A stretch of DNA of 64,000 nucleotides from Thalassospira lucentensis (GTDB lineage Bacteria; Pseudomonadota; Alphaproteobacteria; Rhodospirillales; Thalassospiraceae), in contig NZ_LPVY01000003.1 of assembly GCF_001613805.1 (NCBI RefSeq), positions 186,001-250,000 of the forward strand, given 5' to 3'. A program made the translations under genes and the position numbers. The notes beneath the pieces were generated by a model. It saw only the letters and a list, made by a program, of their open reading frames with translations. It made no database searches and was not told the DNA's origin. Of the stretch, positions 1 to 64,000 are shown piece by piece (positions within the stretch are counted from its first letter, which is position 1; the number at the start of each line of letters is the position of its first letter).

Positions 1-597
1 GATGGCAGCGGGCAGGGCGATGCCACTGGAATTGTCACCAAGTACGCGGTCCAGATACTCGGTCGTGTCGGCACCGTCGCCCATGTAGCCGTCGAATGGT
101 ACGGCAACCGCATTGTCAAGTGACACACCGGCCGCGCCTCGGTGGTGTTCATTGCCAGTAATGGCTAATGCACCAAGTGTCACGCCGTGGAAACCATTGG
201 TGAACGAAATGACGGTTTCACGTCCTTTCACGCGGCGGGCAAGCTTAAGAGCCGCTTCAACTGCATTCGTACCAGTGGGCCCCGTAAACTGGATTTTGTA
301 ATCCATGTTTCTCGGCTTCAGCACTTTGCTTTCCATTGCTTCGAGAAAAGCTGCCTTGGCCTTGGTATGCATATCCAATCCGTGGGTAATGCCGTTCGAC
401 TTGATATAGTCGATCAGTTTTTCCTGCAGCACAGGATGATTGTGACCATAATTCAGACTACCGGCACCAGCCAGAAAATCGAGATAACGCTTGCCGTCAG
501 TATCGGTCAGCCAAGCACCTTCAGCCTTTTCAAAGGTTACGGGGAAGGAGCGCGCATAGCTCTGAACTTCCGACTCAAGACGATCAAATACAGTCAT
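1..597 (-). CDS. ectB: Diaminobutyrate--2-oxoglutarate aminotransferase EctB (partial, C-terminus outside window)
   Basis: Second step-set of ectoine synthesis: PLP-dependent transfer of an amino group from glutamate to aspartate-semialdehyde, giving L-2,4-diaminobutyrate in the cytoplasm. The visible 199 codons, read from an ATG at 597, begin MTVFDRLESEVQSYARSFP and contain the class III aminotransferase N-terminal features: LDFLAGAGSLNYGHNHP near residue 40, GPTGTNAVEAALKLARR near 105 and NGFHGVTLGALAITGN near 135. The catalytic PLP lysine would lie in the missing C-terminal half. It follows ectA by about 115 bases on the same strand, the usual ectA-ectB(-ectC) order, so ectC is expected just outside the window. 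Recognised from EctB family sequence; the truncation is only the window edge. Confidence 0.96.
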   Translation of the reverse strand, partial: MTVFDRLESEVQSYARSFPVTFEKAEGAWLTDTDGKRYLDFLAGAGSLNYGHNHPVLQEKLIDYIKSNGITHGLDMHTKAKAAFLEAMESKVLKPRNMDYKIQFTGPTGTNAVEAALKLARRVKGRETVISFTNGFHGVTLGALAITGNEHHRGAAGVSLDNAVAVPFDGYMGDGADTTEYLDRVLGDNSSGIALPAAI

Positions 598-711
598 AAT
601 TCCCTCTTTTTGATTGGGAAAATAAAAAATGGTTCTGTCATGCCAAACGTCCGGTCAAGCCGGTTGTTCCAATTAAATGGCATCAGAATTCAGAAAAGTA
701 GGGGCGGATAA

Positions 712-1260
712 TCAGGCCGCGACGCGTGCAACATCTGCGCGTTCGAACGGGCCGATCTGCCACAGTATTTCACTGGCAGCAGCACCATCGAAATGCGTTT
801 CACGCTCGAACAGGACCTTGCGCTTGACCTCGGTTTCGAGTTCACGTGCAACAGAACGGAAAACACCCTGTGAAGGCGCATTGGACGATGTGATTGTCGT
901 CTGCAGCTCGGTCACATTATGACAGATCGGGCGGTCCAGAATTTCGAGGATCATGGATTTCGCCAGTTTTAAACCGCGCGCCTTGGGCGATACGGCAACC
1001 TGCCAAATAAACAGGCGTTCAGGATTTTCCGGTACAATGTAGCCGGAAACGAAGCCCGCAGGTTGACCGTCAAGTTCGGCGATCACACAGGTGTCGGCAA
1101 AGTGCGAACACTGCAGGAGGTTGCAATAAACTGAATTTTCATCCAGTGGCTTGCATTCCGCGATCAGCTCATTGACTGCGGCACCATCTACGGCCTTGGG
1201 TTTCCGGATCGTAAGATTGGCTTTGTGGCCGCGATTGCCGCTTGTGGTGGCAATTTTCAT
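712..1260 (-). CDS. ectA: L-2,4-diaminobutyrate N-gamma-acetyltransferase EctA
   Basis: Acetylates diaminobutyrate with acetyl-CoA to N-gamma-acetyldiaminobutyrate, the substrate of ectoine synthase. The 182-residue protein is a single GNAT domain of the usual EctA length. Typical EctA stretches are visible: NSVYCNLLQCSHFADTCVIA near residue 43, then the GNAT acetyl-CoA-binding region FIWQVAVSPKARGLKLAKSM near 84, and LQTTITSSNAPSQGVFRSVA near 118. The ATG at 1260 is preceded by GAGG 11 bases upstream. It is the first gene of the ect operon, with a good sigma-70-like promoter at 1312-1340, and is divergent from the MarR regulator at 1580. Confidence 0.96.
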   Translation of the reverse strand: MKIATTSGNRGHKANLTIRKPKAVDGAAVNELIAECKPLDENSVYCNLLQCSHFADTCVIAELDGQPAGFVSGYIVPENPERLFIWQVAVSPKARGLKLAKSMILEILDRPICHNVTELQTTITSSNAPSQGVFRSVARELETEVKRKVLFERETHFDGAAASEILWQIGPFERADVARVAA

Positions 1261-1311
1261 CGGTCTATCTGCCTCATTATTTCGATATGCGATCTTTCAT
1301 GTCGCGAGGAA

Positions 1312-1340
1312 TATATAGAATATCGATGGAAAAACGTCAA
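1312..1340 (-). promoter_or_regulatory. Predicted promoter of the ect operon
   Basis: On the minus strand TTGACG (1340-1335) is followed, after exactly 17 bases, by TATATA (1317-1312), close to the sigma-70 consensus. The expected transcript start near 1305 leaves a leader of about 45 bases before ectA. The overlapping direct repeat GAATAT-ATA-GAATAT (1309-1323) and the inverted pair CGTGAAA/TTTCACG (1361-1367, 1406-1412) are candidate binding places for the divergent MarR regulator. Promoter read by eye; operator role is inference. Confidence 0.6.
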
Positions 1341-1579
1341 TATATCAACGGTGACGAAAACGTGAAACATTATAATAGATTGATTTTATTGTGGAAAAAT
1401 TTGATTTTCACGCGCAGCATTTAATCCATAAACCAAAACATGGTCAGCTTTTAATTTAGCGAAATCCGATTGAATTATACTTAGAACATCTATGGAAATA
1501 GAGCGGAAAACGTTGCAGGCCACCGATTTGACCGCTATTACTTCAGTGAAATCAAAACAACAAATATCGGAACTGCAGC

Positions 1580-2074
1580 ATGGATAAGTTGCACGAAGCG
1601 CTCATTTCAATTCGTCGGATTCTGCGTGCCAGCGACATTCACGCAAAAAAGCTGGGCAAGGTCACGGGGCTCAAGACATCGCAACTGATTGTTCTGCAAT
1701 CCCTGGAAGAATTCGGTGAGATGACTGTTGGGGAAATCGCCGGCAAGGTCAATCTTGCCCAAGCATCGGCTACGGCATTGGTTGACAAGCTTCAGGCCAT
1801 GAATTTGGTGAGGCGTGCACGAGGGGACACGGACAAGCGCAAGGTATTTGTTCAACTGACTGACCATGGTCGCAATGTCCTTGATCGCGCGCCTATGGCA
1901 CTGCATGACCGGTTTTCTGATAAATTCAAGGCACTGGAGGAATGGGAGCAAAGCTTTCTAATCGCAGCACTCCAGCGTGTTTCCGGGATGATGGATGCCA
2001 GCGATTATGATGCCGCACCATTGCTGGATCATGAGGTAATTGTAGAGAAGGTGGCCGAGCCTCCAAGAACCTAA
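1580..2074 (+). CDS. ectR: MarR-family regulator, probable EctR of the ectoine operon
   Basis: A 164-residue winged-helix regulator. Residues 30-110 carry the MarR fold: LKTSQLIVLQSLEEFGEMTV, then the recognition-helix region AQASATALVDKLQAMNLVRR and the wing RGDTDKRKVFVQLTDHGRNV. It is transcribed divergently from ectA across about 320 AT-rich bases. That position and family match EctR1, the MarR-type repressor of ectoine genes described in halophilic methylotrophs, so control of ectABC and probably of itself is likely. The ATG at 1580 follows GGAA at about 7 bases. No ligand-sensing residues can be assigned. Family assignment is firm; the ectoine-specific role rests on position. Confidence 0.85.
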   Translation: MDKLHEALISIRRILRASDIHAKKLGKVTGLKTSQLIVLQSLEEFGEMTVGEIAGKVNLAQASATALVDKLQAMNLVRRARGDTDKRKVFVQLTDHGRNVLDRAPMALHDRFSDKFKALEEWEQSFLIAALQRVSGMMDASDYDAAPLLDHEVIVEKVAEPPRT

Positions 2075-2482
2075 AATTTCTCATCAATAAATTGATGATT
2101 CTGCAACAAGGCCATGAAATAACGGAAAAACCCTGCATTATAAAAGTGTTTCCAAAGGGCCCAGATGCCTACAGTGTATTAATGGCGTGCGGTATGCTTG
2201 CTGCCATTTCCTCCGGAGATTTATCATGGCGGGTCGCCGCCAGTGCAACCGAGAAACCAAGGCTTGTTTCGTGCTCCCGTAAATCCGGACATACTGTCGT
2301 GCGCTGATCAATATAAGTTTCGATACGCGTCACTATGGCCGAAGCTGAAATTCGAATAACATACTGTAATTAAATAACAAATAATTTGTCATAATATATA
2401 TTATAGAACTTAGCGGTATGCGAAATACCGCCCTCTGTGGGATCAGATTGCCCGTTATTGTCCGTTTCAGATTTCCTAGCCT
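2075..2482. other. Intergenic region between convergent ectR and metallohydrolase genes
   Basis: About 400 bases, AT-rich in the second half. It contains a small dyad CATCAAT-AA-ATTGATG just after ectR (2083-2098) and the hairpin at 2413-2431. Short open frames here lack a convincing ribosome site or family resemblance, so no gene is called. Confidence 0.5.
2413..2431 (-). terminator. Hairpin downstream of the metG-tatD-metallohydrolase operon
   Basis: GCGGTAT and ATACCGC form a perfect 7-bp stem with a 5-base loop about 50 bases after the stop codon at 2483. There is no clear T-run, so it may be a processing or Rho-linked 3' end rather than a classical intrinsic terminator. Confidence 0.4.
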
Positions 2483-3256
2483 TCAGTCCACATTTATAAT
2501 GAGACCATCATATGCAGGCTCTACATGATCGGGCGTATCGCGCATTGCCTCGTCATAATCAAACAGAATGCTCATGTGGGTGAAGTAAGTCTGTTTGGGT
2601 TTGAATTCCGCAACCCATTCCAACACCTTCTCCAGATGAGCATGCGTGGCATGTGGTTTATGACGCAGGCAATCAACGACCCAGACATCTAGCCCGTAAA
2701 GATGTTCTAGTGATTCTTCCGGGAAATCGACGACATCCGTTGAATAGGCAAAATTGCCAACCTTGAAACCCAGCGTCTCGCCATAACCGTGATCCTGACG
2801 AAAAACGGTTATTGGGACCCCTGCGGCTTCGAATGCCCCGGATATGACATGCGGGACCAAGACTGGCTTATAGTAGAAGTCAATGCCATCGGCCAAAGGT
2901 TCAAACACATAGGCAAAGCGATGATCAATGTCCGAAATGGTTTCGGCTGCCGCATAGATATCCAGTGGACGATGCATAGCGACATTGATCCAGCGAAGTT
3001 CGTCTATGCCATGCACGTGGTCGGCATGTGCATGGGTGAACAGCACTGCATCGATATGGTTGATATCATGGCGCAATGCCTGTTCGCGAAAATCCGGCGT
3101 TACGTCGACAAGTATCTTTTTGCCCGCCTGCTCAATCAGGATCGAGCTTCTCAGACGCCGGTTCCTCGGATTTTCCGGATTGCACTTTCCCCAACCCAAG
3201 CCAACGGATGGGACACCGTTTGATGATCCGCAGCCCAGAATGGTGATTTTCGTCAC
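2483..3256 (-). CDS. MBL-fold metal-dependent hydrolase (PhnP/YcbX-like beta-lactamase fold)
   Basis: A 257-residue metallo-beta-lactamase-fold hydrolase. The metal motif HAHADH is at residues 75-80, the N-terminus TKITILGCGSSNGVPSVG and the cysteine of GKCNPENPRNRR near 24 are typical of the PhnP-like group, and later metal ligands sit in FRQDHGYGETLGF, AYSTDVV and YFTHMS. PhnP-type enzymes hydrolyse cyclic phosphodiesters, but the substrate here cannot be told from sequence. The start is GTG at 3256; its G is the last base of the upstream tatD stop codon (TAGTG overlap), indicating translational coupling. tatD and this gene are a common alphaproteobacterial pair after metG. Confidence 0.85.
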   Translation of the reverse strand: MTKITILGCGSSNGVPSVGLGWGKCNPENPRNRRLRSSILIEQAGKKILVDVTPDFREQALRHDINHIDAVLFTHAHADHVHGIDELRWINVAMHRPLDIYAAAETISDIDHRFAYVFEPLADGIDFYYKPVLVPHVISGAFEAAGVPITVFRQDHGYGETLGFKVGNFAYSTDVVDFPEESLEHLYGLDVWVVDCLRHKPHATHAHLEKVLEWVAEFKPKQTYFTHMSILFDYDEAMRDTPDHVEPAYDGLIINVD

Positions 3257-4071
3257 TATACGCCTGCCTCCGGCGACAGAAGATGCTTCCGGTCCGCCTT
3301 GGTAAACAGAGCAAAGAAATTATCCGTGGTCGCACGGGCTATTTCATCCGGGCTGACACCCTTGATTTGGGCCAGTTTTGCGGCTGTATGGGCAACATAA
3401 CTTGGTTCGTTTGGTTTGCCGCGTTTGGGAACCGGAGCGAGATACGGTGCATCAGTTTCCACCAGCAAACGATCAAGTGGTACGTCTACGATCGCTGCCT
3501 GAATTTCCCGGGCCGAATTGAAGGTTATAATGCCCGAGCAGGAAATATAGAAACCGATCTTAAGCGCTCGTTGCGCCAGTGCTGCCGAGCTCGAGAAACA
3601 GTGAATGACGCCGGTAAACGGCCCTTTTTCATATTCGTCCTCGAGGATATCCATGGTGTCGTCATCTGCATCACGCGTATGAACGATCAGTGGCAGACCG
3701 GTTTCGCGGCAGGCAGCGATATGTGCTCGAAAGCTTTCACGCTGCGCGTCCCGCGGGGCGTTGTCATAGTAATAGTCCAGACCGCTTTCACCGATACCGA
3801 TGATTTTCGGGTCAGATGCCATTTCGATCAGGCGATCAGGCGATGAGAGCCCCTCCTCGCCGGCTTCATGTGGATGAACGCCGATCGTGCAATAAATATG
3901 GTCTGCTTTGGAGGCAACCGCGCGAACATTTTCAAATGTCGACAGCTTTACGCCGATACTGACCATCATGCCAACGCCAGCATTTCGGGCACGCGCGATC
4001 GTGCCCGAAAGGTCTTCGGAAAACTGGGGATAGTCCAGATGGCAGTGGCTGTCGACGAGCGCGACATTCAT
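3256..4071 (-). CDS. tatD: TatD-family metal-dependent deoxyribonuclease
   Basis: A 271-residue TIM-barrel amidohydrolase-like nuclease. The metal-binding motif DSHCHLD lies at residues 7-13. Other family signatures are GVHPHEAGE near 63, IGIGESGLDYYYD near 90, LIVHTRDADDDTMDIL near 128, VIHCFSSS near 155 and LLVETDAPYLAP near 200, with the conserved ETDAP motif. TatD proteins are 3'-5' DNases implicated in DNA repair or quality control. It overlaps the metG stop by four bases (start ATG at 4071, metG ends 4068) and the next gene by one, so the three are one translationally coupled unit. Function in vivo is inferred from the family. Confidence 0.93.
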   Translation of the reverse strand: MNVALVDSHCHLDYPQFSEDLSGTIARARNAGVGMMVSIGVKLSTFENVRAVASKADHIYCTIGVHPHEAGEEGLSSPDRLIEMASDPKIIGIGESGLDYYYDNAPRDAQRESFRAHIAACRETGLPLIVHTRDADDDTMDILEDEYEKGPFTGVIHCFSSSAALAQRALKIGFYISCSGIITFNSAREIQAAIVDVPLDRLLVETDAPYLAPVPKRGKPNEPSYVAHTAAKLAQIKGVSPDEIARATTDNFFALFTKADRKHLLSPEAGV

Positions 4072-5633
4072 GCCTTCTCTCCTTCGTCCTCGGTTTCGAC
4101 ATAGCGCGGGAATACGCCTTCCGGCTTTGGCAAATCGGTCCCTGCGACCAAGGCATGGTCTGCGCCAAGCTGTTCAAATCCGCGCTGATCGATCGGCAGA
4201 ACAAGCTGATCAAGGATTTTTGCAGCAGATGCCGGCATCAGCGGCTGTACCAGGATACCGACATGGCGAATGACTTCGGCCAGGACATACAGAACCGTTT
4301 CCATTCGTGCCGGATCTGTTTTTTTCAGGCCCCAGGGGGCCATTTCATCAACATACCGGTTCGCATCGCCAACCAGTTCCCAGATCGCTTCGATGCCTTT
4401 GTGGAATGCCTGTGCGTCAAATAGCGGACGCACGGTATCAAGCATGCCATATGCCTTGCCCAGAATGGCCTGATCGGCATCGGTGAACGTGCCGGCGGTC
4501 GGCACCGAAGCGTTGCAGTTTTTGTGGATCATCGAAAGAACGCGCTGGCACATATTGCCAAGATCATTGGCCAGTTCGCTGTTCATGCGGTTTACCATCG
4601 ACCGATGAGAGAAATCACCATCGTTGCCAAACGGGACTTCGCGCAGCAGGAAATAACGTGTCTGATCCAGCCCGTAGCGATCCGTCAGATCATAGGGATC
4701 AATGACGTTCCCCAGTGATTTCGAGATTTTCTGCCCCTCATTGGTCCACCAGCCGTGCGCAAAAACACGTTTGGGCGGTGCAATGTCGGCCGCCAAAAGG
4801 AATGCAGGCCAGTAAACCGCATGGAAACGCAGGATATCCTTGCCAACCATGTGCAGATCGGCAGGCCAGAACTTTTCAAGCTTGGCCGGGTCCACATCCG
4901 GATAACCGATAGCAGTCAGATAGTTGGTCAATGCATCAAGCCAGACATACATGACATGGTCTTCATCACCTGGTACCGGCACCCCCCATTTGAAGCTGGT
5001 CCGCGATACTGACAGATCATGCATGCCACCTTTCACGAAGCTGATCACTTCATTGCGACGTGACTGCGGGGCGATAAAATCGGGATTGTCGTCATAGAAT
5101 TTCAGCAGACGATCACCCCAGGCAGACAGCTTGAAGAAATAGCTCGGCTCGGAAACCCACTCTACGGGGGCACCGGTCGGCGCAACTTTCTCGCCGTCTT
5201 TTTCAATCAGCTCTTTTTCACCGTAAAACGCCTCATCGCGAACGGAATACCAGCCGTCGTAAGAGCCAAGATAAATCTCGCCCTTTTCAAGTAATGTATT
5301 CCAAAGCGCCTGACAGGCTTTTTTGTGGCGTTCTTCGGTCGTGCGAATGAAATCATCATTCGAGTAATTCATATGCACGGCAAGATCGCGGAAATTCTGC
5401 GAAACCTGATCGGTAAAGGTTTGCGGATCAATGCCCTTGGCCGCGGCCGATTTATCAACCTTCTGACCATGTTCATCAGTGCCGGTCAGGAACATCACGT
5501 CATAACCGTCCAGGCGCTTGAAGCGGGCCAGCACGTCGCATGCCAGCGTGGTATAGGCATGACCTATATGCGGCTTGTCATTGACGTAATAGATCGGTGT
5601 TGTGATGTAATAGGGCTGTTTGTGCCCGGTCAT
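4068..5633 (-). CDS. metG: Methionyl-tRNA synthetase
   Basis: Charges tRNA-Met with methionine, a class I aminoacyl-tRNA synthetase. The Rossmann signature HIGH is at residues 22-25 (PHIGHAYTT), and the KMSKS loop reads KISKS near residue 300. The connective peptide (around residues 115-160) has no cysteine pair, so this is the form without the zinc knuckle, and there is no C-terminal EMAP-type tRNA-binding domain; about 521 residues is normal for this short type. I chose ATG 5633 because AAGGA lies nine bases upstream and family proteins start here; an in-frame ATG at 5666 would add 11 residues that do not look conserved. It is separated from holB by a strong hairpin at 5667-5687. Confidence 0.96.
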   Translation of the reverse strand: MTGHKQPYYITTPIYYVNDKPHIGHAYTTLACDVLARFKRLDGYDVMFLTGTDEHGQKVDKSAAAKGIDPQTFTDQVSQNFRDLAVHMNYSNDDFIRTTEERHKKACQALWNTLLEKGEIYLGSYDGWYSVRDEAFYGEKELIEKDGEKVAPTGAPVEWVSEPSYFFKLSAWGDRLLKFYDDNPDFIAPQSRRNEVISFVKGGMHDLSVSRTSFKWGVPVPGDEDHVMYVWLDALTNYLTAIGYPDVDPAKLEKFWPADLHMVGKDILRFHAVYWPAFLLAADIAPPKRVFAHGWWTNEGQKISKSLGNVIDPYDLTDRYGLDQTRYFLLREVPFGNDGDFSHRSMVNRMNSELANDLGNMCQRVLSMIHKNCNASVPTAGTFTDADQAILGKAYGMLDTVRPLFDAQAFHKGIEAIWELVGDANRYVDEMAPWGLKKTDPARMETVLYVLAEVIRHVGILVQPLMPASAAKILDQLVLPIDQRGFEQLGADHALVAGTDLPKPEGVFPRYVETEDEGEKA

Positions 5634-5660
5634 GATCGCAAATCCTTCGCGCAAGTCGTG

Positions 5661-5687
5661 AAACAAAACGGCCCGAAATGGGCCGTT
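5661..5687 (-). terminator. Intrinsic terminator or attenuator between holB and metG
   Basis: On the minus strand AACGGCCC-ATTTC-GGGCCGTT forms an 8-bp GC-rich stem followed by TTGTTT. It is 33 bases after the holB stop and only 34 bases before the metG start, leaving little room for a separate metG promoter downstream of it. Confidence 0.7.
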
Positions 5688-5719
5688 ATGGTCATAATTT
5701 CGGTTGATTGGTGCTCGTT

Positions 5720-6823
5720 TCAGTTCCGCATGGTTTCTTCAAGCATGAAGAATGCATTCAGCAAAGCCTGTTTGCGATCAAGATGCAATCCACGCGTGGC
5801 ACTCATCAATTCGCTGATCTTTTCCCACACCTCAATCCATTGATCAAGCGGTTGCGCAGCAGCCATGCGTTGCATGGCGGGCAATTCACCTTCAATGACT
5901 TCGCGTGGTGCCTGCCCCGTTGCGGCAAATCGGATCAGACGCCCCAACCACCAGTGCAGAAGATCGGTTACCGTGGCAAAGGCAGCATCACGATCAGCCG
6001 GGGAAAACCGTTCGGCGAATTTATGTTGTGCCAGCACGTCTGCATCTGGCAGTGCAGCCAAAAGACGAACCATTTCGGTATAAAGTTCAAGCCCGCCAAC
6101 ATCATGCAGTTGCAGAGCCCGGCCAATGCTGCCCTCGGCCAAACCTGCCAAGGCATCACGATCCCCCAGATCAATATCCGGACAATAACGGCCCAGCAAT
6201 TCAACCACCTGATGATCCTCAAGCGCGCTAAGGTTCATACGGCGGCACCGCGACCGGATGGTCGGCAACAGCCTGCCGGGTTGATGGGCGATCAGGATCA
6301 TCATTGCATTGGCTGGCGGTTCTTCCAGAACCTTCAGAATTGCGTTGGCAGCATTACGGTTCAGCTCGTCGGCTGCATCAACGATCACGATACGCCAACC
6401 ACCTTCTGCGGCGGTTTTTGACATGAAACTCCCGACAGTGCGGACGCTATCGACTGTAATTTCACCCTGAAGGCGTTTTTTCTTTTCGTCATATTGGCGC
6501 TCAATAACTTTGAGATCACCGTGCCCGCCGCCTGCAATACGACGAAAAACCGGATTTTCCGGATCGATATGCAGACCTTTCGGGGCATCGCCAAACAGCC
6601 CGCACCCCTGATCGCCACCACCAGATAGAACGAAACGTGCCATGCGGTAAGCCAAAGTTGCCTTCCCGACACCGCGCGGCCCGCACAGCAGCCACGCATG
6701 GTGCATGCGTTTGCTATTCCAGGCATCCAGGACCGTTTGTTCCGCGTCGATATGGCCAACAAAATGGGCATTCCGCCGAGGTACCGGAAACGCACCCTCT
6801 TCTTCTTTTTCTTCAACGGCCAT
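5720..6823 (-). CDS. holB: DNA polymerase III delta-prime subunit
   Basis: Clamp-loader subunit that helps load the beta sliding clamp. The 367-residue protein has the AAA+ fold: a Walker A-like loop GPRGVGKATLAYRMARF near residues 48-64, VDAADELNRNAANAILKVLE near 147-166, and the conserved SRCRRMNL (the SRC motif) near 190. The four-cysteine zinc module known from the E. coli protein is not evident. ATG 6823 has GGGGGA upstream, and the gene starts three bases after tmk ends, the widely conserved tmk-holB pairing. A hairpin follows the gene. Confidence 0.94.
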   Translation of the reverse strand: MAVEEKEEEGAFPVPRRNAHFVGHIDAEQTVLDAWNSKRMHHAWLLCGPRGVGKATLAYRMARFVLSGGGDQGCGLFGDAPKGLHIDPENPVFRRIAGGGHGDLKVIERQYDEKKKRLQGEITVDSVRTVGSFMSKTAAEGGWRIVIVDAADELNRNAANAILKVLEEPPANAMMILIAHQPGRLLPTIRSRCRRMNLSALEDHQVVELLGRYCPDIDLGDRDALAGLAEGSIGRALQLHDVGGLELYTEMVRLLAALPDADVLAQHKFAERFSPADRDAAFATVTDLLHWWLGRLIRFAATGQAPREVIEGELPAMQRMAAAQPLDQWIEVWEKISELMSATRGLHLDRKQALLNAFFMLEETMRN

Positions 6824-6826
6824 CGA

Positions 6827-7498
6827 TCAAATCCCCCGTCCGGATAATCTGGTTGAAACAACCGAAATCATCCGTTCGCAAACCAGATCAATGTCACCGT
6901 TTGCATCGACAATTTCGCACCGTTCCGGGTTTTTCCGGGCAATTTCAATGAAACCGTTTCGAAGCCGTTGATGGAATTCCGTTCCCATACGCTCGAAACG
7001 GTCTTCTGCTGCACTGACATTGGTAAACCGCGCCCCTGCCCGTTCCAAACCTACCTCTACCGGGAGATCGAAAATCAGGGTCAGATCAGGTTTGAAACCG
7101 TCAATCGCGATTTGCCAAAGATTGCGGATAAACTCGGCGCCAAGACCATGCCCAAATCCCTGATATGCAACCGAAGAATCAGCAAAGCGGTCACACAAAA
7201 CAACCTTACCCTCTGCAAGAGCCGGGCGGATGGTCCGTTCCACGTGATCGCGGCGCGACGCAAACATCAACAGGGCTTCGGTCACGGCGTCCCAGCGTCC
7301 GGGGTCACCGGTCAATAACAGGTTTCTGATTTCTTCCGCACCGGGGGAGCCGCCAGGTTCGCGCGTGACGACAACCTCGCGTCCGCGCTGACGAAACCAG
7401 CTTTCAAGTCGGCGTATCTGGGTTGTCTTGCCGCTACCTTCACCACCTTCAAAGCTGATGAACAAACCTGGTACCGAACTCAACCGTTCGCTCCCCAC
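6827..7498 (-). CDS. tmk: Thymidylate kinase
   Basis: Phosphorylates dTMP to dTDP with ATP. The P-loop EGGEGSGKTTQ is at residues 17-27, the DR(Y/F/H) motif appears as VVLCDRFADSSVAYQG near 98-113, and the LID region with conserved arginines follows FTNVSAAEDRFERMG. At 223 residues it is slightly longer than usual because of the N-terminus. The start taken is GTG at 7498, overlapping the end of dacC by 19 bases; a start a few codons downstream (around LSSVPG) is possible. It sits between dacC and holB in the minus-strand operon. Confidence 0.94.
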   Translation of the reverse strand: MGSERLSSVPGLFISFEGGEGSGKTTQIRRLESWFRQRGREVVVTREPGGSPGAEEIRNLLLTGDPGRWDAVTEALLMFASRRDHVERTIRPALAEGKVVLCDRFADSSVAYQGFGHGLGAEFIRNLWQIAIDGFKPDLTLIFDLPVEVGLERAGARFTNVSAAEDRFERMGTEFHQRLRNGFIEIARKNPERCEIVDANGDIDLVCERMISVVSTRLSGRGI

Positions 7499-8652
7499 AG
7501 CAGATATTTGATTGCCGCACCGATGCGTCCGATGAAACCAAGACGATCAACCTCGGTTGCGGCGTAAAGCGGGAATTCATGTGGTTCGTTACCGGGAAGT
7601 TCAACCTTCAGCGTTGCGACTTGCTGCCCTGCGGTAATCGGTGCCGGGATCGGGCCTTCATAAACGACCGAAACTTTCATATCGTCACGGTTCGTGCGGG
7701 GCAGCGTCAACAGGATATCCTGATCAGTGACCAGATCGACTTTGGTTTCTGACCCCAGCCAGACATTCGCGCTGCTGACGACTTCGCCTGCATCAAACAG
7801 GTCATAATTGTCAAACTCGCGGAATCCCCAATCCAGCAGTTTTTGTGACTCTGTTCTGCGTTCGCGCACAGAACCAAGACCGTTAACGACAAGAATAAGA
7901 CGACGCCCATCGCGTTCCGCAGTTGCCGTCAATCCATAGCCTGCTGTTTCCGTATGACCGGTTTTCATACCATCGACGCCGGCACTGGTACCCAGCAAAG
8001 GGTTTCTGTTCGGTTGGCGGATCCCGTTATAGGTGAATTCCTTCACCGCATAGAGTTTATAAAGTTCGGGAAAGTTCTTAATGGTATCACGGGCCAGGAT
8101 TGCCAGATCATGCACCGTAACAAGATGCCCTTCGTCCGGCCAGCCAGTCGCATTTTTGAAAACAGACTTCGTCATACCGATCTTGCGCGCTTCAGCGGTC
8201 ATTTCCTCGGCAAATGCCTCTTCGGTACCAGCAAGCCCTTCTGCAACAACGATAGCAGAATCATTCCCAGACTGAACAATAATACCATGCAGCAGGTCAT
8301 TGACCGAAACGTCGGAATTCACTTCGACGAACATTTTCGATCCACCTTTGCGCCATGCTTTTTCACTGACGTGGAATGTATCGTCAAGCGATACGCTGCC
8401 GCTTTTGATCCGCTCGAACAACAAGTGAACCGTCATCATTTTGGTCATCGACGCAGGTTCAGTTAAAACATCCCCATTCTTGTCGAGCAGAACAGTGCCG
8501 GTGTCATAATCCATCAAATAAGCTTCGCGCGCGGTCGTCTCAAGCGCGTGCACGCTGGTCAGGGACATCGCCATGGCAGAACCAAATATCGCGGCCCCGG
8601 CCACTACCCGGTTCAGTTTCGTTTTGAACGGAATTGGCGGCATCAAACTCAT
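7480..8652 (-). CDS. dacC: D-alanyl-D-alanine carboxypeptidase (PBP5/6 family)
   Basis: Low-molecular-weight penicillin-binding protein that removes the terminal D-Ala of peptidoglycan stem peptides in the periplasm. The catalytic motifs are complete: SMTK at residues 68-71, SGN at 128-130 and KTG at 230-232. An N-terminal signal peptide runs to about residue 36 (VHALETTAR), and the C-terminal PBP5-type beta domain occupies roughly 290-375, followed by a probable amphipathic membrane anchor (RLGFIGRIGAAIKYLLWG). AGGAC lies before ATG 8652. The gene is in a row with rlpA and mltB, a cell-wall cluster, and overlaps tmk. The exact paralogue letter (dacA, dacC, dacF) is not resolvable. Confidence 0.93.
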   Translation of the reverse strand: MSLMPPIPFKTKLNRVVAGAAIFGSAMAMSLTSVHALETTAREAYLMDYDTGTVLLDKNGDVLTEPASMTKMMTVHLLFERIKSGSVSLDDTFHVSEKAWRKGGSKMFVEVNSDVSVNDLLHGIIVQSGNDSAIVVAEGLAGTEEAFAEEMTAEARKIGMTKSVFKNATGWPDEGHLVTVHDLAILARDTIKNFPELYKLYAVKEFTYNGIRQPNRNPLLGTSAGVDGMKTGHTETAGYGLTATAERDGRRLILVVNGLGSVRERRTESQKLLDWGFREFDNYDLFDAGEVVSSANVWLGSETKVDLVTDQDILLTLPRTNRDDMKVSVVYEGPIPAPITAGQQVATLKVELPGNEPHEFPLYAATEVDRLGFIGRIGAAIKYLLWGANG

Positions 8653-8799
8653 AACGTCCTAACCTTGTTCTTTAAATTAACTGTCATACCGCTCTGTTTT
8701 TCAGCGGGATAAGATCGGTCTCTATGTCGCAAATCCGGCAAAATTGTGCAACCGCTTCAACTTTTCTGCAAAATTCGAACTATCGTGACCAGATAAACC

Positions 8800-9864
8800 C
8801 TAGCAACCGGAAACACTGTTTTGCAAAGCGCCGTCAGCACATTCCACAACGACTTTTGCGCCATTCTGTCCTGTCGCGATTACCCGTTCGAGCAGAATGT
8901 CCGCTTCGGGAACGGTGTTTAATGGTCCAAGTCGAACGCGATAAAAGGTTGTCCCCTTGACCTCGACCGGCTCTATCTTGCTTGGGGCCATGTCATATAA
9001 GCGGTTCCTGAGGTTAAGTGCATTGTCGTAAACCGAAAATGCGCCTGCCTGCACATAGATCGAAGACGGCGAAACCGGCTCCACACGAACCACTGCACTT
9101 TCTTCCACCGTACCATCAAGAGGCGATTGCGAGACAGCCTGTGATGCCCCATAATCTGTCGGCGGGGTTAGTTTAATGGTCGATTTCGTCGGTTCTCCGC
9201 TGTCGGTAATCGGCCCGTCATTATCCAGACTAACGGTTTCGACCGTATCACGCGGTGCCGCGGAAACCGTTTGCTGCTCGGCAACAGTCACAGCCGGGGC
9301 AGCTTTTCCTTGGGCTATGGCCGCGATCTGGCGGCTTTCATCTTCGATGACTTCAACCAGGACTTTGGCTGTGCCTTTCTGCTCGAAACCAAGCAACTGA
9401 GCAGCACGACGGGACATATCAATGATTCGACTGTGCGCAAACGGACCGCGATCATTGATGCGCACCTTAAGCGAACGTCCGTTTTCAAGGTTGGTCACAC
9501 GTACCACACTTGGCATGGGAAGTGTACGGTGGGCTGCAGATACCTCGTACTGGTCAAAGATTTCGCCATTCGCGGTCTTCTTGCCATGGAATTTCGGGCC
9601 GTACCAGGAAGCAATACCGGTTTCCTTGTATTCATAGTCAGCAGCGGGATAATACCACTGCCCGGCAATCTCGTAAGGATTACCGACCTTATAGGTACCA
9701 ACCTGTACCGGCTGCTGCTGTGCACCGCCAATACGTTTAACTCCATGGACAGCAAGCTGCGTTTCGGCGCAACCGGCCAATAAAACGGTAATGGCAAGTG
9801 CACCAGCAGCCCAACGCCCTTTGTTCCAGCCCTGCATAAACGCCTTGCGCACGTTTTTCGGCAT
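8800..9864 (-). CDS. rlpA: Septal ring lytic transglycosylase RlpA, lipoprotein with SPOR domain
   Basis: A 354-residue lipoprotein. The lipobox LLAGC places the acylated cysteine at residue 32. The double-psi beta-barrel (RlpA/expansin-like) domain spans about residues 80-170 (TGIASWYGPKFHGKKTANGE and VRINDRGPFAHSRIIDMS, with the conserved catalytic-type Asp and His). A proline/serine-rich linker leads to a C-terminal SPOR domain at about 270-350 (IYVQAGAFSVYDNALNLRNR), which binds denuded glycan at the septum. RlpA proteins cut naked peptidoglycan strands. GGGAA precedes ATG 9864; a start at residue 10 (9837) is also possible. Neighbours mltB and dacC support a joint wall-remodelling role. 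Confidence 0.93.
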   Translation of the reverse strand: MPKNVRKAFMQGWNKGRWAAGALAITVLLAGCAETQLAVHGVKRIGGAQQQPVQVGTYKVGNPYEIAGQWYYPAADYEYKETGIASWYGPKFHGKKTANGEIFDQYEVSAAHRTLPMPSVVRVTNLENGRSLKVRINDRGPFAHSRIIDMSRRAAQLLGFEQKGTAKVLVEVIEDESRQIAAIAQGKAAPAVTVAEQQTVSAAPRDTVETVSLDNDGPITDSGEPTKSTIKLTPPTDYGASQAVSQSPLDGTVEESAVVRVEPVSPSSIYVQAGAFSVYDNALNLRNRLYDMAPSKIEPVEVKGTTFYRVRLGPLNTVPEADILLERVIATGQNGAKVVVECADGALQNSVSGC

Positions 9865-9913
9865 TCAGTTGTTCCCGTCCAGATAGTGAACCGCGTATGA
9901 TCGGCTAAAGCAA

Positions 9914-10921
9914 TTAACGACCGGCGATCGCATCAGCAAGTGTACCAACTGCAATTGCAAAATAGGTCGACCGGTTCCAATGCATTATGGTGTGGAAATT
10001 GTTATAAACCATATAAGCGGGTCCGGCATCGTCATTTACGATGACAATTGACGCTTCCATGTCAGCAGCAGGAAGACTGGACCCATCCGGCATACGAACA
10101 CCAAGTTTCTGCCATTCACTGATCGGTTTGCGAATTTCGCGTCCAATAACTGATTTATCAAGGTCAGAAGGAATACTGACTTTGCGGCCCCATCGTTCGT
10201 CGGCTTTCCAGCCAACCGTTGATAGATAGTTCGCGGCAGATGCGAAAACATCTTCTTTGGCTCCCCAAAGGTCAATCTTTCCGTCTTCGTCTCCATCACG
10301 GGCATAGTTCAGGAAAGTGGAAGGCATAAATTGCGCCTGTCCCATGGCCCCAGCCCAAGAGCCTTCCATTTTTTCAGGAGCGATATGTCCTGCGTCAATA
10401 ATCTTGAGCGCATTGATCAATTCCGTGCGGAAATACTCTGCCCGGCGGCCTTCAAAGGCAAGGGTTGCAAGCGAATCAACGACAGAATATCCGCCAGTAT
10501 GACGCCCAAAACCGGTTTCAATGCCCCAAAATGCGGTCAAGTAATGTCCCGGAACACCGTATTTTTTGGCAGCAGCATCAATAATTGCACGGTTTTCGGC
10601 ATATTTACGCCGACCTTCATTTATACGTGACTGCGGCACAACCCGTTGCAGATACTGCTCGAATGTCAGTTTGAACTCTGGCTGGCTGCGATCATACTCA
10701 ATCACTTTCGGAATTGGTTGCGTATTGGCAAAGGCAACATCCAGTGTCGACTGGGAAATGCCCTTTGATGCCGCATCTTTTTTGAAATCAGCCAGCCAGG
10801 CATCAAAGCCTTCTGTCGTAAAGGCTGGCAACTCGTCCGTATTGGTCTGGGCGAAAGCTGGTGAAACCGTCACGAGCATGCCGATAATTGAAGCCACAGT
10901 ACAGATGGTCCGATAATTCAT
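9914..10921 (-). CDS. mltB: Lytic murein transglycosylase B (MltB/SltB family)
   Basis: Cleaves MurNAc-GlcNAc bonds of peptidoglycan non-hydrolytically. The reading frame is open up to 11293, but the signal peptide MNYRTICTVASIIGMLVTVS...AFA begins at ATG 10921, with GAGG upstream, so I place the start there (335 residues). The SLT_2 domain fills most of the protein: catalytic glutamate in AFWGIETGFGRHTGGYSVVD, then GSWAGAMGQAQFMPSTFLNY and DGDEDGKIDLWGAKEDVFAS. There is no lipobox, so it is probably a soluble periplasmic SltB-like form. It heads the minus-strand run mltB-rlpA-dacC-tmk-holB. Confidence 0.93.
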   Translation of the reverse strand: MNYRTICTVASIIGMLVTVSPAFAQTNTDELPAFTTEGFDAWLADFKKDAASKGISQSTLDVAFANTQPIPKVIEYDRSQPEFKLTFEQYLQRVVPQSRINEGRRKYAENRAIIDAAAKKYGVPGHYLTAFWGIETGFGRHTGGYSVVDSLATLAFEGRRAEYFRTELINALKIIDAGHIAPEKMEGSWAGAMGQAQFMPSTFLNYARDGDEDGKIDLWGAKEDVFASAANYLSTVGWKADERWGRKVSIPSDLDKSVIGREIRKPISEWQKLGVRMPDGSSLPAADMEASIVIVNDDAGPAYMVYNNFHTIMHWNRSTYFAIAVGTLADAIAGR

Positions 10922-11166
10922 TTTGCTCGCCTCGTGCCGGTTTGGTTTGACGTTCCCGGTTAATGCTTTACCAGGCTGATATACTTGTTTTGAGTTCTGT
11001 GTATTGCTGATACCGCCCCACACGTTAAGACTTGTTAAATGTCTGGCACGAACCTTCGCGTAATTTGGGTACGCAAGAAACTTTGCAAAGCAGAAACTGA
11101 CATATTGACAGGTGCAGCCCGGCAATTTATTGAGGGCGCGCAGGGCGATAAACGCCACCACAATGC

Positions 11167-11256
11167 GGAGAGATGGCAGAGTGGTTGAATGCACCGGTCT
11201 TGAAAACCGGCGTGCCTTTACGGGTACCCAGGGTTCGAATCCCTGTCTCTCCGCCA
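11167..11256 (+). tRNA. tRNA-Ser(UGA)
   Basis: A class II tRNA with encoded CCA. The acceptor stem GGAGAGA (11167-11173) pairs with TCTCTCC (11246-11252). The anticodon loop CTTGAAA gives anticodon TGA for serine UCA codons. The T-arm reads GGGTTCGAATCCC, and a long variable arm lies between the anticodon stem and the T-arm, as expected for serine. Confidence 0.97.
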
Positions 11257-11474
11257 CCTCCCTGATCAGTTGTCGAATGTTGAACCACGCCAAGACAAGT
11301 GTTTGTCATGGAGCTTACTTGCACGTCTAAACCGGTTCAGCTCAATCACACGACTCAGCCAGATAAATTTACACGCCTTTTATCAATATTTCGGGCACTT
11401 AAGTACTCTTGTAACCGGATTACATGATGCCAACCTGATACAAACAGGGCGAGTGTATCACCGGAGAAAACCTG

Positions 11475-13418
11475 ATGTCACTGAACATTGGCAGCCGTAT
11501 TCTTTTGGCTGCGGCATTGATTGTTGTGACCACATTTGTGGCATTCATTCTGTATTTCGACCTTCAACAAAAATCTGCGATTCAGGCGTCACTTCAGTCC
11601 AAACTGGTTGAAACGGGTTCTCTGGCAACAACCGGGATCGCAAATTGGATTGATGGCCGGAAGTTGCTTGTAGAAAGCCTCGGTCAAAATATTGCGCAGA
11701 AAAATGACAGTGACAGTGTGAAGGATCTGGTCAGTCGCCCTGCCCTCGCTGATACATTCATGTTCTCGTATTTTGGTAGCGCATCGGGCGAGATGCTGAT
11801 GTTTCCCCCGGATGAATTGCCTGCCGATTACGATCCGCGCAAACGACCATGGTATGCGGACGCGGTTGCCGCTGGTGGCAGCACGCTAACAGAGCCATAC
11901 ACCGATGCATCAACCGGAAAACTGATTGTTACAGCAACCACACCGGTTTCTTCTGATGGGAAAATTCTCGGTGTCGTAGGTGGTGATCTTGACATCACCA
12001 CCCTGGGAGAGCTGGTGCGCAGCGTTGATCTGGGCGGGATCGGATATGGGTTTCTGGTCAATGATCAGGGAACCATCCTGATCCATCCGGATGCCAATTT
12101 CACGCTTAAGCCGATGGCGGAAGCCTTTCCGCAAAGCACCCCGACTGTTCGAGAAAGTATGGATGACGTCCTGAATAGCACTGGTGATCAAATTTTCACT
12201 TTCTTCAAGGTCGAAGGCCTGCCCGCTGTAAGCTGGTATCTTGGTTTTGCCATTGATCGCGACCTTGCTTATGCATCACTTACAAATTTCCGACAGACAT
12301 CGATTATCACAGCAATTGTTGCGGTTCTTGCGATAATGGGACTTATGGGCGTTCTGGTACGCCAATGGGTATCCAGACCAGTTCTGAGCATGACAGATGC
12401 CATGACACGCCTTGCAAATGGGGATCGCAGTGTTGAAGTCCCCGGAACTGAACTTAAGGATGAAATCGGTTCAATGGCTGCTGCCGTCGTTGTGTTCAAG
12501 GATAATGCAATCGAGATGGAGCGCCTCGCCAAAGAGAATGAGGAATCGACAAAGAGGTTGGCCGAGGAACGCAGGCGAGCACTCAGTCAAATGGCGGACA
12601 GCTTTGAGAAAAATGTCCTTTCTATTGTTGAAACTGTCGCACATGCGTCCGAGCAAACCCAGCATGTTGCCAAACAGCTGACGGCGAGCGCAGAAGAATC
12701 CAATGCGCGGGCATCCGCTGTTTCCGAGGCCGCAGCCCAGACGACCGAAAGCGTTCAAACAGTTGCAGCCGCAACCGAAGAGCTATCAGCCGCGATCAGA
12801 GAAATAGGTGCGCAAATTACGCAGTCCATCCAGGTTGCAAGCATGGCGGTTGAAGGCGTGAATAACACCAGCCAGACCGTCACGGAGCTTGCCGATGCAG
12901 CAGAACGAATTGGAAAGGTTGTCGGCTTAATTCAGGATATTGCTGGGCAGACAAACCTCTTGGCTCTGAATGCCACCATCGAAGCTGCGCGCGCCGGAGA
13001 TGCCGGCAAAGGATTTGCCGTGGTAGCAGGCGAAGTGAAGTCCCTTGCCAATCAGACAGACAAAGCAACCGGCGACATTCAGACACAGGTCGATGGCATT
13101 CAATCTTCGTCTACCCGCTCCGTAACGGAAATCAGCGATATCACCACAACAATCGAACGGATTAACGAGTTCTGCAATGCGATAGCAGCCGCTGTCGAGC
13201 AACAGGGAGCTGCAACGCAGGAAATTGCGGATAGTGTGCAACGCGCCGCTTCGGGAACGCAGGATGTGTCCCGGAATGTATCAGCCGTTTCCGATGCTTC
13301 AACCATGGTCAGCGACGAAGCCCGCGCTCTTTTGCAGTCGTCAAATGAAATGCAGGCTTTGGCCGGAAAGCTTCGCCGGGAAGTGATTGGCTTCCTCAAA
13401 ACAGTTCGCGATAATTGA
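11475..13418 (+). CDS. Methyl-accepting chemotaxis protein with dCache-type periplasmic sensor
   Basis: A 647-residue chemoreceptor. Transmembrane helix 1 is at about residues 9-31, a large periplasmic Cache sensor at about 40-270 (contains [24 protein letters not shown], typical of dCache_1), helix 2 at about 277-297, a HAMP domain at about 298-350 and a long coiled-coil signalling domain to the C-terminus. The hairpin tip that contacts CheA/CheW is conserved at about 484-525 ([20 protein letters not shown]). The C-terminus lacks a CheR-binding pentapeptide. GGAG is eight bases before ATG 11475. It is monocistronic, with a terminator at 13434. dCache receptors often bind amino acids, and an amino-acid importer follows, but the ligand is unknown. 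Confidence 0.95.
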
Positions 13419-13433
13419 GCCGGAGCAACAATC

Positions 13434-13472
13434 AAAGCCCGCTTCGTACATTGATCACGGTGCGGGCCTTTT
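13434..13472 (+). terminator. Intrinsic terminator after the chemoreceptor gene
   Basis: GCCCGC (13437-13442) and GCGGGC (13462-13467) form a stem with a long 19-base loop, followed by CTTTTG. It lies 16 bases beyond the stop codon. Confidence 0.6.
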
Positions 13473-13835
13473 GCTTACTCTCTGGTTGCTGCAAAAATGG
13501 TCGAAAACTAAAATGCCACGTTCAGGTGCAAAAATTTGCGCCAAGACCAAGTGTGATTCGGCACTCTCGGAAATGTTGGGAATTTTTATTGCGTAAAAAC
13601 ACTTAGGGCAGCAGTATATTTGCTAAGGTTTCCCAACCCCGGCCAAATATAATGCGGAGAGGGCTGTTTTCTTCATATAACTGCAAAAAATCAGTAGAAT
13701 TACAGTGCCCGGAAAGGCAATTATTCAGGGGAAGAATGTGATTCGGATTGTCCAAAGGGGTGAAGCATCGATTTGGTGCGGATCGGGCAGGCCCGAAACA
13801 ACAAGAACTTTCAACAGGGGACTCTTTATCTCGAT
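13473..13835 (+). other. Intergenic leader of the amino-acid ABC importer operon
   Basis: About 360 bases with no convincing gene. A TATAAT at 13648-13653 is a possible -10, but no good -35 is seen 16-18 bases before it. The region presumably carries the promoter and leader of the importer operon. Confidence 0.4.
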
Positions 13836-14609
13836 ATGAGCACAAACATACCCGCCCTAAAGGTCGAAGGGATGTTCAAAAGCTTTGGGGAGCATGAAGT
13901 CCTCAAAGGTATTGATCTGACCGCGAATACCGGTGACGTTATTTCGATCATCGGTTCATCCGGTTCTGGCAAAAGTACCTTTTTGCGCTGCATCAACCTT
14001 CTTGAAACACCGAATTCCGGCACCGTGCATGTTCATGGCGAACTGATCAAGATGCGCGGCCTGAAAGATGGAAGTCAGGAACCGGCCGACAAAAAACAGC
14101 TTCAACGCATTCGCACCAAACTGGCCATGGTCTTTCAAAGCTTCAACCTTTGGAGCCACCTGACCATTCTGGAAAATGTGATCGAAGCGCCGGTGCATGT
14201 TCTTGGCATTCCGAAAAAAGAAGCCGTCGAACGTGCCGATGCTCTGCTTCACAAAGTGGGCATGTATGAACGCCGCGACTATTATCCCGGCCACATTTCC
14301 GGCGGGCAGCAGCAACGCGCCGCAATTGCCCGCGCCTTGGCAATCGAGCCGGAAGTTCTGCTGTTTGACGAACCGACGTCCGCGCTTGACCCTGAACTTG
14401 TAGGGGAAGTTCTTCGGGTCATGACCGACCTTGCCGAAGAAGGCCGTACGATGCTGGTCGTTACGCACGAGATGGGTTTTGCCAAAGGGGTATCGAGCCA
14501 CGTCATGTTCCTCCATCAGGGACTGGTGGAAGAGTTTGGAGAGCCGAAAGAGGTATTCGAAAATCCAAAATCAGAACGTATGAAACAATTCCTTCAGCGT
14601 GATTTCTGA
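13836..14609 (+). CDS. Polar amino-acid ABC transporter ATP-binding protein (HisP/ArgP type)
   Basis: Energises uptake of basic or polar amino acids with the permeases encoded at 15579 and 16275. Within 257 residues, Walker A is GSSGSGKST (about 40-48), the signature [14 protein letters not shown] is near 153 and Walker [13 protein letters not shown] near 176. The insertion with [20 protein letters not shown] before the Q-loop is typical of HisP-like ATPases. The frame is open from 13773, but the family N-terminus begins at [20 protein letters not shown], so ATG 13836 is chosen. It is the first gene of the operon, unusual in that the ATPase precedes the binding protein. Confidence 0.93.
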
Positions 14610-14693
14610 TCTGGAAGGGCTGGTTCCGCGAAAGAACCGACCGACAAGGACAGTGTCGATACGGCCTGTTCTCAACAACAAGGGAGACTATGA

Positions 14694-15491
14694 ATGAAAA
14701 ACTGGATCAAGGTTGCGACCGCAGCAGCCGTAGGTGTAGCACTGAGTGCATCGGCAGCAAGTGCAGCCTGGGAAAAGGTCGTTATTGCGACCGAAGGTGC
14801 ATACCCTCCGTTCAACTATGTCGACAAGGATGGCAAACTGCAGGGGTTTGACGTCGATTTCGCGGTAAAACTTTGTGAGACGGCTGGTATCGAATGTGAA
14901 ATCGTAGCCCAGGACTGGGACGGGATCATTCCGGGTCTGCTGGCAAAAAAATATGATGCGATTATCGCCCAGATGTCGATCACCGAAGAGCGTAAACGCT
15001 CCATCGACTTCACCAATTACTACAGCACCACGCCGGCGGTATTCGTTGGTAAGGAAGGAATGTCTGTGGAGGCATGGAAAGATGGCGCGGTTGTTGAAGA
15101 CGCGCTTGACGGTCTCGTAATCGGCGTTCAGCGCTCGACCACTCACTCTGCTTTCCTCGAAGACAATTTCCCGAACGCCGAAATTCGTATGTATGACACG
15201 CAGGACAACGCTCTGCTTGATCTTACGGCTGGCCGCATTGATGCAACACTGGCAGATTCCGGTGTTCTCGTTGAATGGGTCAAGTCCGATGAGGGCAAAG
15301 GCTATGCTTTCGTGTCGGAAACTTTTGCGCCTAAAGAATTCTTTGGCGAAGGTGCCGGGATCGGCATTCGCAAAGAAGATCAGGACCTGAAAGAAATCCT
15401 GAACAAGGCACTGGCCGAAATGCTTGCCAATGGTTCGTATCAGGAAATCAACAAAAAATATTTCGAAGAAATCAACCTGCACCCGAATTGA
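14694..15491 (+). CDS. Periplasmic lysine/arginine/ornithine-type amino-acid-binding protein
   Basis: A 265-residue family 3 solute-binding protein. A signal peptide covers residues 1-23 (ASAASAAWEK). The ligand-site hallmarks of basic/polar amino-acid binders are present: ATEGAYPPFNYVDKDGKLQG near 31, GFDVDFA, QMSITEERKRSIDFTNYY near 94 and the arginine of QRSTTHSAF near 147. GGGAG sits seven bases before ATG 14694. It lies between its ATPase and permease genes and is followed by a strong hairpin at 15506, consistent with higher expression than the membrane components. Ligand identity (Lys, Arg, Orn or His) is not certain. Confidence 0.92.
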   Translation: MKNWIKVATAAAVGVALSASAASAAWEKVVIATEGAYPPFNYVDKDGKLQGFDVDFAVKLCETAGIECEIVAQDWDGIIPGLLAKKYDAIIAQMSITEERKRSIDFTNYYSTTPAVFVGKEGMSVEAWKDGAVVEDALDGLVIGVQRSTTHSAFLEDNFPNAEIRMYDTQDNALLDLTAGRIDATLADSGVLVEWVKSDEGKGYAFVSETFAPKEFFGEGAGIGIRKEDQDLKEILNKALAEMLANGSYQEINKKYFEEINLHPN

Positions 15492-15505
15492 TCGGAAGGC
15501 AGTTT

Positions 15506-15529
15506 AGGGCGGCACCAGTGTGCCGCCCT
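15506..15529 (+). other. Intercistronic hairpin between binding-protein and permease genes
   Basis: AGGGCGGCAC-CAGT-GTGCCGCCCT is a perfect 10-bp stem with a four-base loop, 15 bases after the binding-protein stop. Only a weak pyrimidine tail follows, so it may stabilise the upstream mRNA or terminate partially. Confidence 0.8.
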
Positions 15530-15578
15530 TCCCTTATTGCCCGACGTTGATGTGGCATGAAGGTTTGCAGGAGATACC

Positions 15579-16271
15579 ATGTTTGATTTATACGGCCGCG
15601 GTTGGCAGATGCTTGAAGGTGGGCTTGTGACAGTCCAGCTTTGCCTGACCGTGCTGCCATTCATGATTATTCTCGGTTTGCTGGGCGCTTCGGCAAAATT
15701 GTCGCGTTACCGGAGCTTGCGGATAATCGGGGAAAGCTACACCGTTATTATCCGTGGCATTCCCGAGCTTTTGGTTATTTTATTGATCTATTTTGGCGGC
15801 ACGATTGCCGTGCAGAACCTTGCCGAGCTTATTGGCGGTGAAGCTGTACGCGTTGATATCCCGGCATTCTGGTCGGGGGTGGCGGCTCTTGCACTTGTTC
15901 AGGGTGCATTCGCCTCTGAAGTATTTCGCGCAGCCATGCAATCTATCCCGGTTGGCCAGATTGAAGCAGCAACCGCTTGCGGCATGACACCAGCGCAAAT
16001 ATTCCTTCGTATCAAGTTACCACAACTCTGGCGGTTCGCCCTGCCCGGGCTTAATAACCTATTTCAAGTTCTGATCAAAGATACGGCCCTGATTTCAGTC
16101 GTCGGTGTCGAGGAAATCCTGCGTAAAGCAGCGGTTGGTGCAGGAACAGAAAAAGCGCCCTTTACATTTTATCTGGTTGCAATGGCGATGTTCCTGGCTT
16201 TTACCACTGTATCGCTGTTCGTCTTCAACCGACTGGAAAAGCGGGCTTCCCGCGGCATTGCGAGGGCGTAA
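15579..16271 (+). CDS. Amino-acid ABC transporter permease (HisQ type)
   Basis: A 230-residue inner-membrane permease with about five transmembrane helices. The EAA loop that docks the ATPase is at about 126-150 (IPVGQIEAATACGMTPAQIF), and the N-terminus GLVTVQLCLTVLPFMIILGL matches the HEQRO (His/Glu/Gln/Arg/opine) permease family. AGGAG is close before ATG 15579. It forms the heterodimeric channel with the product of the next gene, which begins three bases after this stop. Confidence 0.93.
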   Translation: MFDLYGRGWQMLEGGLVTVQLCLTVLPFMIILGLLGASAKLSRYRSLRIIGESYTVIIRGIPELLVILLIYFGGTIAVQNLAELIGGEAVRVDIPAFWSGVAALALVQGAFASEVFRAAMQSIPVGQIEAATACGMTPAQIFLRIKLPQLWRFALPGLNNLFQVLIKDTALISVVGVEEILRKAAVGAGTEKAPFTFYLVAMAMFLAFTTVSLFVFNRLEKRASRGIARA

Positions 16272-16274
16272 TCG

Positions 16275-17021
16275 ATGTTTGAAGATCTGATATACGTCCT
16301 GACCAAATATGATAGCTGGCTGTGGCAGGGTTTCCTTCTGACACTGCAATTGTTGGCAGTTTCTGTTGTATTTGGCACACTGATTGCCATTCCGCTTGCC
16401 ATCGCCCGTGTTTCAAAGCTTATTTGGGTTCAGGCCCTGCCCTTTGCGTTTATCTATGTGTTTCGCGGTACGCCGCTGATCGCACAGCTGTTCATGATGT
16501 ATTACGGTTGTGGGCAACTTATCGCCAACATTGAAGGTATACAGGATCACTGGTCCTGGACCTATCTGCGTGATCCCTACTGGTACTGCCTGCTGACATT
16601 CGTCCTGAATACGGCGGCCTACATGGCCGAGATCATGCGTGGTGGTATCCAGAACGTTCCGAATGGCGAGATTGAAGCTGCTCGCGCGTGTGGCATGCGG
16701 CCTGCCACCATTTATCGCCGGATCATCTTCCCGCGTATGTGGCAGATCATCTGGCCTGCCTATACCAACGATGTGATTTTTACGCTTAAGGCAACGTCAC
16801 TGGCATCAACAGTCACCATGATGGAATTGACCGGTGCCGCCCGCAAAATTGTTGCGCGTACCGCATTGCCATATGAAGCCTTCATTTCGGCAGGCGTGAT
16901 CTATCTGATTATCGTTTATGTCCTGACCTTTGGCTTCAAGGGTGTTGAAAAATACCTGCGCCGGAACGAAAACCGGAAAGAAAACAAATCCACCATTGCG
17001 AAAGCCGGTGGACATATCTGA
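16275..17021 (+). CDS. Amino-acid ABC transporter permease (HisM type)
   Basis: The partner permease, 248 residues, with about five hydrophobic helices. The EAA loop is at about 129-155 (VPNGEIEAARACGMRPATIY), and YVFRGTPLIAQLFMMYYGCG near 55 is the usual HisM/ArtM signature. It is followed after about 140 bases by the M14 hydrolase gene, which may belong to the same transcript. A short basic cytoplasmic tail closes the protein. Confidence 0.93.
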   Translation: MFEDLIYVLTKYDSWLWQGFLLTLQLLAVSVVFGTLIAIPLAIARVSKLIWVQALPFAFIYVFRGTPLIAQLFMMYYGCGQLIANIEGIQDHWSWTYLRDPYWYCLLTFVLNTAAYMAEIMRGGIQNVPNGEIEAARACGMRPATIYRRIIFPRMWQIIWPAYTNDVIFTLKATSLASTVTMMELTGAARKIVARTALPYEAFISAGVIYLIIVYVLTFGFKGVEKYLRRNENRKENKSTIAKAGGHI

Positions 17022-17161
17022 TTTCCAGTCAAGTCCCGGGCTGTTCGATGTCGAGAAGCCACAAACATTGATTGTTCGGGACATGAGTATTTCTGGCAAC
17101 TGCGTCACCTGTTGTTGCCAGAGTTGCTTCTAACGCCGCCACCAACTCCCACAGGAATATC

Positions 17162-18301
17162 ATGCAACAGGAACGCATTGAACTGCTTCGCCCGCAAATG
17201 GGTACTGCCCGCGCGCTTACCGTCCGTCGCTACGGCACCCCCGGCAAAGGACCGAAAGCTTATCTTCAGGCAGCACTACATGCCGATGAACTGCCCGGAG
17301 TTATCGCCCTGCACCATTTGGAAATTCTTCTGAAAACGGCCGAAGAAAACAACCAGATCAAGGGGGAAATCGTTGTTGTACCATTCGCCAACCCGATCGG
17401 TTTCACCCAATATGTTGACATGAAGCCGCTTGGTCGCTTTGAAATGCGCACCGGCCAGAACTTCAACCGGCACTATCCTGACCTGTGCAAGGAACTTATT
17501 GCTGCAGTTGATGGGAAACTTGGTCAGGATCCCGATGCCAACGTCGAATGTGTGCGTGCCGCACTTCGCCGACTGATCAAAGAGCATCGCGTTAATGCCG
17601 GGCCCTTGACCGACCTTGAGGATTTGCGTCTGACGCTGGCGGAACTCGCAATTGATGCAGACTATGTTCTTGACCTGCATTGCGACTGGGAAGCTGCAAT
17701 GCACCTTTACACGAGCGATTCCAACTGGCCGGACGCAGCAGACCTTTCTGCCCAAATCGGTGCGGAAGCATGTCTGATTGCCGAAGAAAGCGGTGCGAAC
17801 CCGTTCGACGAAGCTTTCAGCCGCCCGTGGGTCGAACTGCGTCGTGTCTACGGTGACAAGTTCCCTATCCCGATGGCAACGCTCTCAACAACCATTGAAT
17901 TGCGCGGCGAACAGGATGTTTATGATCACCTTGCCAGTCAGGATGCCAAGAACCTGTTTGCCTTTCTGCAACGTCGCGGTGTTATCGGGGGCGATCCCGG
18001 TCCCCTGCCCGAGGCAAAATGCACAGCAACGCCACTTGCCGGCGTTGATCGCGTAACGGCAACCCATGGCGGGATGATCGTTTTTTCCGTTGATGCCGGC
18101 GTGCATGTCAAGGCAGGTCAGGAACTGGGTTATGTTCTTGATTGCGAAACCGGTGACAAAACACCGTTTTCCAGCCGCACGGATGGTTTCATGTATGCCC
18201 GCGTTGGTGGGCGCCTTGTGGTGCCGGGTGGTTTGCTGTGCTCGGTGGCCGGGGCAGATGTTCTGCCAGGGCGTGAAGGACTTCTGCTGACCGCCCGTTG
18301 A
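17162..18301 (+). CDS. M14-family zinc hydrolase (succinylglutamate desuccinylase/aspartoacylase type)
   Basis: A 379-residue AstE/AspA-like protein expected to remove an acyl group from an N-acylated amino acid or act on a related amide. Zinc ligands are visible: His and Glu in ALHADELPG (about residues 39-47) and His in LDLHCDW near 173; the arginine-bearing substrate loop includes QNFNRHYPDL near 99. The last ~80 residues form a small beta-rich domain with a lipoyl-like look (GMIVFSVDAGVHVKAGQELG). AGGAA precedes ATG 17162. Its place behind a basic amino-acid importer suggests that imported N-acyl amino acids are deacylated, which is inference. The true substrate is unknown. Confidence 0.85.
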   Translation: MQQERIELLRPQMGTARALTVRRYGTPGKGPKAYLQAALHADELPGVIALHHLEILLKTAEENNQIKGEIVVVPFANPIGFTQYVDMKPLGRFEMRTGQNFNRHYPDLCKELIAAVDGKLGQDPDANVECVRAALRRLIKEHRVNAGPLTDLEDLRLTLAELAIDADYVLDLHCDWEAAMHLYTSDSNWPDAADLSAQIGAEACLIAEESGANPFDEAFSRPWVELRRVYGDKFPIPMATLSTTIELRGEQDVYDHLASQDAKNLFAFLQRRGVIGGDPGPLPEAKCTATPLAGVDRVTATHGGMIVFSVDAGVHVKAGQELGYVLDCETGDKTPFSSRTDGFMYARVGGRLVVPGGLLCSVAGADVLPGREGLLLTAR

Positions 18302-18311
18302 CCTTCTTTAG

Positions 18312-18368
18312 AGGACGCGATAGCAAGAGTTCGGTATAATTCATGCCGATCTCAACACTTCGCGTCCT
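18312..18368 (+). other. Structured symmetric leader element before deoC
   Basis: A nested fold: AGGACGCGA (18312-18320) pairs perfectly with TCGCGTCCT (18360-18368). Inside a symmetric 6x6 internal loop, GAG-T-TCGG (18327-18334) pairs with CCGA-T-CTC (18346-18353) around an 11-base loop. It ends 21 bases before the deoC start. It could be a cis-regulatory RNA or a DNA operator. Confidence 0.55.
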
Positions 18369-18389
18369 GCGCGTTTTAAGGATACCGAC

Positions 18390-19223
18390 ATGTTCGACCC
18401 GAATTCTGTTTCAGAAGTCATTACAGCTGCCAAAGCTGCCGCAAAAAGCGATGCGGATACCGCGCGTCTGGCCATTTCTGTTCTTGATCTGACCAGTCTG
18501 AATGACGATGACACGGTCGAAAAGATCGAAGCACTGTGTGATCGCGCACAAAGCCCAGCAGGCAATACTGCCGCTGTTTGCGTTTACGCCCCTTTCGTCG
18601 AAACCGCATGGCGGGCACTGGGACAAAGCGGCGTTAAAACCGCAACCGTAGTCAATTTCCCGGCTGGTGGTACCAATGCGCAGCGTGTCGGCGACGAAAC
18701 CGCTGACGCAGTTGCCAAGGGTGCGGACGAGGTTGATCTGGTTCTGCCTTACAAAGCTTTTCTTGCCGGGGACATTCAGACCGTCATTGATGTGATTGAG
18801 GCAACCCGCATGGCTTGCGGCCCGATGACGACGATGAAGGTTATCCTTGAAAGTGGCGAGTTTGACGATCTTTCAAAGGTTTATGACGCAGCCCGCCTTG
18901 CGATCAAGCATGGTGCGAATTTCGTCAAAACATCGACCGGGAAGGTGCCGGTTGGCGCAACGCCCGAGGCCGCGGTGGCAATGATCACAGCCATCCGCGA
19001 CGCCCGCGAGGAAGATGGCCTTGCCTGCGGTTTCAAGGCATCTGGCGGTGTCAAAACAACCGATGACGCAGCACTCTTTCTTGCCATTGCGGACGAGATC
19101 ATGGGTGAAGGCTGGGCAGAGCCTGCAACGTTCCGCTTCGGTGCTAGCGGCGTCTTGACAGCCTTGTTGGAAACTTGCGGTATTGATCAGGCATCGGTAC
19201 CCAGAACGACTGGCAACTACTGA
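18390..19223 (+). CDS. deoC: Deoxyribose-phosphate aldolase
   Basis: Splits 2-deoxyribose-5-phosphate to glyceraldehyde-3-phosphate and acetaldehyde in deoxynucleoside catabolism. This 277-residue class I aldolase has the Schiff-base lysine at residue 180 in NFVKTSTGKVP, preceded by MKVILESGEFDD near 150 and followed by GFKASGGVKTTDDAA near 211. DLTSLNDDDTVEKIEALCDR near the N-terminus is typical of the longer E. coli-like DeoC. AAGGA is seven bases before ATG 18390. It is co-directional with deoB and separated from it by a small hairpin; a structured element lies upstream. Confidence 0.96.
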   Translation: MFDPNSVSEVITAAKAAAKSDADTARLAISVLDLTSLNDDDTVEKIEALCDRAQSPAGNTAAVCVYAPFVETAWRALGQSGVKTATVVNFPAGGTNAQRVGDETADAVAKGADEVDLVLPYKAFLAGDIQTVIDVIEATRMACGPMTTMKVILESGEFDDLSKVYDAARLAIKHGANFVKTSTGKVPVGATPEAAVAMITAIRDAREEDGLACGFKASGGVKTTDDAALFLAIADEIMGEGWAEPATFRFGASGVLTALLETCGIDQASVPRTTGNY

Positions 19224-19234
19224 GAATAATGACT

Positions 19235-19261
19235 ATCTGCCAATCAGCACGAATGGCAGAT
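19235..19261 (+). other. Hairpin between deoC and deoB
   Basis: ATCTGCCA (19235-19242) and TGGCAGAT (19254-19261) form a perfect 8-bp stem with an 11-base loop, ending just before the deoB ribosome site. It may adjust the relative expression of the two genes. Confidence 0.6.
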
Positions 19262-19280
19262 ACAGCTGAAGGAAGACGGA

Positions 19281-20504
19281 ATGGCGCGCGCCATCATCAT
19301 TGTTGCAGACAGTTTCGGTATCGGTGCAGCCCCGGATGCGGCCAAGTTTGGTGATCAGGGATCGGACACCTTGGGCCATATTGCAGAAAACTGCGCCAAG
19401 GGGCTGGCAGACAATGATATTCGTAAAGGTACCCTGAACATACCAAACATGACGGCACTGGGCCTTGGCGAAGCTGCCAGGGATGCAACCGGGCGTGTTC
19501 CGCCGGGGCTTGAGCATGGGGGTGCGATCATCGGGGCCTATGGCCACGCCAAAGAACTGTCCCGCGGCAAGGATACGCCAAGCGGACATTGGGAAATAGC
19601 CGGTGTTCCTGTTGATTTTGACTGGGGCTATTTTCCACTTGAAGTCCCGACCTTCCCCAAGGAGCTAACCGATGCCCTGATCGAACAGGCAAAACTGCCC
19701 GGCATTCTGGGCAATTGTCATGCGTCTGGCACGACGATCATTGCCGAGCTTGGTGAGAAACACATCAAAACCGGCATGCCGATTTGCTATACCTCGGCCG
19801 ATAGCGTGTTTCAGATTGCCGCCCACGAAGAGCATTTCGGCCTGGATCGATTGTACGAGGTTTGCGAGATCACCTTTAAACTGGTTGCGCCTTACAATAT
19901 TGGCCGTGTTATCGCCCGCCCGTTTGTGGGTAGCAGCCCTGCTGATTTCAAACGAACGGCAAACCGCCGCGACATTGCCATTCCGCCGCATAAACCAACC
20001 CTGCTGGATAAATTTAGCAAGGCTGGCGGGACGGTCATATCGGTGGGTAAAATTGCAGATATCTATGCGCAGCGCGGCATTTCAAAAAAGGTCAAGGCAT
20101 CGGGCAATATGGCCCTTTTTGACGCCATGATGACCGAAATTGATCTGGCCCCTGATAACAGCATCGTTTTCACCAATCTGGTCGATTTTGATATGGAATT
20201 CGGCCATCGTCGTGATGTACCTGGCTATGCCAACGCACTTGAAGAATTCGATGCCCGTATTCCCGAACTGCGTGCGGCGCTGAAACCCGGTGATCTGGTC
20301 ATCGTTACTGCCGATCACGGCTGTGACCCGACATGGCGCGGCAATGACCACACACGTGAGTTCGTGCCGATTATGGCGTTTGGTCCGGCCATTCAACCCG
20401 GTCCGATTGGCATGCGCGACAGTTTCGCTGATATCGGGCAAACCATTGCAGACCATCTTGGTATTGCGCCACTTGCGGCGGGTACTTCTTTCCTGAATGG
20501 ATAA
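19281..20504 (+). CDS. deoB: Phosphopentomutase
   Basis: Interconverts (deoxy)ribose-1-phosphate and -5-phosphate, feeding DeoC. A 407-residue member of the alkaline phosphatase superfamily. Metal ligands are visible in [13 protein letters not shown] (Asp near residue 8), the catalytic threonine in [12 protein letters not shown] near 95, and later ligands in [17 protein letters not shown] near 297 and [19 protein letters not shown] near 340. GGAAG precedes ATG 19281. The length is standard. Together deoC-deoB form the core of a deoxynucleoside salvage operon; no nucleoside phosphorylase is in view. Confidence 0.97.
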
Positions 20505-20507
20505 AAC

Positions 20508-21194
20508 ATGAATTGGCAACTTGGACATAGCGAAGCATCGATGGCGGCGATCCGGATTGAGGCGATCATCGATACGGTATGTCCCTGGTGCTATATCGGC
20601 AAAAAGCGGCTGGAAAAGGCGCTCGCGCGCGAGCAATTGGACCACATGCCGATTACCTGGCGTCCATTCCTGTTAAACCCCGATATGCCAAATGGTGGTA
20701 TTGACCGGAAATTGTATCTTTCAGCCAAATTCGGTGGCACAGAAAGTGCAACCCGTGTCTACAAGGCGATCGAAGCTGCAGGGGCAGCCGTTGGGATCGA
20801 CTTCAATTTTGATGCCATTCGCCTGACACCGGACTCAACAGATTCCCATCGTCTGATCTATAAGGTTTGTGCCGAACGTCCCGCCGTCGGCAACGATCTT
20901 GTTGAAGACCTGTTCACCGCTTACTTCCTTGATGGACGCGATATTGGTGATCATGACGTTCTGTGCGAAATTGCCGTCTCCCATGGCGAGGACAGAAACG
21001 AAATCCTTGATTATCTTGGTGGTGATATGGATCGTGAATTCGTATCGCAGGAAAACCGTGTCGCCCATCAAATGGGGGTAACCGGTGTGCCCTGTTTCCT
21101 GTTTAATAGCCGCCATGCTCTGTCCGGGGCACAGGAACCCGATATCCTGCAACGTATGATCCGTCTGGCGCGCCAGGAAGAAACCCCCGTCTGA
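20508..21194 (+). CDS. DsbA-family oxidoreductase (FrnE-like)
   Basis: A 228-residue thioredoxin-fold protein with a helical insertion. The redox motif CPWC is at residues 25-28 in IDTVCPWCYIGKKRL, and the cis-proline loop is MGVTGVPCFLFN near 187-198. There is no signal peptide, so it is cytoplasmic like FrnE, a polyketide-related disulfide isomerase family. It begins three bases after deoB; a second ATG at 20541, which removes 11 residues, is an equally possible start. A terminator follows at 21215. The link to deoxyribose metabolism is positional only. Confidence 0.88.
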   Translation: MNWQLGHSEASMAAIRIEAIIDTVCPWCYIGKKRLEKALAREQLDHMPITWRPFLLNPDMPNGGIDRKLYLSAKFGGTESATRVYKAIEAAGAAVGIDFNFDAIRLTPDSTDSHRLIYKVCAERPAVGNDLVEDLFTAYFLDGRDIGDHDVLCEIAVSHGEDRNEILDYLGGDMDREFVSQENRVAHQMGVTGVPCFLFNSRHALSGAQEPDILQRMIRLARQEETPV

Positions 21195-21214
21195 CATACG
21201 CCTCATTCGGAAAG

Positions 21215-21250
21215 AAAAAGGCAGGTACCGTTTCCGGACCTGCCTTTTAT
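21215..21250. terminator. Bidirectional terminator between convergent frnE-like gene and mfd
   Basis: AAAAAGGCAGGT (ending 21226) and ACCTGCCTTTTAT (from 21238) form a 7-bp core stem, with A-rich and T-rich flanks suitable for both directions. Confidence 0.75.
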
Positions 21251-24200
21251 TTATGCCTTTGCCGCAATATCGGCCAAACGACGCATCAGACGCTTCAAAC
21301 CCTCCAGACGATCTGTCGGACCATCCCAACCAGCGGCATAGACGATCTTGTGATCCGGACGCAAACGTGCCACGCCAACCTGTTGCTGGATAAAACCAAC
21401 CAGACCGACCGGATTCGGGAATTCATTATTCCGAAGCGTGATCAACGCACCTTTGGGACCGGCATCGAGTTTTTCAACATTGGATGTCCGGCACCACTGT
21501 TTGATCGTGACCACATCCAGAAGATTTTCAACTTCCTTCGGCAATTTGCCGAACCGATCAATCATCTCGGCGGCGAACTGATCGACTTCCTCGCGTGAAC
21601 GTAATTCCGAGATACGACGATACAGACCAAGTCGCACACCAAGATCAGGCACATAGCGATCCGGTATCAGAACCGGCATTCCGACATTGATCTGCGGGAC
21701 GAAGGATGTCGCATCATCGGCTTCGATCTCTCCCTTGGCCTCTGCCACGGCTTCTTCGATCATTTGCTGATAAAGTTCGATCCCGACTTCCTTGATATGG
21801 CCCGATTGTTCCTCGCCAAGCAGGTTCCCTGCCCCACGAATGTCAAGGTCATGGCTGGCAAGATTGAAACCGGCGCCAAGACTGTCAAGCGTCTGCATGA
21901 CCTCAAGTCGCTTCAGCGCCGTTGCGGTGAGTTTCTTGCCATTCGGCAACGTCAGATAGGCATATGCACGCTGTTTTGATCGACCGATACGCCCGCGCAA
22001 CTGATAAAGCTGTGCCAGCCCGAACATGTCAGCACGATGGATGATCATGGTATTGGCGTTCGGAACATCGATGCCGGACTCAATGATGTTGGTCGCAAGC
22101 AACAAATCAAATTTGCGATCGGTGAAATCGGTCATCACCTGTTCGAGGTCGCGCGCGCCCATCTGACCATGTGCGACGTCAAACTTGATTTCAGGCACAA
22201 GCGTTTCAAGTTCTTTGGCAATCCGTCCAAGTTCATTGACCCGCGGACACACATAGAAGATTTGTCCCCCACGGTGACGTTCACGCAGGATCGCTTCGCG
22301 CACGACTACCGGGTCATAAGGCGTGATATAGGTCCGAACAGCCAGGCGATCGACCGGCGGTGTTGCAATAATCGAAAGTTCTTTAACTCCGGTCAGCGCA
22401 AGCTGCAATGTGCGCGGGATCGGCGTCGCCGTTAGCGTCAGAACGTGAACATCGGTTTTAAGCTCTTTCAGGCGTTCCTTGTGCTTTACGCCGAAATGCT
22501 GCTCTTCATCGATAGTCAGAAGCCCAAGGTCCTTGAACTTTACACCGTTACCCAAAAGCGCGTGCGTACCGCATACGATATCTACATGTCCGCTTTCAAG
22601 GTTGTCCTTGACCAGTTTGGCGTTCTTGCCGGTTACCAGACGCGATAGTTGTTCAACCCGGACCGGAAGCCCGTCAAAGCGCTGCCTGAAGGTCAGGTAA
22701 TGCTGCCGGCACAACAACGTTGTCGGGGCGACAATCGCAACCTGCTTGCCGGACATCACTGCGGCAAAGGCAGCACGCAATGCAACCTCTGTCTTACCAA
22801 AACCGACATCACCACACACAAGACGATCCATAGGTTTGCCCGCCGCGAGATCGTCCAGCGTATCACGAATGGCACGCGCCTGATCCTCGGTCTCTGCAAA
22901 CGGGAAACTTGCGCAGAACTCGTCATAACTACCTTCGGGGGCGGTCAAGGCCGCCCCTTTGCGCAGGTGGCGTTCGGCGGCAACCTTGATCAGCTTACCA
23001 GCCATATCACGGATACGTTCGCGCAGCTTGGCTTTGCGGGCTTGCCATGCAACACCGCCAAGCTTGTCAAGAATCGACAATCCCTCGTCGGAGCCATATC
23101 GCGACAGAACTTCAATATTCTCGACCGGAACAAAAAGCTTGTCCCCGCCGTCATATTCCAGTTCCAGACAATCGTGTGGCGCACCACCTGCGGTAACGGT
23201 CCGAAGACCAAGATAGCGACCGATCCCGTGATCAAGATGAACGACGAGGTCACCCTCTGAAATCTCGGATGCTTCCCGCAGGAAGTTTTCGGCCTTGCGA
23301 CGGCGTCCGCCCGGGCGGCTCATGCGGTCGCCCAGAATATCCTGTTCCGATAGGATCCAAAGGCCTTCGCGGCGGAAACCATGCTCTAGGTCAAGAATAA
23401 CAATGGCGAGCTGTTCCGGTGTCAGATCATCGGTGATGTCTTCCCAACATTCCGCGGTTACAACCTTGGCAACACCATGTTCGCGCAAGACGGAAACCAT
23501 ACGGTCACGTGATCCGTCAGAATAAGCCGCAATAACAACCTGCTGATTTTTCCCACGCTGGACAGAAATGAAATCGCGTAGCTCGTCATAAAGGTTAGTA
23601 TCGGCGCGTGCCCGCACATCACCAAAATCACGTCCCGGTCGTGCGCCCATATCAAAAACGGCACGCTCAGGACTCTCTTCCTCGTAATAGGGGGAAAGCT
23701 CAAGAACCGTGCGATCATTCAGCATCCGGTCAAATTCGGCCTGATCCAGATAAAGCCGTTCGGGTGGAACAGGTTTGTAAACATTGTCCCCCGAAAGCCC
23801 ACCGCCCTTTATGTTCAGGCGCGCCTGATAATAATCGTCAATCATCTCAAGGCGGTTTTCGATAACCTCGCCATATTGATGATCAAAACTGACCATTACA
23901 TCCGGCAGATAGGCAAAAACAGTGTCCATACCGTCGTGGAATAGCGGCAGCCAATGTTCCATGCCACCATATTTCAAGCCGTTACTGATCGACTCATAAA
24001 GTGGATCAGCTTGCGATACGACACCAAAAAGTTCGCGATATCCACTGCGGAACCGGGAAATGCTGTCCTGATCGAGGAACACTTCGCCAACGGGCAAAAG
24101 GGCGATTTCATTGATCCGTCCGACGGTACGCTGCGTTTCAACGTCAAATCGGCGAATACTTTCGATCTCGTCCCCAAAGAAATCAAGCCGCACGGGCTCT

Positions 24201-24748
24201 TTCATGCCGGGTGCAAAGATATCAACAATATCACCGCGAACCGCGTAATCACCTGGCTCCATAACCTGTTCGGCACGGTTATAGCCCATCCGGTCGAAAT
24301 ATCCGGTCAGATCGGCGCGCGAATGTTCCTGTCCTGACTTAAAGGTCAGTTTGCCATCCCGCATGACGTCGACCCGCGGAACCCGCTGCATGATCGCGGC
24401 CGCTGTTGCCAGAACAATACGTCCCTGCCCACTGGCCGGTTTGATATCCTCGGCCAGTGTCGTCAATGTTTCAACACGGCGTGCCGTTACTTCGGCAATC
24501 GGCGAAACCCGGTCGTAGGGCAAGCAATCCCATGCAGGCAGGGTTAAGACCTCGACCTCGCCCGCAAAGAAAGCAAGTGCCTCCGCAAGCTGGGCCATGC
24601 GCTTATCATCGCGCACGACATGCAGGATTGTTGAGTTGTTTACCGATGCATCCAGCAATTCACGCAGCAGCAAAGCGTCGGCACCCTCTGGCACGCCACA
24701 CAGCCGTTTGCGACCTTTAGTCGAAATAATTTCTTTTAATTTGCTCAA
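21251..24748 (-). CDS. mfd: Transcription-repair coupling factor
   Basis: Removes RNA polymerase stalled at DNA lesions and recruits UvrA. The 1165-residue protein has the expected order: UvrB-like N-terminal modules (about 1-350), RNA-polymerase-interacting domain (about 490-560, VHLDHGIGRYLGL), RecG-like helicase motor with Walker A GDVGFGKTEVALRAAF near 640 and DEEQHFGVKHKERLK near 745, the TRG motif region including RIGRSKQRAYAYL near 930, and a C-terminal D7 domain. The start is TTG at 24748, four bases after the sdhE stop, with a weak ribosome site, pointing to translational coupling. uvrA, its partner, is also in this window. Confidence 0.97.
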   Translation of the reverse strand: MSKLKEIISTKGRKRLCGVPEGADALLLRELLDASVNNSTILHVVRDDKRMAQLAEALAFFAGEVEVLTLPAWDCLPYDRVSPIAEVTARRVETLTTLAEDIKPASGQGRIVLATAAAIMQRVPRVDVMRDGKLTFKSGQEHSRADLTGYFDRMGYNRAEQVMEPGDYAVRGDIVDIFAPGMKEPVRLDFFGDEIESIRRFDVETQRTVGRINEIALLPVGEVFLDQDSISRFRSGYRELFGVVSQADPLYESISNGLKYGGMEHWLPLFHDGMDTVFAYLPDVMVSFDHQYGEVIENRLEMIDDYYQARLNIKGGGLSGDNVYKPVPPERLYLDQAEFDRMLNDRTVLELSPYYEEESPERAVFDMGARPGRDFGDVRARADTNLYDELRDFISVQRGKNQQVVIAAYSDGSRDRMVSVLREHGVAKVVTAECWEDITDDLTPEQLAIVILDLEHGFRREGLWILSEQDILGDRMSRPGGRRRKAENFLREASEISEGDLVVHLDHGIGRYLGLRTVTAGGAPHDCLELEYDGGDKLFVPVENIEVLSRYGSDEGLSILDKLGGVAWQARKAKLRERIRDMAGKLIKVAAERHLRKGAALTAPEGSYDEFCASFPFAETEDQARAIRDTLDDLAAGKPMDRLVCGDVGFGKTEVALRAAFAAVMSGKQVAIVAPTTLLCRQHYLTFRQRFDGLPVRVEQLSRLVTGKNAKLVKDNLESGHVDIVCGTHALLGNGVKFKDLGLLTIDEEQHFGVKHKERLKELKTDVHVLTLTATPIPRTLQLALTGVKELSIIATPPVDRLAVRTYITPYDPVVVREAILRERHRGGQIFYVCPRVNELGRIAKELETLVPEIKFDVAHGQMGARDLEQVMTDFTDRKFDLLLATNIIESGIDVPNANTMIIHRADMFGLAQLYQLRGRIGRSKQRAYAYLTLPNGKKLTATALKRLEVMQTLDSLGAGFNLASHDLDIRGAGNLLGEEQSGHIKEVGIELYQQMIEEAVAEAKGEIEADDATSFVPQINVGMPVLIPDRYVPDLGVRLGLYRRISELRSREEVDQFAAEMIDRFGKLPKEVENLLDVVTIKQWCRTSNVEKLDAGPKGALITLRNNEFPNPVGLVGFIQQQVGVARLRPDHKIVYAAGWDGPTDRLEGLKRLMRRLADIAAKA

Positions 24749-24752
24749 TGTT

Positions 24753-25028
24753 TTAACGTGCGTTGCTCAGTTCCTGAATCATGTGCAGCACATCGGTATC
24801 GTATTCTTCCGGTGCCGGTTCTTTACCCGTTGCCCATTTAAAGAAATCGGCATCGGGAACGTCATTCATCAGTGTTTCAAAACGTTCGAGTTGCGCCTCT
24901 GACAGGGTCGCGAGGTGTGCATCCATAAACCGGCCGATCAGGATATCGTTCTCCTTGGTGCCGCGATGGCCGCCGCGAAACAGCAACTTCTTGCGTCGTA
25001 CTTCAAGTTCTTTGCTGTCGATACTCAC
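24753..25028 (-). CDS. sdhE: SdhE-type FAD assembly factor for succinate dehydrogenase
   Basis: A small antitoxin-fold protein (formerly DUF339/YgfY) that promotes covalent flavinylation of SdhA. I place the start at GTG 25028 because AGGAG lies seven bases upstream; the frame runs on to 25100 without family similarity. The 91-residue protein shows the key RGGHRGTKEND motif (family RGxxE) near residues 18-28, followed by ILIGRFMDAHLATLSEAQLE. It is divergent from recG and directly upstream of mfd, a neighbourhood (recG-sdhE-mfd) common in alphaproteobacteria. Confidence 0.92.
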   Translation of the reverse strand: MSIDSKELEVRRKKLLFRGGHRGTKENDILIGRFMDAHLATLSEAQLERFETLMNDVPDADFFKWATGKEPAPEEYDTDVLHMIQELSNAR

Positions 25029-25173
25029 GTTCGATCTCCTGTCTTTTCTGGTCCCATGCCTTGGCACAAAACCAAAGGCACAGATTGTCTTTTGTGGCAT
25101 GGTTTGTACGGTAAATTCACCGATTGGTCCATGCTGTCATCCATCCAATTTGCATTGGCTCGTGACTTGTCGG

Positions 25174-25201
25174 TTGTCGCACGATAATTTTGTTGTATAC
25201 C
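25174..25201 (+). promoter_or_regulatory. Predicted recG promoter
   Basis: TTGTCG (25174-25179), a 16-base spacer and TATACC (25196-25201). The same -10 hexamer is used in the predicted uvrA promoter. Transcript start is expected near 25208, just before the LexA-like box. Confidence 0.5.
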
Positions 25202-25219
25202 CAGCACGTAAACCGATTT

Positions 25220-25234
25220 GTTCTATTAACGTTC
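25220..25234 (+). promoter_or_regulatory. Candidate LexA (SOS) box between recG and sdhE-mfd
   Basis: GTTC-TATTAAC-GTTC matches exactly the direct-repeat GTTC-N7-GTTC operator known for alphaproteobacterial LexA. It lies 28 bases before the recG start and about 190 before sdhE, a few bases downstream of the predicted recG transcript start, where bound LexA would block transcription. Confidence 0.6.
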
Positions 25235-25261
25235 TCATCTGAAAACTCAACGAAAACTGTC

Positions 25262-27349
25262 ATGCGTCCGGAAATTTTATTCCCGCTTTTTGCTGAAATC
25301 GACAGCCTGCCCGGTATTGGTCCGCGCCTGAAGCCTTTGCTCGCGCGGTTGATTGGTGGTGAGCATGTTGTCGATTTGCTCTGGCATCTGCCATCCGGGC
25401 TGATTGACCGGCGTTTTTCACCGCCGCTAACAGAAACAATTGACGGGTCGATTGTTACGCTTGATGTCTGGGTCGAACGCCATGACGCTCCGCCGAACCG
25501 CCGCCGTCCATATCGGGTAATTTGCAAAACCCAGAGTGGCCCGGTGGTTTTGGCATTTTTCAATGCGCGCGCCAAATACCTGAATGAAGTTTTACCAACA
25601 GGTGAAAAACGAATTGTATCGGGCAAAATTGATCACTATCGGGGCGAATATCAGATCACCCATCCTGACCGGATCGGGACCGAGGCCGAGCGCGAGGAAA
25701 TTCAGACGGTCGAGCCTGTTTATCCGATGTCTGCCGGTGTTACAGGTAAAACACTAACCAAATCGACCCGGGCAGCCCTGACAATGGTGCCAGAACTGCC
25801 GGAATGGCATGATCCCGCTTTACAGGCACGCCACAAATGGCCGAACCTGAAATCCGCCCTGCATCAGGTTCATAATCCTGAAAATGAGAGTGATCTGTCA
25901 CCTGACCACCCTGCCCGCAAGCGACTTGCCTATGATGAGTTGCTGGCAAATCAGCTTGCCCTTGCGCTTATCCGGGCCAAAATGCGTAAACTGGGCGGAA
26001 TATCGACAAAGGGTGATCGCCGTTTGCGCAAGGCGCTTGAAGCAGAACTGCCCTTTGCCATGACGGGTGCGCAGCAACGCGCCCTGAAAGACATTTACGA
26101 GGATATGAGCAGCAACGGTCGCATGTTGCGCCTGCTTCAGGGGGATGTTGGTTCGGGGAAAACGGTTGTCGCGCTGATGGCCATGCTGAACGCAATCGAA
26201 ACCGGTCGTCAGGCCGCATTAATGGCGCCGACAGAAATACTTGCCCGCCAGCATTTTGAAACCATTGCCCCCCTCCTGGAAAAGATCGGCGTGACCTGCG
26301 CCATCCTGACAGGGCGCGATAAAGGCAAAAGTCGCAAGATAGCACTTGAGGGCTTTGCCAATGGAACTTTTCAGGTTGCTGTTGGTACGCATGCGCTGTT
26401 CCAGGAAGACGTGCAGTTCCACGACCTGGCCTTTGCCGTTGTCGATGAACAGCATCGATTTGGCGTACATCAACGCCTTATGCTGGCTGGCAAAGGACAG
26501 GCAGTCGATGTCCTGGTCATGACCGCAACACCGATCCCCCGAACTCTGACCCTGACAGCGTTCGGGGATATGGAAGTATCGCGGCTGGACGAAAAACCGC
26601 CGGGACGAAAGCCGGTTGATACTCGTGTTCTACCTGCGGACAAGGTTGACGATGTCATATCAGGCATCGGTCGCGCCATGCGCACCGGGACCAAAATCTA
26701 CTGGGTTTGCCCCTTGGTCGAGGATTCCGAATTCCTCGATTTGCAGGCTGCAGAAGAACGGTATCGCATTCTGGTCGACCTGTTTGGCGAAAGCCGTGTC
26801 GGACTTGTCCACGGAAAAATGAAAGCCAAGGACAAGGATGCCGTGATGGAGCGCTTCGCCCACGGTGATCTGTCTATTCTTGTCGCGACAACGGTGATTG
26901 AAGTTGGGGTGAACGTGCCCGACGCAACAATCATGGTCATCGAACACGCCGAACGGTTTGGTCTGGCACAACTTCATCAGTTGCGTGGGCGGATCGGGCG
27001 CGGAGACGCGGCATCAACCTGCCTGCTGCTGTATGGTTCACCTTTAGGCGAGATTTCCAAAGCCCGTCTCAAGATCATGCGCGAGACAGAAGACGGCTTC
27101 ATCATTGCCGAGGAAGATCTTCGCTTGCGTGGTGCGGGCGAAGTTCTGGGCACCCGGCAAAGCGGATTGCAGGCCTATCGCCTTGCCAGTCTGGAAATGC
27201 ACGGTGATCTTCTGGCAATCGCCCGCGACGACGCCCGCCTGATTGTCGAACTTGATCCTGACCTGCAAAAGCCACGCGGAGAAGCATTACGGTTGTTGTT
27301 GTATCTTTTCGAACGCGACGAAGCCGTTCGCTATTTCCGATCAGGATAA
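25262..27349 (+). CDS. recG: ATP-dependent DNA helicase RecG
   Basis: Remodels stalled replication forks and Holliday-type branched DNA. Domains in order over 695 residues: N-terminal wedge/OB domain (about 60-150), helicase motor with Walker A QGDVGSGKTVVALMA near 295 and the DExH box VDEQHRFGVHQR near 393, motif VI QLRGRIGRGDAASTCLLLY near 580, and a C-terminal TRG-type hairpin region (LRLRGAGEVLGTRQSG). ATG 25262 gives the family N-terminus MRPEILFPLFAEIDSLPGIG; an upstream in-frame TTG at 25190 would add unconserved residues. No strong ribosome site precedes the ATG. A LexA-like box lies 28 bases upstream. Confidence 0.96.
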   Translation: MRPEILFPLFAEIDSLPGIGPRLKPLLARLIGGEHVVDLLWHLPSGLIDRRFSPPLTETIDGSIVTLDVWVERHDAPPNRRRPYRVICKTQSGPVVLAFFNARAKYLNEVLPTGEKRIVSGKIDHYRGEYQITHPDRIGTEAEREEIQTVEPVYPMSAGVTGKTLTKSTRAALTMVPELPEWHDPALQARHKWPNLKSALHQVHNPENESDLSPDHPARKRLAYDELLANQLALALIRAKMRKLGGISTKGDRRLRKALEAELPFAMTGAQQRALKDIYEDMSSNGRMLRLLQGDVGSGKTVVALMAMLNAIETGRQAALMAPTEILARQHFETIAPLLEKIGVTCAILTGRDKGKSRKIALEGFANGTFQVAVGTHALFQEDVQFHDLAFAVVDEQHRFGVHQRLMLAGKGQAVDVLVMTATPIPRTLTLTAFGDMEVSRLDEKPPGRKPVDTRVLPADKVDDVISGIGRAMRTGTKIYWVCPLVEDSEFLDLQAAEERYRILVDLFGESRVGLVHGKMKAKDKDAVMERFAHGDLSILVATTVIEVGVNVPDATIMVIEHAERFGLAQLHQLRGRIGRGDAASTCLLLYGSPLGEISKARLKIMRETEDGFIIAEEDLRLRGAGEVLGTRQSGLQAYRLASLEMHGDLLAIARDDARLIVELDPDLQKPRGEALRLLLYLFERDEAVRYFRSG

Positions 27350-27354
27350 AAACA

Positions 27355-27382
27355 AAGGGCGCTTGCAAATTGCAGCGCCCTT
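27355..27382. terminator. Bidirectional terminator between convergent recG and the DUF502 gene
   Basis: AAGGGCGCT (27355-27363) and AGCGCCCTT (27374-27382) form a 9-bp stem with a 10-base loop. It is six bases after the recG stop and 25 before the opposite stop. Confidence 0.75.
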
Positions 27383-27407
27383 CTCATTCTATAGATTTCA
27401 GGCCGCT

Positions 27408-28256
27408 TCAAGCGTCTTCTCGGCTCTTGTCATCTGCATTTTCGTTTCCCGGTTCCGGGTGCTTGGAAACCAGAACCGGTGTATTTTCTTTTTCGCGCAG
27501 AACATCAAGGTCTTCGTATGTTTTGGCTGATACGACCGGTTTGGCTTGTGCCTCTGCCGAGCGGCGATCCGGTGGCGTTACAATCCCGCCGGACATAACC
27601 ATTTTAATCGCTTCCTCGACCGTCATATCCAAGATTACGATATCCCTGCGCGGCACGAACAAAAGGAATCCTGATGTCGGGTTCGGTGTCGTCGGAAGAA
27701 AGATATTAATCACAGTATCTTCCGTCAGGTTTTGCACTTCACCTTTGGTTTGGCCTGTAATGAAGCCGATTGCCCACATGCCACGACGTGGGTATTCAAG
27801 CAAAACCGCCTGTCTGAATGCATTGGACTGATTGGCAAGAACCGTTTCAAGGATCTGCTTGACCGCGCCATAAATGCTACGCACGGCAGGAATACGAGCC
27901 AGAATACGCTCATAAAGCTTGATCAGGGCACGACCGGCAAAGTTGGTGGTGAACCAGCCGACGACCGTGATGAAAATCAAGATCACCAAAAGGCCAAATC
28001 CCGGGATACCATATTCCTGATAGCCTTCGGGCAGGTAATAGACCGGGTTATAATGTCCCGGGATCAGCGGCATGACCTTGCTGTCAACGAATTCGATAAA
28101 CCACCATGCCAGTCCGAATGTAATGACAAGCGGAGCGCTAACGAGAACACCGGTCAGAAAATAGGCACGCACACGGGCGAAAAGCCCCGGGCTTGGCAGT
28201 GCATGACCGGAACTTTCATTGTCCGTTTCATGCTGGTCGTCACGATTGGCAGTCAT
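27408..28256 (-). CDS. DUF502 family membrane protein
   Basis: A 282-residue protein of the widespread DUF502 family, function unknown. After a polar cytoplasmic N-terminus there are two membrane segments, about residues 30-58 (YFLTGVLVSAPLVITFGLAW) and 83-108 (GFGLLVILIFITVVGWFTTN). The conserved ARIPAVRSIYGAVKQ near 139 and LPTTPNPTSGFLLFVP near 206 are diagnostic. The C-terminal ~60 residues are charged and probably disordered. It appears monocistronic. Confidence 0.85.
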   Translation of the reverse strand: MTANRDDQHETDNESSGHALPSPGLFARVRAYFLTGVLVSAPLVITFGLAWWFIEFVDSKVMPLIPGHYNPVYYLPEGYQEYGIPGFGLLVILIFITVVGWFTTNFAGRALIKLYERILARIPAVRSIYGAVKQILETVLANQSNAFRQAVLLEYPRRGMWAIGFITGQTKGEVQNLTEDTVINIFLPTTPNPTSGFLLFVPRRDIVILDMTVEEAIKMVMSGGIVTPPDRRSAEAQAKPVVSAKTYEDLDVLREKENTPVLVSKHPEPGNENADDKSREDA

Positions 28257-28458
28257 TGATCACCTGTGAAGATGGGTCGCATTACATGGCACTGCCTGTA
28301 ATACATGTTTGCATTCACCATTTGTCAGTAGGAATATGGCAATGCTGCGACTATTGATCAGGGGAAACTCCCCTTTCCTGAAGTGATAGCAGCATTCAAG
28401 TTTGCGGCGCAACCAAACAAACCGGGTGACACCAAACCGCCATCGTATAGGAGTTGTT

Positions 28459-28725
28459 TTGCAGGTCTGGATTGTTGAATACATATATGATGACAATGGC
28501 TCTGTTGGCATACGAACCGCCAAAGTTACGGCTCCTGATTATGAGACTGCCCGGCATTTTGCTTTGGGGGATGCACCAAGCGTCGATTTTGTCATGTCGC
28601 TACGTCCGGAGTCCGATGATCAGTTTCTCGGGCGACCAGCTATCCGGGCCCGTGAAATGACAGGCCAGGTCGTCCATGATGTTGTCGATCCTGATGAAGA
28701 CATCGAAGAAGACGATGACATCTGA
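28459..28725 (+). CDS. Small acidic hypothetical protein
   Basis: An 88-residue protein I do not recognise. A TTG at 28459, with AGGAG five bases upstream, is the best start; an ATG at 28402 in the same frame has no ribosome site. The first half looks folded (QVWIVEYIYDDNGSVGIRTA), and the end is very acidic (DPDEDIEEDDDI). It overlaps the start of the Nudix gene by 11 bases, so the two are probably co-translated. No function is assigned. Confidence 0.6.
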   Translation: MQVWIVEYIYDDNGSVGIRTAKVTAPDYETARHFALGDAPSVDFVMSLRPESDDQFLGRPAIRAREMTGQVVHDVVDPDEDIEEDDDI

Positions 28726-29158
28726 TATCGACAAACGCGACTATCTGACACGGCCCATCATTGGCATTGGCGCTGTTGTATGGCACGGCGATAATGTTCT
28801 TTTGATCCAGCGCGGCAAGGCGCCAAACAAAGGCAGTTGGAGCCTTCCGGGCGGTGCGCAGGAACTTGGGGAAACATTGCGTGAAGCGGTTCATCGCGAA
28901 GTTTTTGAGGAAACTGGAATCACGATTTCCGAACCGATCCTGATTGATACCGTCGATCTGATAACACCCGATAAAAACGGTCGGGTGCAATATCACTACA
29001 CCCTGATCGACTTTGTCGCAGAAGCATTGGAAGCAGATTTAAAAGCCGGTGGTGACGCCGCGAATGCCCGGTGGGTATCACCGACAGAACTTGGTAATTA
29101 TCAGCTTTGGGATAAAACCCGTGATATGATCAATCGCTCTCGCGCTTTGCGCCGATGA
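28715..29158 (+). CDS. Nudix hydrolase (ADP-ribose pyrophosphatase-like)
   Basis: A 147-residue Nudix protein that should hydrolyse a nucleoside diphosphate linked to another group. The Nudix box runs from GGAQELGETLREAVHREVFE (about residues 46-65) to ETGI, with all catalytic glutamates present. The N-terminus TRPIIGIGAVVWHGDNVLLI and SWSLPGG are typical of this subgroup. ATG 28715 is inside the end of the preceding gene. The substrate cannot be assigned. Confidence 0.88.
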   Translation: MTSDIDKRDYLTRPIIGIGAVVWHGDNVLLIQRGKAPNKGSWSLPGGAQELGETLREAVHREVFEETGITISEPILIDTVDLITPDKNGRVQYHYTLIDFVAEALEADLKAGGDAANARWVSPTELGNYQLWDKTRDMINRSRALRR

Positions 29159-29202
29159 CCCGACCATGATCCCATCGTGAAGCAAATCACATTACCATAA
29201 AG

Positions 29203-29234
29203 AAAAAGGCGACATCCTGTGATGCCGCCTTCTC
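29203..29234 (-). terminator. Terminator of rpoH
   Basis: On the minus strand GGCGGCATC-ACAG-GATGTCGCC (one G-T pair) is followed by TTTTTC, about 25 bases after the rpoH stop. Confidence 0.8.
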
Positions 29235-29254
29235 TGTTTGCGTTCGGAGTCTGG

Positions 29255-30124
29255 TTATGCCGCAGCATGCTGCGTCAGAACGGATTCCTGAATTTTCTTG
29301 AAAGCGCGTGCTTCAAGCTGACGCACACGTTCACGACTTACACCGAACCTTTCGCCGAGCTTTTCAAGCGTGATCGGATCGTCGCTCAGGAAACGGGCTT
29401 CGATAATTTCACGCTCGCGCTCAGGCAATTCACCCATTGCACTTTTCAGCATGTCGTTATGCAGAACACGTTCCTCGGCGTCGGCCACAATGCTTTCCGG
29501 GCTGGGTGCATCGGATGACAGGGTATCAAGATACTCCATGCCTTCGTCTTTGGGCATCGGCGTATTCAGCGAGAAATCACGCGCTGCAAGGCGACGATTC
29601 ATTTCCAACGCTTCCTTGCCGGTTACACCAAGCTTTTCTGCAACCGCATCGGCCTGCTCGGGTGACAGTTCACCATTATCATAAATGTTGAGCTGCTTTT
29701 TGGCTTTTCGCAGGCTGAAAAACAGCTTTTTCTGTGCGGCCATCGTGCCGAGTTTCACCATAGACCAGCTGTGAAGGATATATTCGGTCACAGCCGCTTT
29801 GATCCACCACATTGCATAGGTCGAAAGACGGAAACCGCGTTCCGGGTCAAACTTCTGAACGGCACGCATCAGGCCGGTATTGCCCTCTGCAACCAGATCA
29901 GCCATCGGCAAGCCATAGCCGCGATAACCAAAGGCAATTTTCGCAACAAGACGCAGGTGACTTGTGACCAGCTTGTGAGCTGCATCGGTGTCATCATGCT
30001 CGTGATAGCGGCGTGCAAGCATATATTCTTCGTCTACGCTGAGCATCGGGAACTTCCAGACCTGCCTCAGGTAACCAGAGAATCCGTCATCCTGCGGTAC
30101 TGCAGGTAATTTAATCGTGCTCAT
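29255..30124 (-). CDS. rpoH: RNA polymerase sigma-32 factor (heat-shock sigma)
   Basis: Directs RNA polymerase to heat-shock promoters. The 289-residue protein carries region 2 (MADLVAEGNTGLMRAVQKFD, then RLSTYAMWWIKAAVTEYI at about 75-125), the RpoH box QKKLFFSLRKAKKQLN near 132, and region 4 with the helix-turn-helix ITLEKLGERFGVSRERVRQL near 250. GGAGG is seven bases before ATG 30124. The transcript seems to have a long leader of up to about 300 bases with a perfect palindrome, and a terminator follows the gene. Regulation through mRNA structure and chaperone-linked turnover is usual for RpoH. Confidence 0.96.
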   Translation of the reverse strand: MSTIKLPAVPQDDGFSGYLRQVWKFPMLSVDEEYMLARRYHEHDDTDAAHKLVTSHLRLVAKIAFGYRGYGLPMADLVAEGNTGLMRAVQKFDPERGFRLSTYAMWWIKAAVTEYILHSWSMVKLGTMAAQKKLFFSLRKAKKQLNIYDNGELSPEQADAVAEKLGVTGKEALEMNRRLAARDFSLNTPMPKDEGMEYLDTLSSDAPSPESIVADAEERVLHNDMLKSAMGELPEREREIIEARFLSDDPITLEKLGERFGVSRERVRQLEARAFKKIQESVLTQHAAA

Positions 30125-30282
30125 ATCATGTCCTCCAGAGAGGTTTACGCATCACGCCTGACAATTCTTCCTACGAATTCAAACAGACTCTAGATGACGC
30201 GCAAACACTGTCAGTTGTGAACTTAATCACTCGGACGACCGGCAGTCATTTTGGGAAATGGTTCCGTCCGGTCGCAATTTCA

Positions 30283-30301
30283 TCCCATAGGCCCTATGGG
30301 A
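30283..30301. repeat. Perfect 19-bp palindrome in the rpoH leader
   Basis: TCCCATAGG-C-CCTATGGGA, nine-base arms around one base, about 160 bases upstream of the rpoH start. It could be an operator or, in RNA, a stem. Confidence 0.6.
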
Positions 30302-30435
30302 GAGGACAGCAGACGCAAAGATAACTCATATTCATCGTGTCTCTTCCTTCCTCGAAGCAAATCGACAATTTACATGTCCGCCATTAGGCCGGAACACTAT
30401 CCGGCGGTGCCATTGGGCCCCCACCCGCAAAAGTT

Positions 30436-30465
30436 AATATATCTAAACCCGAGTAAATTCGTCAA
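30436..30465 (-). promoter_or_regulatory. Possible sigma-70 promoter of rpoH
   Basis: On the minus strand TTGACG (30465-30460), an 18-base spacer and TATATT (30441-30436). If used, it gives a leader of about 305 bases. Other, closer promoters cannot be excluded. Confidence 0.4.
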
Positions 30466-30749
30466 GATAAACCTGACCGGATTTCAGCTATATTTAACTT
30501 TCAATATCAGCATTTTACATAATTTACCCGATAAATCCAGTCGGATATTATCAATGCTGACAAACTCACGCTAGGATCGATATGCGGCAAAAAAAAGGCA
30601 CGCTGTATTGTTTTTCACAGAGTTTTTGCGCTTTAGATAAAGTCTCGCTTATTCGCGTGCCCCGCGCGAAACCTGTTGCCATTCCCCCAGCATCAACCCT
30701 AAGACCATTTTGACCGGCAACAGCATACATGACCAAAGGACAGCTATAG

Positions 30750-31259
30750 ATGAACATGGCGAAAGCAGACGCAATATCCCCCTGTCCATGTGGTGCCCCC
30801 AAAATCTTTGGCAAATGCTGCGGTGAACTACTGTCTGGAAAGCGCAAAGCCTCAACGGCAGAGCAATTGATGCGGTCTCGGTATAGTGCTTTTGTCACTA
30901 GCGATGCCGATTACCTGCTGGCGACCCTTGCTCCGGAAAAGGCATCCGGATTTGATCCTGAGCAGATAAAGGCAGATCACAATGAATGGCTAGGCCTAGA
31001 AATTATTGCCACTCACAAAGGTGGCATCCTCGATCAGCACGGGATGGTCGAATTTATTGCCCGATTTCGTGACAACGGGCGGGATCACGCGCTACATGAA
31101 ATATCCCGGTTCGAACGGCGTAATGGTCACTGGTTGTATATCGATGGTGAATTTCCCGAAACATCGCCCGGCAATATCACGGCCAGCCCAACAAATACCG
31201 GTCGAAATGATCCCTGCCCGTGTGGCTCTGGGAAGAAATACAAAAAATGCTGCGGCTAG
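30750..31259 (+). CDS. YchJ-family protein with N- and C-terminal SEC-C zinc motifs
   Basis: A 169-residue protein with the YchJ/DUF1186-like architecture: an N-terminal metal motif CPCGAPKIFGKCC at about residues 11-23, a central NTF2-like domain (YSAFVTSDADYLLATL near 49 and FIARFRDN near 97), and a C-terminal SEC-C motif DPCPCGSGKKYKKCCG. SEC-C motifs bind zinc and, in SecA, contact SecB and ribosomes. The molecular function of YchJ is not established. AAGGA lies nine bases before ATG 30750. The stop overlaps the end of the convergent Nudix gene by a few bases. Confidence 0.88.
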   Translation: MNMAKADAISPCPCGAPKIFGKCCGELLSGKRKASTAEQLMRSRYSAFVTSDADYLLATLAPEKASGFDPEQIKADHNEWLGLEIIATHKGGILDQHGMVEFIARFRDNGRDHALHEISRFERRNGHWLYIDGEFPETSPGNITASPTNTGRNDPCPCGSGKKYKKCCG

Positions 31260-31744
31260 GATGACGCTTGTTCGCCCATAACACCGATCTCAAGGGCCCA
31301 GCGATGAAACGGACGGATTAGTTGTTGATAGGCTTCGTCATAGGTCAACCAGATTAATTCATGATCTGGTTCAACCGGAGGCCCCAAACGTTCGGTAAAT
31401 TTGCACAGGAAAAACACACCGCGTTTTAGTCGAAATCGACCCTTGGCAAAGTTATTGACGTATTGTGACGCAATACCAAGGCGATTATGGATATCGATCT
31501 TGTAACCGGATTCTTCATAGGCTTCGCGATGCAATGCATCGCGTTCACTTTCTCCGCGCTCCACCCCACCACCAATAAGCACCAGCCCCTTTGGGGTACG
31601 CGCAACGGCAACTTCGCCCGCATCGTTCAGGATGACGGCATAGACACAGTCTTGCACGATATAATTTCTACCCATGTCAGGGTTGCCAAAGATCGGTCCA
31701 ACCAAATTGATGTTCCTGGATTGCGGCCTTGCAAATATGTTCAA
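31256..31744 (-). CDS. Nudix hydrolase
   Basis: A 162-residue Nudix protein, substrate unknown. The Nudix box is GGGVERGESERDALHREAYE followed by ESGY, at about residues 57-80, with the catalytic REAYEE glutamates present. The C-terminus EPDHELIWLTYDEAYQQLIR resembles MutT-like or NTP-pyrophosphohydrolase groups. The start is uncertain: TTG at 31744 gives the full frame, while ATG 31675 would cut off 23 residues. A GTTC-AAAT-GAAC dyad overlaps the TTG start. Its 3' end overlaps the convergent YchJ gene. Confidence 0.82.
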   Translation of the reverse strand: MNIFARPQSRNINLVGPIFGNPDMGRNYIVQDCVYAVILNDAGEVAVARTPKGLVLIGGGVERGESERDALHREAYEESGYKIDIHNRLGIASQYVNNFAKGRFRLKRGVFFLCKFTERLGPPVEPDHELIWLTYDEAYQQLIRPFHRWALEIGVMGEQASS

Positions 31745-31751
31745 ATGAACA
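31738..31751. repeat. TGTTC-N4-GAACA dyad at the Nudix gene start
   Basis: TGTTC-AAAT-GAACA, a perfect inverted repeat overlapping the proposed TTG start codon. The same GTTC-N4-GAAC arrangement recurs upstream of ugpB (38473) and of the potF-type gene (42950). Confidence 0.5.
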
Positions 31752-31778
31752 CTTCAGATGTTTGAAGTTACGACAATT

Positions 31779-32654
31779 TCAAATTGTCCGTGCCTGATCA
31801 AGCAGCAATTGACACCGAACTGCATCCAGACGCAATTCTGTGCGGCGAGCATCCGAGAAGTACTTTTTAAGGTCATCATTTGATACCGGTATTTCAAGAC
31901 CACCGAACTCGGACGACAGACGTTTGACATGGTGTTCAGGCAATATCCGATCACGAAACCTGCCCTTGTTCAGGAACTTCTCGGCCAATGCAAAATCAAG
32001 CTGCATATTCCGATACAGGATGGTCTGGTAATTTGCGTGCATCTGCAAGTTTCCCTCGGCCGAAACGAACAGGATCGGGAACATGACGGCAAGCTCCGGT
32101 AAGTGCCGGTTCGGATATACCTGACCGTTCCAGTACTTTTCCGCCAAGCTGCCGTAAATATCGTAATCAGAAATCGAATGGAATCTGGCTTTGCCAAGTG
32201 GAAGAATTTCCACCTTTGGCTTGGTGATCGTTACAGTATCGTTGGAAACATCGACATAAAGATCTCCGAACTGGAATGCGTTCTGAAAATATTCGTGGCG
32301 CAGATTGCCCCAGACCCTTTTGGCAATCCCCCCCCCCTGCAGACAGAAATCGCGCAACGCCGCAAGTCCTGCTGTCTTTGGTGATCGGAGTTCATGTTCC
32401 AGCAGGTCTTTGACCCCCTTGGTTATCTCGTAACAATAGCCTTTCGGATAAATCCCCTTTTGTGGATGGTTCGCCGGGTCGAATTCCTGATCGAACTGCA
32501 GTCTCAGACGCAGCATGTCGTCATAAAGTTCCTTTAAACGGGGCAGCAGGTACTTTTTCGTCAGTTTGACCTGTTTGAAGTTCGTCGGCAGGATTTGTTC
32601 CTCTTCTGCCTGACGCTTTATGAATTCAAGACTTAGCTTGCCGCTGGATATCAT
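31779..32654 (-). CDS. Hypothetical protein with an in-frame ten-G tract
   Basis: A 291-residue soluble protein that I do not recognise. It begins MISSGKLSLEFIKRQAEEEQ and has no signal peptide, membrane segment or obvious catalytic motif; it looks mixed alpha/beta, with many charged residues. At 32328-32337 the coding strand has ten consecutive G (codons CAG GGG GGG GGG, residues QGGG of CLQGGGIAKR, near residue 108). A change of one G would frameshift the gene, so it has the form of a phase-variable contingency locus; in this copy the frame is intact. The next gene upstream on the strand is ssb, separated by a terminator, so it probably has its own promoter. Confidence 0.75.
   Translation of the reverse strand: MISSGKLSLEFIKRQAEEEQILPTNFKQVKLTKKYLLPRLKELYDDMLRLRLQFDQEFDPANHPQKGIYPKGYCYEITKGVKDLLEHELRSPKTAGLAALRDFCLQGGGIAKRVWGNLRHEYFQNAFQFGDLYVDVSNDTVTITKPKVEILPLGKARFHSISDYDIYGSLAEKYWNGQVYPNRHLPELAVMFPILFVSAEGNLQMHANYQTILYRNMQLDFALAEKFLNKGRFRDRILPEHHVKRLSSEFGGLEIPVSNDDLKKYFSDARRTELRLDAVRCQLLLDQARTI
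32328..32337 (-). repeat. Homopolymer of ten G (coding strand) inside the hypothetical gene
   Basis: Ten consecutive C on the plus strand, the longest G/C homopolymer noticed in the window. Such tracts are prone to slipped-strand length change and also to sequencing error. Confidence 0.9.
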
Positions 32655-32730
32655 TTTATGTGCAACTTCTCGCCAATCACGATCCGGAACACTAACACAG
32701 ACCTAAAAAACCTAGTGTTGCTTAGCATTT

Positions 32731-32771
32731 AAACAAAGATGCCCCCGGACAAAAGCATGTTCGGAGGCATC
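32731..32771 (-). terminator. Terminator of ssb
   Basis: On the minus strand GATGCCTCCG and CGGGGGCATC form a long stem (one wobble) with an AT-rich apical part, followed by TTTGTTT, about 30 bases after the ssb stop. Confidence 0.8.
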
Positions 32772-32798
32772 AATGAAATCTTGTAATCAAATATTTTC

Positions 32799-33323
32799 TT
32801 AGAATGGAATCTCGTCATCAAGATCCGGTGCGCCAGCCGGTGCCGAACCGCTACCCGAGGAGGATCCGCTGTTACCCCAGCCAGCATCGGAACCGCCGCC
32901 GTATCCACCACCGTTATCTGCACCGTATCCGCCGCCCGATCCGGAACCACCACCCATTCCGCCACCTTCGCCGCGGTTATCCAGCATGGTCAGGTTCGAG
33001 TTAAAGCCTTCAAGAACGATCTCGGTGGTGTAGTTGTCCTTGCCATCCTGTCCCTGCCATTTGCGGGTGCGGAGCTGGCCTTCGATGTAAAGCTTGCTGC
33101 CTTTTTTCACAAAGCGCTCGACAACGTCGGCAAGGCCTTCGTTGAAGACGACAATACGATGCCATTCGGTGCGCTCGCGGCGCTCACCCGACTGACGGTC
33201 ACGCCATTGTTCCGAAGTCGCAATGCTGAAATTGGCAATCTTTTTGCCCGCCTGGGTGAAACGGATTTCAGGGTCGCGGCCGAGGTTCCCGACGAGAATG
33301 ACTTTATTGACACTGCCAGCCAT
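32799..33323 (-). CDS. ssb: Single-stranded DNA-binding protein
   Basis: Binds ssDNA during replication and repair. The 174-residue protein has the OB-fold at residues 1-110 ([20 protein letters not shown], then [20 protein letters not shown]). A Gly/Ser-rich linker follows (about 118-165), and the acidic tip DLDDEIPF recruits partner proteins. No LexA box of the uvrA/recG kind is seen upstream; a TTTCGTA-TG-TACGAAA dyad is present instead at 33356. Terminator downstream. Confidence 0.97.
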
Positions 33324-33355
33324 GGGTTATCTTCCAAAGTTTGTGTTGTCCGCCG

Positions 33356-33371
33356 TTTCGTATGTACGAAA
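33356..33371. repeat. Inverted repeat upstream of ssb
   Basis: TTTCGTA-TG-TACGAAA, seven-base arms with a two-base centre, 33 bases upstream of the ssb start and just beyond the end of the GAF gene. Possible operator, or the 3' hairpin of the upstream gene. Confidence 0.45.
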
Positions 33372-33382
33372 CTGGTGAGTTA

Positions 33383-33856
33383 TCATTGCGCAAAAATGCG
33401 CTGCATTAAAGTTTCAAGTGCAACGCGATCAGTCTCGTCGAACGAGCCGATGTCGACACTATCGACGTCAAGCACCGCAATCAACTGTCCTTGCGTATTC
33501 AGAACCGGCACCACGATTTCTGAGTTCGACCGGCTGTCACAGGCAATATGCCCGGGAAAGGCATGAACATCTTCAACAAGCTGGGTTTCAAGCGTCGCAG
33601 CAGCCATACCGCAGACACCACGGCCAAACGGAATGCGCAGGCAGCCCAAAGTTCCCTGATACGGCCCAACGACCAGTTCATTTTCTTTTTCCGGATCAAC
33701 GATATAGAAGCCTGTCCAGAAATAATAGTCGAACTTTTGCGCCAGAATGCAGCTAACCGTTGCCATCAGGGCTGTGACGTTTTTTTCGCCCTCGGTGATG
33801 CTGATCAGTTCTTTTTCGGCTTCCAGATAAAGAGCCTGTTTCTGTTCGGCGTTCAC
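33383..33856 (-). CDS. msrC: Free methionine-(R)-sulfoxide reductase (GAF domain, MsrC/YebR)
   Basis: Reduces free Met-(R)-O, using a GAF-fold active site. The three catalytic-type cysteines are at residues 72 (TLGCLRIPFG), 82 (RGVCGMAAAT) and 106 (GHIACDSRSNSEI). Their spacing of 10 and 24 residues is the same as in the E. coli enzyme. WTGFYIVDPEKENELVVGPY and VLDVDSVDIGSFDETD complete the family pattern. At 157 residues the length is standard. It lies just upstream of ssb in the same direction. Confidence 0.93.
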   Translation of the reverse strand: MNAEQKQALYLEAEKELISITEGEKNVTALMATVSCILAQKFDYYFWTGFYIVDPEKENELVVGPYQGTLGCLRIPFGRGVCGMAAATLETQLVEDVHAFPGHIACDSRSNSEIVVPVLNTQGQLIAVLDVDSVDIGSFDETDRVALETLMQRIFAQ

Positions 33857-33950
33857 GTGATGCTCCTGCGTTTATAAGCGCCTAGGAACTACCTGTTTGC
33901 CCGCATGGAGACAAGAACAAAATCACCCTTTCCAAACAAGTGTGATCTTA

Positions 33951-33984
33951 TAAAACAGCCCCGGCGCAATGAATGCACCGGGGC
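33951..33984 (-). terminator. Terminator of the ugp operon
   Basis: On the minus strand GCCCCGG...CCGGGGC is followed by TGTTTTAT, about 45 bases after the ugpC-type stop. A smaller GTC/GAC hairpin precedes it. Confidence 0.8.
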
Positions 33985-34024
33985 CGCTGCAGACCGTCTT
34001 GCGACGGACCAGGGAACTCGAAAA

Positions 34025-35095
34025 TCAAAGGCGTTTACCACTGTCCTTGTCGAACAGGTGAACCAGATTTGCACTGGTTGCCAGCGACAATTCCTGCCCT
34101 TTATCAAACTGATGTGTGCCTTGCATACGCAAGGTCACATTTTCATTCTTCTTGCCGAACTCAAGATATATCAAGGTTTCCGCCCCCAGTGACTCGATCA
34201 TGCGAACCCGGGCTTTCAATGCACCGCTACCATCGGCCTTAAGCGTGAAATGTTCCGGGCGCACACCAACGACAAGATCGCGGCCTGCGTCAATTACGTG
34301 GTCGAGATCAATCTTACTGCCATCGCCCAGAACAACATGGCTTTTGTCATCCGCAACCTTACCATCAAGGAAGTTCATTGATGGTGATCCGATGAAGCTT
34401 GCAACGAACAGGCTGGCAGGCTTTTCATAGATTTCAATCGGCGTACCGATCTGTTCGGCGATACCGGCATTCATGACAATCAGGCGATCTGCCAATGTCA
34501 TGGCTTCAACCTGATCATGAGTCACATAAACAGATGTAATACCAAGGCGTTGCTGAAGGTTCTTGATTTCAAGTCGCATATCAACACGCAATTTGGCATC
34601 AAGGTTGGACAACGGTTCGTCAAACAAAAAGACTTTGGGTTCACGCACGATCGCGCGGCCCATCGCAACGCGCTGGCGCTGACCGCCTGAAAGCTGCTGT
34701 GGTTTACGTTCCAGATAATCGTCAAGTTGCAAAATCTTCGCTGCATCACGAACGCGGGTGTCGATCTCGACTTTGCTGTATCCGCGGTTCTTGAGCCCAT
34801 AAGCCATGTTGGCGTAATTGGTCATATGCGGATAAAGCGCGTAGTTTTGAAACACCATGGCGATATCACGATCAGCAGGGGCGACATTGTTCACCACCCG
34901 GTCGTCAATCTTGATCTCGCCGCTTGAAATGCCTTCAAGCCCGGCAATCATGCGCAGAAGTGTCGATTTTCCGCAGCCGGACGGCCCCACCAGAACGGTG
35001 AATTCCCCGTCACCAATTTCTAGATCAATACCATGCAGGGCCTTAAAGCCGTTGGCGTAGGTTTTTTCAGCCCGATTAAGGGTAACAGTTGCCAT
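34025..35095 (-). CDS. ugpC: ABC importer ATP-binding protein (UgpC/MalK type)
   Basis: ATPase of the sn-glycerol-3-phosphate-type importer. Walker [10 protein letters not shown] is at residues 37-45, the signature [16 protein letters not shown] near 134, Walker [17 protein letters not shown] near 155, and a regulatory TOBE/MalK-like domain covers about 235-350 (VVGVRPEHF). AGGA precedes ATG 35095. It is last of four genes in the order B-A-E-C on the minus strand, as in ugpBAEC. CUT1 ATPases can serve several importers, so it may not be exclusive. Confidence 0.9.
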
Positions 35096-35157
35096 TTTCG
35101 TATCCTGTATGCGGATCTGTGTATTTTAAATCACTGACATCAAATGATTGATCGAGC

Positions 35158-36012
35158 CTATTTTTCGGTTTCGACCAGACCTTTGACGAACATGCGCTGG
35201 AAAATTACCACCACCAGCACCGGCGGGATGGTAGCCATGATCGTCAATGCGAATGCCTTGGGGAATTGCGGTATCTGCCCGCCTTCATAGAGCGAGTTGT
35301 ATACCTGCTTGATCCCGATCACGATGGTATAAAGCTGATCATCGGTAGTCATCAGCAACGGCCAGAGATACTGGTTCCAGCCAACAACGAACATGATGAT
35401 GAAAATCGCTGCGATCATGGTGACCGAAAGCGGCACCAGAATATCGATGAAAAACCGTAACGGCCCTGCCCCATCCAAACGTGCGGCTTCGAGCAATTCA
35501 TCGGGCACCGACCTATAAAACTGCCGGAAGAAGAATGTGCCGGTTGCCGAAGCAATCAAAGGCAGAATCAAGCCCGTATAGGTATTGAGCAAACCAAGAT
35601 TAGCGACGACTTCGTAAGACGGTACGATACGAACCTCAAGCGGCAGTAAAAGCGTCGCGAAAATGACCCAAAATAGTGGCACCGCCAGTCTGAACCGGAA
35701 ATATACAATCGCATAGGCCGCCATCATTGAAATGATAACCTTGCCAATTGCAAAACCAAGCCCGAGGACCATGCTGTTAAACAACATTTCAAGTGCGGTT
35801 ACCCGCCCCTTGGTTGCGGCGCTGTCAAACAGGATTGCCCCATAATTCTCAATGAAATGCCCACCAAACCAGAACTGCAAACCATGCTGGAAAAGATACT
35901 CGCGAGTATGAGTTGAAGACACCAATGCAATCCAGACAGGCAGGATCATGAACAACGATCCAATGATCAAGATCAGGTGATTGGTGATTGTACGCCACTT
36001 TGACTGATACAT
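35158..36012 (-). CDS. ugpE: Glycerol-3-phosphate-type ABC permease (UgpE)
   Basis: A 284-residue permease with about six transmembrane helices. The EAA loop is near residues 170-195 (VPDELLEAARLDGAGPLRFF). The N-terminal helix ITNHLILIIGSLFMILPVWI and the C-terminal VVVIFQRMFVKGLVETEK are typical UgpE. AGGGGG precedes ATG 36012. It pairs with UgpA, whose gene is 11 bases upstream on the strand. Confidence 0.92.
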   Translation of the reverse strand: MYQSKWRTITNHLILIIGSLFMILPVWIALVSSTHTREYLFQHGLQFWFGGHFIENYGAILFDSAATKGRVTALEMLFNSMVLGLGFAIGKVIISMMAAYAIVYFRFRLAVPLFWVIFATLLLPLEVRIVPSYEVVANLGLLNTYTGLILPLIASATGTFFFRQFYRSVPDELLEAARLDGAGPLRFFIDILVPLSVTMIAAIFIIMFVVGWNQYLWPLLMTTDDQLYTIVIGIKQVYNSLYEGGQIPQFPKAFALTIMATIPPVLVVVIFQRMFVKGLVETEK

Positions 36013-36023
36013 GACGCGTCCCC

Positions 36024-36902
36024 CTAATAGTGCACTTTGCGTTCGATAAAGCGGAACTGGAACACGGTAAGCACACTTACCATAATCATCAGCAATACCG
36101 ATTGCGCCGAACTGCCGCCCATATCCGCGCCAAGGAACCCGTCAACATATACCTTGTAAACAAGGGTCGCGGTTGAACCGCCGGGCGATCCTTTGGTCGA
36201 AACGTCAATGATCCCGAATGTCTCGAAGAACGCGTAAGTCAGATTAATGACCATAAGGAAGAAAGTCGTCGGCGCCAGAAGCGGAAATGTAATTGTCCAG
36301 AAACGGCGTTCGGCACTTTTACAATCCAGTGTCGCCGCTTCGGTTACCGATTTCGGAATCCCCTGCAAGCCCGAAAGGAAGAAGATGAAATTTACACTGA
36401 CCTGTTTCCAGACGGCAATCAGCGTCACGACAAAGGCGGCATCGCCAGCATTCTGGATGTGGTTGAATTCGAAACCGAAACTGTTGAACAGCTTGTAAAG
36501 GTCGCCCATCAGCGGATTGAACAACATATTACCCAGCAAGCCGGCCACAGGCGGCGCAACGGCGTACCCCCACATCAAAAGCGTCTTGTATGACTTGGCT
36601 CCGCGAATAACTTCATCGGCGCGAACCGCCAGAAACAGCGAAATCGCAATGGAAATAAAGGCCACAAGGAAGGAAAAGACTGCGGTGAATATCGCAGACT
36701 GAAGCCAAGCCCCACTGGCAAGTACATCTTCGAAATTTCGGAACCATACAAACTGGGAAGACAGACCGAATGCATCTTCAAGCAGAAAAGACTGATAAAC
36801 GGCCTGGGCCGCGGGCCACAGGAAAAATATCGCAATAATCAGAATTTGTGGTGCGATAAAAAAATAAGGAACCGGGCTATGCCCGAATTGTACGCGTTTC
36901 AT
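36024..36902 (-). CDS. ugpA: Glycerol-3-phosphate-type ABC permease (UgpA)
   Basis: A 292-residue permease, about six membrane helices, starting with a basic tip and the helix VPYFFIAPQILIIAIFFLWP. The EAA loop is GIPKSVTEAATLDCKSAERR near 190-210. MINLTYAFFETFGIIDVSTKGSPGGST near the C-terminus, best seen as LTYAFFETFGIIDV, is characteristic of UgpA. A strong hairpin with a T-run sits between ugpB and this gene. Confidence 0.92.
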   Translation of the reverse strand: MKRVQFGHSPVPYFFIAPQILIIAIFFLWPAAQAVYQSFLLEDAFGLSSQFVWFRNFEDVLASGAWLQSAIFTAVFSFLVAFISIAISLFLAVRADEVIRGAKSYKTLLMWGYAVAPPVAGLLGNMLFNPLMGDLYKLFNSFGFEFNHIQNAGDAAFVVTLIAVWKQVSVNFIFFLSGLQGIPKSVTEAATLDCKSAERRFWTITFPLLAPTTFFLMVINLTYAFFETFGIIDVSTKGSPGGSTATLVYKVYVDGFLGADMGGSSAQSVLLMIMVSVLTVFQFRFIERKVHY

Positions 36903-36936
36903 TGCTGACGCAACCCCAAGACTGGTCCAGGAATCG

Positions 36937-36968
36937 AAAAACAGGGCGGCTGTTTAAAGCCGCCCTGT
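36937..36968 (-). terminator. Strong hairpin with T-run between ugpB and ugpA
   Basis: On the minus strand ACAGGGCGGCT-TTAAAC-AGCCGCCCTGT is a perfect 11-bp stem followed by TTTTC, 14 bases after the ugpB stop. It has the form of an intrinsic terminator inside an operon, so partial read-through is likely. Confidence 0.85.
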
Positions 36969-36982
36969 CAGCGAGATACTGA

Positions 36983-38281
36983 TTAGTTCGAATAGGTGTC
37001 GTTGAAGCGTTTCAGCAACGCATTGCCTTCTTCCTCAATCGCGGCAAAGGCCTGATCAATGGTTGCTTCACCATTCATCATCTTGTCGACTTCGCGATAG
37101 ATGACCTCACGGATCTGGACATAGAAACCAAGACGGTAACCCTTTGTCCACTCGCCACCTTCTTCAGACAGCTGCTGGATGCCCACTTCAGCGTCCGGGC
37201 TTTCCTTGTAATAGCCATCTTTCTTAGCCAGTTCGTAAGCAGCGGTCGTGATAGGAACGTAGCCGGTTTCCTTGTGCCAGTAATACTGGGTTTCCGGCTT
37301 TGTCAGGAATTCGAAGAACTTGGCAACGCCTTTATATTCTTCATCCGAGTGACCGGAAAAAGCGAACAGCGACCCACCACCGATAAAGGTGGATTTTGGC
37401 GCATCACCAACGCCTTCCCAATATGGGAGGGTCGAGGTACCGAATTCAAACTGTGCAGATTTTTGCAAACCACCGAACGAGCCGGACGAACCGATCCACA
37501 TTGCGGCTTTCTGCTGCAGGAAGGCATCCTGGTTTGCCCCCCATGCACGGCCATAATAGCCAAAGTAACCGGCATCTTTCCACTCTTTGACGTGCTGCCA
37601 GTGATCTTTCAGCGCATCGTTGTTATAGAGCAGCTTCACATCGGTGCTGTCGTAACCGTTATTAGCAGTTGCCATCTGCAGGTTATGACGGGACATGAAG
37701 TTCTCGAAGAAAATCCAAGGGCTGTGCGATTCAGCAAGACCTTCATAGCCTGCTTCTTTCAACTTTGGCGCTACCTCTTCGAATTCCTGCCAGGTTTTCG
37801 GAACTTCGACACCGGCTTTGGCAAGTGCATCCTTGTTGAAATACAAAAGCGGGGTCGAACTGTTGAACGGCATGCCGATCATCTTGTCGTTCGAGTCAGC
37901 ATAGAAATAGCGGACACCCGGGATATAATCATTGATGTCGAAGCCAACACCATATTTCTGCAGCAAATCGGCAACCGGATAGGTCGCACCCTTTGCGTTA
38001 ATGATGGTTGCAGCACCGGCATCAAAAATCTGGATGATATGCGGCTGGTTTTTCGCGCGGAACGCCGCGATACCGGCAGTCATCGTATCTTCGTAGCCAC
38101 CTTTATTGATGGCAACAACCTTGTACTCGTCCTGGCTGGCATTGAAGTCGGCTGCAATCTGGTCAACGACACCCCCAAGTGCGCCATCCATTGCGTGCCA
38201 CCATGTGATTTCGGTTGCGGCATTGGCGGTGCTGCCAAGGGCAAACACTGCTGCTGCAGCCATCAGGGTTTTGCGAAACAT
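36983..38281 (-). CDS. ugpB: Periplasmic sn-glycerol-3-phosphate-type binding protein (UgpB)
   Basis: A 432-residue family 1 solute-binding protein with a signal peptide to about residue 21 (ALGSTANAATEITWWHAM). The UgpB signature features are EITWWHAMDGALGGVVDQI at the mature start, NQPHIIQIFDAGAATIINAK near 80, and PFNSSTPLLYFNKDALAKAG near 125, plus WIGSSGSFGG. Substrate is probably glycerol-3-phosphate or its diesters, by family. GGGAG lies ten bases before ATG 38281. About 200 bases upstream is a perfect ATGTTCAT-ATGAACAT palindrome resembling a GlpR operator. Confidence 0.93.
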   Translation of the reverse strand: MFRKTLMAAAAVFALGSTANAATEITWWHAMDGALGGVVDQIAADFNASQDEYKVVAINKGGYEDTMTAGIAAFRAKNQPHIIQIFDAGAATIINAKGATYPVADLLQKYGVGFDINDYIPGVRYFYADSNDKMIGMPFNSSTPLLYFNKDALAKAGVEVPKTWQEFEEVAPKLKEAGYEGLAESHSPWIFFENFMSRHNLQMATANNGYDSTDVKLLYNNDALKDHWQHVKEWKDAGYFGYYGRAWGANQDAFLQQKAAMWIGSSGSFGGLQKSAQFEFGTSTLPYWEGVGDAPKSTFIGGGSLFAFSGHSDEEYKGVAKFFEFLTKPETQYYWHKETGYVPITTAAYELAKKDGYYKESPDAEVGIQQLSEEGGEWTKGYRLGFYVQIREVIYREVDKMMNGEATIDQAFAAIEEEGNALLKRFNDTYSN

Positions 38282-38650
38282 GATCTTCTATCTCCCAAAT
38301 AAAAACTTGTCCGCACCAAAGCCGCCTGTTGTCCGGCTTGATACAACGCATTTGTTTTCATTCGAGGGGGACGTTTCCTCAAGTGACAGTTTTCGGAAAT
38401 TTACTTTTGATGCGCGAAATGACCGATAAAACTGCCGTTTTTTAGTTTTTAGTGTGCATTCGACCCCTTCAAATGTTCATATGAACATCTCATAAATCGA
38501 ACATCTTGCAAAGGTTTTCAATTATTGAAACCGACCTTGATTCTCGCTGATTCCATTCATTCGATGCTTTTCAAGCATTTCAGCCGTTTTCATAATTATT
38601 TCGATGTCGTGCATCTGTAATATTCTGGTGCAGAGATTTGGCTTTGATGT
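38282..38650. other. Intergenic region upstream of ugpB
   Basis: About 370 bases without a gene, AT-rich. It contains the 16-bp palindrome at 38473, an isolated TCGAACAT half-site at 38497, and three copies of CATTCGA (near 38360, 38456 and 38566). The ugpB promoter is presumably here but no confident -35/-10 pair was found. Confidence 0.5.
38473..38488. promoter_or_regulatory. Perfect palindrome, GlpR-like candidate operator of ugp
   Basis: ATGTTCAT-ATGAACAT, a perfect 16-bp palindrome. The inverted TGTTC/GAACA arms resemble GlpR (DeoR family) operators, which would suit a glycerol-3-phosphate transport operon. A looser copy TGTTC-ATTCGC-GAACA is at 38684-38699. Similarity judged from memory of the consensus. 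Confidence 0.45.
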
Positions 38651-38680
38651 GCAAAACGGGCAGCCTTTCGACTGCCCGTT
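38651..38680 (-). terminator. Terminator of the pot operon
   Basis: On the minus strand AACGGGCAG-TCGAAAGG-CTGCCCGTT is followed by TTGC, a 9-bp stem about 47 bases after the potI-type stop. Confidence 0.8.
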
Positions 38681-38726
38681 CAATGTTCATTCGCGAACAC
38701 GGCTTCATGCTGTCGACTTGCCCGGC

Positions 38727-39587
38727 TTACGAGGTATTCTTGTCTCGCTGAACAAAGACTGAAAGCAATGCCAAACCGCCGGAAACAATCATCAGCAACA
38801 GCGAAAGCGCATTCAGTACTGGCGTTGATCCCTGTTTGAGCCGGTCAAACATGGCAATGGTCAAAGGTGCATCCGAGCCGACAAGCATCAATGTTGTATT
38901 GAAATTTTCAAACGACATCAGGAATGCAACGATCCCTGCCCCGACCAAAGCCGGTTTCAGGAATGGAATGGTAATCGTCCAAAGCGCAGCCTGCCGTGTT
39001 GCCCCCAGATTGAGGGCGGCTTCTTCCAGGCTGATATCAAATTTCCGAAGACGTGCGGATATCACCAGTGTGGTTATCGTGGTGATGAAAGCAAATTGGC
39101 CAATAATCACCAGAAACAATCCCGGGCGCAGGAAATCAAGATCCCACCCAATCGTTTCTTCAACACCATTTGCAATGGCATTGGAAAAAACGAGGATGGA
39201 TATGCCCAGAATGACCCCCGGAATAACCAGTGGCGACAATGCAACGACATAAAGAAGGTTTTTACCGGGAAACTGAGCACGCTCAAACAGGAACGCATTA
39301 CAGGTTCCGACCGTAACCGAAAGCAATGTCACACAAAGTGCGACAAACGCGGAAACCCCGACGCTTTCAAGCAGTTTGCTATCATTGAAAATGCCTATAT
39401 ATGGCCCCTCGCTGCCAAAGAACCATTTTAGCGTGGCACCTTCCCACGGCATGGATGGAAACAGGCTGTCGTTAAAGGCAAACACGCCGACAACAATCAG
39501 CGGCGCACTGAGATAGATGAAAAACAGTGCGATATACCCGGTATAGATGCCCTTGTAGAAACGTGGCTGGGGAATACTTGGAATCAT
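38727..39587 (-). CDS. potI: Polyamine ABC transporter permease (PotI/PotC type)
   Basis: A 286-residue permease with about six transmembrane helices. The EAA loop is near residues 175-195 (ISLEEAALNLGATRQAALWT). FERAQFPGKNLLYVVALSPL and LMSFENFNTTLMLVGSDAPL are typical of the PotC/PotI branch. It is last of a potF-potG-potH-potI ordered operon and is followed by a terminator. Substrate, putrescine or spermidine, is inferred from the family. Confidence 0.9.
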   Translation of the reverse strand: MIPSIPQPRFYKGIYTGYIALFFIYLSAPLIVVGVFAFNDSLFPSMPWEGATLKWFFGSEGPYIGIFNDSKLLESVGVSAFVALCVTLLSVTVGTCNAFLFERAQFPGKNLLYVVALSPLVIPGVILGISILVFSNAIANGVEETIGWDLDFLRPGLFLVIIGQFAFITTITTLVISARLRKFDISLEEAALNLGATRQAALWTITIPFLKPALVGAGIVAFLMSFENFNTTLMLVGSDAPLTIAMFDRLKQGSTPVLNALSLLLMIVSGGLALLSVFVQRDKNTS

Positions 39588-39599
39588 GATAACGCCTCC

Positions 39600-40481
39600 T
39601 CAGCTCACGGTTTCTGAAAGCGTCTGGCGGCTAAGTTTCAGGCCGATCCAGACAATCAGGGATGAGAGAACCAGCAACAGGAACCCGAATGCCGATCCGG
39701 ATTCCCAGTTAAACCGGGTGATGAACTGGGTATAAATCTGTTCCGTGAACCAAAGGCTATCTTTGCCGCCCAAAAGGTTGGGCGTCAGGTAGTTACCAAG
39801 TGTCAGCATGAAAACAACTATGCAACCGGACGCAATACCGGGCATGGCATGCGGAATGACAATATCGCGGGTTACGGTAAAGGCATTGCCGCCAAGGTCG
39901 TATCCGGCTTCGATCAGGCTGTCGTCAAGGCTATCAAGTACCGACACCAGCGGCACAACCATGAACAGCATTGATGTATAAACAAGCCCCACCATGATGG
40001 TCGCATCATTGTAAAGCATCTCGACCGGGCCATCCACGATCCCGGTCCATTGCAGGAAATTGCTGATCACGCCGCTTTCGCGTAGGAGGATCATCCAACC
40101 AAAGGTACGCACCAGCTCCGATACCCAGAACGGGATCAGGCATAGAAGGAACAAAACATTCTTGCCTTTGCCCCGCATGACCTTGGCAATGTAATAAGAA
40201 ACCGGAAAACCGATGATCAGGGTCAGTGCTGTCGCCATAAGCGACATCACCGCGGTACGGACATAGGTATTCCAGTAAAGCGGTTCGACGAAAAACTCGA
40301 TATAGTTGATCAGGCTAAATTCGTACTTGCCGTATGAAATCCGTTCACGCAACGACACCAGAAGCAGATCCACATGCGGCAGGATCACAAGCAGGAACAG
40401 CCAAAGCAGCAAGGGCATGGCAAGCAGCAAGGCACCAAATCGCATCGCCCCTGCCTTGCCGGTTGACGCGGAGGTAGTCAT
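39600..40481 (-). CDS. potH: Polyamine ABC transporter permease (PotH/PotB type)
   Basis: A 293-residue permease beginning with a membrane helix (LLLAMPLLLWLFLLVILPHV). Conserved PotB/PotH features are SYYIAKVMRGKGKNVLFLLC near 95, LIPFWVSELVRTFGWMILLR near 115 and the EAA-type loop DSLIEAGYDLGGNAFTVTRD near 190. Its ATG at 40481 overlaps the potG stop by four bases (ATGA), a sign of coupled translation. Confidence 0.92.
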   Translation of the reverse strand: MTTSASTGKAGAMRFGALLLAMPLLLWLFLLVILPHVDLLLVSLRERISYGKYEFSLINYIEFFVEPLYWNTYVRTAVMSLMATALTLIIGFPVSYYIAKVMRGKGKNVLFLLCLIPFWVSELVRTFGWMILLRESGVISNFLQWTGIVDGPVEMLYNDATIMVGLVYTSMLFMVVPLVSVLDSLDDSLIEAGYDLGGNAFTVTRDIVIPHAMPGIASGCIVVFMLTLGNYLTPNLLGGKDSLWFTEQIYTQFITRFNWESGSAFGFLLLVLSSLIVWIGLKLSRQTLSETVS

Positions 40482-41590
40482 GCTGCGGTCCCCAGTTTTT
40501 CAGGCGCGGCAAAACAGCGTGTTTGTTCCGCAGCCCACGTCAGATTGACAGTATCACCCGCTTTCAGATTGGCGAATGCGCCTGTTTGCGGCAAGGCCAC
40601 CGTCATTTCGTGCCCGGTTGCGCTATCGCGAACCTGCACACTGCTGGCGGCACCGTTAAACAGAACATTCTCAACCTTTGCTCCGATGGCATTATCGGTT
40701 TTGCCCTGCCCGTCAATTGCAATGGCCTCGGGACGAACAAATACATCAACCGTTTGGCCCTCGCTCAGTTCCGGATGAACCGTGCAGGATGCGACAACAG
40801 AACCACCGGTCGGCAGATTGATCATAATCTGATCGTCTTGTGTCGTGCCGACCGTTCCCTTCCAACGATTGCTTTCGCCAACAAAGCCGGCGACAAAAGC
40901 CGTCTGCGGATTGTAATAAAGGTCCTGCGGTGCGCCGACCTGCTCAAATCGGCCGGCATTCATGACCGCCACCTGATCGGACATCACCAATGCTTCGGAC
41001 TGATCATGCGTGATGTAAACGAATGTTGTGCCAATCTCGTGCTGCAATTGCTTGAGTTCGACCTTCATATGCTCTCGTAATTTAAGGTCCAGAGCACCGA
41101 GTGGCTCGTCAAGAAGCAGCACCGCCGGTTCCAGAACAAGACAGCGTGCGATCGCAATACGCTGTTTCTGGCCGCCTGAAAGTTGGCTGATCTGTTTGGG
41201 ACCTGAGTCCGGCAGTCCGACACGTGCCAGCGTATCATTGACCTTCTTCTCGATTGTCGACCGGTCAACACCGCGACGTTTCAAGCCATATGCCACGTTT
41301 TCCGCAACATTCATCATCGGAAAAAGTGCCAAATGCTGGAAAACCATATTCACAGGCCGACGGTTTGGCGAGACACCCAGCACCGATGAACCATTAATCA
41401 GAATGTCACCGGATGTAGGTGCCTGAAAACCGGCCAGCATGCGCAATAGCGTTGTTTTACCGCAACCGCTGGGACCCAGAATGGAAAAGAAAGACCCTTT
41501 GGGGATCGCGAGTGAAATGGAATCTACCGCGGTAAAAGCATCAAATTTTTTGACCACGTCGCGACATTCAAGGTCGAATTGATCTGCCAT
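40478..41590 (-). CDS. potG: Polyamine ABC transporter ATP-binding protein (PotG/PotA type)
   Basis: ATPase of the polyamine importer, about 370 residues. Walker A GPSGCGKTT, signature QLSGGQKQRIAIARCLV, Walker B VLLLDEPLGALDLKLREHM, and a C-terminal TOBE domain (about 280-360). I prefer ATG 41590 (MADQFDLECRDVVKKFDAF), which has AGG upstream; the frame is open 16 codons further to 41638. A terminator-like hairpin separates it from the binding-protein gene. Confidence 0.92.
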   Translation of the reverse strand: MADQFDLECRDVVKKFDAFTAVDSISLAIPKGSFFSILGPSGCGKTTLLRMLAGFQAPTSGDILINGSSVLGVSPNRRPVNMVFQHLALFPMMNVAENVAYGLKRRGVDRSTIEKKVNDTLARVGLPDSGPKQISQLSGGQKQRIAIARCLVLEPAVLLLDEPLGALDLKLREHMKVELKQLQHEIGTTFVYITHDQSEALVMSDQVAVMNAGRFEQVGAPQDLYYNPQTAFVAGFVGESNRWKGTVGTTQDDQIMINLPTGGSVVASCTVHPELSEGQTVDVFVRPEAIAIDGQGKTDNAIGAKVENVLFNGAASSVQVRDSATGHEMTVALPQTGAFANLKAGDTVNLTWAAEQTRCFAAPEKLGTAA

Positions 41591-41648
41591 GGGAGCCTGC
41601 ATGAAATGAATTGCCGATGTCCGCCTGAAACCGGTCATCGCAGAAAGG

Positions 41649-41687
41649 AAAAAAATGCAATGTCCCCGGCATCTTCTGCCGGGGACA
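41649..41687 (-). terminator. Strong hairpin with T-run between the potF- and potG-type genes
   Basis: On the minus strand GTCCCCGGCA-GAAGA-TGCCGGGGAC is a perfect 10-bp stem, followed a few bases on by seven T. It lies about 40 bases after the binding-protein stop and would reduce transcription of the permease genes. Confidence 0.85.
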
Positions 41688-41724
41688 ATATCATCCGATC
41701 CAAACAGGACCAGAACATCTTGGC

Positions 41725-42813
41725 TTACGACTGTGCTGCTTTCACACGGTCAAGCGTTTTGCCTTCAAGGGTTTCCAAACCTGCAGGAACTGTCGGATAC
41801 CATTTAATGTTATCAAGAGCTTCGGCCGGGAAGCTGCTCTGGAACTGTGCCTTCAGCTTGTCATCGGCAAACTCGTCTGCACCTTTCGATGCGGTAAAGT
41901 TACCGGCACTTGCCGTAATTTTCGCAGCAATTTCAGGCTGCATAACGAAGTTGATCCACTTGTAAGCGGCATCTTCGTTTTCGGATTTGCGCGGCAGCAC
42001 GAAGGTATCGATCCAGCCCAGAGCACCAGATGCCGGGGCAACAAACGTGATATCGGCGTTGTCGTTATTGAGCTTCCAGCCACCGGTATCCCATGCCATT
42101 GCAGCAACCACTTCGCCCGAACGCACAAGGTTCAGAAGCGCATCGCCCCCTTCCCAGTAGGTTTTGACGTTCGGTTTGCATTCGACCAGTTTCTTTTCAA
42201 CAGCATCAAGAATTTCCTGATACTTCGCTTCGTCGCCATAAGCCGCGAACGGGTCCATCCCCATTGCAAAGGCAAATCCGATCAATGTCGGACGTTTCAG
42301 GCGATAGGAAACCTTGCCAGAAATGTCGGCATTGCAAAGATCGGTGTAATCCTTGACGTCACCAGCCTTGGAAGTGTCAACGATCAGGCCGCTGGTGCCC
42401 CAGACATGCGGAACACCATAAACCTCGCCCTCAAGCGTGGTGTTTTTCTTGGTTGCTTCAAGCATCGACGGAATGAATTTGGCGGCATCAATCTTGGAAA
42501 GGTCGATCGGCTTATAAATGCCGTATTCAAGCTGTGCACCTGAAATGCGATCCTGTGACGGCTGAGCGAGGTCAAAACCGCCGCCACCCGTTGCACGCAA
42601 CTTGGAAATCATGTCTTCGTTGTTCGAAAGCGTGACTTCAACGTCGATGCCCGTCTCTTTTTCAAACATCTCGACGACGTCATCCGGTGCATACCCACCC
42701 CAGGTCAGCAACCGAAGTTCTTCGGCCTGTGCGGTTTGGCCAAGCATCACCATTCCGGCAAGGGCGGTAAGCCCAAGCAGAGAACCGCGCAGTGCGCCAT
42801 GCTTTTTCGACAT
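41725..42813 (-). CDS. potF: Periplasmic polyamine-binding protein (PotF/PotD type)
   Basis: A 362-residue solute-binding protein with a signal peptide to about residue 30 (MLGQTAQAEELRLL). The mature start LRLLTWGGYAPDDVVEMFEK is the usual PotD/PotF beginning, followed by EVTLSNNEDMISKLRATGGG, and AMAWDTGGWKLNNDN near 235. I set the start at ATG 42813, with AGAGAGG seven bases upstream, rather than ten codons further up. The extracytoplasmic polyamine ligand is by family; a related GABA- or amino-acid-like ligand is possible. Two adjacent dyads lie about 120-150 bases upstream. Confidence 0.88.
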   Translation of the reverse strand: MSKKHGALRGSLLGLTALAGMVMLGQTAQAEELRLLTWGGYAPDDVVEMFEKETGIDVEVTLSNNEDMISKLRATGGGGFDLAQPSQDRISGAQLEYGIYKPIDLSKIDAAKFIPSMLEATKKNTTLEGEVYGVPHVWGTSGLIVDTSKAGDVKDYTDLCNADISGKVSYRLKRPTLIGFAFAMGMDPFAAYGDEAKYQEILDAVEKKLVECKPNVKTYWEGGDALLNLVRSGEVVAAMAWDTGGWKLNNDNADITFVAPASGALGWIDTFVLPRKSENEDAAYKWINFVMQPEIAAKITASAGNFTASKGADEFADDKLKAQFQSSFPAEALDNIKWYPTVPAGLETLEGKTLDRVKAAQS

Positions 42814-42930
42814 TATTTTACCTCTCTGTTGACGTGACGGCACTTCCCCTGTCCGGCGTCAATGTATTCTGTGACATTGCAAACGTTCCGGGACCGCACC
42901 AGTATCGCAAGAAACTTTGTTGAAACGAAA

Positions 42931-42961
42931 GCAAAATCGATCATTTTGCGTTCTTTTGAAC
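42931..42961. promoter_or_regulatory. Two adjacent dyads upstream of the potF-type gene
   Basis: GCAAAAT-CGATC-ATTTTGC (42931-42949) directly abuts GTTC-TTTT-GAAC (42950-42961). Their position, about 118-148 bases before the start codon, fits operators, but no promoter hexamers were firmly placed. Confidence 0.4.
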
Positions 42962-43061
42962 AATTCATTTCAATTCTCGCTGCGGAACCAGACTTTCCGC
43001 AAGTTAAACTTCTGCAACAATTTTTCCGGGTTTCAGCACCGAAAGGTATCTGTTTGCGAAT

Positions 43062-43092
43062 AAAAAAGGGGCCGCCAAACCGGCAGCCCCTT
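43062..43092 (-). terminator. Terminator of the murQ-sugar importer operon
   Basis: On the minus strand GGGGCTGCC-GGTTT-GGCGGCCCC (imperfect in the middle) is followed by TTTTTTATT, about 30 bases after the ATPase stop. Confidence 0.85.
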
Positions 43093-43119
43093 CATATCTA
43101 AACATCTGGAAGCTAAGCC

Positions 43120-44238
43120 CTATTCGTCGGCACTATATTCCGCTGGGCATTGAAGCTTGTCATAGGCCTTTCCGTTGGCATCAAACAGGTGAGAAGCCCC
43201 GGCTTCGGCTGCTGCACTGACAGTTTCGCCAATTTTAATACGGCTGTGGCCAGGCGCGCGAACTGTGAAGCGGTCCCCGTTCTCCAGCTTGAGGTACAGA
43301 TAGGTAGAGTCGCCGAGCTTCTCGACAACATCGACCTCGCCGGAAATCGACAAATCCCCCTGCTCACCCGGTGAAAGATGCTCCGGCCGGACTCCCAGTT
43401 CGACATCCTTGCCGACATCACCAGCAGGCACGTCAAACGGCAGAACAGCCTTGGCGCCTCCCGGCACGGTGACGGTTACCTTGCCCTGTTCGACGGCATC
43501 AATATGAACCGTTGTGAAATTCATCGCAGGCGATCCGATAAAACCGGCAACAAAGCGTGTTTGCGGATGATGATAAAGCTGCATCGGAGATCCGACCTGC
43601 TCGACATTGCCAGCATTCATCACAACAATCTTGTCGGCAAGCGTCATCGCTTCGACCTGATCATGCGTGACATAGACAATCGTCGACTTCAGTTCCTGAT
43701 GCAGCTTGGCAATCTCGATGCGGGTCTGCACACGCAATGCGGCATCAAGGTTCGATAGCGGTTCGTCAAACAGGAATACTTTCGGTTGGCGCACAATCGC
43801 GCGGCCAATCGCCACGCGCTGGCGCTGTCCACCCGACAATTCAGACGGACGGCGATCCAGAAGCTGGTCCAGTTGCAGAATGCGGGCGGCCTCGCGCACG
43901 CGCTGATCAATTGCGGCCTTGTTGTGATTGGCCAGTTTAAGGCCAAACGCCATGTTCTTGTAAACCGTCATATGCGGATAAAGCGCATAGGACTGGAACA
44001 CCATGGCAATCCCGCGGTCGCGCGGGCTTTTGGTATTCACGACGTCCCCACCGATCATCAGATCACCACCGGTGATGTCTTCCAGACCGGCGATGATGCG
44101 AAGCAACGTCGATTTTCCGCAGCCCGACGGCCCCACAAAGACAACAAACTCGCCGTCCTTAACATCCAGATCGATGCCATGCAGCACATCAACAGCGCCA
44201 TAGCTTTTTCGGATCTGGTCAAGTTTCAAATCAGCCAT
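43120..44238 (-). CDS. Sugar ABC transporter ATP-binding protein (MsmX/UgpC/MalK type)
   Basis: CUT1-family ATPase of 372 residues. Walker [10 protein letters not shown] at about 37-45, signature [16 protein letters not shown] near 135, Walker [17 protein letters not shown] near 156, and a TOBE/MalK-like regulatory domain at about 235-355 ([15 protein letters not shown]). GGAG is nine bases before ATG 44238. It is the last gene of the importer linked to murQ, so it probably powers amino-sugar uptake. Confidence 0.93.
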
Positions 44239-44265
44239 TTAGGTAAGCTCCTGTCACACCAATAC

Positions 44266-45114
44266 TCATTTCACCGCGCCAGATGTCAGGCCGCGAATGA
44301 GTTGTCGGGAGAAAATCAAATAAAGGATCAGGATCGGAATGATCGCGAGGCTCAGCGATGCCAGAACCGCATTCCAGTCGGTCACATACTGCCCAATGAA
44401 TTGTTGGATCCCCAGCGTGATGGTTTGCTTGCCATCACCCGGTGCCAGAATCAGCGGGAACCAAAGGTCATTCCAGATCGGGATCATGGTAAATACTGCG
44501 ACCGTTGCCACGGCCGGCCGGATCAGCGGCAGAATAACCGCAAAGAAAATCTTAAATTCACCAACCCCATCGCAACGGGCGGCTTCTTTCAAATCCTTGG
44601 GTATCTGGTGCATGAATTCGGTCAGGATAAAGATCGCCAACGGCAGTCCCTGCGCGACATAGACAAGGATAAGAGCAGTCAGCGTATTGATCAGGCCCAA
44701 TTCAACAATCAGGTTCAGGATCGAAACCGAGCCCAACCGGATCGGCACCATGATGCCAATCGCCAGATAAAGCGCAAGCCAGGTATTGCCGGGAAACTTG
44801 TATTCCGAAAGCGCCCAGGCAGCCATGGAAGCAAGCAGCAGAACAATAACGATGGTCACGACCGTGACGGTGAAGCTGTTAAAGAAAAACAGCTCGAAAT
44901 TCGATCTCGCCAGAACCTTGGTGAAGCCTTCAAGACTGAAGGTTTCAGCGTTCGGTAGGCTCATCGGGGCGCTGAAAATCCCTTTGCGGGATTTGAAGGC
45001 GTTGATGATCACAAGAAAGATCGGATACAGCGCCACCAGCGTGTAGGTCAGCAGGATCGCATGCACGATCACGGCACGCGACATGTCTTCACGACGGATA
45101 TTTTTAGTCATCAT
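44266..45114 (-). CDS. Sugar ABC transporter permease (CUT1, MalG/NgcG-like)
   Basis: A 282-residue permease with about six membrane helices. The EAA motif is near residues 185-205 (IPKDLKEAARCDGVGEFKIF). AWALSEYKFPGNTWLALYLA and the C-terminal FSRQLIRGLTSGAVK are typical of MalG-like second permeases. It pairs with the permease encoded immediately upstream (15-base gap). Confidence 0.92.
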   Translation of the reverse strand: MMTKNIRREDMSRAVIVHAILLTYTLVALYPIFLVIINAFKSRKGIFSAPMSLPNAETFSLEGFTKVLARSNFELFFFNSFTVTVVTIVIVLLLASMAAWALSEYKFPGNTWLALYLAIGIMVPIRLGSVSILNLIVELGLINTLTALILVYVAQGLPLAIFILTEFMHQIPKDLKEAARCDGVGEFKIFFAVILPLIRPAVATVAVFTMIPIWNDLWFPLILAPGDGKQTITLGIQQFIGQYVTDWNAVLASLSLAIIPILILYLIFSRQLIRGLTSGAVK

Positions 45115-45129
45115 GATCTTGCCGCCTCC

Positions 45130-46068
45130 TTACAGCTGGTAGCGCGCCAGACGGCGCTGCACGGCGAACAGATAGAAAAGAACACCGGCAAGAATGATCA
45201 GAAACATCAGCGAGGCAACAGTGGCACCAAGGCTTGGATCGCCAAGCTGCAACTGGTAGCCAAAGAATGTGCGATAGAACAGCGTACCCATGATGTCGGT
45301 CGAGAAATTCGGTCCCGCCAACGCACCCTTTACAGCATAAATCAGATCGAACGCATTGAAATTACCAACAAATGTCAGGATCGATACCATCGCAACCGTC
45401 GGCAGAACCAGCGGCAGCTTGATATGCAGGAACACCTCGAAATGGGTTGCGCCGTCGACAATTGCCGCGTCGACAAGATCGTCGGGGATCGCCAGAAGTG
45501 CCGCATAAATCAGCATCAGCGGAATACCAACCCACTGCCAGACCGAGATAAAGGAAAGCGTGATCAGGGCCGAACCTTCCTTGCCAAGCCACGGACCAAA
45601 CAGCGATTTCAGGCCGAAAATATCAAGGATATCGACGCCAACACCCCAGACAGGGCTCAGGATCAGTTGCCAGATGAAACCGACAATCACCACCGACAGC
45701 ATGGTTGGCATGATCATCATCGTGCGATAGGTATTGCGGAACCTCAGTTGCGGCAGGCTCAAAATACCCGCAAGCGCGATCCCGATAGGGTTCTGCACCA
45801 GCATGTGAACCGCAAAGAATTTCATATTGTTCCAGAAACTGTTCCAAAACGTCGCAGACCAGTCCGGATCGCCCAGAATGGTTCGATAGTTATCGAGCCC
45901 GACAAAGGCCATTTCCCCGCCGTTTGGCGTGGAATAAAAACTGAGGCGAATGGAATCGATCAGCGGATAGATCATGAACAATGTGTAGATGATCGTCGCT
46001 GGTGCCAGAAAGGCAAACACAGGCAGTTTTGCCTTGCGCCAATCGGTCATGGGCCCGGAATGCGCCAT
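45130..46068 (-). CDS. Sugar ABC transporter permease (CUT1, MalF/NgcF-like)
   Basis: A 312-residue permease with about six membrane helices, beginning LPVFAFLAPATIIYTLFMIY. The EAA loop is IPDDLVDAAIVDGATHFEVF near residues 200-220. AGGATAAGG precedes ATG 46068. A hairpin lies between the binding-protein gene and this one. Confidence 0.92.
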   Translation of the reverse strand: MAHSGPMTDWRKAKLPVFAFLAPATIIYTLFMIYPLIDSIRLSFYSTPNGGEMAFVGLDNYRTILGDPDWSATFWNSFWNNMKFFAVHMLVQNPIGIALAGILSLPQLRFRNTYRTMMIMPTMLSVVIVGFIWQLILSPVWGVGVDILDIFGLKSLFGPWLGKEGSALITLSFISVWQWVGIPLMLIYAALLAIPDDLVDAAIVDGATHFEVFLHIKLPLVLPTVAMVSILTFVGNFNAFDLIYAVKGALAGPNFSTDIMGTLFYRTFFGYQLQLGDPSLGATVASLMFLIILAGVLFYLFAVQRRLARYQL

Positions 46069-46214
46069 ACCTTATCCTGTCTTTCTGAGATTAAGCGTAC
46101 GGGGAACGCGTCCCCGGTCGAAAGCGTTCATCTGAGCGCCTGATTGCAGTCCTGTCCGCCCCGTTTGTCAATCGGCGTGATGTTCGAAACTGCAAGATAC
46201 CCGGTAGATACAAG

Positions 46215-46244
46215 GATGGCAGGCGCAAGAAGTCACCTGCCATC
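46215..46244 (-). other. Hairpin between sugar-binding-protein and permease genes
   Basis: GATGGCAGG (46215-46223) and CCTGCCATC (46236-46244) form a perfect 9-bp stem with a 12-base loop, 13 bases after the binding-protein stop. No T-run follows, so mRNA 3'-end protection is the likelier role. Confidence 0.75.
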
Positions 46245-46256
46245 TGTAGTCAGGTC

Positions 46257-47519
46257 TTACTGATGCGGCGCATACCACTTCGCAAGTCCGGATTCAGCGG
46301 CTTTACCTGCTTCTTCCGGAGTAACTGTTCCGTTGATAACCTGTGCGGAAATATTCCACAGTTCGTTTTCAAGGTTCGGCGTGCCACGCGATAAAATCTG
46401 ATACGAGTTACGAATGGTTGATTCGCATTTCTGACGCCAGCTCACGAACTCGTTGGCAACCGGATCGGTGATTTCGACCTTGTGGTTCGACAACGAGAAG
46501 AAGCCTGGAAGCGCGTTGGAGTAAAGCGACGCAAATTCCGAGCCAGTCATCCATTCGAGGAAGACCTTTGCCTCGGCAGCATTCGGCGATTTGGCATTCA
46601 AGCCCAGCGCGATATCGGTGTGGTCACTGATATAGCAGGTGTCCGAACCCTCTGCCGGGGGCGGCGGGAATGCGCCAAATTCAAATTCGGCTTGGCTGTT
46701 AAACAGCGAAATATCCCACGACCCAGCCGGATAGACAGCCGCACGGCCAAGCGAGAACAGGTTCTGCGCATCCGGATAGGAAATGGCTTCATAACCGTCC
46801 GGAAGATAGTTTGCCCAGCTTGCCAATTCGGTAAAGGTGTCAACATACGGTTTATCGGTGAATTTCTGGCTGCCATCGATCAAGGCTTTGCGGCCCTCTT
46901 CGCCTTTCCAGTAATTCGGACCAATGTTCTGGAAACCCATGGTTGCGGCCTCCCACTGATCGGCAGTCCCCATCGCCATAGGGATATAGCTGCCTTCTTC
47001 CTTGATTTTATCAAGGGCAGCATAGAATTCTGCACGGGTCTTCGGCACTTCTACACCGGCTGCCTCAAAGGCTTCCTTGTTATAGATGAAGCCATGAATA
47101 ACCGACGCCATCGGCAGGCAAAAAGTGACGGAACCATCATCCGTCTGCCATGCGGATTTCGCGACATCGGAGAAATTGTCCATGCCCGCTATATCGTCAA
47201 GCGGAACAAGATTGCCCTGCTTGTAAAGTTCAAGCGACGCATCGAACGGACGGCACGTGATCAGATCGCCAGCCGTGCCGCCAGCGAATTTCGCATTGAT
47301 CAGCGCGTTGTAATCGGTCGGCGGGGTCGGCGAGAAAGTCACCTTAATTTCCGGATGTTCCTTTTTAAAGGCCGGAATAATCTGATCATTCCAGATATCG
47401 ATATCGTCGTTACGCCAGCTCTCGATCACGAGTTCGCCAGCAGATGCCATCAACGGAACCAGGGCGACACTTGCCGCCAGAGCCACTGCCAGGCCTTTTG
47501 CAAACACTTTATTCGACAT
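46257..47519 (-). CDS. Extracellular sugar-binding protein of an amino-sugar-linked ABC importer
   Basis: A 420-residue family 1 binding protein. The signal peptide ends near residue 27 (LVPLMASAGELVIES). The mature part starts ELVIESWRNDDIDIWNDQII and contains FAGGTAGDLITCRPFDASLE near 77, VYPAGSWDISLFN near 255 and EWMTGSEFASLYSNALPGFF near 325. GAGGAGG precedes ATG 47519. Ligand is not readable from sequence; location between murQ and permeases suggests GlcNAc, MurNAc, chitobiose or anhydro-muro sugars. Confidence 0.9.
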   Translation of the reverse strand: MSNKVFAKGLAVALAASVALVPLMASAGELVIESWRNDDIDIWNDQIIPAFKKEHPEIKVTFSPTPPTDYNALINAKFAGGTAGDLITCRPFDASLELYKQGNLVPLDDIAGMDNFSDVAKSAWQTDDGSVTFCLPMASVIHGFIYNKEAFEAAGVEVPKTRAEFYAALDKIKEEGSYIPMAMGTADQWEAATMGFQNIGPNYWKGEEGRKALIDGSQKFTDKPYVDTFTELASWANYLPDGYEAISYPDAQNLFSLGRAAVYPAGSWDISLFNSQAEFEFGAFPPPPAEGSDTCYISDHTDIALGLNAKSPNAAEAKVFLEWMTGSEFASLYSNALPGFFSLSNHKVEITDPVANEFVSWRQKCESTIRNSYQILSRGTPNLENELWNISAQVINGTVTPEEAGKAAESGLAKWYAPHQ

Positions 47520-47566
47520 TTATGCCTCCTCTGATCAATGTCGGTGGACTACTATCTCTGCAGATG

Positions 47567-48454
47567 TCAGTCCTTATACTCAAGCGCTGCCCGGAGATTT
47601 CCGTTAAACATCGCAAGAATTTCTTTGGCTTTCGCGGCCTCGTGCCCTTTGGCAATCAGGACCGCGATGCGGATATCAAACTGCGCTTTTTCAAGGGCGC
47701 TTTCGGCGTTATGCCCATCGCAACCGGCAATATGGCTGGTAATGCGGATCGCGCGACCATGTAACTTGATGTTTTCGGCACGCATGCCGACCATCAGGTT
47801 GTCGAAAAGACGCCCAAGCTTGTTCATGACAAGCGATGAAAGGATATTGATGGCGGCCTTCTGCGCAGTCCCTGCCCCCATGCGGGTTGAACCGGCAATA
47901 ACTTCGGGCGCACTATCAAGAAAGATACCGCACGCTGCCGCGGTCAAAAGTTTGCCATCGGGGTTGTTGCAAAGACCAACTGTATAAGCACCGCGCTTGC
48001 GCGCCAGATCAACCGCGTACAAGGTATAAGGCGTCGAGCCGCTGGCGGCGACGGCAATAACCGCGTCACCTTCACCTATGCAATGTCGGGTAATTTCGTC
48101 TTCGGCGGCTTTGCTATCGTCTTCGGCGGAATTGAATACGCCCGGCTCGCTTTGCAAGCCACCGGCCAGCATGACGATGGTCATGTCTTCAGGCCAGCCA
48201 AACGTTCCGCCAAGTTCCTTGGCATCCTGCCATGCCACCGTGCCGGAAGTTCCGGCACCAACATAAACGAGACGCCCGCCGCCCCCCAGGCGACCTGCTA
48301 TCCCGTTTGCGGCTGTCGCCAGATCCGTCAGGACCGGCCCTAGCGATGCGACCGCGCGCATCTGGCCTTCCCACAAAGCCATAAGGAAATCGGCGTCGGA
48401 CCACTGATCCAACCCGGCAAAGCGCATATCAAATTCTTCGGTGCGTGATGCCAT
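47567..48454 (-). CDS. murQ: N-acetylmuramic acid 6-phosphate etherase
   Basis: Cleaves the lactyl ether of MurNAc-6-phosphate to give GlcNAc-6-phosphate and D-lactate. The 295-residue SIS-domain protein shows GRLVYVGAGTSGTVAWQDAK near 65, TFGWPEDMTIVMLAGG, the catalytic glutamate region FNSAEDDSKAAEDEI near 110, AVAASGSTPYTLYAVDLARK near 137 and PEVIAGSTRMGAGTAQKAAI near 190, all diagnostic. ATG 48454 is preceded by AGGGAG at eight bases; an upstream TTG is less likely. It heads the minus-strand operon and faces the sugar kinase across a promoter region with TGGTAT half-sites. Confidence 0.94.
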   Translation of the reverse strand: MASRTEEFDMRFAGLDQWSDADFLMALWEGQMRAVASLGPVLTDLATAANGIAGRLGGGGRLVYVGAGTSGTVAWQDAKELGGTFGWPEDMTIVMLAGGLQSEPGVFNSAEDDSKAAEDEITRHCIGEGDAVIAVAASGSTPYTLYAVDLARKRGAYTVGLCNNPDGKLLTAAACGIFLDSAPEVIAGSTRMGAGTAQKAAINILSSLVMNKLGRLFDNLMVGMRAENIKLHGRAIRITSHIAGCDGHNAESALEKAQFDIRIAVLIAKGHEAAKAKEILAMFNGNLRAALEYKD

Positions 48455-48479
48455 TTTCCAATCTCCCTCCACCAATTAA

Positions 48480-48496
48480 ATACCATTATGATACCA
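48480..48496. promoter_or_regulatory. Direct pair of ATACCA half-sites before murQ
   Basis: ATACCA at 48480-48485 and again at 48491-48496 (11-bp period, TGGTAT on the minus strand), 26-42 bases upstream of the murQ start. Same hexamer as the inverted pair at 48662-48684. Candidate sites for the GntR/UTRA regulator. Confidence 0.5.
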
Positions 48497-48661
48497 GCAA
48501 GGCAAGGCACTTCCTGCACACACCCCGAAATTTACATAACTTCACCTCATATTTTACTTATTTTCAAATAGATAAAAGGCATTTTCAATTTATTACTGTG
48601 GCATCGACTTCATCAGCATAATGCCAAAATGGGACCAGAAACAACATTAGTGGATTTATAT

Positions 48662-48684
48662 TGGTATTGCTTTTTAAGATACCA
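48662..48684. promoter_or_regulatory. Inverted TGGTAT/ATACCA pair over the kinase promoter
   Basis: TGGTAT (48662-48667) and ATACCA (48679-48684) form an inverted repeat with an 11-base spacer. TGGT(A/C)T half-sites are the hallmark of NagR/DasR-type GntR operators (consensus TGGTNTAGACCA, normally without such a long spacer). It overlaps the predicted -35 and spacer, so binding would repress. Confidence 0.55.
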
Positions 48685-48696
48685 CTCTGCTATGAT
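48667..48696 (+). promoter_or_regulatory. Predicted promoter of the kinase-nag operon
   Basis: TTGCTT (48667-48672), 18-base spacer, TATGAT (48691-48696). A short leader of about 15-20 bases to the start codon is implied. Confidence 0.45.
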
Positions 48697-48719
48697 CCCA
48701 TCAGTTAGGGATGGTCGGA

Positions 48720-49610
48720 ATGCAAAACGCACAAAAAGAAAAGCTTTACCTTGGCATTGATGGTGGCGGCACGCGCTGCCGCGCACGCATTGTAAATGAT
48801 GCAGGCGCCATACTTGGTGAAGCCGTGCGAGGTGGTGCGAATACCCGCCTTGGAATCGATCATGTCTTTGGCGAAATCATTGCCGCAGCAACCATGGCAC
48901 TCGAACAAGCCGGGCTTTCGGATCGTCGCCTTTCGGATTTGCATGCAGGCCTTGGACTGGCCGGATTACCGTTAGAGCGCGAACGCAAACTTGCCGAATC
49001 CTATGCTCACCCGTTTGCCAGTGTTTGTTTTGCGACCGATGCCTATACCGCGTGTCTTGGCGCACATGATGGCGCAGACGGTGCTATTTTGATAGTCGGA
49101 ACCGGCACCTGTGGCCAAGCGATTGTTGCCGGTCGCGAACTGGCGCTTGCCGGTTGGGGGTTTGAAATTTCCGATATCGGAAGCGGTGCCCGTATTGGGA
49201 GAACAGCCATCGAAACCGCCCTGCTCGCCCACGAGGATTTAGCCCCGTCATCCGAACTGACACGCACCATCATGTTGCATTTCCATAACAGTCCCGAAGA
49301 AATCGTTGCCTTCGCCGAGAAGGCCCGACCGGCGGATTATGGCGCATTCTGCCCGATGGTTTTCGATGCCGACAGCCATGGTGACACCATTGCCGCCGAC
49401 ATTATCAATGTCGCGGTAACCGCCAATCGCAACATCCTGCACAAGCTTCAGGAATTTGGGGCAAAACGGCTGAGTTTGATGGGGGGCCTTGCCGAACAAA
49501 TGGCAAAACGCATGCCCGATGATATCCGGCCCGATCTGGTTCCGGCGCAAAACGATGCCCTGCATGGGGCAATCCTGATGGCCAGGAAACATCAAAAGGT
49601 GCACGCATGA
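48720..49610 (+). CDS. BadF/BadG/BcrA/BcrD-type amino-sugar kinase
   Basis: A roughly 296-residue ASKHA-fold kinase. It has the phosphate-1 motif LYLGIDGGGTRCRARIVNDA near the N-terminus, the phosphate-2 region IVGTGTCGQAIV near 116, an adenosine-loop MGGLAEQMAKRM near 258 and GWGFEISDIGSGARIG near 140. This pattern resembles GspK (glucosamine kinase of Vibrio) and MurK (GlcNAc/MurNAc kinase of Clostridium). Beside nagA, a deaminase and murQ, the likely reaction is phosphorylation of imported GlcNAc and/or MurNAc. ATG 48720 has AGGG nine bases upstream; ATG 48711 is an alternative. It ends overlapping the regulator start by four bases. Confidence 0.85.
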   Translation: MQNAQKEKLYLGIDGGGTRCRARIVNDAGAILGEAVRGGANTRLGIDHVFGEIIAAATMALEQAGLSDRRLSDLHAGLGLAGLPLERERKLAESYAHPFASVCFATDAYTACLGAHDGADGAILIVGTGTCGQAIVAGRELALAGWGFEISDIGSGARIGRTAIETALLAHEDLAPSSELTRTIMLHFHNSPEEIVAFAEKARPADYGAFCPMVFDADSHGDTIAADIINVAVTANRNILHKLQEFGAKRLSLMGGLAEQMAKRMPDDIRPDLVPAQNDALHGAILMARKHQKVHA

Positions 49611-50368
49611 TCAGTACAGCCGACGTCATTGCAAGCCTGCGTGCCCGAGACATCGAAAATATCGGTCATGGCCCGCTTTATCGCCGCCTACAAACGGCCA
49701 TCAAGGCCGTTATTGATGATGGTATCCTGAAAGTAGACGATGCGCTGCCAAGTGAACGCGACCTAGCCAATGAACTTGGCATTTCACGCGTTACCGTTCG
49801 CAATTCGATGCGGGCCCTTGTCGAGGAAGGCGTCCTTGTCCAGCGTCATGGCGCAGGAACCTTTGTTGCCCCACGTGTTGAACAGGCATTGTCACGCCTG
49901 ACCTCCTTCACCGAGGACATGATCACACGCGGCATGAACCCGGGGGCAGTCTGGATTGAAAAGACCCTTGGTCATGCATCGCCCGAAGAAGCTATGGCGT
50001 TAAACCTGTCACCCGGCACCGAAGTAACCCGGCTACGGCGCCTGCGTACAGCCAACGAAAAACCAATGGCACTTGAATATGCGGTCGTGCCAAGGGCTTT
50101 TCTGCCAAGCCCCGATGAAGTCGAAAAGTCGCTTTATGATGCGCTGGCAAAATACGGCAAAAAGCCGGAACGCGCGCTTCAGCGTCTACGGGCTGAATTG
50201 TTTGACGGGGAAACCGCCAAAATCCTTGGCGTTCCCGATGGCAGTGCCGCCCTTTATATCGAACGGCGTTCCTTCCTTGCCAACGGCACACCGGTCGAAT
50301 TCACCCGTTCCTATTATCGCGGCGACAGTTACGACTTCATTGCCGAAATGCAGGTCGACGCACGCTGA
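49607..50368 (+). CDS. GntR/HutC-family regulator with UTRA domain, probable NagR
   Basis: A 253-residue regulator. The winged helix is at about residues 20-90 (GPLYRRLQTAIKAVIDDGIL, then LPSERDLANELGISRVTVRN and VLVQRHGAGTFVAP), and the UTRA ligand-binding domain fills about 105-250 (ALNLSPGTEVTRLRRLRTAN, then SAALYIERRSFLANGTPVEF and TRSYYRGDSYDF). UTRA domains of the NagR/DasR group bind GlcNAc-6-P or GlcN-6-P, which would relieve repression. Start overlaps the kinase stop (ATGA). Candidate operators are the TGGTAT sites upstream of the kinase and murQ. Confidence 0.92.
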   Translation: MISTADVIASLRARDIENIGHGPLYRRLQTAIKAVIDDGILKVDDALPSERDLANELGISRVTVRNSMRALVEEGVLVQRHGAGTFVAPRVEQALSRLTSFTEDMITRGMNPGAVWIEKTLGHASPEEAMALNLSPGTEVTRLRRLRTANEKPMALEYAVVPRAFLPSPDEVEKSLYDALAKYGKKPERALQRLRAELFDGETAKILGVPDGSAALYIERRSFLANGTPVEFTRSYYRGDSYDFIAEMQVDAR

Positions 50369-50418
50369 CAATTATCTCGTCTTGCGCCACCTCAAAAAGC
50401 TTTAAGGAAACCAAGGAT

Positions 50419-51462
50419 ATGAGCACACGCTGGACTCCAAAAACCCAGATGGGCCGCGAACTGGCCGAAGCCCCGGTCGTCGTTGCCAAGCAGCTTGATC
50501 ACAACAAGGCTGCAATTGATGCTCTGGTTTCTGATCTGCGCGCCAATCCGCCGAAATTCGTTGTGACCTGCGGACGCGGCAGTTCCGACCACGCAACGCT
50601 TTATGCAAAATACCTGATCGAAAGCCAGCTTGGCATTCCCGTGGTGTCAGCGGCCCCGTCTATTGTTTCGATTTATAACCGGTCGATTGCCAGCAAGGAC
50701 GCCCTGTTCATTGCCGTATCCCAATCAGGCAAAAGTCCTGATTTGGTTAAAAATGCCGTGGCCGCCCGTGATGCCGGTGCCCGCACGGTTGCATTGGTCA
50801 ATGTGACCGATTCCCCGTTGGCCAATACTGTCGATCACGTCATTCCGCTGATGGCGGGCCTTGAAACCAGTGTTGCCGCGACCAAATCCTATATCGCAAC
50901 ATTGTCTGCCATCGCACAGATCGTTGGCGGATGGACGCAGGATCCGGCATTCAACAAGGCACTTGTCACCTTGCCCGCATCACTTGAAAAGGCACTTGGC
51001 AAGGATTGGCTTGATGCTGCCGATGCGATTGTAAAATCAGACGGTCTTTATGTGATCGGTCGCGGCCCTGCTTTTGCCATTGCACAGGAAGCTGCCCTTA
51101 AATTCAAGGAAACCAGCGGCCTGCACGCCGAAGCTTTTAGCGCGGCCGAGGTCAAACACGGCCCGATGGCACTGGTGACCAAGGATTTCCCTTTGCTTGT
51201 CTTTTCCCAACAGGATGCGTCGCGCGAAAGTGTCGAGGGTTTCCTCGAAGAAATGCGGGCGAAAACCGATAACCTTTTTGCGGCCGAAACCGGTCACGCC
51301 GATATCAAGGGCCATCTTCCTGTGGTCGAGGATATCCACCCTCTTCTGGCCCCCATCGCTATGATCCAGACATTCTATACCTTGGCAGAACATGTTGCCT
51401 TGGAGCGCGGGTGCAATCCTGATGCGCCGCCGCACCTGTCCAAAGTCACGGAGACGCACTGA
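50419..51462 (+). CDS. SIS-domain glucosamine-6-phosphate deaminase/isomerase (NagB-II type)
   Basis: A 347-residue protein with two SIS sugar-isomerase domains (about 40-170 and 205-335), like the C-terminal half of GlmS but with no glutaminase domain. Seen: VVTCGRGSSDHATLYAKYLI near 48, FIAVSQSGKSPDLVKNAVAA near 97, ETSVAATKSYIATLSAIAQI near 150 and GLHAEAFSAAEVKHGPMAL near 235. The family includes NagB-II, which converts GlcN-6-P to fructose-6-P and ammonia. AAGGA is a few bases before ATG 50419, and its stop shares a base with the nagA start. Confidence 0.9.
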   Translation: MSTRWTPKTQMGRELAEAPVVVAKQLDHNKAAIDALVSDLRANPPKFVVTCGRGSSDHATLYAKYLIESQLGIPVVSAAPSIVSIYNRSIASKDALFIAVSQSGKSPDLVKNAVAARDAGARTVALVNVTDSPLANTVDHVIPLMAGLETSVAATKSYIATLSAIAQIVGGWTQDPAFNKALVTLPASLEKALGKDWLDAADAIVKSDGLYVIGRGPAFAIAQEAALKFKETSGLHAEAFSAAEVKHGPMALVTKDFPLLVFSQQDASRESVEGFLEEMRAKTDNLFAAETGHADIKGHLPVVEDIHPLLAPIAMIQTFYTLAEHVALERGCNPDAPPHLSKVTETH

Positions 51463-52598
51463 TGACCGATTTTGCAATCACCAATGCGCGCGTTTTTGAC
51501 GGCACCGATTTCCAGTCCGAAAAGGCCGTCATTGTTCGCGACGGGAAGGTCGATGCGATTGTCGGAAACCGCCATATCCCAGAAAATATCTTGGTGATTG
51601 ATGCAGGAAATCAGATACTTGCGCCCGGCCTTATCGATGTTCAGGTCAATGGTGGCGGCGGCGTCTTGCTAAATGACGAACCAAATATCGACGGTATTCG
51701 CGCGATCATGGCGGGTCATCGTAAATACGGTACAACCGCCATGCTGCCGACCCTAATCACCGATCACCGTGATAAAATGGAATCCGCGATTAAGGCCGTC
51801 ACCGATGCAATCAATCAGAACATTCCGGGTATTGTCGGCATTCATCTTGAAGGTCCGTATCTGAATGCCGAGCGCAAAGGTGTGCATGACGCCAATATCA
51901 TCCGCCCGATGGAAGATGACGCGATTGACCTTCTGACCCGCCTGCCCAATGGCCGCGTTCTGGTGACCATGGCCCCGGAAAAGGCCGCCAAAGGCACAAT
52001 TAAAAAGCTGGCCGATCGTGGCGTTCTGGTTTGCGCCGGTCATACTGCGGGCACTTATAGCCACATGCAGGCTGCCATTGCCGAAGGCATGCGGGGCTTC
52101 ACGCATTTGTTTAATGCCATGAGCCCGATGACCCACCGTGAACCCGGTGTTGCCGGTACAGCGATGGCCGACGACAACACTTGGTGCGGCCTGATTGCTG
52201 ATGGCTATCACGTGCATCCGGCCGTTCTGAAAGTGGCCATTCATGCCAAGGCCAAAGGCAAAATCATGCTGGTGACCGACGCCATGCCAACGGTCGGAGC
52301 AGACGAAAAACGTTTTGTTCTGGGGGGCGAGGAAATCATTGCCGCCGATGGTCGCTGCGCATTGGCTGACGGTACATTGGCTGGATCAGACCTCGATATG
52401 ATCGCCGCGGTTAAAAACTGCGTTGAAATGGTCGGCATTGATCTTGGGGAAGCCCTTCGCATGGCATCCCTGTATCCGGCCGCATTCCTGAAACTTGATG
52501 ACGTCATGGGGCGCATCGCACCGGGTTATCAGGCCGATATGATCCTGTTTGATGATGACTACAACGTCACGCGCAGCTGGATCAAGGGCACAGAATAA
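51462..52598 (+). CDS. nagA: N-acetylglucosamine-6-phosphate deacetylase
   Basis: Removes acetate from GlcNAc-6-P. The 378-residue amidohydrolase shows LAPGLIDVQVNGGGGVLLND near 52, IHLEGPYLNAERKGVHDAN near 127 (metal-binding Glu), VLVCAGHTAGTYS near 188 (metal His), GFTHLFNAMSPMTHREPGVA near 208 (metal His) and MLVTDAMPTVGADE near 268 with the catalytic aspartate. It overlaps the deaminase gene by one base (TGATG). Confidence 0.96.
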   Translation: MTDFAITNARVFDGTDFQSEKAVIVRDGKVDAIVGNRHIPENILVIDAGNQILAPGLIDVQVNGGGGVLLNDEPNIDGIRAIMAGHRKYGTTAMLPTLITDHRDKMESAIKAVTDAINQNIPGIVGIHLEGPYLNAERKGVHDANIIRPMEDDAIDLLTRLPNGRVLVTMAPEKAAKGTIKKLADRGVLVCAGHTAGTYSHMQAAIAEGMRGFTHLFNAMSPMTHREPGVAGTAMADDNTWCGLIADGYHVHPAVLKVAIHAKAKGKIMLVTDAMPTVGADEKRFVLGGEEIIAADGRCALADGTLAGSDLDMIAAVKNCVEMVGIDLGEALRMASLYPAAFLKLDDVMGRIAPGYQADMILFDDDYNVTRSWIKGTE

Positions 52599-52641
52599 TC
52601 TCAGCATAACAAAGCATTAAAAACTTATCAGGAGGCACAGC

Positions 52642-53709
52642 ATGAAGCCGGTTCGTATCCTTGTCGTCGGTCTTGGCAATATGGGTTTGTCCCACGCCAA
52701 GGCCTATCATGCGCTTGACGGCTACGAAATTGTCGGACTGTGTGCACGCTCCGAAATCCCGGCAGAAAACCTTCCGGATGGTTTTGCCGCCTACCCGCAA
52801 TTTACCGATTTTCACACTGCGTTGGCGGAAACCAGCCCCGATGCGGTCTCGATCAATACCTATACCGAAACCCATGCCGAATTCGCCATCACGGCGTTTG
52901 AGGCGGGGGCGCATGTCTTCATTGAAAAGCCATTGGCAGCGACCGCCGAAGATGCCGAACGTGTAGTAAATGCCGCCAAAAAGTATGATCGGAAGCTGGT
53001 GATTGGCTATATCCTTCGCCATCATCCGTCTTGGGCAAAATTCGTTGAAGTTGCAAAGACACTTGGCAAGCCGCTGGTCATGCGCATGAACCTGAACCAG
53101 CAAAGCAGCGGCGCCTTTTGGGAAACCCACAAACGGTTGCTTAACAGCGTTTCCCCGATTGTTGATTGCGGCGTGCATTATCTGGATATGATGTGCCTGA
53201 TGACCGGCGCGAAACCGGTATCGGTCAGTGCCATCGGCGTACGTCTGTCTGACGAAGTTGCACCAGAAATGTATAACTATGGCCAATTGCAGGTGCGCTT
53301 TGATGACGGATCAGTTGGCTGGTACGAAGCCGGGTGGGGCCCAATGATCAGCGAAACCGCCTTTTTCGTCAAAGATGTGATCGGCCCCAAGGGTTGCGTT
53401 TCCATCACCGATGTTGAAGAAAAAGGTGCCGGTTCGGCTGATATCGACACTCATACAAAGACGAATGCCTTAAAGCTTCACCATGCTGCCACAGATGCAG
53501 CCGGAAAATTTACACAATCTGACGAAATCATCCGCACAGACGACGAGCCCGATCATGACGGCCTGTGTCTGCGTGAACAGCAATTTTTCCTAAAGTCTAT
53601 AACGGAAAACCTTGACCTTACGCAGCATATGGAAGATGCATTGGGCTCCTTACGGATCGCCCTCGCTGCGGATCAGTCGGTACGCACGGGGGAAACAATA
53701 ATACTCTGA
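52642..53709 (+). CDS. Gfo/Idh/MocA-family NAD(P)-dependent oxidoreductase
   Basis: A 355-residue sugar oxidoreductase. The Rossmann motif is VVGLGNMGLSHAKAY near residues 8-22, the family EKP motif is VFIEKPLAATAEDAE near 93-108, and the active-site His/Asp region is VDCGVHYLDMMCLMTG near 174-188. GGAGG lies before ATG 52642. The substrate is unknown. In this operon it could oxidise an amino sugar, a lactyl-sugar or an alternative carbon source for which the importer also works. Its conservation here argues that the locus handles more than plain GlcNAc. Confidence 0.88.
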   Translation: MKPVRILVVGLGNMGLSHAKAYHALDGYEIVGLCARSEIPAENLPDGFAAYPQFTDFHTALAETSPDAVSINTYTETHAEFAITAFEAGAHVFIEKPLAATAEDAERVVNAAKKYDRKLVIGYILRHHPSWAKFVEVAKTLGKPLVMRMNLNQQSSGAFWETHKRLLNSVSPIVDCGVHYLDMMCLMTGAKPVSVSAIGVRLSDEVAPEMYNYGQLQVRFDDGSVGWYEAGWGPMISETAFFVKDVIGPKGCVSITDVEEKGAGSADIDTHTKTNALKLHHAATDAAGKFTQSDEIIRTDDEPDHDGLCLREQQFFLKSITENLDLTQHMEDALGSLRIALAADQSVRTGETIIL

Positions 53710-53729
53710 CCCCCAGGAGGAGTACCCAC

Positions 53730-54809
53730 ATGCCTTCCGTTAAACCCGGTGTTGTTACCGGTTCTGCCTACCGTGACCTTGTTGCTGCCTGCAAGCAGGA
53801 CGGTTACGCCCTTCCCGCCGTCAATATCACATCGTCCAGCACGATGAATGCCGCCCTTGAAGCCGCTGCAAATGCCGGTTCTGACATCATCATTCAGCTT
53901 TCGAATGGCGGTGCACAGTTCTTTGCCGGCAAGGGCATCAAGGACGCTGCAGCAGCCCGTGTCGTGGGCGCTATATCGGCAGCACGTCATGCCCAACTGA
54001 TGGCTGAGTATTATGGCGTTGCTGTCGTCATGCATACCGACCACGCAAACCGGAAATTCGTTCCGTGGGTCGATGAAATGCTGAAATGGAGCGAAAAGGC
54101 CTATGCCGAGACCGGCAAGGCGCTTTACAGCTCCCACATGCTGGACCTGTCCGAGGAATCGCTCGAAGACAACCTGTCAACTTGCGAAGAATTCCTCAAA
54201 CGCATGGCCAAAATCGAAATGAGCCTAGAGATTGAACTGGGCGTGACCGGCGGTGAAGAAGACGGCATCGGCCATGATCTTGACACCAGTGTCGAGGAAA
54301 TCGATCCGCGTCTGTATACCCGTCCCGAAGAAGTCGAAGAAGCATATCGCCGTCTTGCTCCGCTTGGCCATTTCTCGGTCGCGGCGGCATTCGGCAACGT
54401 TCATGGCGTTTACAAACCAGGTAACGTAAAACTTCGTCCGGAAATCCTTCTGGAATCCCAGAAATACGTTTCGGAAAAGCATAATCTTGGCAACCGTCCT
54501 CTGGACTTCGTGTTCCATGGCGGTTCGGGTTCGGAAAAAGAAAAAATCGAAGAAGCAGTCGGCTATGGCGTCTTTAAGATGAATATCGATACCGATACCC
54601 AGTTCGCCTATTCGCGCCCGGTTGGTGAATATGTCGAAGCCAACGCACGCGCGTTCAAGTATCAGGTCGATCCGGATACCGATCAGCCCTACAAAAAACA
54701 GTACGATCCGCGCGTCTGGGTTCGCGAAGCCGAACTTTCGATGGCAGCCCGCCTCGAAGAAGCTTTCAAGGATCTTGGGGCAACCGGTCGTTCGGTTACC
54801 AAAGGCTGA
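53730..54809 (+). CDS. fbaA: Class II fructose-bisphosphate aldolase (FbaA type)
   Basis: Cleaves fructose-1,6-bisphosphate to two triose phosphates, zinc-dependent. The 359-residue length equals that of E. coli class IIA FbaA, and the sequence follows it closely: VMHTDHANRKFVPWVDEML (zinc His), LSEESLEDNLSTCEEFLKRM, EIELGVTGGEEDGIG (zinc Glu), AAFGNVHGVYKPGNVKLRP (zinc His), VFHGGSGSEKEKIEEAVGYG (zinc His) and FKMNIDTDTQFAY. AGGAGGAG precedes ATG 53730. As the last gene of the amino-sugar operon, it would carry fructose-6-P-derived carbon on after phosphorylation. A related bisphosphate substrate cannot be excluded. Confidence 0.93.
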   Translation: MPSVKPGVVTGSAYRDLVAACKQDGYALPAVNITSSSTMNAALEAAANAGSDIIIQLSNGGAQFFAGKGIKDAAAARVVGAISAARHAQLMAEYYGVAVVMHTDHANRKFVPWVDEMLKWSEKAYAETGKALYSSHMLDLSEESLEDNLSTCEEFLKRMAKIEMSLEIELGVTGGEEDGIGHDLDTSVEEIDPRLYTRPEEVEEAYRRLAPLGHFSVAAAFGNVHGVYKPGNVKLRPEILLESQKYVSEKHNLGNRPLDFVFHGGSGSEKEKIEEAVGYGVFKMNIDTDTQFAYSRPVGEYVEANARAFKYQVDPDTDQPYKKQYDPRVWVREAELSMAARLEEAFKDLGATGRSVTKG

Positions 54810-54835
54810 TCGTTCAGGATTGCAAAAGCCAGATC

Positions 54836-54864
54836 AACCCGCCGGTTTGTCCGGCGGGTTTTTT
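54836..54864 (+). terminator. Terminator of the nag-fbaA operon
   Basis: AACCCGCCGG-TTTGT-CCGGCGGG followed by six T, about 27 bases after the fbaA stop. Classical intrinsic terminator. Confidence 0.93.
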
Positions 54865-54902
54865 CGTGCATTGTCTTGCGCTACGACAAAAACAAACCAC
54901 TC

Positions 54903-54929
54903 CTGACAGATACTGACAGGAACTGTCAG
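54903..54929. repeat. Three CTGACAG-type elements at 10-bp spacing upstream of uvrA
   Basis: CTGACAG (54903-54909), CTGACAG (54913-54919) and its inverse CTGTCAG (54923-54929). Each begins exactly ten bases after the last, and the set ends eight bases before the predicted uvrA -35. Confidence 0.7.
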
Positions 54930-54937
54930 GGGTGCGC

Positions 54938-54966
54938 TTGCGTATCAGGTTTGGCTCCTCTATACC
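54938..54966 (+). promoter_or_regulatory. Predicted uvrA promoter
   Basis: TTGCGT (54938-54943), exactly 17 bases, TATACC (54961-54966). Transcription should begin near 54973, at the first base of the LexA-like box. Confidence 0.65.
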
Positions 54967-54973
54967 TTTTCCC

Positions 54974-54988
54974 GAACATTACAGGAAC
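54974..54988 (+). promoter_or_regulatory. Candidate LexA (SOS) box of uvrA
   Basis: GAAC-ATTACAG-GAAC is the complementary form of the alphaproteobacterial LexA operator GTTC-N7-GTTC. It lies 13-27 bases before the uvrA ATG and eight bases after the -10. Confidence 0.75.
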
Positions 54989-55000
54989 AAAAGGCCCGAC

Positions 55001-57829
55001 ATGCTGACGAAAATTTCGGTTCGCGGTGCGAAAGAACATAACCTGCAAAATATCGATGTTGAACTGCCCCGCGATTCCCTGGTGGTGATCACCGGTCTGT
55101 CGGGGTCGGGTAAAAGTTCGCTGGCGTTCGATACGATTTATGCCGAAGGACAGCGTCGTTATGTCGAAAGCCTGTCAGCATATGCGCGCCAGTTCCTTGA
55201 ACTGATGCAGAAGCCCGATGTTGAATATATCGACGGCTTGTCTCCAGCCATTTCCATCGAACAGAAAACCACATCGCGCAACCCGCGTTCGACCGTGGGA
55301 ACGGTTACCGAGATTTATGATTATATGCGTCTTCTTTGGGCGCGCGTCGGCATTCCCTATTCCCCGGCAACCGGTCTTCCGATTGTCAGTCAGACCGTAT
55401 CACAGATGGTTGACCGCGTTATGGAAATGCCCGAAGGCACTCGGCTTTATCTGTTGGCACCGTTTGTTCGTGGCCGCAAAGGGGAATACAAAAAGGAACT
55501 GCGCGATTTGCGCACGCGTGGTTTCCAGCGCGTCAAGATCGATGGCGAAATGTATGACATCGACGAAGCGCCTGAACTGAACAAAAAGCTCAAACACGAT
55601 ATCTCGGTCGTGGTGGATCGTCTGATCGTCAAGGACGGGATTGCAACCCGCCTTGCAGACAGCTTTGAAACTGCCCTTGAACTGACAGACGGTATCGTCC
55701 TGACCGAAGATGCCAAAACCGGCGAAACAACCGTGTTCTCGGCAAAATTCGCCTGCCCGGTTTCCGGGTTCACGATTGAGGAAATCGAACCGCGCCTGTT
55801 CTCGTTCAACAATCCGTTTGGCGCCTGCCCGGCCTGTGATGGTCTTGGCACCCAGATGGAATTCGACCCGGAACTGGTCGTCCCCGACGAAGGCAAAAGC
55901 CTTGATGATGGCGCCGTTGCGCCTTGGGCCAGCACCACGTCGAAATATTATTTGCAAACGTTGCGCGCAGTTGCCAAGCATTTCGGCTTCAAAACCAATG
56001 TCGCATGGGAAAAGCTTCCGAAAACAGCACAGGACATCATCCTGTATGGTTCGGGTGATGAAGACGTCACGGTAACCTATGATGACGGTTCACGCAGCTA
56101 CAAGGTATCCCGCCCGTTCGAAGGTGTCATTCCCAACATGTCGCGCCGCTGGCGCGAAACCGATAGCCAGTGGGCACGCGACGAACTGTCGAAATACCAG
56201 ACGGTTTCAAGCTGTCCGACCTGCGAAGGTCATCGCCTGAAACCCGAAGCGCTGGCCGTAAAGATCGATAAATGCACGATTTCGGAAATTACCGACCTTT
56301 CGATTGGCAAGGCTGCCGACTGGTTCCAGGCGCTTGAGGGCAAACTGAATGAAAAAGAAACCGAAATCGCGCGACGTATCCTGCGTGAAATCAATGATCG
56401 CCTGCGATTCCTGCGCGATGTCGGGCTGGATTATCTGTCGATGTCACGCACATCTGGCACCCTCTCGGGCGGCGAAAGCCAGCGTATCAGACTGGCGTCG
56501 CAGATCGGGTCGGGCCTGACCGGTGTCCTTTATGTTCTGGATGAACCATCCATCGGCCTGCATCAGCGCGACAATGATCGGCTGCTTGATACCCTGAAAC
56601 GTCTTCGCGATCTGGGCAATACCGTCCTGGTTGTCGAACATGACGAAGACGCCATTCGTGCCGCCGATTATGTCGTCGATATGGGCCCAGGGGCCGGGAT
56701 CCATGGCGGACGGATCGTTGCCGAAGGAACCCCTGAACAGATCCAGCAAAACCCGAATAGCCTGACCGGCAAATACCTTGTCGGGGTCGAACAGATCGCC
56801 GTTCCCAAGGAACGCCGTAAAGGCAATGGCAAGTCGATTGCGATCAAGGGGGCACGCGCCAACAACCTGCAAAATGTTGATGCCGAGTTCCCGCTTGGCA
56901 AATTTATCTGCGTTACCGGTGTTTCGGGTGGTGGCAAGTCCAGCCTTGTTATTGAGACGCTGTATAAGGCGCTTGCAAAACGGATGCATAATGCGCGCAA
57001 TCATCCCGGTGCGCATGACACCATTACCGGCATCGAACATATCGATAAAATCATCGATATCGATCAAAGCCCGATTGGCAGAACCCCGCGTTCCAACCCC
57101 GTGACCTATACCGGGGCCTTTACACCGATCCGTGACTGGTTCGCGCAATTGCCCGAAGCCAAAACGCGCGGTTACAAGCCCGGGCGTTTCTCGTTCAACG
57201 TCAAGGGCGGACGGTGTGAAGCCTGTCAGGGCGATGGCGTGATCAAGATCGAAATGCACTTCCTGCCCGACGTTTACGTCACCTGTGATCAGTGCAAGGG
57301 CAAACGATACAACCGTGAAACGCTGGAAATATCGTTTAAAGGCAAATCGATATCTGACATTCTTGACATGACAGTTGAAGAAGGTGCCGATTTCTTCAAG
57401 GCAGTTCCGTCCATTCGCGACAAAATGGAAACCCTGAAACAGGTGGGGTTGAGCTACATCCATCTAGGTCAGCAGGCAACAACACTTTCAGGCGGCGAGG
57501 CACAGCGCGTAAAGCTGGCCAAGGAGCTGTCAAAACGCGCAACAGGCCGCACACTTTATATCCTTGACGAACCGACCACCGGACTTCATTTCCACGACAT
57601 TCGCAAGCTTTTGGAAGTGCTGCACACCATTGTCGATCAGGGCAACACGGTGGTTGTGATCGAACATAACCTTGATGTCATCAAAACCGCCGACTGGATC
57701 ATCGATATTGGTCCCGAGGGTGGCGATGGCGGCGGCAAGCTGGTTGGTTGCGGCACGCCCGAGGCTATTATGGCTAACGAGGGAAGCTATACCGGAAAAT
57801 ACCTTAAACGTCATCTCGGCCTGAAGTAA
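55001..57829 (+). CDS. uvrA: Excinuclease ABC subunit A
   Basis: Damage-recognition ATPase of nucleotide excision repair. The 942-residue protein has two ABC ATPase modules: Walker [21 protein letters not shown] near residue 32 and [20 protein letters not shown] near 643, with signatures [17 protein letters not shown] near 487 and [17 protein letters not shown] near 827. Zinc-binding clusters appear as [19 protein letters not shown] and the C-terminal CEACQGDG / [10 protein letters not shown]. The frame is open from 54932, but [20 protein letters not shown] at ATG 55001, with AAGG six bases before, is the family start. Promoter and LexA box are directly upstream. Confidence 0.97.
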
Positions 57830-57839
57830 TGTCTTGAAA

Positions 57840-57865
57840 CGAAGCGGGCTCCCTAGCCCGCTTCG
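57840..57865. terminator. Hairpin at the convergent ends of uvrA and the membrane-protein gene
   Basis: CGAAGCGGGCT-CCCT-AGCCCGCTTCG is a perfect 11-bp stem with a 4-base loop. It overlaps the stop codon of the minus-strand gene. No T-run on either side. Confidence 0.6.
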
Positions 57866-58827
57866 ACCCGATCCTCGACCCGTTTGACCAGTGCGGAACT
57901 CAGCCGTTCGCTAAAGCCTGACAGGAAGGCCAGCACCAGCACGATGGAAATCTGCTGTCCGGCACCGGGGATCGTTCCGATCTGGTCCATGTCAGAAATA
58001 TTGTGCAACTGATCCAGCGGTATCGGCAGAATACCGGCACGCAGTGCCAGTAATACGATCAGCGCAAAGCAAAAACCAAGGCAAGGTCGAAACAGGAAAT
58101 TGAAGAAAACCGACGCCGGTTCCATCTCCGCCCAGTCGACATCCTTACCCAACCGCATCATCATGCTGACCAGCGCCCCTATCGCGCCGAAACTGCCGAC
58201 AAAAAACAAAAGGTCATAGCTGAACCCGAACAGCTTACCATTCCCGGTACTAACAACCTGGTCTGCCTGCAAAAACAGCATCACCGAAACGACAAGCAAT
58301 ATCGGTGACAGAGCAAGTGCGATTGCGGCCACGCGCATTGATCGGAAAAATGCTCGCTGTGTGCTGTCCAGATGATCGCGCCCGCCTGAAAGGTCGGAAA
58401 GGTAGCCATGGACAAACCCGTCGCGCCCCTGATTGAGCGCCAGCAACATGACAATGGCATCTGATGTTTTGCGCACCTGCGCATCGTCATCAAGCCCCTC
58501 ATCCCTGCGCCACCAGCGTAGAAAAGACCGCATGACAAGCGAGGCCCGCCATCCCTGCCTTGTGGCGACAACGTAATCAATCATGTTCTCGACATCAGCG
58601 CAGCCAAACTTGTTGGCGCCGATATCGCCAAAAGGAAAGGCGATCCGTCCGATTGCCGCCGCGGGGCTGTTTCGGTTCGCACCATCTTTGTTTGGCGCAC
58701 TATTCCCGCCATCGGCATCAGGAATGCAGTCAATCGTCATCGTCTGTCGGGATCGCCGGATCGGAACAAGTCCCATCACGGGGCAATGGGCCGGATCGTA
58801 ACCATAGGGTCGATGCGGATAGCTCAT
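57853..58827 (-). CDS. Hypothetical inner-membrane protein
   Basis: A 324-residue protein I do not recognise. ATG 58827 is chosen because AAGGA lies seven bases upstream; the frame itself continues to 58938. A soluble N-terminal half of about 165 residues (IRRSRQTMTIDCIPDADGGN, then IDYVVATRQGWRASLVMRSF) is followed by four hydrophobic segments at about 170-195 (AAIALALSPILLVVSVMLFL), 206-230 (YDLLFFVGSFGAIGALVSMM), 248-270 (CLGFCFALIVLLALRAGILP) and 290-312 (IVLVLAFLSGFSERLSSALV). The last segment with GFSERLSSALVKRVED is seen in several bacterial membrane proteins of unknown role. Convergent with uvrA. Confidence 0.75.
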   Translation of the reverse strand: MSYPHRPYGYDPAHCPVMGLVPIRRSRQTMTIDCIPDADGGNSAPNKDGANRNSPAAAIGRIAFPFGDIGANKFGCADVENMIDYVVATRQGWRASLVMRSFLRWWRRDEGLDDDAQVRKTSDAIVMLLALNQGRDGFVHGYLSDLSGGRDHLDSTQRAFFRSMRVAAIALALSPILLVVSVMLFLQADQVVSTGNGKLFGFSYDLLFFVGSFGAIGALVSMMMRLGKDVDWAEMEPASVFFNFLFRPCLGFCFALIVLLALRAGILPIPLDQLHNISDMDQIGTIPGAGQQISIVLVLAFLSGFSERLSSALVKRVEDRVEAG

Positions 58828-59012
58828 GATGCCGTCCTTGTGATGGATGTGTATGGGATCAAGGACGCAGAAGCGGACAATTTGTGAATAATTTGTCGCC
58901 GCATGGGTGATATGAGACAGCGAAATGGTGCAATTCACTTGAAATCAAACCATCAGCACCGCTATGTGTGTGCCAGAAAGTTTAACCCCGTTTTGCTGAG
59001 GAGTTCGCAACC

Positions 59013-60359
59013 GTGAGCACGGTCAAACCCGTCCATATCATCGGCGCCGGTCTCGCCGGTAGCGAAGCCGCCTGGCAGTTGGCCGAGGCCGGCATTCCGG
59101 TCATCTTGCATGAAATGCGGCCGACCCGCCCAACCGACGCCCATCACACCGACAAATGTGCCGAACTGGTTTGTTCCAACTCGTTTCGGTCTGACGACAG
59201 GGAATATAACGCGGTCGGCCTGATCCATGATGAAATGCGCCGTGCCGGATCGCTGATCATTCGCTGTGCCGATGCGCACAAGGTCCCCGCTGGTGCAGCC
59301 CTTGCGGTTGACCGCGAAGGTTTCTCTCAGGCAGTTACTGATGCACTGATGAACCATCCGCTGGTCACCATGGAACGCGGCGAAGTTGATGGCCTGCCGC
59401 CGGTCGAATGGGAAAGCACGATCATTGCAACCGGCCCGCTGACCTCAAGCGCACTGGCCGAAGACATTCGCAAGGTAACCGGCGAGGAAAGCCTTGCCTT
59501 CTTCGATGCGATTGCCCCGATCGTCTATAAGGAAAGCATCGATTTTTCCAAGGCATGGTTCCAGTCACGTTATGACAAGGGCGATGGCAAGGACTATATC
59601 AATTGCCCGATGAATGAAGAGCAATACAACGCCTTCATCGATGCCCTGATCGATGGCGATAAAACCGAATTCAAGGAATGGGAGAAAGACACCCCCTATT
59701 TTGATGGTTGTCTACCAATTGAAGTTATGGCAGAGCGCGGACGTGAAACACTTCGCCATGGCCCGATGAAGCCGGTCGGCCTGACAAACCCGCATGATCC
59801 TACCCGCAAACCACGCGCTATCGTACAACTGCGCCAGGACAATGCGTTGGGCACTCTCTACAACATGGTCGGTTTCCAGACGAAACTGAAATATGGCGCA
59901 CAGGCCGATGTGTTCCGCATGATCCCGGGGCTTGAAAATGCGGAATTCGCCCGTCTTGGCGGCATTCATCGCAACACCTTCCTGAACTCGCCTCGCCTGT
60001 TGGACGGTACGCTCCGCCTGAAGGCGCGTAACGACATCCGTTTTGCCGGGCAAATTACCGGTTGCGAGGGTTATGTGGAAAGTGCCGCTGTCGGTTTGAT
60101 GGTTGGCCGTTTTGCTGCGGCAGAAAAGCAAGGAAAATCCATTCCAACCCCACCCTTGGCAACCGCGATGGGTGCGCTTTTGAACCATATCACCAAGGGT
60201 GCAGATGAAAGTACCTTCCAGCCGATGAATGTCAATTTCGGGCTTTTCCCGGAACTTGAACTGACCAAACGGGTCAAGGGCCGTGATCGCAAGAAACTTT
60301 ATAGCGACCGCGCCATTCCGCTGTTTGACGAATGGCTTGCCGATATCAACGCTGCATAA
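59013..60359 (+). CDS. trmFO: Folate- and FAD-dependent tRNA (uracil-5-)-methyltransferase TrmFO
   Basis: Forms m5U54 in the T-loop of tRNA using methylenetetrahydrofolate. The 448-residue flavoprotein has the dinucleotide-binding motif [19 protein letters not shown] at about residues 9-27, [14 protein letters not shown] near 49, [20 protein letters not shown] near 170, and [19 protein letters not shown] near 352. The start is GTG at 59013, with AGGAG nine bases upstream. Terminator downstream; GidA-like family members differ in length, and this matches TrmFO. Confidence 0.96.
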
Positions 60360-60365
60360 AAAAAC

Positions 60366-60391
60366 AAGGCCGCATCATCCGATGCGGCCTT
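60366..60391. terminator. Bidirectional terminator after trmFO
   Basis: AAGGCCGCATC-ATCC-GATGCGGCCTT, a perfect 11-bp stem between convergent genes, with A-rich and T-rich flanks. Confidence 0.88.
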
Positions 60392-60398
60392 TATCGAT

Positions 60399-60965
60399 TT
60401 AGTACTTGCTCTGGCGTTTGAGCTTGCCGGTAACATCGCGGATCGGTTCCCCATCTCGGAACCGTTTGAACACCAAATCCATGTCGCCATTTTCATCAAG
60501 ACTGCGTTCATAGACCTGCATTTCGTAACCACCGTCATCGGTAATGTAAAGGGCATGCACGGTCAGGGTTTTGTCAACGATACGCGCCCAGACAAACGGT
60601 TCACCCTGCAAAGGATCATTGGGTACACGTTTGCCAAACAGGCCTGATCGCATTGCGCTGCCGTAAATGTCCGGGCGATCGGTGGCATAAAACTCGATGC
60701 TAAGCGATACGTTTTTTTCACGACCATCTGCCTTGTGGATCACAGTTGACCAATCGATGGTAAATCCGCGGCCGGTTTCCGTGATCTTAACATCGAGATC
60801 GCGCGCTTTAAGCTCTTCCTCGGCATTATAGATCGACGTTCCGTGATAATCGCCGACAAACGGCCCAATATTTCCGGCATGGCACGGGGCTGGAACGACA
60901 AGCCACACGATCAAAAGCACACCAAACAGCCCCAAAGCTTTCATCGGTGCATGCAAATTCATCAT
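60399..60965 (-). CDS. Hypothetical secreted or periplasmic protein
   Basis: A 188-residue protein I do not recognise. ATG 60965 has GAGG six bases upstream and begins MMNLHAPMKALGLFGVLLIV, a signal peptide with a likely cleavage after APCHA near residue 30. The mature part is a beta-rich single domain (GPFVGDYHGTSIYN, then FTIDWSTVIHKADGREKNVS and FVWARIVDKTLTVHALYITD) with a lipocalin-like or DUF-type feel, but no motif that assigns function. It is convergent with trmFO. Confidence 0.7.
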   Translation of the reverse strand: MMNLHAPMKALGLFGVLLIVWLVVPAPCHAGNIGPFVGDYHGTSIYNAEEELKARDLDVKITETGRGFTIDWSTVIHKADGREKNVSLSIEFYATDRPDIYGSAMRSGLFGKRVPNDPLQGEPFVWARIVDKTLTVHALYITDDGGYEMQVYERSLDENGDMDLVFKRFRDGEPIRDVTGKLKRQSKY

Positions 60966-61067
60966 GTTCGACCTCGTTATGTTCATGTCCGTAGCCCCGT
61001 TTGAAGCCAATAGGCAGCAGGGTCAAGCAACGCTACCACAGACCTTACGAAAATATTGTATCCATTA

Positions 61068-61081
61068 CATCTATTTAGATG
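61068..61081. repeat. Short palindrome upstream of the secreted-protein gene
   Basis: CATCTA-TT-TAGATG, six-base arms with a two-base centre, about 105 bases before the start at 60965. Possible operator or 3' hairpin of the upstream gene. Confidence 0.4.
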
Positions 61082-61109
61082 AGATTTTGCCAATATCTAG
61101 GGCACGAAA

Positions 61110-61955
61110 TCAGTATCGATGCAGCATGGCCTTCACGGTCAGCCGGAAACTTGCCGGACGGGCAAGACCAAACTCGGCACTGAAGGGATCAAAACCGGCC
61201 TTTGCGAGCTTGCGCAAATAACCATCCGCCAGAACTACCGGCAATGCCGCGGCCAACGCATTTGACGGCAGTTTTTTTCGAAACTTCCGGGCTTCGACAA
61301 TCCGGTCTTGCGCCAGATCGGCGATTTCACGTGTCAGCGACTTGACCGCGTCGGTTTTTCGAAATTCGAAAATATCGCCCTGCCCGACACCATGCTTTTC
61401 CATCCGATCCTGCGGCAGATAAAGCCGTTTTGCCCGACCATGGAAAACCATAGCGCGTAAAATCCCGACCAGGCCATAGGCATTCCCGGCAAGCCGCGCG
61501 GCATGCCTTGCATCGTTATCAGCTACACCAAGCAGTTCGGCGGCCATAACGGCAAGATGCCCAGAGGTCTGGTCAATATAGTGATCCAGTTCCGCCTGAT
61601 TTGCCGGTGCCTTGTCGGCAAGGTCAAATTCGCGTGCCGCAATCAGTATCTCCAGATCGCGTGATTCAATCTGTCCGGACTGGATCAGAACCGAAAGCGG
61701 CTCGACAACCTCGTGTTTACGAATTTTGCCCTGCTCGATCTCCGCCAGTGTATCACGCCACCATTGTAGCCGAATGTGTCCCAACATGGTTTCGCTAACC
61801 ATTTCACGGGTTTTGGACACTTCCTGATTAAAAGCGTAAAGCGTAGAAAGACCTTCACGTTTTTCCGGAGCAGCAAATAGCGAGCATAAAAAACGGTCTT
61901 TGTCATTCCGACGAACATAATCTGCGCAATAGGAAAGCTTTGGCGTATCAGTCAT
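61110..61955 (-). CDS. Squalene/phytoene synthase-fold protein of the NDUFAF6 type
   Basis: A 281-residue all-helical protein. It resembles mitochondrial NDUFAF6, a complex I assembly factor, more than true head-to-head prenyl synthases: YAFNQEVSKTREMVSETMLG near residue 41 and IRLQWWRDTLAEIEQG near 62 parallel the NDUFAF6 start, and GNAYGLVGILRAMVFHGR near 157 with RLYLPQDRMEKHGV the middle. The aspartate-rich motifs (DxxxD) needed for diphosphate binding are absent in both expected places, so it is probably not a squalene or phytoene synthase. It is seven bases from the mscS-type gene upstream on the same strand. Confidence 0.8.
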   Translation of the reverse strand: MTDTPKLSYCADYVRRNDKDRFLCSLFAAPEKREGLSTLYAFNQEVSKTREMVSETMLGHIRLQWWRDTLAEIEQGKIRKHEVVEPLSVLIQSGQIESRDLEILIAAREFDLADKAPANQAELDHYIDQTSGHLAVMAAELLGVADNDARHAARLAGNAYGLVGILRAMVFHGRAKRLYLPQDRMEKHGVGQGDIFEFRKTDAVKSLTREIADLAQDRIVEARKFRKKLPSNALAAALPVVLADGYLRKLAKAGFDPFSAEFGLARPASFRLTVKAMLHRY

Positions 61956-61961
61956 CGCGCA

Positions 61962-63152
61962 TCATCCGATTTGTCGCGTTGTTTTGGCACGGTCATTATT
62001 GGTTTTGTTTGCCATGTCTTCAGGCATTTTTTCCGGCAGGGTTTCGACATAAAGTGACTGCGACGGGAAGGCAAACGCGGCGTCGTTATCTTCGACAATA
62101 CGCTTGAATGCAATGATATGGCGATTGCGAATATCACGCCATTTCACCCAGTCAGTGGTGGTTGTAAAGTAATACAGATCGATATTGATCGAACTTGCCC
62201 CGAAATCCGATAAATGCACCATCTGCGCAACATCGGTTTGTGCGACGTCATCATCATTTTTCAGAAACGAACGGATATCCTCGACAATCTTTTCAATCTG
62301 ATCGGCAGTGGTACGGTATTCGACACCGATCAGCATTTTGATCCGGCGATGGGTCATTCGTGACCAATTGATCACCGGGGAATCGACAATCTGCGCATTC
62401 GGCATGGTCACCAATGCCTTGGCAAACGTACGCACCTTGGTCGCGCGAAGGCCGACAACCTCGACGGTCCCTTCGAAATGAGGCGTTTCGATCCAGTCTC
62501 CGCGTTTGTAAAGATTATCGGCAAGAATGGTTAGCCCGCCGAAAATATTGGCGACCGAATCCTTGGCAGCCAGCGCCACAGCCATCCCGGCAAGACCAAG
62601 GCCGCCCAGAAACGCCGAAACATCAATGCCCCAGTTTTCCAGCAGGACAACAACACCGATCACAACGATCAACGTTTTAACCGCCCGGATAAAGAACTGG
62701 CGCAAATCATCGCCAAGACCGCCACCAAACCGACCTGCCAGATTGTTGAACGACATGGCAAGCGGCTCAATCGATCTGAACAACGCCCAGAAAACCGAGA
62801 AGGTTGCAAATATGCCGATTAATTCGAACAGAACGGCATCGACATTTTTCGGCATATCAAGAATTTCGACGGCAAAATACACGCCACCAAGAATAACCAG
62901 AAGCTGAACCGGGGCCTCGAAAGCATCCAGAACATGGGCAGCGGTGCTGTGTTTGCGCTGATGAGCCAGCTTCCGCAGCCCGCCAATTACACCGTGAGCC
63001 AGAACCCGCTTTAGAACGAATACGAACAGCAGGACAACACCAGCAACAACATATCTGCCGATTTCACCGCCCCCCAGCATATCGACCCAATTGGTCATAT
63101 GGTCAATGACTTCGCTATTCAGGCTGTCAATCTCGGTTGTAATTTCATCCAT
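61962..63152 (-). CDS. Mechanosensitive ion channel of the MscS family
   Basis: A 396-residue small-conductance mechanosensitive channel. N-terminal membrane helices at about 33-52, 78-96 and 108-126, then the pore helix region FLGGLGLAGMAVALAAKDSV near 183-205, rich in Gly/Ala as in MscS TM3. The beta domain follows (NIFGGLTILADNLYKRGDWI and GTVEVVGLRATKVRTFAKAL), then the C-terminal alpha/beta domain to about 370 and a charged tail. It protects against hypo-osmotic shock, which fits an organism that accumulates ectoine. Divergent from the flavoprotein at 63263. Confidence 0.93.
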   Translation of the reverse strand: MDEITTEIDSLNSEVIDHMTNWVDMLGGGEIGRYVVAGVVLLFVFVLKRVLAHGVIGGLRKLAHQRKHSTAAHVLDAFEAPVQLLVILGGVYFAVEILDMPKNVDAVLFELIGIFATFSVFWALFRSIEPLAMSFNNLAGRFGGGLGDDLRQFFIRAVKTLIVVIGVVVLLENWGIDVSAFLGGLGLAGMAVALAAKDSVANIFGGLTILADNLYKRGDWIETPHFEGTVEVVGLRATKVRTFAKALVTMPNAQIVDSPVINWSRMTHRRIKMLIGVEYRTTADQIEKIVEDIRSFLKNDDDVAQTDVAQMVHLSDFGASSINIDLYYFTTTTDWVKWRDIRNRHIIAFKRIVEDNDAAFAFPSQSLYVETLPEKMPEDMANKTNNDRAKTTRQIG

Positions 63153-63262
63153 GACTTCACGTGTAATCTGCTGTTAAGGTTTCCGTCCAAACAAAGACTT
63201 AACGGTTCCGCTACGGATTGTTTCTTGCGGCCCCTGTATAGCAACTAAAACAGGACAGGCAT

Positions 63263-64000
63263 ATGGCATCCTTTGCTGCACCAAGACTTCATGTCATTGG
63301 AGCCGGACTGGCCGGGTCCGCACTTGCAACTCAGATGGCGCAGGATGGTGTATCCGTAACGCTGTACGATTCCGGTGAACCATTCGCCAGTCGTTGGACA
63401 CGCGGGATGAAAACCGCCCCCGAAGACCACAAGGTTGCCGAACCGGAAATTTTCTATGATCCAGAGGATCTGGTTAGGCATTTTTTCGCCCAATGGCCGG
63501 AAATACCGCGAAAACTGATAAGGCCGGCTCATGCGGTTATCGGTCTTAAACATCCTGGACGCAGCCCGGCCATCATTGACCTTGATCATGGTATTGCCGC
63601 GGCTTTGATAGCACGCAGACCAACAATCTTTGCCCGGTTGTTCACGGCCTGGAATTTATGGTTGTCACGCTATGCCAGCGAAGACAAGCGTGTCCGTCAA
63701 CACGTCAGAATTGCCGCTGATACCATCGAGAACCAGCAGGCACCGACAGCGACCTATCATCAGGATGCACTTGCGACGCTGGCCGAAGTCCTGTTTTCGA
63801 TGCCGGCACATAATTGCTCGGCCTCGTTGCTGGGGCGTGTTTTGCTGCCAACTTGGCGGGAAATGCAACGCCATAATGCGAGTCATGCCTTCGCGGCTAT
63901 TGATCCGATCATTCTGAATGATATTGCACTGCCTGCCCTGCGTGATCACTTTATCGCTGCCGGTGGCGACATCATCAGCGGCATGGAACTTGGTGATATC
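63263..64000 (+). CDS. FAD-dependent oxidoreductase, HpnE-like (partial, C-terminus outside window)
   Basis: The visible 246 codons begin at ATG 63263, with AGGACAGG upstream. The FAD dinucleotide motif [20 protein letters not shown] is at about residues 9-28, followed by a region (GIAALIARRPTIFARLFTAW, then LFSMPAHNCSASLLGRVLLP and LPALRDHFIAAGGDIISGME) laid out like squalene-associated FAD-dependent desaturase/hydroxysqualene dehydroxylase HpnE. The usual GGR motif after the FAD site is replaced by SRWTRGMK, so it is a divergent member. No hopanoid synthase genes are in view. The truncation is the window edge. Confidence 0.6.
   Translation, partial: MASFAAPRLHVIGAGLAGSALATQMAQDGVSVTLYDSGEPFASRWTRGMKTAPEDHKVAEPEIFYDPEDLVRHFFAQWPEIPRKLIRPAHAVIGLKHPGRSPAIIDLDHGIAAALIARRPTIFARLFTAWNLWLSRYASEDKRVRQHVRIAADTIENQQAPTATYHQDALATLAEVLFSMPAHNCSASLLGRVLLPTWREMQRHNASHAFAAIDPIILNDIALPALRDHFIAAGGDIISGMELGDI

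Follow-up and report, generated by a model that had tools for sequence, protein, structure and literature searches.

The recG gene of the Thalassospira genome analysed here is predicted to be repressed by LexA and is very probably damage-inducible. Ahead of it lies a GTTC-N7-GTTC box, GTTCTATTAACGTTC, separated by 27 bases from the recG start codon (ATG 25262). Because the box is conserved throughout the genus, keeps a fixed distance to the probable -10 element TGTATACC and outlasts the other matches to the same pattern, which decay among relatives, we read it as the recG operator. From this comparative evidence we estimate at roughly 0.87 the probability that it is a real operator of a LexA-repressed recG promoter. 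GTTC-N7-GTTC is the LexA motif of alphaproteobacteria (PMC8565304 and PMC3323433, both in excerpt). The box was located by a pattern search of the window, the whole 64-kb stretch of DNA under analysis (G000:C3:186001-250000). The search bore out the original prediction, which had reported an exact match at 25220-25234 of the + strand.

Table 1 Features of the recG, sdhE-mfd and uvrA regions; positions are those of the window.
Feature	Position	Strand	Basis or remark
LexA-type operator candidate GTTCTATTAACGTTC, GTTC-N7-GTTC, recG leader	25220..25234	+	both halves intact in 28/28 readable of 29 Thalassospira
TGTATACC, probable -10 of recG	25194..25201	+	the same in every readable row of the genus; putative function
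GTTGTC, weak -35 candidate of recG, 16-17 bp spacer	25173..25178	+	sequence reading; GGTT largely conserved
recG, 695 aa, ATG start	25262..27349	+	ORF list and alignment of relatives
Candidate sdhE(-mfd) promoter, -35 TGGACC (25131-25126), 17 bp, -10 TACAAA (25108-25103)	25103..25131	-	conserved block; putative function
sdhE, GTG 25028, SD AGGAG 25036-25040	24753..25028	-	name from the original prediction; start kept as ATG or GTG
mfd	21251..24748	-	name from the original prediction; start codon not settled
Second conserved LexA-type box, GAACATTACAGGAAC on +	54974..54988	-	ahead of uvrA; kept in 10/10 relatives examined

Taken alone, a match to this motif carries little weight. Five matches were found in the window, compared with a mean of 2.51 (sd 1.52) in dinucleotide shuffles, and 8 of 100 shuffles reached five or more; the bare match is thus not significant, as the original prediction had cautioned. 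The whole genome holds 175 matches against 115 for a reversed control pattern, so most single matches would be meaningless. Arithmetic from the genome-wide count gives about 0.009 matches expected by chance (about 1%) in the gap of about 231-233 bp that the divergent genes recG and sdhE share.

A simple promoter scan of 24900-25500 found no sigma-70 consensus. In the recG promoter TGTATACC, which is invariant, would be paired with a weak -35 element, and a transcript start placed from TGTATACC would lie near 25208, in agreement with the earlier proposal that the box follows the recG start by 12 bases. The box itself begins 18 bases past TGTATACC.

RecG and Mfd both act where replication forks or polymerases stall. 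This, and the common gap from which recG and sdhE-mfd diverge, would favour a single LexA operator serving both directions, with both transcription units damage-inducible. The gene read as mfd, downstream of sdhE, was also the second RecG-like helicase match of the recG search. However, about 90 bp separate the box from the conserved candidate promoter of sdhE (TGGACC-17-TACAAA, 25131-25103, - strand), near which no other exact GTTC-N7-GTTC was found. For that distance sdhE-mfd, with its sdhE start at 25028, is probably beyond the operator's reach. The suggestion that sdhE-mfd might be damage-inducible too therefore finds no support here, and shared control of this kind is unlikely. Still less likely is the compound scenario in which recG joined the SOS response in the common ancestor of Thalassospira or earlier, separately from Vibrio, and its one operator also tunes sdhE-mfd. 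Under such joint control, damage would raise fork remodelling by RecG and transcription-coupled repair by Mfd together.

The case for LexA control of recG itself is built on an alignment of relatives. The recG gene is present in all 29 Thalassospira genomes compared, and both GTTC halves stand intact at the same place in each of the 28 upstream regions that could be read; the remaining genome, G020, has N across the box. Conservation in relatives, which the original prediction had named as a check on itself, was thereby found throughout the readable genus. For column statistics G020 and the short G021 were dropped, leaving 27 aligned rows. In these the box scores highest among the 15-bp windows of the 231 gap columns (mean conservation 0.956), a value shared with the window starting one base before it. 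None of its eight fixed positions varies in any row, whereas elsewhere in the gap 49 of 216 columns are invariant, and in the near flanks 6 of 44. The genomes are related and their columns are not independent, so these figures are given with no formal p-value. In all 26 relatives measured TGTATACC and the box are 18 bases apart, and the interval from the box to the ATG varies between 26 and 28. Both halves are kept even in the six most distant species, whose gap sequence outside the box is 0.47-0.52 identical to the window. The inner bases vary among distant species (GTTCTTATAATGTTC, GTTCTGCTAATGTTC and others), and such variation between fixed halves is what one expects of an operator whose spacer is partly free. 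A match too weak to trust in one genome thus becomes convincing once relatives are aligned.

Conservation of this block could also reflect the site of another regulator such as CtrA, or constraint on the recG leader or on a longer RecG N-terminus. CtrA sites have the form TTAA-N7-TTAA, and the box of the window does contain TTAAC; this element is found in 21 of the 28 readable boxes, compared with both GTTC halves in 28 of 28, and the CtrA site was rejected on that count. An in-frame TTG at 25190 would extend the recG frame through the box, but the recG open frame is 697-701 aa long in 6 of the 29 genomes, too short to reach it, and coding therefore does not explain its conservation. A leader RNA was likewise set aside, as the one match of an Rfam search over 24700-25700 (E 0.49, 20.5 bits) fell well short of the gathering score of 50. 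We regard this group of explanations as very improbable.

The boxes of established SOS genes served as positive controls for LexA as the regulator of recG. One full-length LexA was found in each of the 29 Thalassospira genomes, that of the window included. Five shorter and weaker matches, in G010, G014, G018, G024 and G027, probably represent other repressors. In 29/29 genomes a box is present in the lexA promoter, beginning 59 bases before the lexA start. A box also precedes recA in 29/29, at -192 to -195 in 27 genomes, at -151 in G010 and at -144 in G025. A box also precedes imuA-imuB (L176), where imuB was identified by Pfam IMS and imuA, which had no Pfam match, was named by position and reading.

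Within the window, the conserved box ahead of uvrA (named from its sequence) sits 12 bases before the ATG at 55001; uvrA is a core alphaproteobacterial SOS gene according to the excerpt of PMC3323433. The other three window matches were kept in 2/10, 3/8 and 6/10 relatives, the last being coding, within an aldolase-like ORF (53730-54809). A match near lexA, taken as a negative control, was kept in 5 of 29 genomes. Two further elements were observed upstream of uvrA: a probable -10, CTATAC (54960-54965), directly precedes the box, and a near-invariant block, CTGACAGATACTGACAGGAACTGTCAG (54903-54929), which contains the inverted repeat CTGACAG-GAA-CTGTCAG, is conserved in 10 aligned relatives.

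Motif strength was assessed with a matrix trained on the lexA, recA and imuA boxes only, with genes weighted equally and recG and uvrA left out. Of the 175 boxes in the genome of the window, 124 distinct ones were fetched and 123 of them scored. The recG box ranked 31 of 123 with a score of 15.7, and the uvrA box ranked below it (34 of 123, score 12.8). Ranks 1-30 scored well above both recG and uvrA, at 25.5-33.2; they belong to the three training genes of this genome, to L174, L144 and L187, and to 24 copies of a repeated promoter. The recG score lies well below these mainly because of its spacer. By this left-out matrix the recG box resembles the genome's own operators beyond the eight fixed bases, more weakly than ranks 1-30 do, and it looks like a moderate operator, better than that of uvrA. 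Least probable of all is that the GTTC repeats are a meaningless chance match before a constitutive recG: the window count lies within the shuffle range and the recG score falls below ranks 1-30, but halves invariant in 28/28 readable genomes at a fixed distance from the -10, between flanks that drop to about half identity, set against four other matches that some or most relatives lack, led us to reject it.

The claim that LexA controls recG is hence strongly supported by the 28/28 readable boxes, the lexA and recA boxes in 29/29 genomes and a score above that of uvrA, and damage induction is a prediction drawn from it. The sequences show directly that the box exists and is conserved, that it keeps a constant spacing to the putative -10 and that it resembles the boxes of lexA, recA, imuA and uvrA; LexA binding, the transcript start, repression and induction at recG are inferred from these. 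In undamaged cells a LexA dimer would occupy GTTC-N7-GTTC at about +13 to +27 of recG and hinder the polymerase in leaving the promoter or in the first steps of elongation. Once DNA is damaged, RecA bound to single-stranded DNA would trigger LexA self-cleavage, the box would be freed and RecG would rise, to remodel stalled forks and branched DNA. The moderate motif score suggests that repression would be modest rather than complete, and since the box is downstream of the putative start, repression could be partial. A well-supported predicted gene would thus be added to the SOS regulon of Thalassospira.

The recG box shares with the alphaproteobacterial LexA operator the same direct repeat and spacing, which the genome's own lexA, recA, imuA and uvrA also have. 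Its spacer, TATTAAC, is unlike those of the other boxes, and it lies just downstream of the putative start. The original prediction was right that recG is not a classical SOS gene in E. coli, yet recG has already been published as a LexA target in Vibrio and predicted as one in some alphaproteobacteria. LexA binds the recG promoter of V. parahaemolyticus in EMSA (PMC3323433, in excerpt), and V. cholerae recG is tabulated among SOS genes with a value of 4.1, taken here as a fold change (PMC5963079, in excerpt). Thalassospira would thus resemble Vibrio in placing the same gene under SOS control, as predicted from its sequence. Gammaproteobacterial LexA, unlike that of alphaproteobacteria, recognises CTGT-N8-ACAG, and the two cases are probably of separate origin. 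Comparative genomics with the alphaproteobacterial motif has also placed recG under predicted LexA control in 'some alpha-Proteobacteria' (PMC3323433); the set named in the excerpt of that work consists of Rhizobiaceae, Brucellaceae and Rhodobacteraceae, and Thalassospira is absent from it. Evidence of RecG regulation in several Bacteroidetes is also mentioned in the excerpt of PMC8565304. A literature search for Thalassospira and LexA returned no Thalassospira SOS study, judged by title, and a text search of the Caulobacter paper PMC12700426 found no mention of recG or mfd. As a LexA target, then, recG is already known, and the Thalassospira case is new in that it was not met in the literature search.

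Two samples were used to look for the box outside Thalassospira; they may overlap. In the first, 60 upstream stretches from named contigs, nearly all titled alphaproteobacteria and one titled Lactobacillaceae, no exact box was found at recG. Six of the 60 held one-mismatch sites, three of them in Phyllobacterium at -31. The second was class-wide with one genome per family and covered 69 of the 95 recG matches from other genomes, some of which begin a few codons inside the gene. Here the exact box was absent from 68 of 69, and 15 others held one-mismatch sites at scattered places. The sole exact case (L304, in G060, the one genome of its family) is GTTCTCATCCTGTTC, beginning 32 bases before the start; by arithmetic about 0.8 exact matches are expected by chance in this sample, so the L304 box is about what chance gives. 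A family-level recG search returned Thalassospira alone, the same genomes as the genus search. As the exact box was absent from 60/60 and 68/69, wider homology does not vouch for it. As far as seen in the sampled genomes, the recG box is a Thalassospira feature, and the simplest reading is that it was gained by the common ancestor of the genus or earlier. SOS control of recG would accordingly be patchy among alphaproteobacteria, a pattern consistent with repeated gain.

Several other LexA-type boxes were observed in the genus. We dropped recN (upstream loci L003 and L380-L408) as a non-SOS comparison when it proved to carry a box in 28 of 29 genomes. The recN box begins 188-210 bases upstream of the gene in 23 of these and lies at -48 in five; one genome has none. 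LexA control of recN in Thalassospira, which these boxes may indicate, would be unexpected, since the excerpt of PMC3323433 states that such control is lacking in the alphaproteobacteria it studied. Another box, GTTCCTATTTTGTTC, closely precedes the probable ATG of a radical-SAM gene (PF04055; L174, about 1505; C12:237084 of the same genome). The photolyase-like gene splB is described as SOS-controlled in the excerpt of PMC3323433.

The repeated promoter contains GTTCTTGATTTGTTCTTT, present in 24 exact copies in the genome of the window (e.g. L005, L013, L165, L184, L190 and L203). By eye these copies have a promoter-like setting, with -35 TTGATT inside the box and -10 CATAAG/A, and a terminator-like hairpin was also seen at GTTCTTGATTTGTTCTTT loci, one of which was folded. 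Of the 21 loci examined, 17 have a small Arg/Gly-rich or basic ORF (..GWRSHYGG..) downstream. No Rfam match to the repeat was found in 20 loci, and one of the encoded peptides had no PHROG match. Six of the 29 genomes, apparently two distant lineages, carry 21-30 copies each and the rest 0-2. In at least seven loci (L190, L352, L361, L370, L371, L377 and L378) the GTTCTTGATTTGTTCTTT promoter precedes a short MGSLFSTP.. ORF, the genome's own copy being L190 (C20:249210). At L352 (G004:C1:3493107) a phage head-to-tail connector gene then follows (Pfam PF12236, E 8.7e-87), and a phage-like cluster may be under SOS control across the genus.
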